Shown: in pieces, positions 1 through 36,740 of the stretch
How the letters are laid out: every line of letters begins with the position of its first letter
How positions within the stretch are numbered: the stretch's first letter is position 1
Assembly (NCBI GenBank): GCA_030673105.1
Contig: DAOVJS010000006.1
Coordinates: forward strand, 1-36,740
Length of the DNA: 36,740 nucleotides
Direction: 5' to 3'
From: Spirochaetota bacterium
GTDB taxonomy: Bacteria; Spirochaetota; B62-G9; DRHN01
Position numbers and translations under genes: made by a program
Notes under the pieces: model-generated
The model's database searches: none
Seen by the model: the letters and a program-made list of their open reading frames with translations, nothing else
What the model was told of the DNA's origin: nothing

Positions 1-699
1 ATTGTTGTTCAAATTCGAAATTACCTTTTGCGTAAAGGGAGTCATAACCCCACCTTGAGGCGTCCCCTTATCTCTCTCAACCAGGGCGCCATCATCCAAT
101 TGGGCCGGGGCTTTCAACCACCTCTCAACATACAGAAGCATCCACTTTCTCCTCGCATGCCTGCGAAGTGCCTTCATTAGAAGTTGGTGATCGATGTTAT
201 CAAAGAAACCCTTAATATCCAGATCAATCACCCAATCATTTCGCCAGCATCTTTCTCGGGCTTTACCAACCGCCTGTACCGCCGACTTACCTGGCCTGTA
301 ACCGTAAGAGTCCGGATGAAAGTACGGCTCCACCCGGGGCTCCAGGTACATCTTGCCCACCATCTGGGCTATGCGGTCAGACACTGTCGGTATACCTAAC
401 CTTCTCGTCCCCCCGCTGCTTTTCGGTATCTCTACCGTCCGCACCGGTGGAGGAAAATAGCTGCCCGATGACATCCGATTCCAAATCTTGTAAAGGTTGT
501 TCTTCAGCTCCCTCTCAAAATCCACAATCGATTCCTCATCAACACCAGCAGCCCCTCTGTTCGCCTTTACCCTCAGATAAGCTCCCCATACCACTCGTTT
601 GGAAATACTATACGGCTTTGCTTTACTCAATGGCTCCTCCCATCTCTGGTTGACCATCCCATAAACCTGGATGATATAACCCCTTCGCTCCATCCCCAT
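1..699 (-). CDS. Group II intron reverse transcriptase/maturase, N-terminal part (partial)
   Basis: This frame is open from an ATG at 699 (or the ATG at 693) to the window edge, about 233 codons. Visible family motifs, in order, are an N-terminal segment with KANRGAAGVDEESI, the RT-1/2 region RRLGIPTVSDRIAQM followed by YFHPDSYGYRPGKSA, the RT-3 segment VIDLDIKGFFDNIDH containing the first catalytic Asp, and RT-4 with KGTPQGGV (about 46-69). These are diagnostic for the LtrA-type protein that helps its intron splice and retrohome. The YxDD active site, maturase domain and any endonuclease domain would lie beyond the edge. In the last 36 nt the translation no longer resembles the family (see findings), so the protein may be broken just there. 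Confidence 0.85.
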   Translation of the reverse strand, partial: MGMERRGYIIQVYGMVNQRWEEPLSKAKPYSISKRVVWGAYLRVKANRGAAGVDEESIVDFERELKNNLYKIWNRMSSGSYFPPPVRTVEIPKSSGGTRRLGIPTVSDRIAQMVGKMYLEPRVEPYFHPDSYGYRPGKSAVQAVGKARERCWRNDWVIDLDIKGFFDNIDHQLLMKALRRHARRKWMLLYVERWLKAPAQLDDGALVERDKGTPQGGVMTPFTQKVISNLNNN

Positions 700-1166
700 T
701 ACAGGAACTTCATCACTACTACGGGTCATTCCGCCCCTGTGTCCCGCATCGGTACTCTCACCCTCGTGGGTCCTCCACTTGAGTTTCTCCCTTCACATCA
801 GGGCGACAGGTTCCCACGCTCCACACACGAGCCTGAATTAAGGTCACGCCACCTTTATGCCGGACGCCACTCAGGCAGTAAACAGGCTCCCCCTGAGCTC
901 ATCCTGGAATAACGACTGCTTCCAGTTTTGACATCGTCCCTACGCTTTCGACACCTCTTCGATGGTTCGTTTGCACTCGTCTCCTTAATCCTCACCTGAC
1001 ACGATCTCTTGCCGTGCCTTTTCCCTCAACGCTCACCACCCTGGCTCTTAACCAGCGCAGCTTGAGGCGGTTTGAAGCCTACTCCTGCAAGTCGGCTCCG
1101 AGGGGCCCACCCTCATCTCATGTGTAGCACCGCACATATATATCTTCATGTACGCTCGTGGCGCAC
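1..1166 (-). mobile_element. Group II intron, 5' part (runs off the left edge)
   Basis: The intron begins on the minus strand at 1166 with GTGCGCC, matching the GUGYG 5' end of group II introns. It is inserted after the first base of a codon in the recombinase gene. About 470 nt of non-coding, G-rich sequence (1166-700) would be the domain I-III RNA. It ends with the stretch GTAGTAGTGATGAAG (about 706-720), which I recall as typical just ahead of bacterial group II maturase genes. The reverse transcriptase frame follows. The 3' part, with domains V and VI and the second exon, lies outside the window, so I cannot say whether the intron can splice, and I do not assign a class. Confidence 0.85.
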
Positions 1167-2040
1167 AATCATCTGCGTCTCGATAAGGTGATATACTTAT
1201 TAATTCTTGTAGATATGCTGAGGTTTTTGACGGAATCGGTATTTCCCTTTCTGATCTCCATTTTGGATTTTTAAGGCCATATTTTCTAGACCAACCATGA
1301 AAAATACCTACATAGTTTTTGTGTAAGTGTTTTATCATTAGTGCTTGAATTTCACCCATCCGCATTCCAGTACTTGCGGACAATAGATTCAAACAAAAAT
1401 GTACGAGATCCCCATCCCAAACCTTTTTTATATTATCATCTGTGAATAATTCTCTTATCTCATTAATGGTAAAAATGTCTCTTGTTTTTGGTGTTTCCTT
1501 TAACCTCTTTACTGATTCCGCAGGATCATTCTGTAAATATCCCAATCTTTTAGCTTCTTTCAGCATTATTTTAAATGTTTTCAGGCAGTGATTGACTGTT
1601 GTGGCTGTTAAAAATTGACCAAACTTGCTAGGCTTTTCCCTAAGTTTTAGTATCCAATTTTCAATCATTTTAGTTGTGATCTTTTGAAGTTTTTTATTAC
1701 CAAATTCCAGAAGAATATGATTTTGTAAATAGGACCTCATCGAATCAACGTAATCTCTTGAGATATCTGACCCTCTGACACGTTTCCCTTTTACATATTT
1801 ACATTTTTCCCAAAGCCACCAGTCCTGAGCATATTGGGCAAAGGTAATATTTTTATTTGTCGTTATTATGCCTTTTTTTAGTTGTTCAATTGCCCAGATT
1901 TCCGCTGCTGTTTTACTTGTTTGCCCAGTAGACATTGCAGTCATTCGATTTCCACTTTCGTCATAAAATTGGCAGTAATAAATATATTTATTATTTCTAG
2001 TCGTAGCTCTTTTATAGAGGTTATACGGTTTGTGTGCCAT
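1167..2040 (-). CDS. Tyrosine recombinase/phage-type integrase, 5' exon, interrupted by a group II intron
   Basis: The 291 codons before the intron give an N-terminal arm-type DNA-binding segment (about residues 1-55), a SAM-like core-binding domain (about 60-165, starting ITFAQYAQDWW) and the start of the catalytic domain with the box-I arginine in SASTGMRMGEIQAL. The second catalytic Arg (HxxR) and the Tyr are missing because the intron cuts the gene at codon 292. If read through, the frame adds about 39 intron-coded residues that are not protein homology. I chose ATG at 2040 because AAGGAG at 2049-2054 sits 8 nt before it; an in-frame GTG at 2047-2049 overlaps that ribosome-binding site. 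The gene starts 127 nt beyond the 3' end of tRNA-Leu, the usual position for an element integrated in a tRNA gene. Confidence 0.8.
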
Positions 2041-2066
2041 AAGATACACTCCTTGCGTCTTATTTG

Positions 2067-2088
2067 TTTTGCTTACACTTTTGCTTAC
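2067..2088 (-). repeat. Two direct copies of GTAAGCAAAA upstream of the integrase
   Basis: On the minus strand GTAAGCAAAA occurs at 2079-2088 and again at 2067-2076, with a period of 12 nt, between the tRNA 3' end and the integrase start. Short direct repeats next to an integrase gene are commonly arm-type binding sites for the integrase N-terminal domain. Here this is only inferred from position. Confidence 0.4.
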
Positions 2089-2167
2089 AAGAGGTATTTT
2101 AGAAGTTGTTTTGACGGATAAAAGATGATGAGGTGTTCCAATTAGCTATATAGCAACACATTAAATA

Positions 2168-2251
2168 TGCCCGAGGCGAGATTTGAACTCGCACAGCCAA
2201 AAGGCCACTAGCCCCTCAAGCTAGCGTGTCTACCAATTCCACCACCCGGGC
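2168..2251 (-). tRNA. tRNA-Leu (anticodon GAG)
   Basis: The minus strand folds into a cloverleaf with a long variable arm, as expected for tRNA-Leu. The acceptor stem is GCCCGGG/CTCGGGC with one G-U pair. The D arm holds TGGTAGAC. The anticodon stem CTAGC/GCTAG encloses the loop TTGAGGG, giving anticodon GAG. The T arm is GCGAG-TTCAAAT-CTCGC. The discriminator base is A. CCA is not encoded, since TAT follows. The adjacent integrase suggests its 3' end is the attachment site of the element to the left. Confidence 0.95.
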
Positions 2252-2265
2252 TCAGGACATCATTA

Positions 2266-2293
2266 AAAATAATAAAATATTCTCTTTAGTCAA
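2266..2293 (-). promoter_or_regulatory. Sigma-70-type promoter of tRNA-Leu
   Basis: On the minus strand, TTGACT (2288-2293) is followed after 16 nt by TATTTT (2266-2271). The tRNA 5' end is 14 nt downstream, so transcription would start close to the mature end. It lies in the AT-rich gap between the SwrB-like gene and the tRNA. Confidence 0.6.
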
Positions 2294-2308
2294 TATGTTT
2301 TACGGGAG

Positions 2309-2761
2309 CTAACCCTTATTTAAAGATTCGAGAAAATCAACTTCCGCCCTCTTCAAACGCAGTAGCTTAGCGATTTCTTCCTTTGAATGCCCCATGGAGA
2401 GAAGATGCTTTGTTTTTTCAAGGAGGTGAGTTGATTCAGATATGTCAGCATTTTTTTTTATATCTATATCTACAGGGATTTCAGGTTCATGTCGTTTTAA
2501 GGGGAGTGACTTCTTTACAGCCGGCTTATTTAAAATCCGTTCAGCTTTTTTTATCAGCTTCTTCAGTTCATCCATTCTTTCCTCTGAAAGGTTTAAAACA
2601 TCTTCAACCGCCCTGTTTAATTCAATGATTAAATTTTCCACTTCTCCCGCGTACTTTTCAAGTAAAGTTGAGGTGCTTTTTTTATTGATTTTGTTATTTA
2701 ATACCACAAAAACGATAAAAATTATAATAATGTTTATAATGATAGTATATACAAGGCTCAT
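2309..2761 (-). CDS. SwrB-like small membrane protein (DUF2802/DUF6115 type)
   Basis: The protein has 150 aa: one N-terminal membrane helix (about 2-22, very Ile-rich), then a charged coiled-coil region (about 30-75), a linker and a C-terminal helical motif starting MGHSKEEIAKLLRL that looks like a small helix-turn-helix. This matches SwrB and related proteins found after the flagellar sigma-factor gene in Bacillus, where SwrB helps activate the export apparatus. The location is equivalent here. Its ATG overlaps the stop of the upstream gene (ATGA), so translation is probably coupled. It is the last gene of the flagellar cluster. The family assignment rests on architecture and position, and the function in spirochaetes is inferred. 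Confidence 0.6.
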   Translation of the reverse strand: MSLVYTIIINIIIIFIVFVVLNNKINKKSTSTLLEKYAGEVENLIIELNRAVEDVLNLSEERMDELKKLIKKAERILNKPAVKKSLPLKRHEPEIPVDIDIKKNADISESTHLLEKTKHLLSMGHSKEEIAKLLRLKRAEVDFLESLNKG

Positions 2762-3078
2762 CTTTTTGTGTCTATAATGTTTCCTTTATAGGGATCACTG
2801 AAATTTTCTTTCTTCTTGCTTTTTCCGGAATTCTCTCGATTCTTTTTTTCCTCTGAACCCGTTTTCTTCTCTTTTTCCTTATCATCAATTTTTGTATTTT
2901 CATCGGGATGGGGTTTCAATTCATTCACGCGGTTTGATTCAATTTGAGCTATCTCCGCCATCTCCACGCCTTTCTGAATCTGTGCGGCAATAACTCCTTC
3001 CTGCTGTCTATGCTGGGTTTTACTTACACTGTCCATTCGCAACAAAATGGCCTGCAAATCAATCGGCAGAATAGCCAT
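2758..3078 (-). CDS. Small conserved-looking flagellar-cluster protein, unknown function
   Basis: This 106-aa protein has an N-terminal half that reads as an ordered helix (MAILPIDLQAILLRMDSVSK, then Gln/Ala-rich helix to about residue 55). The C-terminal half is very rich in Lys, Glu, Asn and Ser and probably disordered. It has no signal peptide, membrane helix or cysteine. It begins one base after the DUF342 stop codon and overlaps the SwrB-like gene by 4 nt, so the three are likely co-translated. I recall small genes in this position in Treponema and Borrelia but cannot name a family. It is likely a real gene because of the packing and the ordered N-terminus. Confidence 0.6.
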   Translation of the reverse strand: MAILPIDLQAILLRMDSVSKTQHRQQEGVIAAQIQKGVEMAEIAQIESNRVNELKPHPDENTKIDDKEKEKKTGSEEKKNRENSGKSKKKENFSDPYKGNIIDTKR

Positions 3079-3079
3079 C

Positions 3080-5038
3080 TTATCTTATCTTCCTTCCGAT
3101 CAGCTCTTCAAGATCGATTTCTTCGTATTTTTTCATTCTGATTCTCCCGCTTTCAAGCACAAAGGTTATGTATTTAAACTCATTTGCAACATCAAAATAG
3201 GTGTCCTTAATGCCTATCTTTACACCCGGGTACACGTTCTTAGAAACCGAAGTTTTGCCTATTGTCTTTAAAAGCTTAAGGTAGGATTTCAACTCGTCCA
3301 TCTCCTCCCTTATCTCATTTATCCTCACAAGAAGCTCCTCCCGGGAGGTCAACATCTGCTCAAGAAGTTCTCTCTTCTCCTCTGTAAATTTTCTTTTTAT
3401 CTTCTGCTGGTTCTCAAGCGTAGTAATATTTGTATTGAGCTTTTCCATTGAGTCTTCATTTTTACTCTGCTCTTTTTCAAGATCAAACAGCCTCTGCCTG
3501 GATTTCGGATCCACACCCACCTCAACTATTGTTTCGGTAAATGAAACAGACCCGAGGGTTTTTGTGTTCACAATCTCACCTGCCCTTATCCTTCCCCCGA
3601 CAATTGTCGCCCTCTTTCCAAAACACACAACCTTTTCAGTAGCATCAACCCGACAGTGCATAATACCATCCTGAACAAAAACATTTTTATCAGCAATAAC
3701 TGTTACCTGTTCGAGGAACTTCGACCATACAGAACCACCTGTCTTGATTGTACCCCCGAGCTTACCCATAACTCCCTGTTTTATATTGACATCCCCTTCA
3801 GCATCCAGCAGACACTTGCCGACACTCCCTTTTATCTCTATATCTCCGGCAGCTTTTATTGAGAATCCATCCTCAACATTTCCCTTAACGATCACAGTTC
3901 CCAAAAACAGTATGTTGCCTGTATGCATATCAACATCACCCTTAATTTCATATATCGGCTCCACGCTCACCTTTTCATTTGAGAAAACAACCTGGCCGTT
4001 AATAGTAGCAATAATATTCATTCCATCGGGTGAAAGTTCTGTATTTTTTCCAGGCACCAGGTCAAGATCTTTGCCCGGTTTCGCCTCCAGAAGGTTATTT
4101 GTTATTGTTCTACCGGGCCGACCCTCCATGGCCTGTACCTTTGTAGCAAGGAGCTGCCCTGCTACAACATTCTCAACCAGATCCAGATCTTTGAAATTAA
4201 CCTGGCCTTTCTCGTCCTCCTCTAAATGGACCTTTTTCTCTGTCCTGAAATTATATACAATCTTTGAATCTTCACCATTCTCAGGTTTCGACCCCGCGGC
4301 AATGACAGTCATAACATTATACACGTCCTCTTCCAAACACTTATTTATTACATCTTCCTTTATTCCTACAATCACGTTCTTCTCATTTAAAGCTTCCATA
4401 ATATCATCTATATCCAGCACCCTTCCCAGGGGTTTCGGCGGGATGAGTGTCATAAATGCCTTCATATCATCCTCAGATATCTCGATTACAACTCTTCCCT
4501 CGTTTCTCTCATCCGGTTCATAGTCGGCCACTTTTATATATTCCTCCTCTGCCGACCGCACTATTTTCGCGACTTTAGCCTTATCAAACTCGGTGATTCC
4601 CTTCTCCCTGATAGACGCAAGCACATCCTCCACTCTTACCCTCTGCCCTTTTCCCTTTGGGACGGCCACCTTCACCATCAACCCGACTCTTGTTATCTTG
4701 ACTCTGTAAACTCCATCAACATCTTTTTTCAATAACTCAGCCGCATCAATACCCTCTATTGCCTGAAAACTTTCCTCATGAATAACACCGATATCCCCTG
4801 TTACCGTAACCGCCAGTCTAAACGGCTTTTTACTGAACAGTGACTTCTTTCCCTGTTCAACTATTTCATATTCAAGATCACTGATATTAACACCCAATGT
4901 TTCACTTGCCCTCTTCAGCCCTTCCTCAACTGAAAAAGCTTCAACCTCAATGCTTCTTCCGGCAATTTCCGATCCATCTTCAACTGCAAAGGAAAGGCCG
5001 GCAAGGGCCTCTCTAAGCTTGTCAAATGAAACGCTCAT
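3080..5038 (-). CDS. FapA-like DUF342 protein with Jag-type N-terminal domain
   Basis: The protein has 652 aa. Residues about 30-80 resemble the Jag_N domain (FSVEEGLKRASETLGV, then GKKSLFSKKPFRL). The middle (about 330-500) is the DUF342/FapA region. It is rich in Gly and Val with repeats such as GNILFLGTVIVKGNVEDGFS and GDIEIKGSVGK that suggest a right-handed beta-helix. Residues about 505-590 form a charged coiled coil. DUF342 proteins are linked to flagellar assembly and cell-surface polarity in several bacteria, with no settled biochemical role. The gene starts directly after the sigma-factor stop (TAA-ATG), and a homologue occupies this place in Borrelia and Treponema. Confidence 0.8.
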   Translation of the reverse strand: MSVSFDKLREALAGLSFAVEDGSEIAGRSIEVEAFSVEEGLKRASETLGVNISDLEYEIVEQGKKSLFSKKPFRLAVTVTGDIGVIHEESFQAIEGIDAAELLKKDVDGVYRVKITRVGLMVKVAVPKGKGQRVRVEDVLASIREKGITEFDKAKVAKIVRSAEEEYIKVADYEPDERNEGRVVIEISEDDMKAFMTLIPPKPLGRVLDIDDIMEALNEKNVIVGIKEDVINKCLEEDVYNVMTVIAAGSKPENGEDSKIVYNFRTEKKVHLEEDEKGQVNFKDLDLVENVVAGQLLATKVQAMEGRPGRTITNNLLEAKPGKDLDLVPGKNTELSPDGMNIIATINGQVVFSNEKVSVEPIYEIKGDVDMHTGNILFLGTVIVKGNVEDGFSIKAAGDIEIKGSVGKCLLDAEGDVNIKQGVMGKLGGTIKTGGSVWSKFLEQVTVIADKNVFVQDGIMHCRVDATEKVVCFGKRATIVGGRIRAGEIVNTKTLGSVSFTETIVEVGVDPKSRQRLFDLEKEQSKNEDSMEKLNTNITTLENQQKIKRKFTEEKRELLEQMLTSREELLVRINEIREEMDELKSYLKLLKTIGKTSVSKNVYPGVKIGIKDTYFDVANEFKYITFVLESGRIRMKKYEEIDLEELIGRKIR

Positions 5039-5824
5039 TTATATCACCATACTTCTCTTTATATTTACCAGTTTACTTCTAAGCCTCATTATTGCCTTTG
5101 TATGGAGCTGAGAAATCCTGGACTCTGTTACCTGCAGGACCTCTCCTATTTCCTTTAAAGTCAAATCTTCATAATAATATAGGATTAGCACCTTCTTCTC
5201 TTTATCCGGCAGGTCACTTATTGCCTTAACAATGATATTTTTTACTTCCTCACGCTCAACTATTACATCGGGGTTAAGGGACCTGGGGCTTTCTATTGTT
5301 TCCATAACGGAAACCTTATCACTTTCATCTCCTACATACCAGACATCGCTCAATGAAAGGATAGACGCACCTGATATTTTCAAAATGAGGGTATGCAGAT
5401 CTTTCACACCTATTCCAAGCTCTCTTGCAATCTCTTCATCTCTTGCGGATCTTCCAAGTCTGTTTTCAAGCTTTCCTATAACCCTCTCAAGTTCTTTTGC
5501 CTTCTGACGGACTGAACGCGGCACCCAGTCAATAGATCTCAATTCATCATAGATTGCCCCCCTTATCCGTGTGACCGCATAGGTTTTAAACTTAATATCT
5601 TTATCCGGATCGAACTTTTCAATAGCATCCAATAACCCGAACACTCCATATCCCACAAGATCATCAAAATCCACATTCTGCGGCATACCAATCGCAATCT
5701 TACCCGCCACATACTTTACCAGAGGCGCGTACTGATTTACAAAATGCTCTCTCACCTTTAAATCTTTCGTTTTCTTATATATTCTCCAGAGCTCCCCTTC
5801 TGATTTATCTTTAAACACTTTCAT
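5039..5824 (-). CDS. fliA: Flagellar RNA polymerase sigma factor, FliA/SigD/WhiG family
   Basis: The product has 261 aa, typical of sigma-28. Region 2 includes [14 protein letters not shown], then [20 protein letters not shown] and [20 protein letters not shown]. Region 3 follows with [14 protein letters not shown]. Region 4 has a helix-turn-helix, [20 protein letters not shown]. The DWVPRSVR stretch separates it from the primary sigma factor. It would direct transcription of late flagellar genes such as flagellins, none of which is in this window. Its position near the end of the large flagellar cluster means it would be made along with the basal body genes. No anti-sigma gene (flgM) is seen here. 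Confidence 0.93.
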
Positions 5825-5843
5825 ACTCCCATCTATGATTTCA

Positions 5844-6917
5844 TCATCGAGATAAAAAAATTAAAAACAGAAACAGAATAAAAACCATCACAATTCCGCC
5901 GGCAACAAAAAGAGGATTTATCTCTTTTAAGCCCTTTAACGCTGACTCTTTTCTCTCCGGTTCCGTTTCTATTCCAGAGGCTACCCTCGCGTCTGTAAGC
6001 ACTTTAAACATACCCATGATACCGGGCCCAAACTGGGTCAGTACTGCGGCATTTCCACCCTCCAGTTCTTTTACCTCCACAATTTTTGTGAATACAGGTA
6101 CCCGTATATTATCAACTTTTGCCCCCAGCAGTTCTGAAAGGTAATCAGCGATATCCCTTTCATCTGTTATTCTCACCTGAATTTCATCTCCGAATTCAAG
6201 CTCTTTGATCTCTACTCCATGTACGGGTGATAGTACAGGCTCCACTTTGAGTACAATAAGCGACTTTTCTATCCTTACCCCATCCAGCTTACTTTCTGTT
6301 CCGTTCCTTATACTTTCTGTATCAGCTGTCTTTTCAACCTCGGCTTCCGGCTCACTACCCTCCTGGCCAATATTCAGTTCAAAAACGTCAGTCTTATCAA
6401 CGTTTAATTTAACCGCTATATTTGTATCGGGAAAAACATTGTACAGCTCGTTTACTAATAGATTATTTAACAATTCCTCATCTACAGTTTTTCCAATCCC
6501 CAAAATCTTTGCGGTTTTTTTAATAAACTCTTTTTCTATGACGGATTTATTTAACTGTTCGATTTTCAATCCATCTATAACTTTATCACTTACATATGAA
6601 TAAACCTCTTTTTCGAAGTCTCTCCAATTAGATGATATATCTATTTTCCCAATTTCTTTTTCATTACTAACCGCGGATATCAATCGCTTTATTTTATTCT
6701 CCTTTTCATCATAACAGAAAAAAATTGCCCCGTAATATCCCAGGATCTGAGTCGCAAATTTTGCCTTAAACGCAAAAATATCTTTTGGGACAGCTTTTAT
6801 TATTCTTTTTGCGCCGTCATAATCACCTCCTGTAAATTTCAGGAGCATGTCAGCAATTTTAACATCGCATCCTGTTTCCTGAATGAATTGTTTTATAAGA
6901 TCTTCATTAAGATTCAT
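5844..6917 (-). CDS. Flagellar-cluster protein with UBA-like N-terminus and C-terminal membrane anchor, unknown function
   Basis: The protein has 357 aa. The first 45 residues ([20 protein letters not shown] then YDGAKRII) resemble a small three-helix UBA-like fold. A mixed alpha/beta region follows. Around residues 225-295 is a second ordered part with conserved-looking hydrophobic beta strands. One membrane helix lies at about 335-355 near the C-terminus, so most of the protein would face the cytoplasm if tail-anchored. Its start overlaps the upstream gene by 11 nt. It lies between flhG and fliA. I recall a hypothetical gene in this position in Treponema, which suggests a spirochaete-specific flagellar accessory protein. 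No enzyme motif is visible. Confidence 0.65.
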
Positions 6918-7566
6918 TCTGCTTCATAACCTTCCTGATTGCTTTCGCAATTGTCTCCGGTTCGTTCGGGATTCGAGCGATCCCAACATTTATATACTCT
7001 CCCAAATTACTGGTGCCGGTCTTGGAACTTTCACCCCCCGGTTTGTCATCAACAGCAATTTCTTCCTCATCTTCCTCCAGGAGAGTGTCGAGAGCAGGCA
7101 AATCATTTAAAGGCTCTGATTCTTCATCCAATGCCTCTGACTCGCCTAACTCTCCTGCAGGAGAAGTTTCTGCTTCCCCGTCTTCGCTTTCTTCAATATT
7201 CAAAGGCGTGCTTTCAGAGACATCTCCGGTCTCAAAACCTGATTCTTCTTCAGATACACTTTCATCTCCACCCACAGTATAATCTACCACGCTGCCTGTA
7301 AGAGTTTCAATTTCTTCTCCTTTCTCTTTCTCAACAGCCTCTGCCTCTGTACCCTCCAGTTTCTCAATATCCGGAATATACTTCATTAAGATAAATATCC
7401 CTCCTCTAAAAAGTACGCCAAAAAGCAACGTAGATATAAACGCCCGCATAATTACTATTCCTGCCGGATTTTTTGCAAAAAAACCCAGTAACAGGGATAA
7501 AAGAAAGGCGCCCATAACCACATATATAGATATTCTATTACCACTCTGTAATATATCTTTTTCCAT
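6907..7566 (-). CDS. Acidic two-helix membrane protein of the flagellar cluster, unknown function
   Basis: The product has 219 aa. Two membrane helices (about residues 12-30 and 33-58) are followed by about 125 residues that are strongly acidic and probably disordered (EEESGFETG, ESEALDEESE and similar). A short basic, ordered C-terminal tail (about 185-219, NLGEYINVGIARIPNEPETI) follows. Both termini are likely cytoplasmic. The gene sits 67 nt after flhG and overlaps the next gene by 11 nt. The ordered tail after a long acidic linker looks like a tethered interaction motif, which is inference. No family is recognised. Confidence 0.6.
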   Translation of the reverse strand: MEKDILQSGNRISIYVVMGAFLLSLLLGFFAKNPAGIVIMRAFISTLLFGVLFRGGIFILMKYIPDIEKLEGTEAEAVEKEKGEEIETLTGSVVDYTVGGDESVSEEESGFETGDVSESTPLNIEESEDGEAETSPAGELGESEALDEESEPLNDLPALDTLLEEDEEEIAVDDKPGGESSKTGTSNLGEYINVGIARIPNEPETIAKAIRKVMKQNES

Positions 7567-7633
7567 TTTATTAAAAAATACATCTCACAGTAAAAAAATC
7601 AATCATTTTTAACAGTATCATACACCAATTTAG

Positions 7634-8533
7634 TTAATATTTCCCTCCAAATACACTCTTTAAAAACCTTGAAAACCCCCCGCCTTCACGGTACTCTATG
7701 TGCGAAAGCCTGCTCATAAGATGTTTTATGGATTGTGACGCCTTACTATTCGGGGCACTCTTGATAAATGGATCCTGTTTAATAACCGCCCTCTTGACAA
7801 CCACGTCTTCAAAAATAAACCCCAGATTATCCACCTTGATGTTTAAAAACTGGCCGGCTATGTTTATAACTCGTTCTGCAACCTTTTTTCCCTCCATTAC
7901 AGAATCAACCCTGTTAACAACAAGTTTAATGTTTGGGCCGTTAACCTCGGCAGAGATGCTCTTAATAATACCGTATGCATCGGTAATTGCTGTAGGTTCA
8001 GGGGTTGTTATAATAATAGCTTCATCTGCGGCTCTTAGGAAAGAAAGTACATTCTGAGAAACGCCGGCACCTGTATCGATAATAATAATATCAGCATAAG
8101 CCAGATCCTTTAATCCTTCCACAAACGTGCTTCTCTCCTCCTCGTCAAGATTGGCAAGCTGGGAAAACCCTGACGCTCCGGCAACTATCTGTATACCATA
8201 CTGCGTATCAACAATGATATCACGTATTTTTTTCTGCTTTTTAATGACATGATAGAGGTTAAACTTAGGAATTATACCCAGTATTACATTGACATTCGCA
8301 AGTCCAAGATCCGCATCCATTACAACTACTTTTCTGCCTATGTCCGAAAATGCAATAGCAAGGTTAATAGCAATATTGGTCTTTCCGACTCCACCCTTTC
8401 CGCTCGATATGGTGATTACCCGCGGACCCCGCCCTACAACTTCAGATTTCACATTCTTATCTTTCATTATCAGTCTCAGCCTTTCAGCCTGATCCTTCTG
8501 AATTCCTTCCTGGGCATTTGTTCTGTACAGCAT
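7634..8533 (-). CDS. flhG: FlhG (YlxH) MinD-like ATPase controlling flagellar number
   Basis: About 299 aa. The N-terminal helix DQAERLRLIM (residues 14-23) matches the DQAxxLR motif by which FlhG stimulates the FlhF GTPase. The deviant Walker A GKGGVGKT is at 45-52, with the usual downstream MinD motifs DADLGLANVN and IIIDTGAGVSQ. C-terminal residues would form an amphipathic membrane-binding segment, and VFGGKY ends the protein. I prefer ATG at 8533, which follows GGAGGG by 4 nt, over the ATG at 8551, which has no ribosome-binding site. The gene directly follows flhF, as in most bacteria that place flagella through FlhF/FlhG. Confidence 0.93.
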   Translation of the reverse strand: MLYRTNAQEGIQKDQAERLRLIMKDKNVKSEVVGRGPRVITISSGKGGVGKTNIAINLAIAFSDIGRKVVVMDADLGLANVNVILGIIPKFNLYHVIKKQKKIRDIIVDTQYGIQIVAGASGFSQLANLDEEERSTFVEGLKDLAYADIIIIDTGAGVSQNVLSFLRAADEAIIITTPEPTAITDAYGIIKSISAEVNGPNIKLVVNRVDSVMEGKKVAERVINIAGQFLNIKVDNLGFIFEDVVVKRAVIKQDPFIKSAPNSKASQSIKHLMSRLSHIEYREGGGFSRFLKSVFGGKY

Positions 8534-8562
8534 AAATCCCTCCATTATCATTATACGGACGG

Positions 8563-9702
8563 CTATCCGGCGTAAAAATCTTCAAATAATATCATGTCCA
8601 GCAACTTTTCCTTCCCGGCAAGCTCAATATCATCAGGAACACTCTGACCTGTTGTTATGTAAGAAAGCTTTTTCTCCCTGTTCATAATACTCAAAAGGGA
8701 CCCGATTGTATTCGTTTCATCTATCTTTGTAATTATAATTTTATTATACATGAGCTGATTAAACCGTGTCATAATATCCAGCGCATCTCGATATTTTGTT
8801 GTAGCACTTAAAACAAGGTGAATATCCAGGTTTGAATTTATACCATCGAGGATACTTCGTAATTCAGCAAGCCCAAGATTGTTTTTTTGGGACCTGCCTG
8901 CGGTATCCACAAAGATTAAATCCGACTTACTGTTTTTAACCGCGCTTTTAAACTCTTCCCTTGTATTTATTATAGTGAATGGAAGCTGCATTAATTCCGC
9001 GTATTTGCCAAGCTGCTCTATCGCGGCAATCCTGTATGAATCAATTGTAAGCAATTCGACTTTATGCTTCTGCAAAACACCGAATGAAGCGGCAAGTTTA
9101 GCGATTGTAGTGGTTTTTCCCACACCGGTCGGCCCGACCAGAACCACTACCGACGGCCTGCCGTTTCCTAACTGAATCGGGCCCGATGTTTCAATCGATT
9201 TAAGGATATGTTCCCTGAATTTCTCCTCTAAAACTTTAGGATCATGTGACTCCTTGACTGTTAACTCATTTTCAAACTCATCCCGCAGCTGGTTTATATA
9301 ATCCTGCGGGAAATCATTAGCTAATAGAACAGCAATAAGTTTATTAAAATGAGAGCTATCCGTTTCCACTTTTTTAACATCAGTTATTTCTTTTAGACGG
9401 TTTTTTATTTCACTCAATTCTTTTAAAATACCACTTTCATACCACTTTTTATCATTTTCCGACTGGTTAAAAACGTTCCGGGGCTGTGAGGCCATTCCCC
9501 CGGAAGCAGTATTCTTCACTTTATTATTATCATCTTCATTTTTCGCAACAGTAATTTCACTAAAATTCTTCGCGAACATTCCCAAAAAACCGCCCTCTTT
9601 AATCGCCTTCCTCCCGATTATGTACACATTGCTGCCCATTTCAATCTTTGCTTTTAATACCGCTTCCTTATATGTTGGCGCTTTAAATGTTCTGTATATC
9701 AT
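8563..9702 (-). CDS. flhF: FlhF, SRP-type GTPase for flagellar placement
   Basis: The product has 379 aa. The N-terminal B domain (about 1-115) is charged and variable, as usual. The N domain follows, and the G domain has P-loop GPTGVGKT (190-197), the G2/insert region LLTIDSYRIAAIEQL, G3 DTAGRSQKN and G4 TKIDET. These are the SRP-GTPase signatures shared with Ffh and FtsY. FlhF marks the site of flagellar assembly, which in spirochaetes is near the cell poles. The start ATG overlaps the flhA stop (TAATG), so the two are translationally coupled. flhG begins 29 nt after the stop. Confidence 0.95.
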   Translation of the reverse strand: MIYRTFKAPTYKEAVLKAKIEMGSNVYIIGRKAIKEGGFLGMFAKNFSEITVAKNEDDNNKVKNTASGGMASQPRNVFNQSENDKKWYESGILKELSEIKNRLKEITDVKKVETDSSHFNKLIAVLLANDFPQDYINQLRDEFENELTVKESHDPKVLEEKFREHILKSIETSGPIQLGNGRPSVVVLVGPTGVGKTTTIAKLAASFGVLQKHKVELLTIDSYRIAAIEQLGKYAELMQLPFTIINTREEFKSAVKNSKSDLIFVDTAGRSQKNNLGLAELRSILDGINSNLDIHLVLSATTKYRDALDIMTRFNQLMYNKIIITKIDETNTIGSLLSIMNREKKLSYITTGQSVPDDIELAGKEKLLDMILFEDFYAG

Positions 9703-11786
9703 TATTGCCTCGCTTCTTCATAAAGTGCGATATTTCCAACAGCTTCCAGTCGAATATCGGGAGTAATTTCTAAACTGCTCAACACAGCAACATTTGGCAT
9801 AATGGGGGTAACTAAATTACTGAAAATTGTTCTGATCTCAGGCGATGTGAGGAATACCGGCTTCAGGCCCAGCTCTTTGACCTTTTTCGATTCTTCGGAA
9901 ATAACTGTTAACAATTTTTTCTGCTTGACAGGTTCCATTGAGAATCTTTTTCCTCTCTCGGTCACCTCGATAGAGTTTTTTATCTCTTCCTCAACATCTT
10001 TTGATACAGTGATTACAGATATCTTCTTTTCACTATCAGAGTATTGCTGACAGATCTGCCTTGAAAGTGCCTGGCGAACGAGCTCAATAAGTTCGTCAGG
10101 GGCTTTGATCACCGCAAAATAATCGGCAATAGTTTCCATAATGGTTATAAGGTCCCTTATTGATACTCCTTCCCTGAGTAGACCTTTTAATACTTTCTGA
10201 ATATCACCAACCGTGGCCCCTGATTTTTCCACTTCAGTAACAACCGCCGGATAATCTGTACGCAGTGAGTTCAAAAGTGCCTGCACATCCTGTCTTCCCA
10301 GCACTTCGCTTGCGTAAGTTTTTATGATCTCGGTCAGGTGGGTCGCAATAACCGATGGTGAATCCACGACTGTATACCCCAATCTTTCAGCCTTTTCTCT
10401 ATTGGCTTCATCAATCCAGATCGCCGGGAGCCCAAAAGCCGGCTCAACAGTCTCTTCACCTTCAACCTTTTCCTCTATCTGGCCGGGATTCATGGCAAGG
10501 TACTTTCCCATTCGAATCGTGCCCGCTCCAACCTCTATCCCCTTAATTTTGATAGAGTAGACATTGGGCTCCAGCCTCATATTGTCCCGTATTCTTATAG
10601 GGGGAAAAATCAAACCAAGCTCAATCGCACTCTGCCTTCTGATCATAGTCACCCTTTCAAGCAAATCTCCTCCCTGCTCCTGATCTACAAGCGGGATGAG
10701 ATTATACCCTATCTCAAGAGCTATTGGATCGATCTGGAGTAAACCGAGCACACTCTCCGGTCCTTTTGCTGCCTCCTCTGCCCCTTTCTTCAATTCCGGC
10801 CCGGTCTCCTCCTTTAACTTTAATCCTCTCCTCAAGTATACGCCAAAAAAGCCGAGCATAATACCAAGAAATATGAGCGGTAATTTCGGAAATCCCGGTA
10901 ATATTGATAGAAAGATAAGGAAACCTGCACCTATCCAGAGAGTTCTCGGCTGAGATAAAAGCTGAGAAGTGAGCTCTGTTCCGAGGTCATTCATCGCCAC
11001 AGCCCGTGTTACAATTATACCTGTGGCAGTAGACATCATGAGTGAAGGGATCTGGGAAACAAGTCCATCTCCTATAGTCAGCATTGTGTAGGTGGCGACA
11101 GCATTTCTTAGAGATTCTCCTCTCATAGCCATACCGATGATCAAACCGCCGACTATATTAATAATTGTTATTAAAAGGCCAACTTTCACATCCCCCTGTA
11201 CAAACTTACTCGCACCGTCCATTGCTCCATAAAAATCAGCCTCTCTCTGTATATCAAGCCTTTTTTGAATGGCTGCCTCCTCGGTAACCAAACCTGCCGA
11301 AACATCAGCATCGATGGCCATCTGTTTCCCTGGCATCGCGTCCAGGGTAAACCTTGCCGCGACCTCGGACACCCTTGTCGCACCTTTTGTAATAACAATG
11401 AATTGGACAGCAATGAGGATAAGAAAAATGATTATCCCGACAACATAGTTTCCTCCAACAACAAACTGTCCGAATGCCTGGATGAGCTTACCTTTAAAAG
11501 CAGGCCCTTCTAGCAGAATAAGACGGGTAGATGATACATTCACTGCCAGTCTGTACACTGTTGATATCAGAAGCAAAGAGGGAAAAACGGAAAGCTCAAG
11601 GACCCGGCCCATGTACATGATTGTGACGAGAGTAATCAGGCCAAGGGCGAAGCTGATAGCAATCAGGAAATCTAAGATTATAGCAGGAACAGGAATAATA
11701 AGCATCAGGACGACTCCAACGACACCTATTGCAATGAAAATATCCGTCCTCTGCCACCAGGCCCTGTTTTCCGTCTCACGCGCCAT
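9702..11786 (-). CDS. flhA: FlhA, export-gate component of the flagellar type III secretion system
   Basis: The 694-aa length is normal for FlhA. About eight membrane helices fill residues 15-330. The conserved FHIPEP-type cytoplasmic loop is present (AARFTLDAMPGKQMAIDADV, about 145-165). The cytoplasmic domain (about 350-694) that docks export chaperones contains GYNLIPLVDQEQGG and FGLPAIWIDE. FlhA forms the nonameric ring of the export gate with FliP, FliQ, FliR and FlhB. GGGGAGGGG stands 3 nt before the ATG. A 218-nt gap separates it from flhB and contains a promoter-like sequence and a palindrome, so flhA probably starts a sub-operon with flhF, flhG and fliA. Confidence 0.97.
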   Translation of the reverse strand: MARETENRAWWQRTDIFIAIGVVGVVLMLIIPVPAIILDFLIAISFALGLITLVTIMYMGRVLELSVFPSLLLISTVYRLAVNVSSTRLILLEGPAFKGKLIQAFGQFVVGGNYVVGIIIFLILIAVQFIVITKGATRVSEVAARFTLDAMPGKQMAIDADVSAGLVTEEAAIQKRLDIQREADFYGAMDGASKFVQGDVKVGLLITIINIVGGLIIGMAMRGESLRNAVATYTMLTIGDGLVSQIPSLMMSTATGIIVTRAVAMNDLGTELTSQLLSQPRTLWIGAGFLIFLSILPGFPKLPLIFLGIMLGFFGVYLRRGLKLKEETGPELKKGAEEAAKGPESVLGLLQIDPIALEIGYNLIPLVDQEQGGDLLERVTMIRRQSAIELGLIFPPIRIRDNMRLEPNVYSIKIKGIEVGAGTIRMGKYLAMNPGQIEEKVEGEETVEPAFGLPAIWIDEANREKAERLGYTVVDSPSVIATHLTEIIKTYASEVLGRQDVQALLNSLRTDYPAVVTEVEKSGATVGDIQKVLKGLLREGVSIRDLITIMETIADYFAVIKAPDELIELVRQALSRQICQQYSDSEKKISVITVSKDVEEEIKNSIEVTERGKRFSMEPVKQKKLLTVISEESKKVKELGLKPVFLTSPEIRTIFSNLVTPIMPNVAVLSSLEITPDIRLEAVGNIALYEEARQ

Positions 11787-11892
11787 TTTCCCCTCCCCGG
11801 TATTGCCAAAACCTGCCGTTCCAGCAACGATACAGCTAATTACGCTTCTAAATACATTTTAAGAATGTTTTATTTACAGACGCCAGCCCATA

Positions 11893-11915
11893 TTACAGTA
11901 TCGGTATAACTGTAA
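11893..11915. promoter_or_regulatory. Operator-like inverted repeat before flhA
   Basis: TTACAGT and ACTGTAA form perfect 7-nt arms around a 9-nt spacer. The site lies just downstream of the predicted -10 box at 11925-11930, so it would cover the transcription start. It could be a repressor site in DNA or a 5' hairpin in the transcript. Confidence 0.45.
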
Positions 11916-11924
11916 ATTTTTGAA

Positions 11925-11952
11925 ATTATTACGATAATACAATGTATGTCAA
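11925..11952 (-). promoter_or_regulatory. Sigma-70-type promoter upstream of flhA
   Basis: On the minus strand a consensus -35 TTGACA (11947-11952) is followed after 16 nt by AATAAT (11925-11930), 5 of 6 matches to TATAAT. It would give a leader of about 130 nt before flhA. The rest of the 218-nt gap is AT-rich with no open frame that I can support. Confidence 0.6.
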
Positions 11953-12004
11953 TTTTAATATTTTCTACATGCATTTTCACTTAAAAATAACCCGGTTTGC
12001 AGAA

Positions 12005-13174
12005 CTAAGCGTTTACCACACCTTTTTTTTTGAGCTTATAAACGAATGCGATAACTTCAGCAACAGCTGTAAACAGGTCATCAGGAATTTCATCTCCGAT
12101 CTCAACTCTCCTGAACAGCTCCCGGGCAAGAGGTTTATTTTCGATGATCGAAATATCATTCTCCTCAGCAATCTGTTTTATACGCTGCGCGATCAGATCC
12201 TGGCCTTTTGCAACACATACCGGTGCTCCCATCTTAAGCGGTTCATATTTCAACGCAATGGCATAGTGGGCCGGGTTTGTAATAACAACATCCGCCTCCG
12301 GCACCTCCTGCATCATCCTTCTCCTCGCGTAATCCCGTTGTCTCTCCCTCATACGCGCCCTCAGTAATGGATCACCCTCCAGCAGCTTGCGCTCTTCTTT
12401 AAGTTCCTGTCTTGTCATTTTCAATGATTCAATGTGCTGCTGCCTCTGAAAGAAATAGTCCGGGATTGACAGAATAAGCAGAATTCCACTCACAACCATG
12501 ACCAGTCTGAAGGCAATTGAAAAACAAAGGCTCATCGCCTGCAGGACACCCATGTCTATTGTCCTCATTATTCCGTAGATATCTTTTCTAACGAGAAAAA
12601 AGGCCACAATCGAAATAGTGGCAATTTTGAATACTGATTTTCCAAGGTTCATCACTGTCTGTTTCGAAAAGAGTACCTTTGTAAAGAATCGTATCGGATT
12701 GGGATTAATCTTTGAAAAATCAGGTTGTATGGACTTTGTTGAAAAACGAAACCCAACCTGGATAACGTTTCCTATTAAAGCCGCAATGAAAACAATCCCC
12801 AATATGGGCGCTATTGTTTTGATGATTATGGGCAAAACAGGCTTCAGCAAAAATATGACATTTTCACCAGAGTTAACAACATCCGGTATTAGATTCAAAA
12901 AATATTCCATCATCTGCAGCATGTTTTTAAATATACTTTTGGAAATAATGAATATTAGAAAAAAACCAAACAGCAGCACAAGAGCGGAAGGAAGTTCCTG
13001 AGTTTTTACTACTTTGCCCTCATCCCTGGCCCTTCTCTTCTTATACTCTGTCGGTTCTTCAGTTCTCCCTTCATCTTCTGCAGCGAAAAGCTGTAAGTCG
13101 AACTGGAAACACTCAAAGGTTTCAAAAAAGAGTTCATTTAGAGGATTTAATTTTTTTACTGAAAATTCGGGCAC
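12005..13174 (-). CDS. flhB: FlhB, substrate-specificity switch of the flagellar export gate
   Basis: The product has 389 aa. Residues 1-25 are an extra N-terminal segment before the usual FDLQLFAAEDEGRTEEPT start of the family. Four membrane helices follow (about 62-80, 110-135, 178-195 and 215-238), then the cytoplasmic domain with the switch loop. The autocleavage site reads N300-P301-A302-H303 in place of the usual NPTH. FlhB changes export from rod/hook to filament proteins together with FliK. The start is GTG with GGAGG 10 nt upstream at the end of fliR; no internal Met offers a shorter start. The NPAH variant is discussed in findings. Confidence 0.95.
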   Translation of the reverse strand: MPEFSVKKLNPLNELFFETFECFQFDLQLFAAEDEGRTEEPTEYKKRRARDEGKVVKTQELPSALVLLFGFFLIFIISKSIFKNMLQMMEYFLNLIPDVVNSGENVIFLLKPVLPIIIKTIAPILGIVFIAALIGNVIQVGFRFSTKSIQPDFSKINPNPIRFFTKVLFSKQTVMNLGKSVFKIATISIVAFFLVRKDIYGIMRTIDMGVLQAMSLCFSIAFRLVMVVSGILLILSIPDYFFQRQQHIESLKMTRQELKEERKLLEGDPLLRARMRERQRDYARRRMMQEVPEADVVITNPAHYAIALKYEPLKMGAPVCVAKGQDLIAQRIKQIAEENDISIIENKPLARELFRRVEIGDEIPDDLFTAVAEVIAFVYKLKKKGVVNA

Positions 13175-13180
13175 GACAGG

Positions 13181-13957
13181 TTATCCTCCAAGAGCATGTA
13201 TAAAATCAAAAAGCCCTTCAAACGTTTTATTCAGCGCGCTGCTCATACCGAATGCTATCGCACCAATGACAGCAATCATGATTAAAAATCCTACACCTAT
13301 CTGTATTGGAAAACCAAGCATAAAGATATTCATCTGCGGGGCAGCCTTCGCAAGGAGACCAAGAGTGACTGAAAGGATAAACAGTGTGATCAGAATGGGA
13401 AAAGCAAGCTTTAACGCAACCAGAAACATTGCCCCCATTGAATCTGCCAGTGCTATAAAAACCGTTCTGCTATCCTGTATTATCTCGAACACCTGAGCGG
13501 TTTTATAGCTTTCAAAGGTCGCCATTATGAGCATATGAGGCCCGTTGATTGCAATAAATATCATTATTCCCATCACCGTCCATAGCTGCCCTACCAGGCT
13601 GATACCTACCTGAGAAATCGGGTCCATCACCTGGGCAATACCCAGTGCCATTTGAAAACTGAAAAAACGAGCGGCTAACTGAAAAGCCACAAAAATGATT
13701 GATAGTAGAAACCCTATGAGTATACCGATAAACGCCTCAGACCCTATTAATATCGCGTAGGAAATCATGTTTTCAGGTACTTCTGCAATATGATTTACTA
13801 CCATTGGAAAAATACACGCAGCTATATATACGGCAAATACAGCTCTGATCCTTATTGGAATGACCCCGCTGGAAAAAAAGGGGGCAGCAACAAACATTCC
13901 TATCATCCGGACAAGAATCAGAAGAAATATTTGAAAATTTTCAACAAAAAATTCCAT
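13181..13957 (-). CDS. fliR: FliR, membrane component of the flagellar export gate
   Basis: The 258-aa protein has about six hydrophobic segments spanning most of its length. Family features include an early LVRMIGMFVAAPFF-type helix, AARFFSFQMALGIAQVMDP in the middle and PQMNIFMLGFPIQIGVGF near the C-terminus. FliR joins FliP and FliQ in the helical export-gate core. The gene stands between fliQ (38 nt gap) and flhB (6 nt gap), which is the common order. The ATG start follows a short AT-rich gap. Confidence 0.96.
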   Translation of the reverse strand: MEFFVENFQIFLLILVRMIGMFVAAPFFSSGVIPIRIRAVFAVYIAACIFPMVVNHIAEVPENMISYAILIGSEAFIGILIGFLLSIIFVAFQLAARFFSFQMALGIAQVMDPISQVGISLVGQLWTVMGIMIFIAINGPHMLIMATFESYKTAQVFEIIQDSRTVFIALADSMGAMFLVALKLAFPILITLFILSVTLGLLAKAAPQMNIFMLGFPIQIGVGFLIMIAVIGAIAFGMSSALNKTFEGLFDFIHALGG

Positions 13958-13995
13958 TTACTACCCTATGAACATATAAAAGAATATATAACAGC

Positions 13996-14265
13996 TTATT
14001 TTACCATGTCAGGAATGTATCCAAAAATACGCATAGTAAAGTTGATCATACTGTTTACCATCCATGCTCCAAAAACTACAAGAGACCCCAGAACAACAAC
14101 AATTTTCGGTACAAAAGTAAGTGTTTGCTCCTGTATTGAGGTAGTGGCTTGAAATATGCTTATTGTAAGACCAACAAGCAATCCCAGCCCGAGCATTGGG
14201 GCTGCCATTAATAATACCTGAAATACAGCCTGACCCATAATATTTGCTACAAATCCAACCGACAC
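13996..14265 (-). CDS. fliQ: FliQ, small export-gate protein
   Basis: The 89-aa length is exactly as expected for FliQ. Two membrane helices are separated by the conserved loop TISIFQATTSIQEQTLTFVP, the strongest family signature. FliQ packs around the FliP/FliR core. The start is GTG at 14263-14265, with AAGGAG upstream. The gene begins 13 nt after fliP ends, so translation is likely coupled. Confidence 0.96.
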   Translation of the reverse strand: MSVGFVANIMGQAVFQVLLMAAPMLGLGLLVGLTISIFQATTSIQEQTLTFVPKIVVVLGSLVVFGAWMVNSMINFTMRIFGYIPDMVK

Positions 14266-14278
14266 TTTTCTCTTCTCC

Positions 14279-15061
14279 TTATCTAAAGCTATTTACAATC
14301 TGAAATGTTAACAGATGCCACCCGTCAATCAGAATAAATAAAATTATTTTAAAAGGAAGTGATATCATAATAGGTGGAAGAAAAATAATCCCCATTGACA
14401 TAAGGGTGCTGGCAACAATGAGGTCTATGACAATAAATGGAATAAACAGAAGTATCCCTATCTTGAATGCCGTTGTCAGTTCACTTATAATAAAGGCAGG
14501 TATTATAACATATGTAGGGACATCACTTTGATTTCGAGGTCTTTCGATATTACCAAGATTTAAGAACAGGGCTATATCTTTTTCTCTGGTCTGCCTGAAC
14601 ATAAATTCTCTCACAGGCACAATACCTCTCTGGAACATTTCAGTGGCATTAATCTCTTCTTCAAAGTACGGCTTTATCGCAACATTATTTACCTCCAGAA
14701 TCGTTGGAGCCATAATAAAGATGGTAAGGAAAATAGCAAGTCCCATCAATATTTGATTTGGCGGTTCCTGCTGTGTGGAAAGAGCCCTTCGCATAAAAGA
14801 AAAGACAATGGCAATTCTTGTAAAAGAAGTTACGGAAATAATTATTGCAGGAGCAAGACTCAGAATAGTTAAAAGAAAGAGGATTTCAAGTGAAAGGGCA
14901 ACATCGCGGGGTTCCTGTGCTTCCTCCAGCGTTATACCTATTCTGGGAATAGGAATCCTTTCCTGAGCAAAATTTTCTCCTGGATAAATGACAAGTAAAA
15001 AGAGTGCTGCAAAGAAAAAAACCACTACCCCTTTTTTTACTTTTCTAAATTTTTTACCCAT
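14279..15061 (-). CDS. fliP: FliP, core export-gate protein
   Basis: About 260 aa. A cleavable signal peptide is visible at the start (KKFRKVKKG, then a hydrophobic run, then NFAQE). Four membrane segments follow, with the conserved SFTRIAIVFSFMRRALSTQQ region and the C-terminal FKIGILLFIPFIVIDLIVAS helix pair. FliP forms the pentameric gate with FliQ and FliR. I start it at ATG 15061, which has GGGAGGGG three bases upstream. An ATG at 15082 is in frame but lacks a ribosome-binding site and would put seven odd residues before the signal peptide. Confidence 0.96.
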   Translation of the reverse strand: MGKKFRKVKKGVVVFFFAALFLLVIYPGENFAQERIPIPRIGITLEEAQEPRDVALSLEILFLLTILSLAPAIIISVTSFTRIAIVFSFMRRALSTQQEPPNQILMGLAIFLTIFIMAPTILEVNNVAIKPYFEEEINATEMFQRGIVPVREFMFRQTREKDIALFLNLGNIERPRNQSDVPTYVIIPAFIISELTTAFKIGILLFIPFIVIDLIVASTLMSMGIIFLPPIMISLPFKIILFILIDGWHLLTFQIVNSFR

Positions 15062-15142
15062 TTCCCCTCCCAATAAATGCAAAAGTTAAAGCATTTTTTA
15101 CAAGTTATAAATATTTATACATAATCCTCAAAAAAAAACCTC

Positions 15143-15748
15143 TCAGAGCTTTCGAAATTTACTGATCCTCTTTTTATAACTGTTGATATTGGATATCTGC
15201 CCTGCCTTTTGAAACCCCTTTCCTCCCATAAGTTTAAAAATTTGATCCTTAAAACTCCCTCCCGCTTTTGATTCTTTACTGCTCAATAGTTTTATTTTAT
15301 CTATGAATTCCTGATCCTCTACCTCTGTAATGAGATTTATGCTTGATTCAGATACACCTAAAATCATTATTTTCCCAGCAATCTCGACAACCTGAATTAC
15401 CCTGTTAGCCGCCAATGGATAACTCGAAAGTACCTTAATTAACCCGGTATCCGTCACAATTTTATTCCTGCTTTTTAAAAATAAGCGTAGGATTAAATAT
15501 ATACCTACAATAATGGCTGCTAAAACGGCAATAGTTCGTAAAACAAGTAGAGGATAGGATATCCTATTTCCACCAAATTCAGGCTCAGTATACTCGTAGG
15601 TAGGTTCGGCAGGCTGCCCGATATTTTCTTCCACCGGAGCTTCTGACGCTTTGTCAGTATTTTCAGCATAGATTAGGAGGGGCCGGCATAGAGTTACTAT
15701 CAGAAGATATAAAAATAGAATACATCCGCGCTTTATAAAAGCAAACAA
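15143..15748 (-). CDS. fliO: FliO (FliZ)-type flagellar biosynthesis membrane protein
   Basis: This is a bitopic protein of about 200 aa. An N-terminal hydrophobic signal-like segment (KRGCILFLYLLIVTLCRPLL) and a periplasmic linker rich in Glu and Pro are followed by a membrane helix (LRTIAVLAAIIVGIYLILRL). The cytoplasmic FliO domain has GLIKVLSSYPLAANRVIQVVE. FliO helps FliP assemble. I favour TTG at 15746-15748 because GGGAGGGG, the standard Shine-Dalgarno in this cluster, lies 6 nt before it. A GTG at 15772 is in frame but has its only purine-rich sequence abutting the start. It lies between fliY and fliP, the family position. Confidence 0.85.
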   Translation of the reverse strand: MFAFIKRGCILFLYLLIVTLCRPLLIYAENTDKASEAPVEENIGQPAEPTYEYTEPEFGGNRISYPLLVLRTIAVLAAIIVGIYLILRLFLKSRNKIVTDTGLIKVLSSYPLAANRVIQVVEIAGKIMILGVSESSINLITEVEDQEFIDKIKLLSSKESKAGGSFKDQIFKLMGGKGFQKAGQISNINSYKKRISKFRKL

Positions 15749-15800
15749 TAATTTCCCCTCCCGTTTTGACACCCTTACTTACATTCTAATTGACCCTTTT

Positions 15801-16910
15801 CTATTCCAGATTATTTATCCGGTCCATCGGACTGATAATATCTGTTACCCTGACTCCAAAATTTTCATCTATTACAACCACCTCGCCTTTGGCGATCAGC
15901 TTGCCATTTACAAGCAGGTCCACAGGCTCACCTGCAAGTTTATCAAGTTCAACAATTGTTCCTTCACCCATACCAAGAATGTCCTTGATGAGCATCTTTG
16001 TTCTCCCCAGCTCAACGGTGAGCTGCATCGAAACGTCCATCAGAAGACCGATATTTCCGGTTACCCCTGATTGCTCAGCCGGTGACAGAGGAGCGAACTG
16101 AACAGGCTGCACGCCAATATTACCCTGTCCGAAAGCTGTATCAGGTCCCGTATTGAATACAGGTACGTTCTGCTGAATACCAGGCTGGAATGCCTCGGCA
16201 CTCTGAGGTGCAGGAGCCTCCTGCACACTTATTCCCTTTTTTGTGAATATCTCAGCTGCAAGAGATTTAGCGGTGTTAATATCGAAGATTTCATCTATAA
16301 CAGATGAACTTCCATTGGATGTAAAATCAAACCGTACTCTTACAAAACTTCCATCAGGCAGATCTAAATCTGAAGGGTTTTCCCTGATTTCTGCCCGCAG
16401 GGCCCCGGTCTTAACAGAGACTCCAACTGTATCTTCAAAAACATTCATGGACGCACCTGACATCTGGCTGAAACCCTCTGTTAGTGCTGATAATGCCATT
16501 TCTGTAAGCTCACCTTCCTCCTGGGCCATCATTAATGCTGAAATCTGTTTCGCCGCTTCTTCAGTAATAATATACGAATGTTTCCCTGTTATTCCTTCAC
16601 TATAATCAGCGGTTATTTGAACGTTTTTTCCGGAAACTTGAGAAATAAAATCATCCCTGGTCAGAACTTTTAGCTGCGGATTTGAAACCTGGGCATCTTT
16701 TCCTGTTATGGTCGACAGAGTTACTCCCATTGACTGTGCTACTTCACCCGAAAGTATACTTATTTCATTTTCTTCTTCTTCTGTCAATCCTGCTGAAGGT
16801 GCCCCTGTAAGCCCGCCGGGCGCCTCTCCGGCATCCATTGAAGAACCAAGATCATCCGCGCCCTGCAGCAATGCATCTATTTCTTCCTGTGATAGAGAAC
16901 CATCACTCAT
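15801..16910 (-). CDS. fliY: FliY/FliN: switch protein with CheC-like region fused to a FliN domain
   Basis: The product has 369 aa. The N-terminus LSQEEIDALLQG (6-17) is a CheY-P docking motif like that of FliM. Residues about 40-240 are CheC/FliY-like with two pseudo-symmetric halves. Residues about 290-369 are the FliN/SpoA domain (VELGRTKMLIKDILGMGEG, then GKLIAKGEVVVIDENFGVRV) that builds the lower C-ring. The ATG overlaps the fliM stop by 4 nt (ATGA). In FliY of Bacillus the two CheC sites dephosphorylate CheY-P; here both look degenerate (see findings), so the protein is probably only a structural switch component with a CheY-binding tail. It could equally be named fliN. Confidence 0.92.
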   Translation of the reverse strand: MSDGSLSQEEIDALLQGADDLGSSMDAGEAPGGLTGAPSAGLTEEEENEISILSGEVAQSMGVTLSTITGKDAQVSNPQLKVLTRDDFISQVSGKNVQITADYSEGITGKHSYIITEEAAKQISALMMAQEEGELTEMALSALTEGFSQMSGASMNVFEDTVGVSVKTGALRAEIRENPSDLDLPDGSFVRVRFDFTSNGSSSVIDEIFDINTAKSLAAEIFTKKGISVQEAPAPQSAEAFQPGIQQNVPVFNTGPDTAFGQGNIGVQPVQFAPLSPAEQSGVTGNIGLLMDVSMQLTVELGRTKMLIKDILGMGEGTIVELDKLAGEPVDLLVNGKLIAKGEVVVIDENFGVRVTDIISPMDRINNLE

Positions 16911-17935
16911 AATTCTCCCCCTTCAATTTCTTTAAACATCTCATCTTCATCCTGATAAGACTCAATCCTTCCGGTAATCTGTACAGCAAGACGGCTTCCT
17001 ACAACTCCGGGCCGCACGTAAAACTTTTTCATTGTCCCTATCTTCAATTCCATATCATCATTAACCTTGGTCCGGTCCAGCTTAATAATATCTCCCTTCC
17101 GTAAATTCAATACATCTCTTACACTGATTTCCAGCTCTCCTAGCTCTGCCCCAATATCTACCAGGACTGTTTCCAGCCTTTGTTTCAAGATTGCAAGGTT
17201 TTCAGTGGTTCCTCCCTTTCTTATACTTGAATACCAGTACTGAGCAGAAAGTTTTGATATTATAGGCTCAATAGTAAGATAGGGTATACAGAAGTTAGTC
17301 ATACCTTCTACATCGCCGACCTTTGTCTCAAGGGTTATTAAGACCACCATATCGCTTGGAGGGACAATCTGAGCAAACTGAGGATTTGTCTCTATATTGC
17401 CGAGTCTTGGCCTCAGATCAATAACATTTGACCATGCCTCCCGCAAATTACCCAGAATTCTTACAATTATTCCTTCAATAACAGACAGCTCAATATCGGT
17501 AAGCTCCCTGTTGATTTTTGCTGCCTCTCCCGGACCTCCGAACAGCCTGTCTATGATGGTAAAGGTAATTGATGGATCAATTTCAAGGATTGAACTCCCT
17601 TTAAGGGGATCCATATTTATTACAGCAAGAGTAGTCGGATTCGGTATAGACCTGAGGAACTCTTCATAAGTCAGCTGGTCAACGGAAGCAACATGAACAT
17701 GTACAATTGTCCGCAACTGAGCTGACAGCGAGGTTGTTGTTAAACGGGCAAAGGTCTCGTGCATCATCTGGAGTGTTCTAATCTGGTCCTTGGAAAACTT
17801 ATCCGGCCTTTTAAAATCATATATCTTTATTTTTCTTGTTTCAGCTTTTCTTAAGGCCTCTTCACCCTCAACCTCACCTGTTGATATGGCTGTTAATAGC
17901 TGATCTATCTCGTCCTGAGAGAGAACCTCTGTCAT
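16907..17935 (-). CDS. fliM: FliM, flagellar motor switch protein
   Basis: The product has 342 aa, normal for FliM. The N-terminal CheY-P binding peptide LSQDEIDQLL is at 5-14. The CheC-like middle domain (about 45-230) contains the GGPGEA loop (about residues 131-136), part of the conserved FliG-binding GGxG region. The C-terminal SpoA domain (about 250-330) pairs with FliN/FliY. FliM links CheY-P signals to rotation direction. The ribosome-binding site is weak (GTGGTGAT before the ATG). The 102-nt gap upstream is AT-rich and may hold a promoter. Confidence 0.96.
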   Translation of the reverse strand: MTEVLSQDEIDQLLTAISTGEVEGEEALRKAETRKIKIYDFKRPDKFSKDQIRTLQMMHETFARLTTTSLSAQLRTIVHVHVASVDQLTYEEFLRSIPNPTTLAVINMDPLKGSSILEIDPSITFTIIDRLFGGPGEAAKINRELTDIELSVIEGIIVRILGNLREAWSNVIDLRPRLGNIETNPQFAQIVPPSDMVVLITLETKVGDVEGMTNFCIPYLTIEPIISKLSAQYWYSSIRKGGTTENLAILKQRLETVLVDIGAELGELEISVRDVLNLRKGDIIKLDRTKVNDDMELKIGTMKKFYVRPGVVGSRLAVQITGRIESYQDEDEMFKEIEGGEL

Positions 17936-17967
17936 AATCCATCACCACTTTTCTATTTTAACTCTAT

Positions 17968-17995
17968 ATATATACTACTCTAATATGAAAAAAAA
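17968..17995 (-). promoter_or_regulatory. Possible promoter in the fliL-fliM gap
   Basis: The minus strand has TTGATT, a 16-nt spacer and TAGTAT, followed by an alternating TATATATATA tract, about 35 nt before fliM. The -10 match is only 4 of 6. The gap also holds long T runs without a convincing stem, so I do not call a terminator. Confidence 0.3.
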
Positions 17996-18037
17996 TCAAT
18001 TAAAGTTATCCTGAAAAAAAGAGCCGGGAATAAGTAC

Positions 18038-18589
18038 CTAGGTAATGACAAACTCGGTAAACGCAATCCCCGTTATTTGGCCATTAATTAATACATCATT
18101 AATTCTCTTTAGAAGATCCTTTTTAAGCTCATTCCTCTTATCCTGAGTATTCAAATCGCTGAACTTCTTACTCCCGACAACAGAAATAACTATATCACGC
18201 AGCTCCTGCCTCCTTGCCCCCAATTCTGTTTGTAATTCAACTGTTAGTGCCTCATACCCGAGCGAAATAGTCAGCTTTACGAAGTGAGGCTCATCAATAT
18301 CACTCGTGTTGATACTGAAATCCCTCATATCAAAGTAATTCAGCGGCTTGACCTTTTGCACTTTTTCGGGGGAAGTTTTTTCAGTAGCCGGAGGTTTTCC
18401 CACTTTCTGTGCTACAAAATAGGCTATAGTTCCTGAGATTATTATCATCACAAGGGCTCCGGCAATAATAACCAGCATTTTTATCATTGATGGGCCGAAG
18501 AGTTTTTTACCGGGGCCACCGGCTTCCATCACTTCCTCTTCCTCTTCAGTACCCTCAATATCTTCAACGGTCTCTTCTGTATCTGCCAT
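18038..18589 (-). CDS. fliL: FliL, stator-associated inner-membrane protein
   Basis: The 183-aa protein has an acidic N-terminal tail (to about residue 30), one membrane helix (about 35-60, MLVIIAGALVMIIISGTI) and a periplasmic domain with FSINTSDIDEPHFVKLTISL and the closing helices FSDLNTQDKRNELKKDLLKR and TGIAFTEFVIT. This is the SPFH-like FliL fold that rings the stator MotA/MotB. AAGGGG stands 6 nt before the ATG. The gene follows motB after 123 nt that include a stable small hairpin. Confidence 0.95.
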   Translation of the reverse strand: MADTEETVEDIEGTEEEEEVMEAGGPGKKLFGPSMIKMLVIIAGALVMIIISGTIAYFVAQKVGKPPATEKTSPEKVQKVKPLNYFDMRDFSINTSDIDEPHFVKLTISLGYEALTVELQTELGARRQELRDIVISVVGSKKFSDLNTQDKRNELKKDLLKRINDVLINGQITGIAFTEFVIT

Positions 18590-18676
18590 TGCAAACCCCT
18601 TCTCTACATGTAATTACTCTGTAACTTTTGCCTGATGTGCGAAAAATAAGCTGTCGCTAAATTGGCTGTCTTAAGT

Positions 18677-18693
18677 TGCGGCTATAGGCCGCA
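18677..18693 (-). promoter_or_regulatory. Hairpin in the motB-fliL intergenic region
   Basis: TGCGGC and GCCGCA form a perfect 6-bp stem around a 5-nt loop, 20 nt after the motB stop. No T run follows (ACTTAAGACAG), so it does not look like an intrinsic terminator. It may stabilise or mark the end of the motB transcript segment. Confidence 0.5.
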
Positions 18694-18712
18694 CTATGGT
18701 TTTAACCGCATC

Positions 18713-19453
18713 TTATGAGTACTCCTTCTTTCTCATGATTACTATCTCTATCCTCCTGTTGTAGGCCCTTCCCTCCTCGATATCGTTTGTTTCAACAGGC
18801 TGGTACTCTCCGTATCCTATTGCCTCAAGATTATCTCCACGTATGTTATGTTCCTCATTCAGGATTCTAATAATTTTTACCGCCCTCGCTGAGGAGAGTT
18901 CCCAGTTGGTGGGATATTGAAAGTAGAACGCACTGGCAGGAGAAACAGGGGTGTTATCAGTATGCCCCTCGACCCTTATGTCGTTTTCTTCAAATTCCCC
19001 GCTGCTTAAAAACTGTCCCAGCTTATCAATAACAGTCAGCCCCTCCCGGGTGAGCTCCGGGCTGCCGGATTCATAGAAGGCATCGGCAACAAGGGATATA
19101 ACAATTCCCCTTTGATCCTCCGTTATCTTTACCTTCCTGCTTTTCACCTCCGGTTGAAATATAGAAACCGCTTTTTCAATAGCCTTTGCAAGCTGGTTGC
19201 CTCTTTCCTTAGCGGGCAGGCTTTCGACCTGCTGGCCCAGTTCAGCCAGCACGCCTTCTGAAAGGGTCATGCCGCCTTTAAACATACCAAGTGACCCCTT
19301 GAAGGCGGAAAGGATCAACTGGAGTTCTCTCCCTTCAATTTCAGCTGTGGTAAACATTAGAATGAAAAAGGTCAGAAGAAGTGTAGTCATATCACCATAG
19401 GTAAGCATCCAGGCAGGAGCCCCCCTTCTCACCTTCTTTGTTGGCTTTGGCAT
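18713..19453 (-). CDS. motB: MotB, stator protein with OmpA-type peptidoglycan-binding domain
   Basis: The product has 246 aa. The start PTKKVRRGAPAWMLTYGDM leads into the single membrane helix, with the ion-carrying Asp at residue 21 (TYGDMTTLLLTFF). The plug/linker region runs from about 40 to 110. The OmpA-like domain (about 120-240) has FYESGSPELTREG, RVEGHTDNTPV, NWELSSARAVKIIR and GYGEYQP. MotB anchors the stator to peptidoglycan and, with MotA, conducts ions to drive rotation. AAAAGG precedes the ATG by 7 nt. motA lies 98 nt upstream. Confidence 0.97.
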   Translation of the reverse strand: MPKPTKKVRRGAPAWMLTYGDMTTLLLTFFILMFTTAEIEGRELQLILSAFKGSLGMFKGGMTLSEGVLAELGQQVESLPAKERGNQLAKAIEKAVSIFQPEVKSRKVKITEDQRGIVISLVADAFYESGSPELTREGLTVIDKLGQFLSSGEFEENDIRVEGHTDNTPVSPASAFYFQYPTNWELSSARAVKIIRILNEEHNIRGDNLEAIGYGEYQPVETNDIEEGRAYNRRIEIVIMRKKEYS

Positions 19454-19551
19454 ACTGTTACCTTTTCAACAAACTTCCTTTTTAAATATAATTAAAATAG
19501 CTCATAAAAATCAATATAATCTTTTCCTTAATATAGCTAAAATCAATATAT

Positions 19552-20340
19552 TCACTCGCCTTCTCCCGTTTCTTCAACCTGTACCCTCATCTCTGGCGTC
19601 AGAAAGGAAACAAGCTTCTCTTTTACAATTCTGGGATTATCTCCGGATTGAATTGAGAGGGTCCCCTCGATCATAATTTCTCTTAAAAGAACCTCCTGTT
19701 TATCCACATACGTAAGCTTAGCGGCTATGGGCAAAAACACAAGATTAGCAAGAAAAGCCCCGTATAAGGTTGTTATAAGTGCCGTGGACATTCCGGGCCC
19801 GATCGCGCTCTTATCTTCAATATTGGAGAGCATGAGAATAAGACCGATGAGTGTCCCGATCATTCCGAAAGCCGGCGCGAAGGCTCCCCAGTCTTCAAAT
19901 ATCTTAATTCCATCCTGGTGCCGTGAAATCATGTTATTGAGCTCGGTTTCCATTATGTTCCGTATTATCTCGGGATCAGTACCATCCACAACAAGCTGTA
20001 TTCCTTTTCTGAGAAATTCGTCTTCAAGTTCATCGAGGTCATCCTCCAGAGCCAGAAGGCCCTCCCTCCTCGCTTTCTCAGAAAATGTTACTATCATCGA
20101 AATAATTCTGCCTGTTTCCATGGATTTTGTTTTAATCGCGTTCATCATAATCTTCATCAGGCCGAAGACCCTCGAGATGGAATTTGCAACCATAATCGCG
20201 CCAAAAGAGCCGCCGACTGTGATTAAAACTGACGGTATATTTATAAAACTGAAAAGCCCGCCCATTCCTCCGGCAATAACAATACCTAAAATAACAAAGA
20301 AAGCTCCAATTCCAAGACCCCCGAGTGTCGCTATATCCAT
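19552..20340 (-). CDS. motA: MotA, stator ion-channel protein
   Basis: The product has 262 aa with four membrane helices. Two are at the N-terminus (about 5-25 and 30-50) and two near 150-170 and 185-207, flanking the conserved GMIGTLIGLILMLSNIE and PGMSTALITTLYGAFLANLVF segments. The cytoplasmic loop between them (about 60-145) carries the charged residues that contact FliG. MotA surrounds the MotB dimer. Its place directly after flbD and before motB is a spirochaete arrangement; the Bacillus operon has no mot genes here. Confidence 0.97.
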   Translation of the reverse strand: MDIATLGGLGIGAFFVILGIVIAGGMGGLFSFINIPSVLITVGGSFGAIMVANSISRVFGLMKIMMNAIKTKSMETGRIISMIVTFSEKARREGLLALEDDLDELEDEFLRKGIQLVVDGTDPEIIRNIMETELNNMISRHQDGIKIFEDWGAFAPAFGMIGTLIGLILMLSNIEDKSAIGPGMSTALITTLYGAFLANLVFLPIAAKLTYVDKQEVLLREIMIEGTLSIQSGDNPRIVKEKLVSFLTPEMRVQVEETGEGE

Positions 20341-20405
20341 ATTGAAAAGCCTCTTTTTATAAAAATATTTTTATAAAAAATGATTATTTATTATACAGGA
20401 GAATC

Positions 20406-20603
20406 CTACTTCTCATTCCCGAACTGCCCGAGTTTTTGCCTGTATTCTACAATCTCATCACATATTTCTTCGGGGGATTCTTTCACCACAAGTTTTTTAC
20501 CCGATCCCAGGGTTAAAGTTGTATCCGGCCTAACTTCCATCATTTCTATAACATGAGGATTCAGCCAGTATTCTACTCCATTTAGCCGTGTTACCTTTAT
20601 CAA
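20406..20603 (-). CDS. flbD: FlbD, small flagellar protein
   Basis: The 65-aa protein opens MIKVTRLNGVEYWLNPHVIE and continues MMEVRPDTTLTLGSGKKLVV, which is the whole conserved core of the FlbD/SwrD family. In Bacillus, SwrD raises motor torque, perhaps by acting on the stator; the role in spirochaetes is unproven. The start codon is TTG with AGAGG 7 nt upstream. It lies 29 nt after flgE and before motA, the standard order. The predicted torque role would fit the neighbouring stator genes. Confidence 0.93.
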   Translation of the reverse strand: MIKVTRLNGVEYWLNPHVIEMMEVRPDTTLTLGSGKKLVVKESPEEICDEIVEYRQKLGQFGNEK

Positions 20604-20632
20604 AACAGAACCTCTAGCTCAGCTTATAGTTT

Positions 20633-22018
20633 TTACCGTTTCAGGGTTAATAGTTCCTGAAGCATCTGATCCGATGTTGTTATGCTTCTTGAATTTGCCT
20701 GAAACCCTCTCTGGGTGACAATCATATCTGTAAACTGTTCAGCAAGATCCACGTTGCTCATCTCTAAAGTTCCGGCTGTGATTTTCCCGCGTCCACCCGT
20801 CTCTGCTGACCCGATGTTTGCAAGACCTGAATTATTTGTTTGTAAAAATGTATTATCCCCAGCTGTCGTCAATCCCTGCGGATTGATAAAAGTCGCGAGC
20901 GCTACCTGAGCAATCGGGGCCTTTTTCCCATTTGTATATACACCCGTAATTATCCCGGAACTATCAACTGTGAACGACTGAAGATATCCCATCCCATACC
21001 CATCCTGCTCATACGCCTTGGTCGAGGATGGCGCCGCAAACTGCGTTATACCATGGAAGCTACCGGTAGTTCCAAGATCGATATTAATCGTCTGGGTTAT
21101 ACCTTCCGCGGGAAAACTGACGTTAAGAGCAGCTGCAAGCTGTCCGTCTGTGATTGTATCGAGCGGTGCACCCGGTGTTACAGGGCTGTCCTCAATCGAA
21201 ACAGGCGCCCCCTGATTATTAAATCTCATTAAAATTGAATTTGAATCATTGGTGTTCTGTCCACCCACATCAAACGTGAGATTGGCAGGGTCCGCGCCCG
21301 CCACTGAAGCCGTAACCAGCCAGGTGTTTGGTTCACCCTGCACTCTTGTAAATTCAACGATAACCCTGCGCACGTTTCCCAAACTGTCATAGGTATCTAT
21401 ATTCGTTACAACGGTCGAATTTAATAGTTCCTCAGGGGTTGGAGCGCGGCCTACCGGCAGAAGCGGAGTTTCAGAATTAAGATTGCTCTTATACCTGATA
21501 ATCTCAGTCGCTTTCGCGGGATCTTTCCCGCCGATCGGGATTATGATATCCTCCATGTCACCGCTTGTATTTATAAGGTACTCAGTTCCGGCCTTGACTG
21601 CCTGCCAGCCCTGTATCCTAAGACCATTCGCGGGATTAACAACTGTACCGTTCTTGTCAAGGCCGAACCCTCCGGCCCTTGTAAAGAACTGCTCCTCGCC
21701 TTTACTCAAAACAAAGAACCCTTCACCCTGGATTGCAAGGTCAAGGTTTAATCCTGTCGTCTGCAGGCTTCCCTGTGTAAAGATTTTATCAATGCTCGCT
21801 ATATTCATCCCGAGCCCCACCTGTTTCGGATTGACCCCTCCCTTTTCCGCGGTGGGAGCGGCAGCTCCTGAAATTGTCTGAGACAAAATATCCTGAAAAG
21901 AGACCCTGCTTTTTTTAAAACCGTAGGTGTTAACATTGGCAATGTTGTTGCCGAGAACATCCATCCTGATCTGATGATTTCTTAATCCTGAAACACCAGA
22001 GTAAAGAGATCGCATCAT
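20633..22018 (-). CDS. flgE: FlgE, flagellar hook protein
   Basis: The product has 461 aa. The N-terminal rod/hook motif MMRSLYSGVSGLRNHQIRMD with NNIANVNTYGFKKSRVSFQD and the C-terminal MSNVDLAEQFTDMIVTQRGF with QANSRSITTSD are the D0/D1 signatures of hook proteins. Spirochaete FlgE normally crosslinks neighbouring subunits through lysinoalanine between Lys165 and Cys178 (Treponema denticola numbering). Here Lys165 is present in PIGGKDPAKATE, but residue 178 is Ser (RYKSNLN), and the whole protein has no cysteine. Start: the first of two ATGs, 9 nt after AAGGAG. A separate strong Shine-Dalgarno with a two-codon frame lies further upstream. Confidence 0.96.
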   Translation of the reverse strand: MMRSLYSGVSGLRNHQIRMDVLGNNIANVNTYGFKKSRVSFQDILSQTISGAAAPTAEKGGVNPKQVGLGMNIASIDKIFTQGSLQTTGLNLDLAIQGEGFFVLSKGEEQFFTRAGGFGLDKNGTVVNPANGLRIQGWQAVKAGTEYLINTSGDMEDIIIPIGGKDPAKATEIIRYKSNLNSETPLLPVGRAPTPEELLNSTVVTNIDTYDSLGNVRRVIVEFTRVQGEPNTWLVTASVAGADPANLTFDVGGQNTNDSNSILMRFNNQGAPVSIEDSPVTPGAPLDTITDGQLAAALNVSFPAEGITQTINIDLGTTGSFHGITQFAAPSSTKAYEQDGYGMGYLQSFTVDSSGIITGVYTNGKKAPIAQVALATFINPQGLTTAGDNTFLQTNNSGLANIGSAETGGRGKITAGTLEMSNVDLAEQFTDMIVTQRGFQANSRSITTSDQMLQELLTLKR

Positions 22019-22039
22019 GGGAACACACTCCTTATTATT

Positions 22040-22058
22040 TTAGCACATTTCCCCTCCC
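22040..22058 (-). promoter_or_regulatory. Strong Shine-Dalgarno plus two-codon frame in the flgE leader
   Basis: GGGAGGGG (22051-22058) is followed by AA and ATG TGC TAA (22048-22040). The same Shine-Dalgarno precedes fliF, fliP, fliO and flhA, yet here it serves only Met-Cys-stop. The real flgE site, AAGGAG at 22028-22033, comes after it. GGGAA of the first site can also pair with TTCCC directly before the flgE ATG. Confidence 0.45.
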
Positions 22059-22076
22059 GGAATGCATGTAAACCTT

Positions 22077-22538
22077 TCACATTTTAACTTTTATAACGTC
22101 ATCTATACTGTAGCTGAAACCATTAAAGGATATTCTTGGAGCGTCATTGGCGAACATTCCGCTTCCAAAGTTTATTTCTGAAACAACACCGCTATTTTTT
22201 TCCCCTGTTGCACTGTCCAGCACATCTACCTGCTTTCCTAAAAGAGAATAGGAAAGTGTCAATTTATTGTTAGCTATAAGACCGGAGAGCGTCTTATTCA
22301 TGGACGTCATCTGTTCCAGAGAAGAAAACTGTGCCATCTGCGAAATAAATTCCTTATCTTCAAAGGGTCTTGTCGGGTCCTGATTTTCAAGCTGTACAAT
22401 AAGCAACCGAAGGAAATCTTCTTTTCCGAGTATATTGCTTGCTTTTCTACCATTTCTTACCAAAGTTTTATTAAAACTTTCCACCTGAACCTTTGTCTTG
22501 AACAATTCGTTTGTACTCATTGCTAATGGAACATCCAT
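22077..22538 (-). CDS. flgD: FlgD, hook-capping/scaffold protein
   Basis: The 153-aa protein has the conserved N-terminal FlgD part: KEDFLRLLIVQLENQDPTRP, then FEDKEFISQMAQFSSLEQMT. A short C-terminal beta domain follows. It is shorter than enterobacterial FlgD (about 230 aa) but similar to the compact forms in spirochaetes and Bacillus. FlgD caps the growing hook so that FlgE can polymerise. AGGAG stands 6 nt before the ATG. The gene lies 9 nt after fliK and 58 nt before flgE. Confidence 0.94.
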   Translation of the reverse strand: MDVPLAMSTNELFKTKVQVESFNKTLVRNGRKASNILGKEDFLRLLIVQLENQDPTRPFEDKEFISQMAQFSSLEQMTSMNKTLSGLIANNKLTLSYSLLGKQVDVLDSATGEKNSGVVSEINFGSGMFANDAPRISFNGFSYSIDDVIKVKM

Positions 22539-22547
22539 GTTCTTCTC

Positions 22548-23744
22548 CTATACTGTAATATTCACAACAGTAGAAATCCACGGAAGGCCTGACATTGAAG
22601 CCCTGCTAATCTCTAAATCCTGATCCTCATCTTCAATGTTATTTATACCCGGCCCCTTTTTAACATCCTTTCCCGCGGTTTCAGGCTCTGTATTCCTGTC
22701 CTTCACCTCAACCTCAAAAGAGCCGAGGCTGAAACCCTGCTCCAAAAGATTCTGCTCAAGAATGTTGAGCCTGCTCATGATTAATTCTTTTACAGCCTGG
22801 TTATCAACAACCATAAAGGTGTTTACCTCGTTATTATAGAGTTTCAGGCTCAGCTTCACCTGCCCGAGAACCTCAGGCTGCAACACAACCTTTGCCTCTC
22901 CCCCTCCCTTTTTTACAACCATCGAAAATTGCTTAACTATATCATTAAATATCTCATCGGCACTTCTATGAATTTGATAATCCGGTTTTGTGACCGTGTT
23001 TGGAATATTGTTTTCATATTTTAAACAGGCAAAAGAGAACTCTCTCCCGCCTTGAGCGGCCTTTTTGCCTCCTGAAGAGTCCCGGGCCTCTTTCAAATCG
23101 TCACCAAGAAACTGCTCCGCAGCATTTTTCGACTTAATCGTAACTGTATCATACTTTTCACCAAACCCGATATTCTTCCTTTTACCGTATCCTTTTATTT
23201 TTACATATTTTTTGTTTTTAATTTTTTCCTTAAACGAGTTTACCGTATTTTTCTTTACTGTTTCCGTGTATTGTACAGATCCCAGTGTCCGTAAATATAT
23301 CTTCTTCCCGTTTCTCAAGAGGCTATTATGAAAAAACGATGTTCTTCTTCTATTATGTATATTTCCGCCCTGAAATCCTTTCTTCTGCTGTTTTTCCGTT
23401 TTCTGCTCAGGGGCCGGATTCACACTTTTATTGAAAATTACCTTTCCTTTAAGACGTCCGCTTCCGGGACTCTGTGACCCGGGACTCACATCTCCCGCGA
23501 GCTGCTTGATCAGGGAAATTATTTTCTTTCCGGATTTAACACTCTTCTTCGCTATATTCTTATCAGGATTTTTAGGTTTAACTTTTTGGTCCTTATCGCC
23601 CTCTCCCTGTATCCTGTGCCAATGCCCGAGAAGCGAAGAAAACTGCTGATCCCCGGATTCAACAGACTTATTATTGATCTTTTCAGGCTTCTTACCATGA
23701 GCCTTAACACTCTGAGCTTCAGCCATACCGGGAGTACTAATCAT
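22548..23744 (-). CDS. fliK: FliK-type hook-length control protein
   Basis: The product has 398 aa. The first 270 residues are low-complexity, very rich in Lys, Gly, Asn and Ser with little predicted order, as expected of an exported ruler. Residues about 275-375 form the FliK C-terminal (Flg_hook) domain: AKVVLQPEVLGQVKLSLKLY, then MSRLNILEQNLLEQGFSLGS. FliK measures hook length and triggers the FlhB switch. ATG directly follows the stop of the flbB 3' frame (TAG-ATG). It occupies the place called flbC or tap1 in other spirochaetes. Confidence 0.88.
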   Translation of the reverse strand: MISTPGMAEAQSVKAHGKKPEKINNKSVESGDQQFSSLLGHWHRIQGEGDKDQKVKPKNPDKNIAKKSVKSGKKIISLIKQLAGDVSPGSQSPGSGRLKGKVIFNKSVNPAPEQKTEKQQKKGFQGGNIHNRRRTSFFHNSLLRNGKKIYLRTLGSVQYTETVKKNTVNSFKEKIKNKKYVKIKGYGKRKNIGFGEKYDTVTIKSKNAAEQFLGDDLKEARDSSGGKKAAQGGREFSFACLKYENNIPNTVTKPDYQIHRSADEIFNDIVKQFSMVVKKGGGEAKVVLQPEVLGQVKLSLKLYNNEVNTFMVVDNQAVKELIMSRLNILEQNLLEQGFSLGSFEVEVKDRNTEPETAGKDVKKGPGINNIEDEDQDLEISRASMSGLPWISTVVNITV

Positions 23745-24008
23745 CTATTCACCAACCTTTGTCATCTTTCTCTGTAATGTCGCAGCTTTATCAGGATCCA
23801 TTAGACTGAGAAAATAGGGCACGACTGAAACCTTTCCCTCTTCTTCAGCTTCCTTATCTATCTGTCTGAGGATATCAATCGCGAGAAGGTCGTCGAGTTT
23901 GGAAATCCTCTCAACAGCAGCAGGCGGCGGCATATTTATTAAATATCCTGCCTGCGTTTTTATATTTTCCTTATAATTATCGTATTCACGAAGTTTTTCG
24001 CTTAACAC
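23745..24008 (-). CDS. flbB: FlbB C-terminal part (MgtE_N-like domain), separate overlapping frame
   Basis: The frame gives 87 aa, starting GTG at 24006-24008 inside the end of the upstream flbB frame. The sequence LREYDNYKENIKTQAGYLIN, then MPPPAAVERISKLDDLLAID and VPYFLSLMDPDKAATLQRKM, is an MgtE intracellular N-terminal-like helical domain. It is found in FlbB of spirochaetes and, by equivalent position, in YlxF of Bacillus. It continues the upstream 120-aa frame in the -1 frame. Together they make about 207 aa, close to the length I recall for Borrelia FlbB. GAGGAAGAG lies 5 nt before the GTG, so independent, coupled initiation is also possible. Confidence 0.75.
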   Translation of the reverse strand: MLSEKLREYDNYKENIKTQAGYLINMPPPAAVERISKLDDLLAIDILRQIDKEAEEEGKVSVVPYFLSLMDPDKAATLQRKMTKVGE

Positions 24009-24364
24009 TTTTTCTCTTCCTCCAACCGGTTCGCCTCTTCAGATAGCTTTGCCTCAATCTCCTGTAACTCAAGCGATCTTTGCTCAAACACCTGTTTTTC
24101 CAATTCCAGCTCCTTTGTCCTGGCAAGAAGTATATCTTCCCTTTTTTTAAAAAACTCTTCCTCAAGGAGCAGAGGATCTTCTGATACTTCCACACCTCTC
24201 TTCATAAAAGCGGGAAGATATTTCTCAAAGGGCCCGACATAATTTTTATAGTCCACCATCCCAAGATGGTCAAACCAGTAGATACCCCCGAGCGTGATCA
24301 CCAGTATAAGCAGCACCAGAAAAATAACTTTAAGAAGGTTTGTGATTGTTGATGCTGCGCTCAT
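24002..24364 (-). CDS. flbB: FlbB N-terminal part (membrane anchor and coiled coil)
   Basis: The frame gives 120 aa. A membrane helix near the start (about 8-30, LLKVIFLVLLILVITLGGIY) is followed by a short periplasmic or membrane-proximal segment and a highly charged coiled coil (about 65-118). The frame ends GAG AAA AAG TGT TAA, where a -1 shift would join it to the MgtE_N-like frame. In Borrelia, FlbB is a base component of the periplasmic collar around the spirochaete motor. GGAGGG stands 5 nt before the ATG. Whether the product is two chains, a frameshift fusion or a broken gene cannot be decided from the sequence. Confidence 0.75.
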   Translation of the reverse strand: MSAASTITNLLKVIFLVLLILVITLGGIYWFDHLGMVDYKNYVGPFEKYLPAFMKRGVEVSEDPLLLEEEFFKKREDILLARTKELELEKQVFEQRSLELQEIEAKLSEEANRLEEEKKC

Positions 24365-24377
24365 TTAAACCCTCCAA

Positions 24378-25001
24378 TTATCTATGGTTTGAAAATGTAT
24401 CGTAATAATCCAGCACCGATTGGATGAATTTCTTAGTTTCAGGAATATCAGGGATATCTTCCCCAACCCTGCCGGGACCGGCATTATAGGCGGCAAGCGC
24501 TTTGTTCAGGTTTCCCTCATAAACATTTATGAGCTCCCGTAGATACCTGGTACCGCCGAAAATATTTTCTTCAGCATTGAAAGCGTCCTCAACACCAAGA
24601 AGCTTCGCTGTATCAGGCATTATCTGCATAAGTCCCATTGCGCCTTTATTCGAAACAGCCGTTTGATCAAAGTTCGACTCCTGCTTTATTACCGCCCTGA
24701 TAAGAGATTCAGGTATTCTATACTTTTGAGAGGCTACTTTTATTATTTCTTCTAAACCGCTGGTGCTTTTAAGGGATGTTCCTTTTTCACCGCTCTGCAC
24801 CGCAGGCACGGGGCCTTCACTTTTCTCTTCGGTTTTTTGAGTTACCCGTTCTGCTTTTGTTTCCGCACTTTGAAGCTTCTGTTCAAAACTGTTATTAAAT
24901 CCCGGGTAGGTAATTTTTCTCTGTACTCCGTACTTTCTCTTTATTTCATCTATCCTGAAAAGGACACTTTCAATATTCTGAAATATGCTGCTCCCGGACA
25001 T
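24378..25001 (-). CDS. SLT-family lytic transglycosylase in the flagellar operon
   Basis: The product has 207 aa. The first 85 residues are charged and linker-like. Residues about 86-200 form the lysozyme-like SLT domain: the catalytic Glu in IKQESNFDQTAVSNKGAMG, GLMQIMPDTAKLLG and ALAAYNAGPGRV are all present. Such enzymes cleave peptidoglycan glycan strands and open a path for the rod. No Sec signal peptide or lipobox is present, and none can be gained by an earlier start because the ATG overlaps the fliJ stop (TAATG). Flagellar type III export is a plausible route, as for FlgJ of enterobacteria. The gene is inserted between fliJ and flbB, which I recall as adjacent in Borrelia. Confidence 0.9.
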   Translation of the reverse strand: MSGSSIFQNIESVLFRIDEIKRKYGVQRKITYPGFNNSFEQKLQSAETKAERVTQKTEEKSEGPVPAVQSGEKGTSLKSTSGLEEIIKVASQKYRIPESLIRAVIKQESNFDQTAVSNKGAMGLMQIMPDTAKLLGVEDAFNAEENIFGGTRYLRELINVYEGNLNKALAAYNAGPGRVGEDIPDIPETKKFIQSVLDYYDTFSNHR

Positions 25002-25477
25002 TACATTTCCTCCATCGGAATATCCTCAATAGTAAGTCTCTCCCTGTTTAGCCTTATTTTCTGTGAAACATCATCGATATCAGCATTCTCCTCTCTTTCG
25101 AGGTCTTCAAGATATCTCTCAAGCTTCCTTTCTTTTAAATTCTCAATTACCTTCCTGGATTTCCTAACTTCTTTGAGCACATCCAGTGCCTCAATTGCCT
25201 GTTGTTCCCTTTCTACCCTCCGGCCATTTAACTGCTTTATTTTACCCCTGACTTTATGAATATAATTATCCACAGCAACAATCTCAAATACAGTAAATGT
25301 CCCTTCTATGTGCGAGTTCTCGTGGATGAAGGTACCAAACTTTTTTTCTGTATCCTTTATCTCATTTTCAACTTTCACAAGCTCAGCCTTCTTCCTTGAA
25401 AACTCCAGCTCTTTTCCCTCCTCTATCTTTTTCCTCAGCCTGAGCACATTTTCAAGCCTGAACACAAACCTCTCCAA
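25001..25477 (-). CDS. fliJ: FliJ-type export chaperone/ATPase stalk
   Basis: The 158-aa protein is almost entirely one charged coiled coil, beginning MERFVFRLENVLRLRKKIEE, the usual FliJ opening (F-L-x-V-L-x-x-R). FliJ is the central stalk of the FliI ATPase and links it to FlhA. The start is TTG, 6 nt after GGGAGGG. It lies 34 nt after fliI and overlaps the transglycosylase start. The sequence is too divergent for stronger motifs, and the name rests on the opening, coiled coil and position. Confidence 0.88.
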   Translation of the reverse strand: MERFVFRLENVLRLRKKIEEGKELEFSRKKAELVKVENEIKDTEKKFGTFIHENSHIEGTFTVFEIVAVDNYIHKVRGKIKQLNGRRVEREQQAIEALDVLKEVRKSRKVIENLKERKLERYLEDLEREENADIDDVSQKIRLNRERLTIEDIPMEEM

Positions 25478-25511
25478 AGACTACCCTCCCTTATATCAAA
25501 TTTTTACCGGT

Positions 25512-26843
25512 TTAACCTTCATCACTGTCCTCTGGAAATATCTGAAAAAGCATCTTTTGAATATCTTCAAAACTGTGACCTTCATCCATATCCTGCTTCA
25601 AGAAACCATTAACTTCATCAATTTTTTCGACCGCCCAGTCTATCTTTTCATCAGAACCTTTCACATAGGCTCCAATCTGAATGAGATCTTCAGCATCATA
25701 GTAGTACGCCAGTACCTGTTTCAGAATATCAATAGCTTTCTTATGTTTTTTAGAAACGATATAGGGTGTCAGCCTGCTGATACTGGCAAGCACATCAACT
25801 GAAGGATACTGATTCTTCTGCGCGAGCTTTCTGGACAGTACTATATGACCATCCAGGATACCCCGTACAGTATCAGACACAGGTTCATTTATGTCATCAC
25901 CCTCTACAAGGACTGTGTAAATTCCAGTAATCGAGCCCTTTTCCGCCATTCCGCTTCTTTCAAGAAGCTTCGGTAAAATGGAAAAAACACTCGGGGTGTA
26001 CCCCTTTGTTGCAGGGGGTTCCCCAACCGCGAGTCCTATTTCCCTCTGGGCCCGCGCAAACCTCGTGATTGAATCCATCATAAAAAGAACATCTTTTCCC
26101 TGATCTCTAAAGTATTCCGCGATAGCCGTGGCGAGATAAGCAGCCCTTATCCTGGCAATCGGCGCCTGATCAGAAGTGGCGACAACCACCACAGATCGGC
26201 TCAACCCTTCTGTCCCCAGATCCCGTTCTATAAAATCACGGACCTCTCTCCCTCTTTCTCCGATAAGAGCAATTACATTTACAGCAGCAGCAGTATTTTT
26301 CGCAATCATTCCCAGTAATATGCTCTTTCCGATGCCGCTTCCTGAGAATATTCCTATTCTCTGTCCTTTCCCGATTGTCAGGCAGCCATCAATAGACTTT
26401 ATACCTGTGGTAAGAACCTCTGTAATGCGTTTCCTCCTGAGCACATGGGGAGGGACATTAAAAATGGGATATTCTTCATCATAAGCAATCGGGCCTTTTC
26501 CATCCATTGGTTTTCCGAGTGTGTTTACAACTCTCCCTAAAAGCGCATTTCCAACAGACGCAGTGAGAGGTTTACCTGTTGCAACCACCTTTAATCCTGA
26601 CTTTATACCTCCGTCATTATCATAGGGGAAGAGAAGAGTAGTACAGTTTTTAAAACCAACTACCTCTGCGGGGACCATTAGGTTTTTTTCCGGTATAATG
26701 ATCCGGCAAAGTTCCCCGACACCAGCCAGCGGGCCTTTACTCTCCACAAGCAAACCGATAGATTTACTTATCGTTCCTTCGTAAACTACCGTATCAAGTC
26801 TTTCAAGTGCGGTCATATATTTTTCAAATATTCCCTGTACCAT
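25512..26843 (-). CDS. fliI: FliI, flagellar export ATPase
   Basis: About 443 aa. The F1-type ATPase core has Walker A SGSGIGKS at about 167-174, GERGREVRDFIERDLGTEGL, Walker B VLFMMDSITRFARAQREIGL and the loop VLVEGDDINEPVSDTVRGIL. These assign it to the FliI/YscN group. FliI hydrolyses ATP to deliver and unfold export substrates at the base of the gate. I start it at ATG 26843, 5 nt after AAAAGGG; a GTG at 26849 is in frame and overlaps the fliH stop. fliH and fliJ flank it in the usual order. Confidence 0.97.
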   Translation of the reverse strand: MVQGIFEKYMTALERLDTVVYEGTISKSIGLLVESKGPLAGVGELCRIIIPEKNLMVPAEVVGFKNCTTLLFPYDNDGGIKSGLKVVATGKPLTASVGNALLGRVVNTLGKPMDGKGPIAYDEEYPIFNVPPHVLRRKRITEVLTTGIKSIDGCLTIGKGQRIGIFSGSGIGKSILLGMIAKNTAAAVNVIALIGERGREVRDFIERDLGTEGLSRSVVVVATSDQAPIARIRAAYLATAIAEYFRDQGKDVLFMMDSITRFARAQREIGLAVGEPPATKGYTPSVFSILPKLLERSGMAEKGSITGIYTVLVEGDDINEPVSDTVRGILDGHIVLSRKLAQKNQYPSVDVLASISRLTPYIVSKKHKKAIDILKQVLAYYYDAEDLIQIGAYVKGSDEKIDWAVEKIDEVNGFLKQDMDEGHSFEDIQKMLFQIFPEDSDEG

Positions 26844-26845
26844 AA

Positions 26846-27766
26846 TCACCCTTTTATTGGCACCAGTTCCCGGATCTTTTCCTCCACTACCTGCAGCTGT
26901 GTCTGTATTCTCGCATCTACATCACCAAAAGCTGTTTCAATGATGCAGCCCCCCGGCCCGATCCTGTCGTCCTCTTCAACCTTTACGTGCTCCAGGGTTT
27001 CAACAAGCGATATAAACTCACGCTTATTTTTTGTGGTAAGGCCTAAATCCTTCGTGTTCACCCTTATTGTAATTTCAGTTTCTTTACCAAGCTTTTTTAA
27101 AGCTTCCTTTACATTTTCAACAACCACATTTTTCTCTGTTTCTGATATCACCTTTATTACCTTTCGCGAAATGAGCAGGATCAGGTCTATTAACTGTTCC
27201 TCGGTGTTCTCAATAATCCTCTTTTTTTTATCAATTGCCGAATTGATAATTACATGCAGCCTGTCTATCAGCCTTTTTACCTCTTCCTCCCCCGTTTTAA
27301 ACCCGTCTTCTCTCCCCTCATTAAATGCCTTTGTTCTGGCTTCCTGTATCAAAGAATCTACCTGCTGTTTTACCTCGTTCTCTTTTTCACCGGCTTTTTT
27401 TTCTGCCTCCTCAAGTAGTTTTTTTACTTCATCCAGAGCATCTTCCTTCATTTTTCGCGCTTCAACACTCTTTTTCTGTAAAACTTTAAAGGCTTCTTCC
27501 TCTGCTTCTTCTTTTATTTTCTTGGCCTGTGCTTCTGCCTCTTCTATGATCTTCCCGGCTTCTTCGAGAAGCTTCTCCTTTTCTATTTCAATGATAGGTA
27601 TTTCAACCTCCGCGATCTCTTCACCCATCTGAGGCTCCAGGACCTCTTCGACTTCTTCTACCGCCTCTGCTTCTTCCTCTTTAGTCGATTTGATGTGCGG
27701 GGGAGCAATTAAAACTTTAGAACCGATTTCTTTGACTTCGAATGCCTTAAATATTTTTCTTGCCAA
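26846..27766 (-). CDS. fliH: FliH, regulator/stator of the export ATPase
   Basis: The product has 306 aa. The N-terminal 60 residues are acidic. Residues about 60-150 are a long Glu/Lys/Ala coiled coil (EEAGKIIEEAEAQAKKIKEE). The C-terminal part (about 165-300) is the V-ATPase-E-like domain of FliH with LIDLILLISRKVIKVIS and GPGGCIIETAFGDVDARIQT. FliH dimers hold FliI and tie it to the C-ring. The start is TTG with GGAGG 5 nt upstream. The gene overlaps the fliI start region, so they are coupled. Confidence 0.93.
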   Translation of the reverse strand: MARKIFKAFEVKEIGSKVLIAPPHIKSTKEEEAEAVEEVEEVLEPQMGEEIAEVEIPIIEIEKEKLLEEAGKIIEEAEAQAKKIKEEAEEEAFKVLQKKSVEARKMKEDALDEVKKLLEEAEKKAGEKENEVKQQVDSLIQEARTKAFNEGREDGFKTGEEEVKRLIDRLHVIINSAIDKKKRIIENTEEQLIDLILLISRKVIKVISETEKNVVVENVKEALKKLGKETEITIRVNTKDLGLTTKNKREFISLVETLEHVKVEEDDRIGPGGCIIETAFGDVDARIQTQLQVVEEKIRELVPIKG

Positions 27767-27798
27767 AAGTACCTCCAGACAATTGTTCTATAGGCCTC

Positions 27799-28851
27799 CT
27801 AAACAACAAGCTCATCCTCTCCGGCCCGGGCAACAACAATTTCTCCTGCTTCTTCAAGTTTCCTGATAATGCTTACAATTTTCTGCTGCGCCTCTTCCAC
27901 ATCCTTTAATCTGACGGGTCCCATAAACTCCATATCTTCTTTCAGCAGACTGCTTGCCCGTTTACTCATATTTCTGTATATCTTGTCCTGGACCTCTGAA
28001 TCAACGCCTTTTAATGCCTTCGCAAGATCCTGAGTATCGACCTCACGCAGAACCTTTTGAATTGCCCTGTCATCGAGAAGGACAATATCATCAAAAATAA
28101 ACATTCTCTTTTTTATTTCTTCAGCCAATTCCGGGTCATCCTCTTCAAGAGTCTCAATGATAGTTTTTTCTGTGCTCCTGTCAACAAGGTTGAGAATATC
28201 CACGATCGTCCCGATACCGCCCGCGGCAGTATAATCCTCACTCGCCAGTGTAGATAATTTCTTTTCAAGAACCCTTTCCACTTCTCTCAGTACATCAGGA
28301 GAGGTTCTATCCATTGTAGCTATTCTTCTGGCAACATCCGCCTGGATTTCATCCGAAAGTGAGCCGAGTATAATAGAGCCTTTATTCGGCTCAAGATAAG
28401 CAAGAATAAGAGCTATTGTCTGGGGATGCTCACCCTGAATAAAGTTTAAAAGATGGCTTGGATCTGTTCTTCTTATAAAATCAAAAGGCCTTACCTGAAG
28501 GGAAGACGTTAACCGGTTAATAATATCTATTGCTTTTTGTGATCCGAGCGCTCTTTCAAGAAGGTCCCTGGCGTAATCCAGCCCGCCTGAAGAGATAAAA
28601 TCCTGAGCCATCATGAGTTCCTGGAACTCCATCAGTACTTTATCCCGTTCACTGGAATCAACCGTTTCTAAACGGGCTATTTCAAAAGTAAGCTGCTCAA
28701 TTTCATCTTCACGAAGGTGCTTGAATATTTCTGAAGATACTTCTGATCCAAGAGTTACCAGAAAAATAGCAGCTTTTTGCCTGCCGCTGATGGTTTTCTT
28801 TCCCCCAGTTACATGGCTTGTCTGAATCGGTTTTGCCTGAGCTTTTGCCAT
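27799..28851 (-). CDS. fliG: FliG, rotor/switch protein
   Basis: About 350 aa. The N-terminal domain (from about residue 22) binds FliF. The middle domain contains EHPQTIALILAYLEPNKGS, and the C-terminal torque helix LEEDDPELAEEIKKRMFIFD shows the charged residues that face MotA. I start it at ATG 28851, with AAGGGGG 4 nt upstream; a TTG at 28872 is in frame but lacks such a site. FliG is the C-ring layer that turns against the stator. The 176-nt gap up to fliF has several inverted repeats. Confidence 0.97.
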   Translation of the reverse strand: MAKAQAKPIQTSHVTGGKKTISGRQKAAIFLVTLGSEVSSEIFKHLREDEIEQLTFEIARLETVDSSERDKVLMEFQELMMAQDFISSGGLDYARDLLERALGSQKAIDIINRLTSSLQVRPFDFIRRTDPSHLLNFIQGEHPQTIALILAYLEPNKGSIILGSLSDEIQADVARRIATMDRTSPDVLREVERVLEKKLSTLASEDYTAAGGIGTIVDILNLVDRSTEKTIIETLEEDDPELAEEIKKRMFIFDDIVLLDDRAIQKVLREVDTQDLAKALKGVDSEVQDKIYRNMSKRASSLLKEDMEFMGPVRLKDVEEAQQKIVSIIRKLEEAGEIVVARAGEDELVV

Positions 28852-28892
28852 GTTTTCCCCCTTAAAAAGCAAATTTACGGTTTTATCTATTA

Positions 28893-28937
28893 ATATTCGG
28901 GTCTTCCTCCCGCTTTCGGGCTTTCGTACCAGAATAT
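28893..28937 (-). promoter_or_regulatory. Predicted RNA fold in the fliG leader
   Basis: On the minus strand ATATTC (28932-28937) can pair with GAATAT (28893-28898), extended by GG/CC after one mismatch. Inside it, CCCG-AAAG-CGGG (28909-28920) forms a small hairpin. The two A/G-rich internal strands give the look of a compact structured element 42 nt before the fliG ATG. I do not recognise a known riboswitch in it. Confidence 0.4.
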
Positions 28938-28969
28938 ATTGCTACAAAACGAATAATTATGTATAAACC

Positions 28970-29025
28970 ATAGGCGATAATTAAATCTCATCATGATTGA
29001 CAAGTTTACTTGCCTATATTTAATT
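28970..29025. repeat. Interleaved inverted repeats just after fliF
   Basis: On the plus strand ATAGGC (28970-28975) and AATTAAAT (28979-28986) are followed, in the same order, by their complements GCCTAT (29012-29017) and ATTTAATT (29018-29025). The order A-B-A'-B' allows either stem alone or a pseudoknot. Between them lies a further small palindrome, CAAGT-N2-ACTTG on the minus strand. Confidence 0.5.
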
Positions 29026-29027
29026 CA

Positions 29028-30731
29028 TCATTCTTCGGCGAGCCAGGTCCTGATAAGTTTTGCAACCTCCTCAGGGTGGTCTCTGGCCAGGCTCATGACA
29101 TTTTCCTGCATCTCCAGCCTGGCTTTCTCTTCTGCAGAAAGCTCAACCTCGGCTCCTTCTTCTTCAGCAGATTTCAGCGCTGCTTCTCTCATTAACTGCT
29201 GCTGGCGGGCAAGCTCTTCCTCTTTGATCCGCTTCCTTCTGGCGACCTCCCGCGCAATCGCTCTGTACGCAAGGGTTATTATGAATATAGAAAACAGTGC
29301 GATAAGCGCTGAAACCAGTGTTTTTTTCATCTGTTCTCTTTTCTTCAAATACGCATCTTCAAGTTCAAACTCTTTCGTCCTGTCGAACTGAATATTTTGA
29401 ACAACAACAGTATCCTTACGGGCAGCATTAAACCCGATAGAGCCCTTTACAATTTCTTCAAAGCCCTTCAGTTCCTCAGGCGTCCGCTCAAAATAATCCC
29501 GCTTTATTCCTCCCTCCTCCGTAATTACAGGCTCCCCGTCTTCATTATATACCTTCTTCCATATCCCATCTACCCATACTGCCACAGATACTCTCTGTAT
29601 TTTATACGGCGCTGATTCAATACTCGAAACCTGCTGGCTCACTTCATAATTTAAAACCTCTTCTGTTTTCTCATACCTGGTGCCCTCCCCCAGAGCCTCC
29701 TTGTAACCCGGAGGAATGTTCGGTTCTACTCCGGGCGGTCCCTCGGGAACAAAACCCACACCCTCAAAATATTCAGACGTATTTTTCTCACTCCTCACCA
29801 CATTAATCTCTACTTCTGTCTCGTCGTAAGGTGTTTCAGGGTTATCCTGCCTTTTGATAATTGGAATAAACTCTGTCTTTTCCACCTTTTTTTGATCAAA
29901 ATCAAGTTCGATCTCCACCGCCACATCAACCTTATCCTCTCCAAGAACAGCTTTCAATTTTTTATCAATTTCACCCTGCATACTTAATCTAAGTCTCTCT
30001 TTGATTTTCCACTCTTCCTTCGCCCTTGTGAGATAGGTAACATCCTCATCTGATTCAAAATCTGAAAGGATATTTCCATGGTTGTCCGTGACTACCACAC
30101 CCTCCGGTTTTAGCCTGTCAACGCCAAACGCAATCAGACTAACGATGCCCTGGATCTTTTTCTTACTGGTGAGAATATCAGAAAAGGGTGCCGGTGTTAT
30201 TATTACAGAAGCCGTATATGGCTCTTCGTTATCTAAATACAACTGCGGTTCCGGCATTGTAACCTGAATACTCACATCTTCCACGTCATCCAGCAGTTTA
30301 ATATGCCGTGTAATCTCACCGATAATAGCCCTTCTCTTATTCACATCCCTTTCAAAATCGGTAGTTGTCCACGCCTGAGTATCAAACAGTTCCCATCCCT
30401 TAATTCCGCTTGGCAGTACGCCGGCCTGACCGATTTTCATTCTTAGATACGAGCTCGCAGCCTCATCCGTAACAACAATGTATTTTCCGTCTCTGGTTTT
30501 ATACGCTGCATTCCACTCTGTAAGTTTGTTTGTGATCCGCATAAAATCATACTGTTCAAGAGGAGATTGAAAAAGAAGAGCTTCTGTTGTTTTTGAGGAG
30601 AATGAGATCAGAAAAAAGAAGCCGACTATTATAAGAGCCGCTATACTGATAAGGATTAACTTCTGAGTCTGATTTAACCTGGAAAATATCCTTTTTGCAT
30701 TTTCCAGTAATTTCTTAAAAAATGCATCCAT
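29028..30731 (-). CDS. fliF: FliF, MS-ring protein
   Basis: The 567-aa length is normal for FliF. The first membrane helix (about 24-45, LILISIAALIIVGFFFLISF) precedes the ring-building domains RBM1-3: LTEWNAAYKTRDGKYIVV, LPSGIKGWELFD, and ISIQVTMPEPQLY-type strands. The second membrane helix is at about 468-488. The C-terminal cytoplasmic tail contains VMSLARDHPEEVAKLIRTWL, the FliG-binding peptide. FliF is the first structure in assembly. GGGAGGGG precedes the ATG by 3 nt. fliE lies 42 nt upstream. Confidence 0.97.
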   Translation of the reverse strand: MDAFFKKLLENAKRIFSRLNQTQKLILISIAALIIVGFFFLISFSSKTTEALLFQSPLEQYDFMRITNKLTEWNAAYKTRDGKYIVVTDEAASSYLRMKIGQAGVLPSGIKGWELFDTQAWTTTDFERDVNKRRAIIGEITRHIKLLDDVEDVSIQVTMPEPQLYLDNEEPYTASVIITPAPFSDILTSKKKIQGIVSLIAFGVDRLKPEGVVVTDNHGNILSDFESDEDVTYLTRAKEEWKIKERLRLSMQGEIDKKLKAVLGEDKVDVAVEIELDFDQKKVEKTEFIPIIKRQDNPETPYDETEVEINVVRSEKNTSEYFEGVGFVPEGPPGVEPNIPPGYKEALGEGTRYEKTEEVLNYEVSQQVSSIESAPYKIQRVSVAVWVDGIWKKVYNEDGEPVITEEGGIKRDYFERTPEELKGFEEIVKGSIGFNAARKDTVVVQNIQFDRTKEFELEDAYLKKREQMKKTLVSALIALFSIFIITLAYRAIAREVARRKRIKEEELARQQQLMREAALKSAEEEGAEVELSAEEKARLEMQENVMSLARDHPEEVAKLIRTWLAEE

Positions 30732-30773
30732 TTTCCCCTCCCAATAGGTAAAGCTAATAAAACACTGATCTAT

Positions 30774-31106
30774 TTACCGCATATTAATCAGCTCCCTGTA
30801 GGCCTGAGTGGCCCTGTCTACAATTGATTTTGTAAACAGGATTGCTACACGTGCCTTCTCGGCAGCTATTGTTACATCATGAATATCCACTGAATTGGGT
30901 CTTACCGCAAGTGCCCTTGTAAGTTCATTTGATTCCCTCTGAAGATCATTTACCTTATAAAACGCATCTTTAAAAGCATCCGCAAAACTGGTGATAAAAT
31001 CATCTTCTTTACCTGCTTTCAGCTTATCTTTACTAAATCCGAAATGTGATTTATGTGTTGCTGTTAACGTAACGTTATCGCCCTCAACCTGTCTGAAATT
31101 CAGCAT
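30774..31106 (-). CDS. fliE: FliE, rod-MS-ring junction protein
   Basis: The 110-aa protein has a conserved C-terminal two-helix part: SFADAFKDAFYKVNDLQRES, DVTIAAEKARVAILFTKSIV, and ending in AYRELINMR, which are the strongest FliE signatures. FliE is exported early and joins the MS-ring to the rod. GGGGGAT stands just before the ATG. The 84-nt gap to flgC contains a perfect 13-nt tandem repeat. Confidence 0.95.
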   Translation of the reverse strand: MLNFRQVEGDNVTLTATHKSHFGFSKDKLKAGKEDDFITSFADAFKDAFYKVNDLQRESNELTRALAVRPNSVDIHDVTIAAEKARVAILFTKSIVDRATQAYRELINMR

Positions 31107-31132
31107 TTTATCCCCCGACTAGATTATTTCAA

Positions 31133-31158
31133 AAGATGATATCTAAAGATGATATCTA
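31133..31158. repeat. Perfect tandem repeat, 2 x 13 nt, between flgC and fliE
   Basis: AAGATGATATCTA occurs at 31133-31145 and again at 31146-31158. Each unit contains AGAT-GAT-ATCT, a small inverted repeat. It may be replication slippage; no other function is visible. Confidence 0.8.
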
Positions 31159-31190
31159 AAGAGTATCCAAACAGACCGCTGCAAATTAGT

Positions 31191-31649
31191 TTATCGACTG
31201 CCTATCTCCAGGCCTCTCATGTACATCTGACTTGCATTCTGAATAACAGTAACGTTTGCCTCATAAGCCCTGCTTGCAGATATCAAATCTACCATTTCAG
31301 TAACAATATTTACATTTGGGTACTTCACGTACCCTTTGAGCGACCCGGTTATCACTGCATCCGGATGCGTTGGGTCATACACCAGTCTCGATGGAGATCT
31401 ATCCTCCTCAATTTTTATGGCCCTTACGCCCTCTCCCATACCCCTCCACAGCGCCTGTGGAAGGAACCTTGTCCGAAACTCCAGGTTGTCATTCCTTGGT
31501 CTTAAAATCACCCTTTTTCGCCGGAATACTTCCCCGTCAGTAGTCCGTGTGGTATTTGCATTCGCGATATTATTCGCAATAACATCCATCCGCAGCCTCT
31601 GAGCTGTAAGACCGGTGGATGCGATGTTCATTGTGGAAAAAATTCCCAT
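31191..31649 (-). CDS. flgC: FlgC, proximal rod protein
   Basis: The 152-aa protein opens with the rod signature LTAQRLRMDVIANNIANANT and closes with YPNVNIVTEMVDLISASRAY. Both are typical of FlgC and related axial proteins. The middle has DPTHPDA, another FlgC mark. It polymerises next to FlgB and FliE to start the rod. AAGGAG stands 6 nt before the ATG. The flgB stop lies 52 nt upstream. Confidence 0.96.
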   Translation of the reverse strand: MGIFSTMNIASTGLTAQRLRMDVIANNIANANTTRTTDGEVFRRKRVILRPRNDNLEFRTRFLPQALWRGMGEGVRAIKIEEDRSPSRLVYDPTHPDAVITGSLKGYVKYPNVNIVTEMVDLISASRAYEANVTVIQNASQMYMRGLEIGSR

Positions 31650-31701
31650 TCCGGGCTCCTTACTGATCTGCCGGGGATCAAATCACCCGGTTCCAGCTTG
31701 C

Positions 31702-32124
31702 TTACCTCAGTACTATTGAAAGAAGCTTAAAATTATTGTTTACCCGCGTTGCCATTGCAATATACCGCAACGCATTCTCCTTCGCGTCGACCATTTCCTT
31801 TTCAATATCAACATTATTCCCGTCATTTCTGTAAGATGTCGCGTAATCCAGATGGACAACAGGCTTCACTTCCCTGTAATTTTTTGGTTTGTAAAAGGGT
31901 ATGTGTCGCTTATCTGTCAGGGCTGCCGGAAAGGGGTGCGGATCATAGGATTTGATCGCCCTCAATAATTCGCTTTCAAAGGCAACCTCTCTTCTCTTGA
32001 AGTGCGGAGTATCCACGTTTGCGATGTTGTCCGCATTAACTTCCTGGCGTAATAAAGACACAGACATCGTCCTCTGAAGTAAATCCTGCGTTCTCATAAA
32101 CCCTGAATCAAGAAACATACACAT
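31702..32124 (-). CDS. flgB: FlgB, proximal rod protein
   Basis: The 140-aa protein has the FlgB pattern LLRQEVNADNIANVDTPHFK near the N-terminus and a NNVDIEKEMVDAKENALRYI C-terminal helix. It is the first gene of the large flagellar cluster. The start ATG at 32124 has AAAAGGGG 2 nt before it; the later ATGs at residues 3 and 10 lack this. The 109-nt gap from hslU contains two inverted repeats that could control the operon, but no convincing promoter boxes. Confidence 0.95.
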   Translation of the reverse strand: MCMFLDSGFMRTQDLLQRTMSVSLLRQEVNADNIANVDTPHFKRREVAFESELLRAIKSYDPHPFPAALTDKRHIPFYKPKNYREVKPVVHLDYATSYRNDGNNVDIEKEMVDAKENALRYIAMATRVNNNFKLLSIVLR

Positions 32125-32142
32125 AACCCCTTTTCCCGGTGA

Positions 32143-32175
32143 CCGAAAACCAATTCACCCTTACTACATTTTCGG
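32143..32175 (-). promoter_or_regulatory. Inverted repeat in the flgB leader
   Basis: On the minus strand CCGAAAA (32169-32175) and TTTTCGG (32143-32149) form a perfect 7-bp stem around a 19-nt loop, ending 18 nt before the flgB ATG. A hairpin here would end close to the ribosome-binding site AAAAGGGG. Confidence 0.4.
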
Positions 32176-32215
32176 ATGTTTGAAAAAACCCTTAACAGCT
32201 CATAGGATTATTTTT

Positions 32216-32230
32216 TTAACAACCTGTTAA
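32216..32230. promoter_or_regulatory. Palindrome TTAACA-N3-TGTTAA between hslU and flgB
   Basis: A perfect 6-nt inverted repeat with a 3-nt centre lies 4 nt beyond the hslU stop. A third TGTTAA half-site lies at 32192-32197 on the minus strand. On the minus strand an A run, not a T run, follows, so it is not a terminator for hslU. It could be a regulator site for the flagellar operon. Confidence 0.4.
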
Positions 32231-32233
32231 TAG

Positions 32234-33613
32234 TTACAGAATATATTTTGAAAGATCCTTATTTTCGAGCACCTCCTTAAGCCTGGAGCGAACATAATCC
32301 ACAGTAACAGGTATAGTTTGACCCTTTAATTCCGGAGCTGAAAAGGACACATCCTCAAGCAGAAGCTCCATTATGGTATACAGCCTTCGGGCGCCTATGT
32401 TTTCTGTCTGTGAATTAACAAATGTCGCGATTTTAGCAATCTCCTTTATCGCATCCGGTCTAAAATCGAGCTCAACTCCCTCAGTTTTGAGCAGTGCCGA
32501 GTACTGCTTCACGAGCGCGTTTTTGGGCAGAGTCAGTATCTTTTCAAGGTCATCAGTTGTGAGGCTTTTCAGCTCAACCCTTATCGGAAACCGCCCCTGC
32601 AGTTCAGGTATCAGGTCAGAAGGTTTGCTCATATGAAACGCGCCCGCTGCAATAAAGAGTATATGATGAGTTCTTACCGCGCCGTACTTTGTGGTCACTG
32701 TGGAGCCTTCCACAATCGGAAGAATATCTCTCTGAACGCCTTCCCTCGATACATCAGGGCCGTGGGAGCTTCCTTTAGTCGCTATCTTGTCTATTTCATC
32801 CAGGAATACAATCCCTGACTGCTCAACCCTCTCAATCGCAATTTTGACGACCTTATCCATATCGATTAACTTGTCCCTCTCCTCTTCCTCCAGTATTTTT
32901 CTGGCTTCTTTTACCATGACCTTTTTCCTTTTCTTCTTTTCAGGAAAAATATTGTTGAACATATTCGAAATATTACTATCCATGTCCTCCAGACCGGTAC
33001 CGGCAAACATACCCAGAACCTGGGTTTTTGGCTGCTTTACTTCTAATTCAACCACCTTATCCTCAAGCTCTCCCTTTTTCAGCATCTCCCTGAACCGGTC
33101 CCTCGTCTTTGTACGCTTTTCATCAGGACTGGTCCCGGCTCTTTCACCGGCCGCCTCCGGCGCGGGACTTTTTCTGGGAAATGAAATTGGAGGAAGCAGT
33201 ATATCGAGAAGATCTTCCTCCGCCCTCTCTTTTGCGATGGTCTCGACTTCCTCACTTAATTCTTTCTTTACATCATTTACAGATATATTGGTCAAATCTC
33301 TTATCATGCTCTCAACATCTCTCCCCACATAGCCGACCTCGGTGTACTTTGTGGCTTCCACTTTCATGAAGGGAGCCCCGCTGATATTTGACAGCCTCCG
33401 CGCAATTTCTGTCTTACCGACACCGGTTGGTCCGATCATAATGATGTTTTTCGGAGCCACCTCATCTTTCAAATCTTCGGGCAGATTTTTTCTCCTGTAA
33501 CGGTTCCTCAGGGCGATTGCAACAGATTTTTTTGCCTTTTCCTGTCCAATTATATATGTATCCAGTTCCGCAACAATCTGGGCCGGAGTTAGTTCATCTT
33601 CTGATTTTCCCAT
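32234..33613 (-). CDS. hslU: HslU, AAA+ unfoldase of the HslUV protease
   Basis: The 459-aa protein opens [20 protein letters not shown], with Walker A GPTGVGKT at 61-68 and the pore-loop region [13 protein letters not shown]. The I domain (about 110-240) is longer than average and rich in charge. Walker [13 protein letters not shown] is near 270, and [12 protein letters not shown] and [15 protein letters not shown] complete the AAA+ module. HslU unfolds proteins and feeds them to HslV. The start overlaps hslV by 25 nt and has GGAG 5 nt before the ATG. Confidence 0.97.
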
Positions 33614-34146
33614 GTTATCTCCTCTACTATAATGTTCTCATTTGTATATATGCATATAGAAGCCGCTATTATCAGCGATTCAGTCACCATGTCCCTAACT
33701 GACATTTTGATACCTGATTTTAAGAATGCTTTCGCGGCTGCTGTCGCGTATGGGCCCCCGGACCCTATGGCAAGTATGCCGTCTTCCTCAGGCTTTATCA
33801 CATCACCTGCCCCCGATATAAGAAACATACTTTCTTTATCCGCTACTATCAGCAGGGCCTCGAGTCTCCTCAGAATTTTATCAAGCCTCCACTCCTTGGC
33901 CAGTTCGACTGCAGCGCGGGCGAGATCTCCGCTGTACTGATTTAATTTACCCTCGAACTTTTCAAAAAGTGCGAAAGCGTCAGCAGTGGCGCCGGCAAAC
34001 CCAGCGAGGACCTTCCCTTCGTACATCCTCCGGACCTTCCGGGCATTGCCTTTCATGATAGTTTTCTCTATCGTCACCTGGCCATCGCCTCCCATCGCTA
34101 TACCGTCTTTACCAAGAATAGCCAATACAGTCGTCCCTTTAATCAT
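33589..34146 (-). CDS. hslV: HslV, threonine protease subunit
   Basis: The product has 185 aa. [10 protein letters not shown] begins the proteasome-beta fold. Removal of MIKG would expose the catalytic Thr at residue 5. The family stretch [20 protein letters not shown], the [14 protein letters not shown] segment and [18 protein letters not shown] confirm it. It forms double-hexamer rings capped by HslU. The gene starts 8 nt after xerC ends and overlaps hslU, so expression is shared. Confidence 0.97.
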
Positions 34147-34154
34147 ATGACCTC

Positions 34155-35069
34155 CTATCTTGCATGAGGATGATACCTGTCGTATAATGCCTTCAGCCTT
34201 TCCATGGTTACATGAGTATAGATCTGTGTAGTCGACAGACTCACATGCCCAAGCAGCTCCTGTACAATCCTGATATCCACCCCGTTATCCAGCATATGGG
34301 TGGCAAAGGAATGCCTTATTGTATGAGGTGACATTCTCATTTTTACTGATGCCTTTTTTATTGCATTATTAATGATGTTTCTTATCTGGCGGGCGGAAAG
34401 CCTTCTTCCCGAAAGCGATGTGAATACCGCATCCGGACATGTCTGCCTCACATCAAGCCAGTCTTTAATCTTTCCCACCGCAAACTCACCTGCGGGTATC
34501 AGCCTCGTTTTATTTCCCTTTCCCCTGAGTGCAACAAGCCCGGTCCTGAAATCTATATCTCTCAGGTTAAGCCCGATCAATTCACTCACCCGTGCTCCGG
34601 TACCATATAGAAATGAAATGATCGCAAGGTTCCTTATATCAAGTTGTGAATCCGTGAAGGCACCTGTCAGGATACAAAATATTTCCTCTTTTGGCACTGC
34701 CCTTGGAAGTTTTCTCTCACCTTTCGGACTAACCACATTTATAATACTGCTGCCGGTTATTGATCCCTGTTTTATAAGAAACCGGAAAAAGGCTTTTGTG
34801 CTTGAGACTCTTCTTGTGAGAGACCTTCTTGATACACCTCGTGACAGCTCAGATGCAAGAAAATCCCTTAGATCATTTTTTTCTATGTCCTCCAATCTCT
34901 TTTCATAGAATTCTTTTTCTACATGCCTTAAAAAGAGAACGATATCCTGAATATACCCCCGAATCGTATTATCCGAACGATTTATAACTTTTAGATATTT
35001 ATAGAACTGTGTCACCTCTTTACTGAACTGAATTTTTTCACTACTTTGCAGGAGATTTTCCAAACTCAT
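34155..35069 (-). CDS. xerC: XerC/XerD-type tyrosine recombinase
   Basis: The product has 304 aa. An N-terminal SAM-like domain (about 15-105) is followed by the catalytic domain with all expected residues: Arg160 in GTGARVSEL, Lys184 in LRGKGNK, His249 and Arg252 in PHTIRHSFATHML, His275 in LLGHVSLSTT and the nucleophile Tyr284. It would resolve chromosome dimers at dif. The position between topA and hslV is the same as codV/xerC in Bacillus and in Treponema. It starts 2 nt after the topA stop. XerC is preferred over XerD by context only. Confidence 0.9.
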   Translation of the reverse strand: MSLENLLQSSEKIQFSKEVTQFYKYLKVINRSDNTIRGYIQDIVLFLRHVEKEFYEKRLEDIEKNDLRDFLASELSRGVSRRSLTRRVSSTKAFFRFLIKQGSITGSSIINVVSPKGERKLPRAVPKEEIFCILTGAFTDSQLDIRNLAIISFLYGTGARVSELIGLNLRDIDFRTGLVALRGKGNKTRLIPAGEFAVGKIKDWLDVRQTCPDAVFTSLSGRRLSARQIRNIINNAIKKASVKMRMSPHTIRHSFATHMLDNGVDIRIVQELLGHVSLSTTQIYTHVTMERLKALYDRYHPHAR

Positions 35070-35071
35070 TT

Positions 35072-36740
35072 TTACACCTTAACTGTCATTTGTTCTGCCT
35101 TATCCTTTTTCAGGGGCTCTTTGTATCCGCATTCCTCCCTCAGACAGACGAGGAATTTTTCTCCCTGAACAGTCTTCTGTGTCATAATGCTCCCGCACCT
35201 AAGGCAGTTTTTCTCTGATGGTTTATCCCATACCATGAAAGCACATTCAGGATAATTGCTGCACCCGTAGAATGTCCTTTTCTTTTTAGTTTTCCTTTCC
35301 ACAACATACCCGTCACAATCAGGCCGCGGACATTTCCCGAGAGGAAGAGGCTTCGCGTTTCTGCAGTCCGGAAAGCCGGGGCATGCAAGAAAAAAGCCGT
35401 ATCTTCCCAATTTCTTAACCATTTTTCTACCGCATTTTTCACACACATAGTCAGTAGGTTCATCAGTTATCCCTTTATAACTCTCCAGTTCTTCCTTTGC
35501 GTTTTCTACTTCTTTTATAAAAGGGTAATAGAAATCCTCAAGAAGCCTCACCCAGTCCAGTTTACCTTCCGCGATTTCATCCAGCTTTAATTCCATATTG
35601 GAGGTAAACTCTATATTGAGCAGAGCTGAAAATTTTTTACTCAGAAGTCCATTCGTGAGCTTCCCCAGAAATGTCGGATTAAACTGCCTGTTATCTCTCT
35701 TAATATAGTACCTGTTGATAAGTGTTGTTATTATGGGAGCATAAGTACTCGGCCTGCCTATGCCTGATTCTTCAAGAAATTTAACAAGTGTGGCATCGGT
35801 AAAACGTGGCGGAGGTTCAGTAAAATGGACCTCTTTTTCTACTCCGGAAGGCACCAGTTTCTCACCCACAGACAGAGCAGGAAGCACCTTTTCCGAAGCT
35901 TTGCCGGCAGGCTTCACTGCCTTTAAAAACCCTTCAAAGAGCACAGTCTGTCCGTTCGCGCGGAAGATACCGCCGTCTGCTTTGATATCAACACTCACCT
36001 GTTTAAGTACCGCCTCGGCCATCTGTGAGGCTAAAAACTGCTCCCAGATAATGGTATACAGTTTTAGCTGATCCCTGCTTAAATCAGGCTTCATCAAAGA
36101 GGGAGTCCTGAACACAGAAGTCGGGCGGATAGCTTCGTGGGCATCCTGTGAGCCTTTTTTATTTTTATACTCGTTCGGCTTTGATGGGATATACTCACCG
36201 GAAAATTTTTTCTGAATGAACCTGCTGGCCTCCACCTGTGCCGCCTGTGATACTCTGACAGAATCTGTCCGCATGTATGTAATCAGCCCGACAGGACCCT
36301 GTTCAAGATTTATTCCTTCATAAAGCTGCTGCGCTATTATCATCGTCTTTCGAGATGCGAAGCCAAGCTTTGAGCCGGCTGCCTGCTGCATCGTGCTCGT
36401 TGTAAAAGGAGCCGGTGGCTTTCTCCTTCTTTTCTTTTCATCAACTGCTGTAACAATAAATTCTTCGTTTTTTACGCTTTCCAGTATACGGTCAGCTTCC
36501 TCTTCAGATTTTATATCGATCTTTCTTTCGTCAAAACGAATCAGCTTTGCATAAAAAGATTTTTTACCTTTTTTAAATTCCGCTTCAATTGTCCAGTATT
36601 CTTCAGATATAAAACGCTCAATTTCTTCCTCCCTCTCACAGATTGCTCTCAATACAACACTCTGCACCCGCCCTGCTGACAGACCCTTCTTTATCTTTTC
36701 CCAGAGCAGTGGAGAGAGACTGTACCCGACAAGCCTGTCG
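35072..36740 (-). CDS. topA: DNA topoisomerase I, C-terminal part (5' end outside the window)
   Basis: The frame is open to the right edge: codons before 36667 read DRLVGYSLSPLLWEKIKKGL, then SAGRVQS, a topoisomerase IA signature, so the GTG at 36667 is not the start. The visible part is about 555 aa. The active-site Tyr lies in GLITYMRTDSVRVS (Tyr codon near 36275-36277). The C-terminus has three zinc-ribbon repeats with CEKC...CPGFPDC, CPRPDC...CSNYPEC and CLRC...CLREEC. The enzyme relaxes negative supercoils. xerC follows after 2 nt. Confidence 0.97.
   Translation of the reverse strand, partial: DRLVGYSLSPLLWEKIKKGLSAGRVQSVVLRAICEREEEIERFISEEYWTIEAEFKKGKKSFYAKLIRFDERKIDIKSEEEADRILESVKNEEFIVTAVDEKKRRRKPPAPFTTSTMQQAAGSKLGFASRKTMIIAQQLYEGINLEQGPVGLITYMRTDSVRVSQAAQVEASRFIQKKFSGEYIPSKPNEYKNKKGSQDAHEAIRPTSVFRTPSLMKPDLSRDQLKLYTIIWEQFLASQMAEAVLKQVSVDIKADGGIFRANGQTVLFEGFLKAVKPAGKASEKVLPALSVGEKLVPSGVEKEVHFTEPPPRFTDATLVKFLEESGIGRPSTYAPIITTLINRYYIKRDNRQFNPTFLGKLTNGLLSKKFSALLNIEFTSNMELKLDEIAEGKLDWVRLLEDFYYPFIKEVENAKEELESYKGITDEPTDYVCEKCGRKMVKKLGRYGFFLACPGFPDCRNAKPLPLGKCPRPDCDGYVVERKTKKKRTFYGCSNYPECAFMVWDKPSEKNCLRCGSIMTQKTVQGEKFLVCLREECGYKEPLKKDKAEQMTVKV

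Follow-up and report, generated by a model that had tools for sequence, protein, structure and literature searches.

Serine at the lysinoalanine crosslink site of a spirochaete flagellar hook protein

The flgE locus and its product

The DNA analysed here, referred to as the window, is a stretch of 36,740 nucleotides from contig DAOVJS010000006.1 of a Spirochaetota assembly (GCA_030673105.1). Its gene for the flagellar hook protein, flgE, lies within a run of flagellar genes, with flgD, fliK and others upstream and motA, motB and fliL downstream (Table 1). The short gene separating flgE from motA is one that we take, from its position and sequence, to be flbD. The gene for the collar protein FlbB is split by a frameshift; its frame is intact in five relatives of the same class (L194-L198) and there is no second copy in the window's genome, and the lesion may be either an assembly error or real. 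Elsewhere in this genome (contig C81, 19668-20874) are two tandem genes for the sheath protein FlaA, a mark of periplasmic flagella. With both FlaA and FlbB present, the latter divided in the window assembly, the organism has the gene content of a spirochaete with periplasmic flagella.

Table 1. Features of the flgE region discussed in the text (Td, Treponema denticola numbering)
Feature	Positions	Strand	Basis
fliL	18038..18589	-	PF03748
motB	18713..19453	-	PF13677 and OmpA
motA	19552..20340	-	PF01618
Short gene between flgE and motA	20406..20603	-	ORF
flgE, flagellar hook protein	20633..22018	-	ORF; NF004241, Pfam, 6NDX phmmer and Foldseek matches
Lys334 codon (Td Lys336)	21017..21019	-	Lys in 112/112 Cys-type and 44/72 Ser-type distinct proteins
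Ser332 codon (Td Thr334)	21023..21025	-	Ser/Thr in 196/196 spirochaete loci
Asn179 codon, residue with a structural role at the site	21482..21484	-	196/196 spirochaete and 20/20 outgroup loci
Ser178 codon AGC (Td Cys178 position), predicted dehydroalanine precursor	21485..21487	-	Alignment; Cys/Ser only across sampled spirochaetes
Lys165 codon AAA, the lysine expected to take part in the crosslink	21524..21526	-	Invariant, 196/196 spirochaete loci
flgD, hook cap protein	22077..22538	-	PF03963
fliK, hook length control	22548..23744	-	PF02120
flbB, collar protein, in two overlapping frames (24002-24364, 23745-24008)	23745-24364	-	Frame shifted by one base within a short stretch of A

The product of flgE is a protein of 461 residues devoid of cysteine. 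It scores 534.5 bits against the NCBIfam model NF004241 (flagellar hook protein FlgE; cut-off 469), contains the Pfam domains Flg_bb_rod, FlgE_D2 and Flg_bbr_C, and is matched by phmmer to T. denticola 6NDX_B, a crosslinked FlgE chain carrying C178A, with an E-value of 2.2e-81; together with a Foldseek match to the same entry, these results identify it as a full-length spirochaete FlgE. An earlier note on this DNA had drawn attention to the missing cysteine, to Lys165 and to the AGC serine codon at residue 178, and its facts and coordinates are right. It had further held that spacing and numbering agree with T. denticola without gaps. The phmmer alignment with 6NDX_B bears this out over residues 165-179 and is in fact gap-free throughout residues 91-190; K165, S178 and N179 are in register with K165, residue 178 and N179 of that chain. 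The alignment proposed as a check thus places Ser178 on the position of T. denticola Cys178, and misalignment of the site was rejected, there being zero gaps over residues 91-190. Thr334 and Lys336 of T. denticola are matched by Ser332 and Lys334 of the window protein. Having serine at position 178, this protein is not a Cys-type lysinoalanine FlgE; it carries the serine, Lys165 and Asn179 of the Ser type.

In a Foldseek comparison, an AlphaFold model of the window protein superimposes on the crosslinked dimer of 6NDX with an rmsd of 2.6 Å and a target TM-score of 0.85 to 6NDX_B. As modelled, the D1-D2 fold is the same as that of 6NDX, and this is all that the model confirms: confidence is poor in D0, over residues 1-90 and a large part of 417-461, and a monomer was modelled, which puts inter-subunit distances outside its scope.

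Distribution of serine and cysteine at position 178

The class to which the window belongs comprises eight genomes in two families, from seven of which, the window's included, FlgE was recovered. A survey of close relatives had been suggested, and all seven proteins have Ser178, encoded by AGC or AGT; the two nearest families outside the class use TCA. These codons bear on the possibility that a TGC codon was turned into that of Ser178 by a mistake in sequencing or assembly. AGC is one base from TGC, and the genome assembly is fragmented, with one probable frameshift in the window itself, that of flbB; with serine in all six further proteins of the class and TCA in the adjoining families, such an error is hardly credible, and it was rejected. 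One point that speaks against crosslinking in the class is window position 333, next to the Thr334 equivalent, which is occupied by Ala or Val in three of its seven proteins.

The wider sample took in this class, the majority of the phylum's family-level groups and a set of named genomes; the presence of the genus Leptospira itself in it is uncertain. Early sampling was biased towards window-like, Ser-type sequences, and 30 genomes from missing families and genera were added to lessen this bias. At 196 spirochaete loci, position 178 is cysteine in 118 and serine in 78, and nothing else; the 184 distinct proteins divide into 112 and 72, again with no third residue. To our knowledge, cysteine and serine are the only residues that eliminate readily to dehydroalanine, which is established chemistry. 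Strict two-residue columns in which both residues are common number only six between positions 90 and 419, with 178 and 332 among them. Serine is the sole state in 29 of 56 family-level groups and cysteine in 25, the other two being mixed. Beyond the window's class, Ser178 is found in Leptospirales-like lineages (L142, L149, L153), in one Brevinematales genome (L125) and in three Treponema genomes (L143, L168, L170), and a genus of the Brachyspira family holds both states, in a species pair two base changes apart (L076 in G046, Ser, TCA; L065 in G053, Cys, TGT). Across the survey the serine is encoded by AGC, by AGT and by every TCN codon, and the direction of change cannot be read from codon type. 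One genome (G119) has two full-length FlgE copies, on contigs C14 and C39; the copy read is of the Ser type.

Lys165 and Asn179 are each present at all 196 loci, Cys-type and Ser-type alike, and the lysine has therefore not drifted in Ser-type proteins. This invariance, with only two residues at position 178 across 184 distinct proteins, is well beyond what chance would give. Among 20 FlgE proteins from other phyla, residue 178 is Gly in 13, Lys in five and Tyr and Asn in the others, Lys165 occurs in three, and Asn179 in all 20. From this outgroup pattern, Lys165 and the choice between cysteine and serine are spirochaete marks, Asn179 being a general one.

The earlier note had left three options for the serine: that the lineage lacks the crosslink, that it makes dehydroalanine from serine, or that it strengthens its hook differently. 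The evidence favours the second, and neither of the others is supported. If the crosslink had been lost, Ser178 and Lys165 would have been kept because they pack or form hydrogen bonds where D1 meets D2. Serine is a worse leaving group than cysteine, the Leptospira reaction is slow in vitro and requires pH 10-11 (PMC10691653), and the conservation of Asn179 outside the spirochaetes implies that the motif is partly structural; the conservation of Lys165, too, could in principle reflect packing. Such a loss is nonetheless improbable. Every Ser-type protein has Lys165, which FlgE of other phyla can do without, and residue 178 is never Ala, Gly or Thr in the spirochaetes sampled. Moreover, Leptospira, likewise of the Ser type, forms the crosslink in vivo as well as in vitro, and T. 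denticola FlgE with C178S does so in vitro (PMC10691653).

Ancestral state and the position of T. denticola Lys336

Trees of FlgE were built with columns 178 and 334 left out and rooted on the proteins of other phyla; they require seven to eight changes between serine and cysteine. Under a two-state model, the posterior for serine at the base of the spirochaetes is 0.98-0.999 on the best tree and has a median of 0.98-0.99 over bootstraps (5% quantile 0.88-0.95). The earlier, more biased sets gave 0.85-0.998 on their best trees, and over bootstraps the 5% quantile fell as low as 0.46. Serine is thus probably the older state of spirochaete FlgE and not the outcome of a loss of cysteine, which would have arisen several times with a few returns to serine. 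Since the tree used is a gene tree whose deep branches are partly weakly supported, we hold the serine-first order as likely and infer its direction; with serine ancestral on the rooted tree, cysteine looks derived. The idea that serine is a replacement peculiar to the window's lineage is not supported, as serine is present in over half of the sampled family-level groups, is probably ancestral and is already known from Leptospira and Brevinema.

A second position distinguishes the two types. The lysine equivalent to the active-site residue Lys336 of T. denticola, Lys334 in the window, is kept by every Cys-type protein and by only part of the Ser-type ones (Table 1), those lacking it having Arg, His, Tyr, Ser, Glu or Gly in its place; one Leptospirales-like family has His in several of its genomes. 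Loss of this lysine is associated with the Ser type at P of about 0.04 in a tree-corrected, model-based test of correlated evolution, the position having been chosen post hoc, and an independent-pairs test offered two to four informative pairs, each of which agreed with the association, a number too small for significance. Because the position was picked after the table had been seen, relaxation of this lysine in Ser-type proteins alone is best treated as a lead. A structure of T. denticola FlgE with K336A has been deposited (PDB 6NDV), which indicates that its authors held the residue relevant.

This relaxation, suggesting as it does a different chemistry at the site, also has a bearing on whether Ser178 acts unaided. 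A separate enzyme might activate the serine by phosphorylation or acylation before elimination, much as in lantibiotic dehydration, and such a helper would be expected in Ser-type and not in Cys-type lineages. The slowness of the serine reaction in vitro and its need, in Leptospira, for pH 10-11 suggest some helper in cells, and it has been proposed that cellular factors perhaps compensate for it (PMC10691653). Recombinant Leptospira FlgE, however, crosslinks with no factor added, and we regard a dedicated enzyme as unlikely.

Crosslinking in Ser-type hooks and comparison with known systems

We therefore favour, with a probability of about 0.8, the reading that the window encodes an ordinary Ser-type spirochaete hook protein that crosslinks autocatalytically. 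Hook assembly would bring Ser178 of one subunit beside Lys165 of its neighbour, and the serine would then become dehydroalanine by β-elimination of water without a dedicated enzyme. Addition of Lys165 to the dehydroalanine would give a lysinoalanine bridge, as has been measured in Leptospira interrogans, and this bridge may be expected to stiffen the hook. Crosslinking in the window organism is proposed by analogy, because the Ser-type protein of Leptospira forms lysinoalanine. Most likely, then, this FlgE joins the known Ser-type lysinoalanine hook proteins, and the observation made in the earlier note is a real one that appears ordinary among its relatives.

The point of interest lies rather in how widespread, and probably ancestral, the serine is, the cysteine of the textbooks being derived. 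In the literature collection searched, no paper on serine at the FlgE crosslink site was found besides one (PMC10691653; PNAS Nexus 2023), which describes the cysteine as conserved in FlgE outside Leptospira; against this, serine occurs in 31 of the 56 family-level groups sampled here, and the survey may be of some use for that reason. A broader proposition, for and against which we see the case as evenly balanced, is that the spirochaete hook crosslink began as lysinoalanine made from serine, and that the majority of family-level lineages still make it in this way. Cysteine would then have appeared on several occasions, bringing a faster reaction and coming to depend on the active-site residue Lys336 of T. 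denticola, which Ser-type proteins can lose. The natural pairs of cysteine and serine within one genus would allow direct tests of what the leaving group, Lys336 and a possible helper factor each contribute. A crosslink inhibitor directed at the thiol could be expected to leave Ser-type species unaffected.

Three known systems provide the closest comparisons. With the FlgE of T. denticola (6NDX, 6NDT, 6NDV, 6NDW), whose lysinoalanine is formed by Cys178 and Lys165, the window protein shares family, numbering, the position of the site by alignment and the D1-D2 fold, and it keeps Lys165, Asn179 and the equivalent of Lys336; it differs in having Ser178 in place of Cys178 and Ser332 in place of Thr334. 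The FlgE of L. interrogans resembles it in having serine at the cysteine site, a conserved lysine 13 residues earlier and periplasmic flagella. In that protein, both recombinant and native, lysinoalanine is formed by Ser179 with Lys166 and also with Lys145 and Lys148 (PMC10691653). The window FlgE has Thr145 and Leu148 instead, and its nearby Lys142 varies within the class. The lack of these extra acceptors counts against crosslinking here; they are a Leptospirales feature that the crosslink does not require. Brevinema andersonii, with K165 and S178 (PMC10691653), combines the two residues outside Leptospira, as the window protein does, and differs from it in T328, a threonine at the Thr334-type position where the window has serine.

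What the first reader, a model, noticed from the sequence alone, without database searches (positions are those of the whole stretch)
24002..24016. flbB split into two overlapping frames at an A5G run: frameshift, split gene or lesion
Seen: the 120-aa membrane/coiled-coil frame ends GAG AAA AAG TGT TAA, and the MgtE_N-like frame continues in -1 with GTG TTA AGC. Slipping back one base on AAA AAG gives EEEKKVLSEKL without a break, and one extra A would do the same. Joined, the length (about 207 aa) fits FlbB of Borrelia, a collar protein of the periplasmic motor. A Shine-Dalgarno-like GAGGAAGAG also sits 5 nt before the GTG. Three readings are open: programmed -1 frameshift giving short and long FlbB, a true two-chain FlbB with coupled start, or an error or mutation in a homopolymer.
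Basis: partly seen in the sequence, partly recalled or inferred. Interest (0 to 1): 0.62.

Follow-up and report, generated by a model that had tools for sequence, protein, structure and literature searches.

The report
Ordinary flagellar gene with broken frame
The gene for the spirochete flagellar collar protein FlbB is interrupted by the loss of one base in a run of A's in this draft metagenome assembly, while all 104 related genomes with a match carry it as one unbroken gene, so this is an ordinary sequencing error or recent mutation and not a new mechanism.

Summary
On the minus strand a 120-aa frame (24364-24002) ends GAG AAA AAG TGT TAA, and an 87-aa frame (24008-23745) continues in -1. 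The pieces match adjacent parts of one family, NCBIfam NF047368 collar FlbB (profile 2-109 and 111-192 of 193). The programmed-frameshift and two-chain readings fail. All 104 other spirochaete genomes with a match, including one of the same genus, carry FlbB as one open frame. Five of the six closest read GAG AAA AAA (six A's); the window has five. The heptamer is G AAA AAG, not the canonical A AAA AAG. The RNA just downstream is less structured than about 95% of stretches in intact genes. In-frame AAA AAG occurs 30 times in the other window genes. The C-terminal piece shows no relaxed selection, and it lacks a membrane or export segment, which FlbB's periplasmic head should need. The cut falls mid-way in one predicted 80-residue helix. 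The source is a 61%-complete, 240-contig assembly. Best reading: an isolated one-base loss, more likely an assembly or sequencing error than a true recent mutation; reads would decide. Interest is low.

The parts
24002..24364 (-). N-terminal piece of flbB (120 aa): membrane helix plus the first part of the coiled coil, last residue C then TAA out of the ancestral frame
   Evidence: NF047368 positions 2-109, 70.8 bits
23745..24008 (-). C-terminal piece of flbB (87 aa) in the -1 frame: end of the coiled coil and the globular head
   Evidence: NF047368 positions 111-192, 104.9 bits
24006..24016 (-). Break point: run of five A's (GAG AAA AAG TG) where five of the six nearest relatives have six (GAG AAA AAA)
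24014..24022 (-). Shine-Dalgarno-like GAGGAAGAG; it encodes the conserved E-E-E of the coiled coil (LEEEKKVLSEK) and is purine-rich in unbroken relatives too
24378..25001 (-). Upstream neighbour: lytic transglycosylase (SLT domain), intact
22548..23744 (-). Downstream neighbour: FliK-like hook-length protein, intact

Best explanation
This is an ordinary flbB gene in a standard spirochaete flagellar operon whose frame is broken once, by the loss of one base in a short A run. In the assembled sequence FlbB would end after the membrane helix and part of its coiled-coil spoke, and the head would be missing. Most likely (about 0.6) the break exists only in the draft assembly (sequencing or consensus error) and the cells make normal FlbB. 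Otherwise (about 0.33) it is a recent true mutation in the sampled population, expected to impair collar assembly and motility. Shown here: the break, its isolation among relatives, and the absence of frameshift signals. Inferred: error versus mutation, and the effect on motility.
For: All 104 other genomes with a match have FlbB as one open frame of 195-244 aa with no stop inside. The same-genus genome (HyVt-370) and most other near relatives have AAA AAA at the junction where the window is one A short. The two pieces abut on one profile, while intact relatives score 196-198 bits full length. The C piece is as close to outgroups as the unbroken relative is (78/82/74/81% versus 77/78/71/73%), so there has been no long-term decay. 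No other conserved gene of the window is broken, although 86 homopolymers of 6 or more sit in the 36 other genes. The source assembly is a 240-contig draft, 61% complete. The break cuts the middle of one predicted helix, residues 64-143 of the intact relative.
Against: If systematic homopolymer errors were common, more of the 86 runs should be broken. No split was seen in about 139 kb of other contigs, a partial check of adjacent gene pairs. So if this is an error it is a rare one, and a true mutation remains possible. No reads were available.
Confidence: 0.93

Rival explanations
1. Programmed -1 ribosomal frameshift on AAA AAG giving a short and a long FlbB.
For: AAA AAG can slip back one base, and a purine-rich Shine-Dalgarno-like stretch lies just upstream.
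Against: No relative has a split frame to be shifted. The heptamer is G AAA AAG, so the first tRNA would re-pair with a mismatch. The 60 nt downstream fold at -4.5 kcal/mol; about 95% of comparable windows in intact genes fold at least as well, and the same small hairpin is in the unbroken same-genus gene. AAA AAG in frame occurs 30 times in other window genes, 11 of them as A AAA AAG. No Rfam family matches.
Confidence: 0.03
2. True two-chain FlbB with a coupled start at the GTG (24008).
For: The GTG overlaps the end of the upstream frame, just before its TAA, with a ribosome-site-like stretch before it.
Against: 159 of 1078 out-of-frame start codons in intact window genes have a similar motif. 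The motif encodes conserved glutamates. The second piece has no hydrophobic segment by reading, yet the FlbB head sits in the periplasm around the MS-ring, tethered through its N-terminal membrane helix (PMC11750108). The cut is inside one continuous predicted helix. No relative is split.
Confidence: 0.03
3. Phase variation by slippage at the A run, switching FlbB on and off.
For: A frame-breaking change in a homopolymer of a motility gene is the usual form of such switches (general knowledge).
Against: The run is only five to six A's; runs of six or more are common in other genes here (86). The run is explained by two conserved lysine codons, and more distant relatives use AAG there.
Confidence: 0.01

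Closest known systems
FlbB, periplasmic flagellar collar protein (NCBIfam NF047368; Borrelia burgdorferi FlbB, 205 aa)
   Same: Both pieces together match the family over its whole length; operon position and total length of about 206 aa agree.
   Different: The reading frame is broken once after about residue 119.
dnaX-type programmed -1 frameshift (A AAA AAG with upstream Shine-Dalgarno and downstream hairpin)
   Same: An AAA AAG pair and a purine-rich stretch just upstream.
   Different: Heptamer starts with G; no meaningful downstream structure; no conservation of the split in relatives.

Membership tests
FlbB (NF047368) | Curated full-length score of at least 110 bits | tested here: inconclusive
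   The pieces score 70.8 and 104.9 bits, contiguous on the profile; intact relatives 195.8 and 197.9.
FlbB (NF047368) | Location in the spirochaete flagellar operon near fliJ and fliK | tested here: met
   Neighbours FliI, FliJ, SLT, [flbB], FliK, FlgD, FlgE; same order in relatives.
FlbB (NF047368) | One continuous chain: membrane helix, long coiled coil, C-terminal head | tested here: not met
   Chain broken in the assembly after residue 119; the intact relative is predicted as helix 3-33, long helix 64-143, and a head.
Programmed -1 frameshift | Canonical X XXY YYZ slippery heptamer | tested here: not met
   G AAA AAG.
Programmed -1 frameshift | Downstream stimulatory structure | tested here: not met
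   -4.5 kcal/mol against a mean of -10.1 in intact genes.
Programmed -1 frameshift | Split frame and site conserved among relatives | tested here: not met
   0 of 104 relatives split.
Programmed -1 frameshift | Junction peptide made in cells | not testable with these tools
   Needs proteomics.
Two-chain FlbB | Second chain has its own membrane or export signal | tested here: not met
   No hydrophobic segment in the 87-aa sequence (read by eye).

The most novel reading that the evidence does not exclude
A species-specific -1 frameshift in flbB that makes a short, head-less FlbB next to the full-length collar protein.
Probability: 0.03. Interest if true: 0.5.

Novelty: already known. Interest (0 to 1): 0.08.

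Why it matters
It matters little beyond annotation: an automatic pipeline would call two short proteins here or a pseudogene. If the break is real in cells, it would point to a non-motile or altered-motility subpopulation of an uncultured spirochaete. If programmed, it would be the first such control of a periplasmic collar protein known to me, but the evidence is against it.

Tried and rejected
A codon-usage screen for other frameshifts in about 139 kb of the same assembly: the first, strict version missed flbB itself. The looser version listed 45 close gene pairs; family scans of 20 proteins from pairs outside the window gave distinct or complete families and no further split. This is only a partial survey. 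A nucleotide alignment that included wrong-strand loci was partly meaningless and was replaced by codon comparison. dS to the same-genus relative is saturated in the N half, so the break cannot be dated closely. No solved structure matched the C piece. Literature search for programmed frameshifting in spirochaete flagellar genes: no papers held.

Full report
Observation. On the minus strand of the window a 120-aa frame (24364-24002) ends ...LEEEKKC* and an 87-aa frame beginning at GTG 24008 continues in -1 as VLSEKLREYDNY... to 23745. The A run has five A's, as reported. Both frames match NCBIfam NF047368, periplasmic-type flagellar collar protein FlbB, at profile positions 2-109 and 111-192 of 193, so they are the two parts of one FlbB. 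The suggested MgtE_N likeness of the second piece was not seen in Pfam at E <= 1e-3.

Context. The gene lies in a standard spirochaete flagellar operon (FliF, FliG, FliI, FliJ, lytic transglycosylase, flbB, FliK, FlgD, FlgE, MotA, MotB, FliL, FliO, FliQ), with the same order in relatives. The window is contig 25 of a draft genome of 2.3 Mb in 240 contigs, 61% complete. The same-genus genome is a metagenome assembly titled Spirochaetes bacterium HyVt-370.

Relatives. Of 149 genomes searched, 105 matched the N piece: the window's own genome and 104 others. All 104 others carry it inside a single open frame of 195-244 aa without internal stop. The C piece gave the same picture in 27 of 30 others. 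At codon level five of the six closest relatives read GAG AAA AAA followed by GTA, GTT or CTA; the sixth reads CAG GAA AAA GTT. The window reads GAG AAA AAG TGT TAA, one base short in the A run.

Is it programmed? The heptamer is G AAA AAG rather than A AAA AAG. The 60 nt downstream fold weakly (-4.5 kcal/mol, against a mean of -10.1 in 424 windows of intact genes; 95% fold at least as well), and the small hairpin is present in the unbroken same-genus gene, where it follows from identical codons. A longer 88-nt stretch has z = -2.4, but most of that energy comes from a stem about 50 nt downstream, too far for a frameshift stimulator (general knowledge). In-frame AAA AAG is common (30 times, 11 with a preceding A) in the other window genes. 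No Rfam family matches.

Is it two chains? The Shine-Dalgarno-like stretch encodes conserved glutamates of the coiled coil and occurs in similar form in unbroken relatives. About 15% of out-of-frame start codons in intact genes have a similar motif nearby (159 of 1078). In Borrelia, FlbB is a parallel coiled-coil dimer whose N-terminal helix sits in the membrane and whose C-terminal heads form a periplasmic ring round the MS-ring; a C-terminal GFP tag already abolishes the ring (PMC11750108). The 87-aa piece has no hydrophobic segment, so on its own it would stay in the cytoplasm (inference). AlphaFold2 of the intact same-genus FlbB (mean pLDDT 83.7, pTM 0.47) gives one helix over residues 64-143; the break at residue 119 cuts it.

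Error or mutation? The C piece is as similar to outgroups as the unbroken same-genus protein is, and dN/dS to that relative is about 0.06 in this half. The break is thus either recent or not in the cells. No other conserved gene in the window is broken despite 86 homopolymers of six or more bases in the 36 other genes. A partial survey of about 139 kb elsewhere found no further split. Errors of this kind are therefore rare in this assembly, which leaves room for a true mutation. I put artefact at about 0.6, true recent mutation at 0.33, and all functional readings together at 0.07. Only the reads can settle it.

Noticed in passing
window 24378-25001: A lytic transglycosylase (SLT domain) gene sits between fliJ and flbB; relatives of the same family have it in the same place, so it is a family-level variation on the Borrelia operon order (Borrelia order from memory).
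   Followed up: partly
window 34155-35069, 33589-34146, 32234-33613: Tyrosine recombinase, proteasome-family (HslV-like) and AAA (HslU-like) genes lie next to each other upstream of the flagellar operon; the same order is in relatives.
   Followed up: partly
window 1048-2049: Weak tyrosine-recombinase-like protein (XerC/XerD, E about 1e-7) at the far end of the window, with no match in the syntenic stretch of the same-family genome G004.
   Followed up: no
G020:C54:98565-98792: The match to the C-terminal FlbB piece runs through one TAA in this relative, whose open frame is 197 aa; probably a shorter C-terminus.
   Followed up: no
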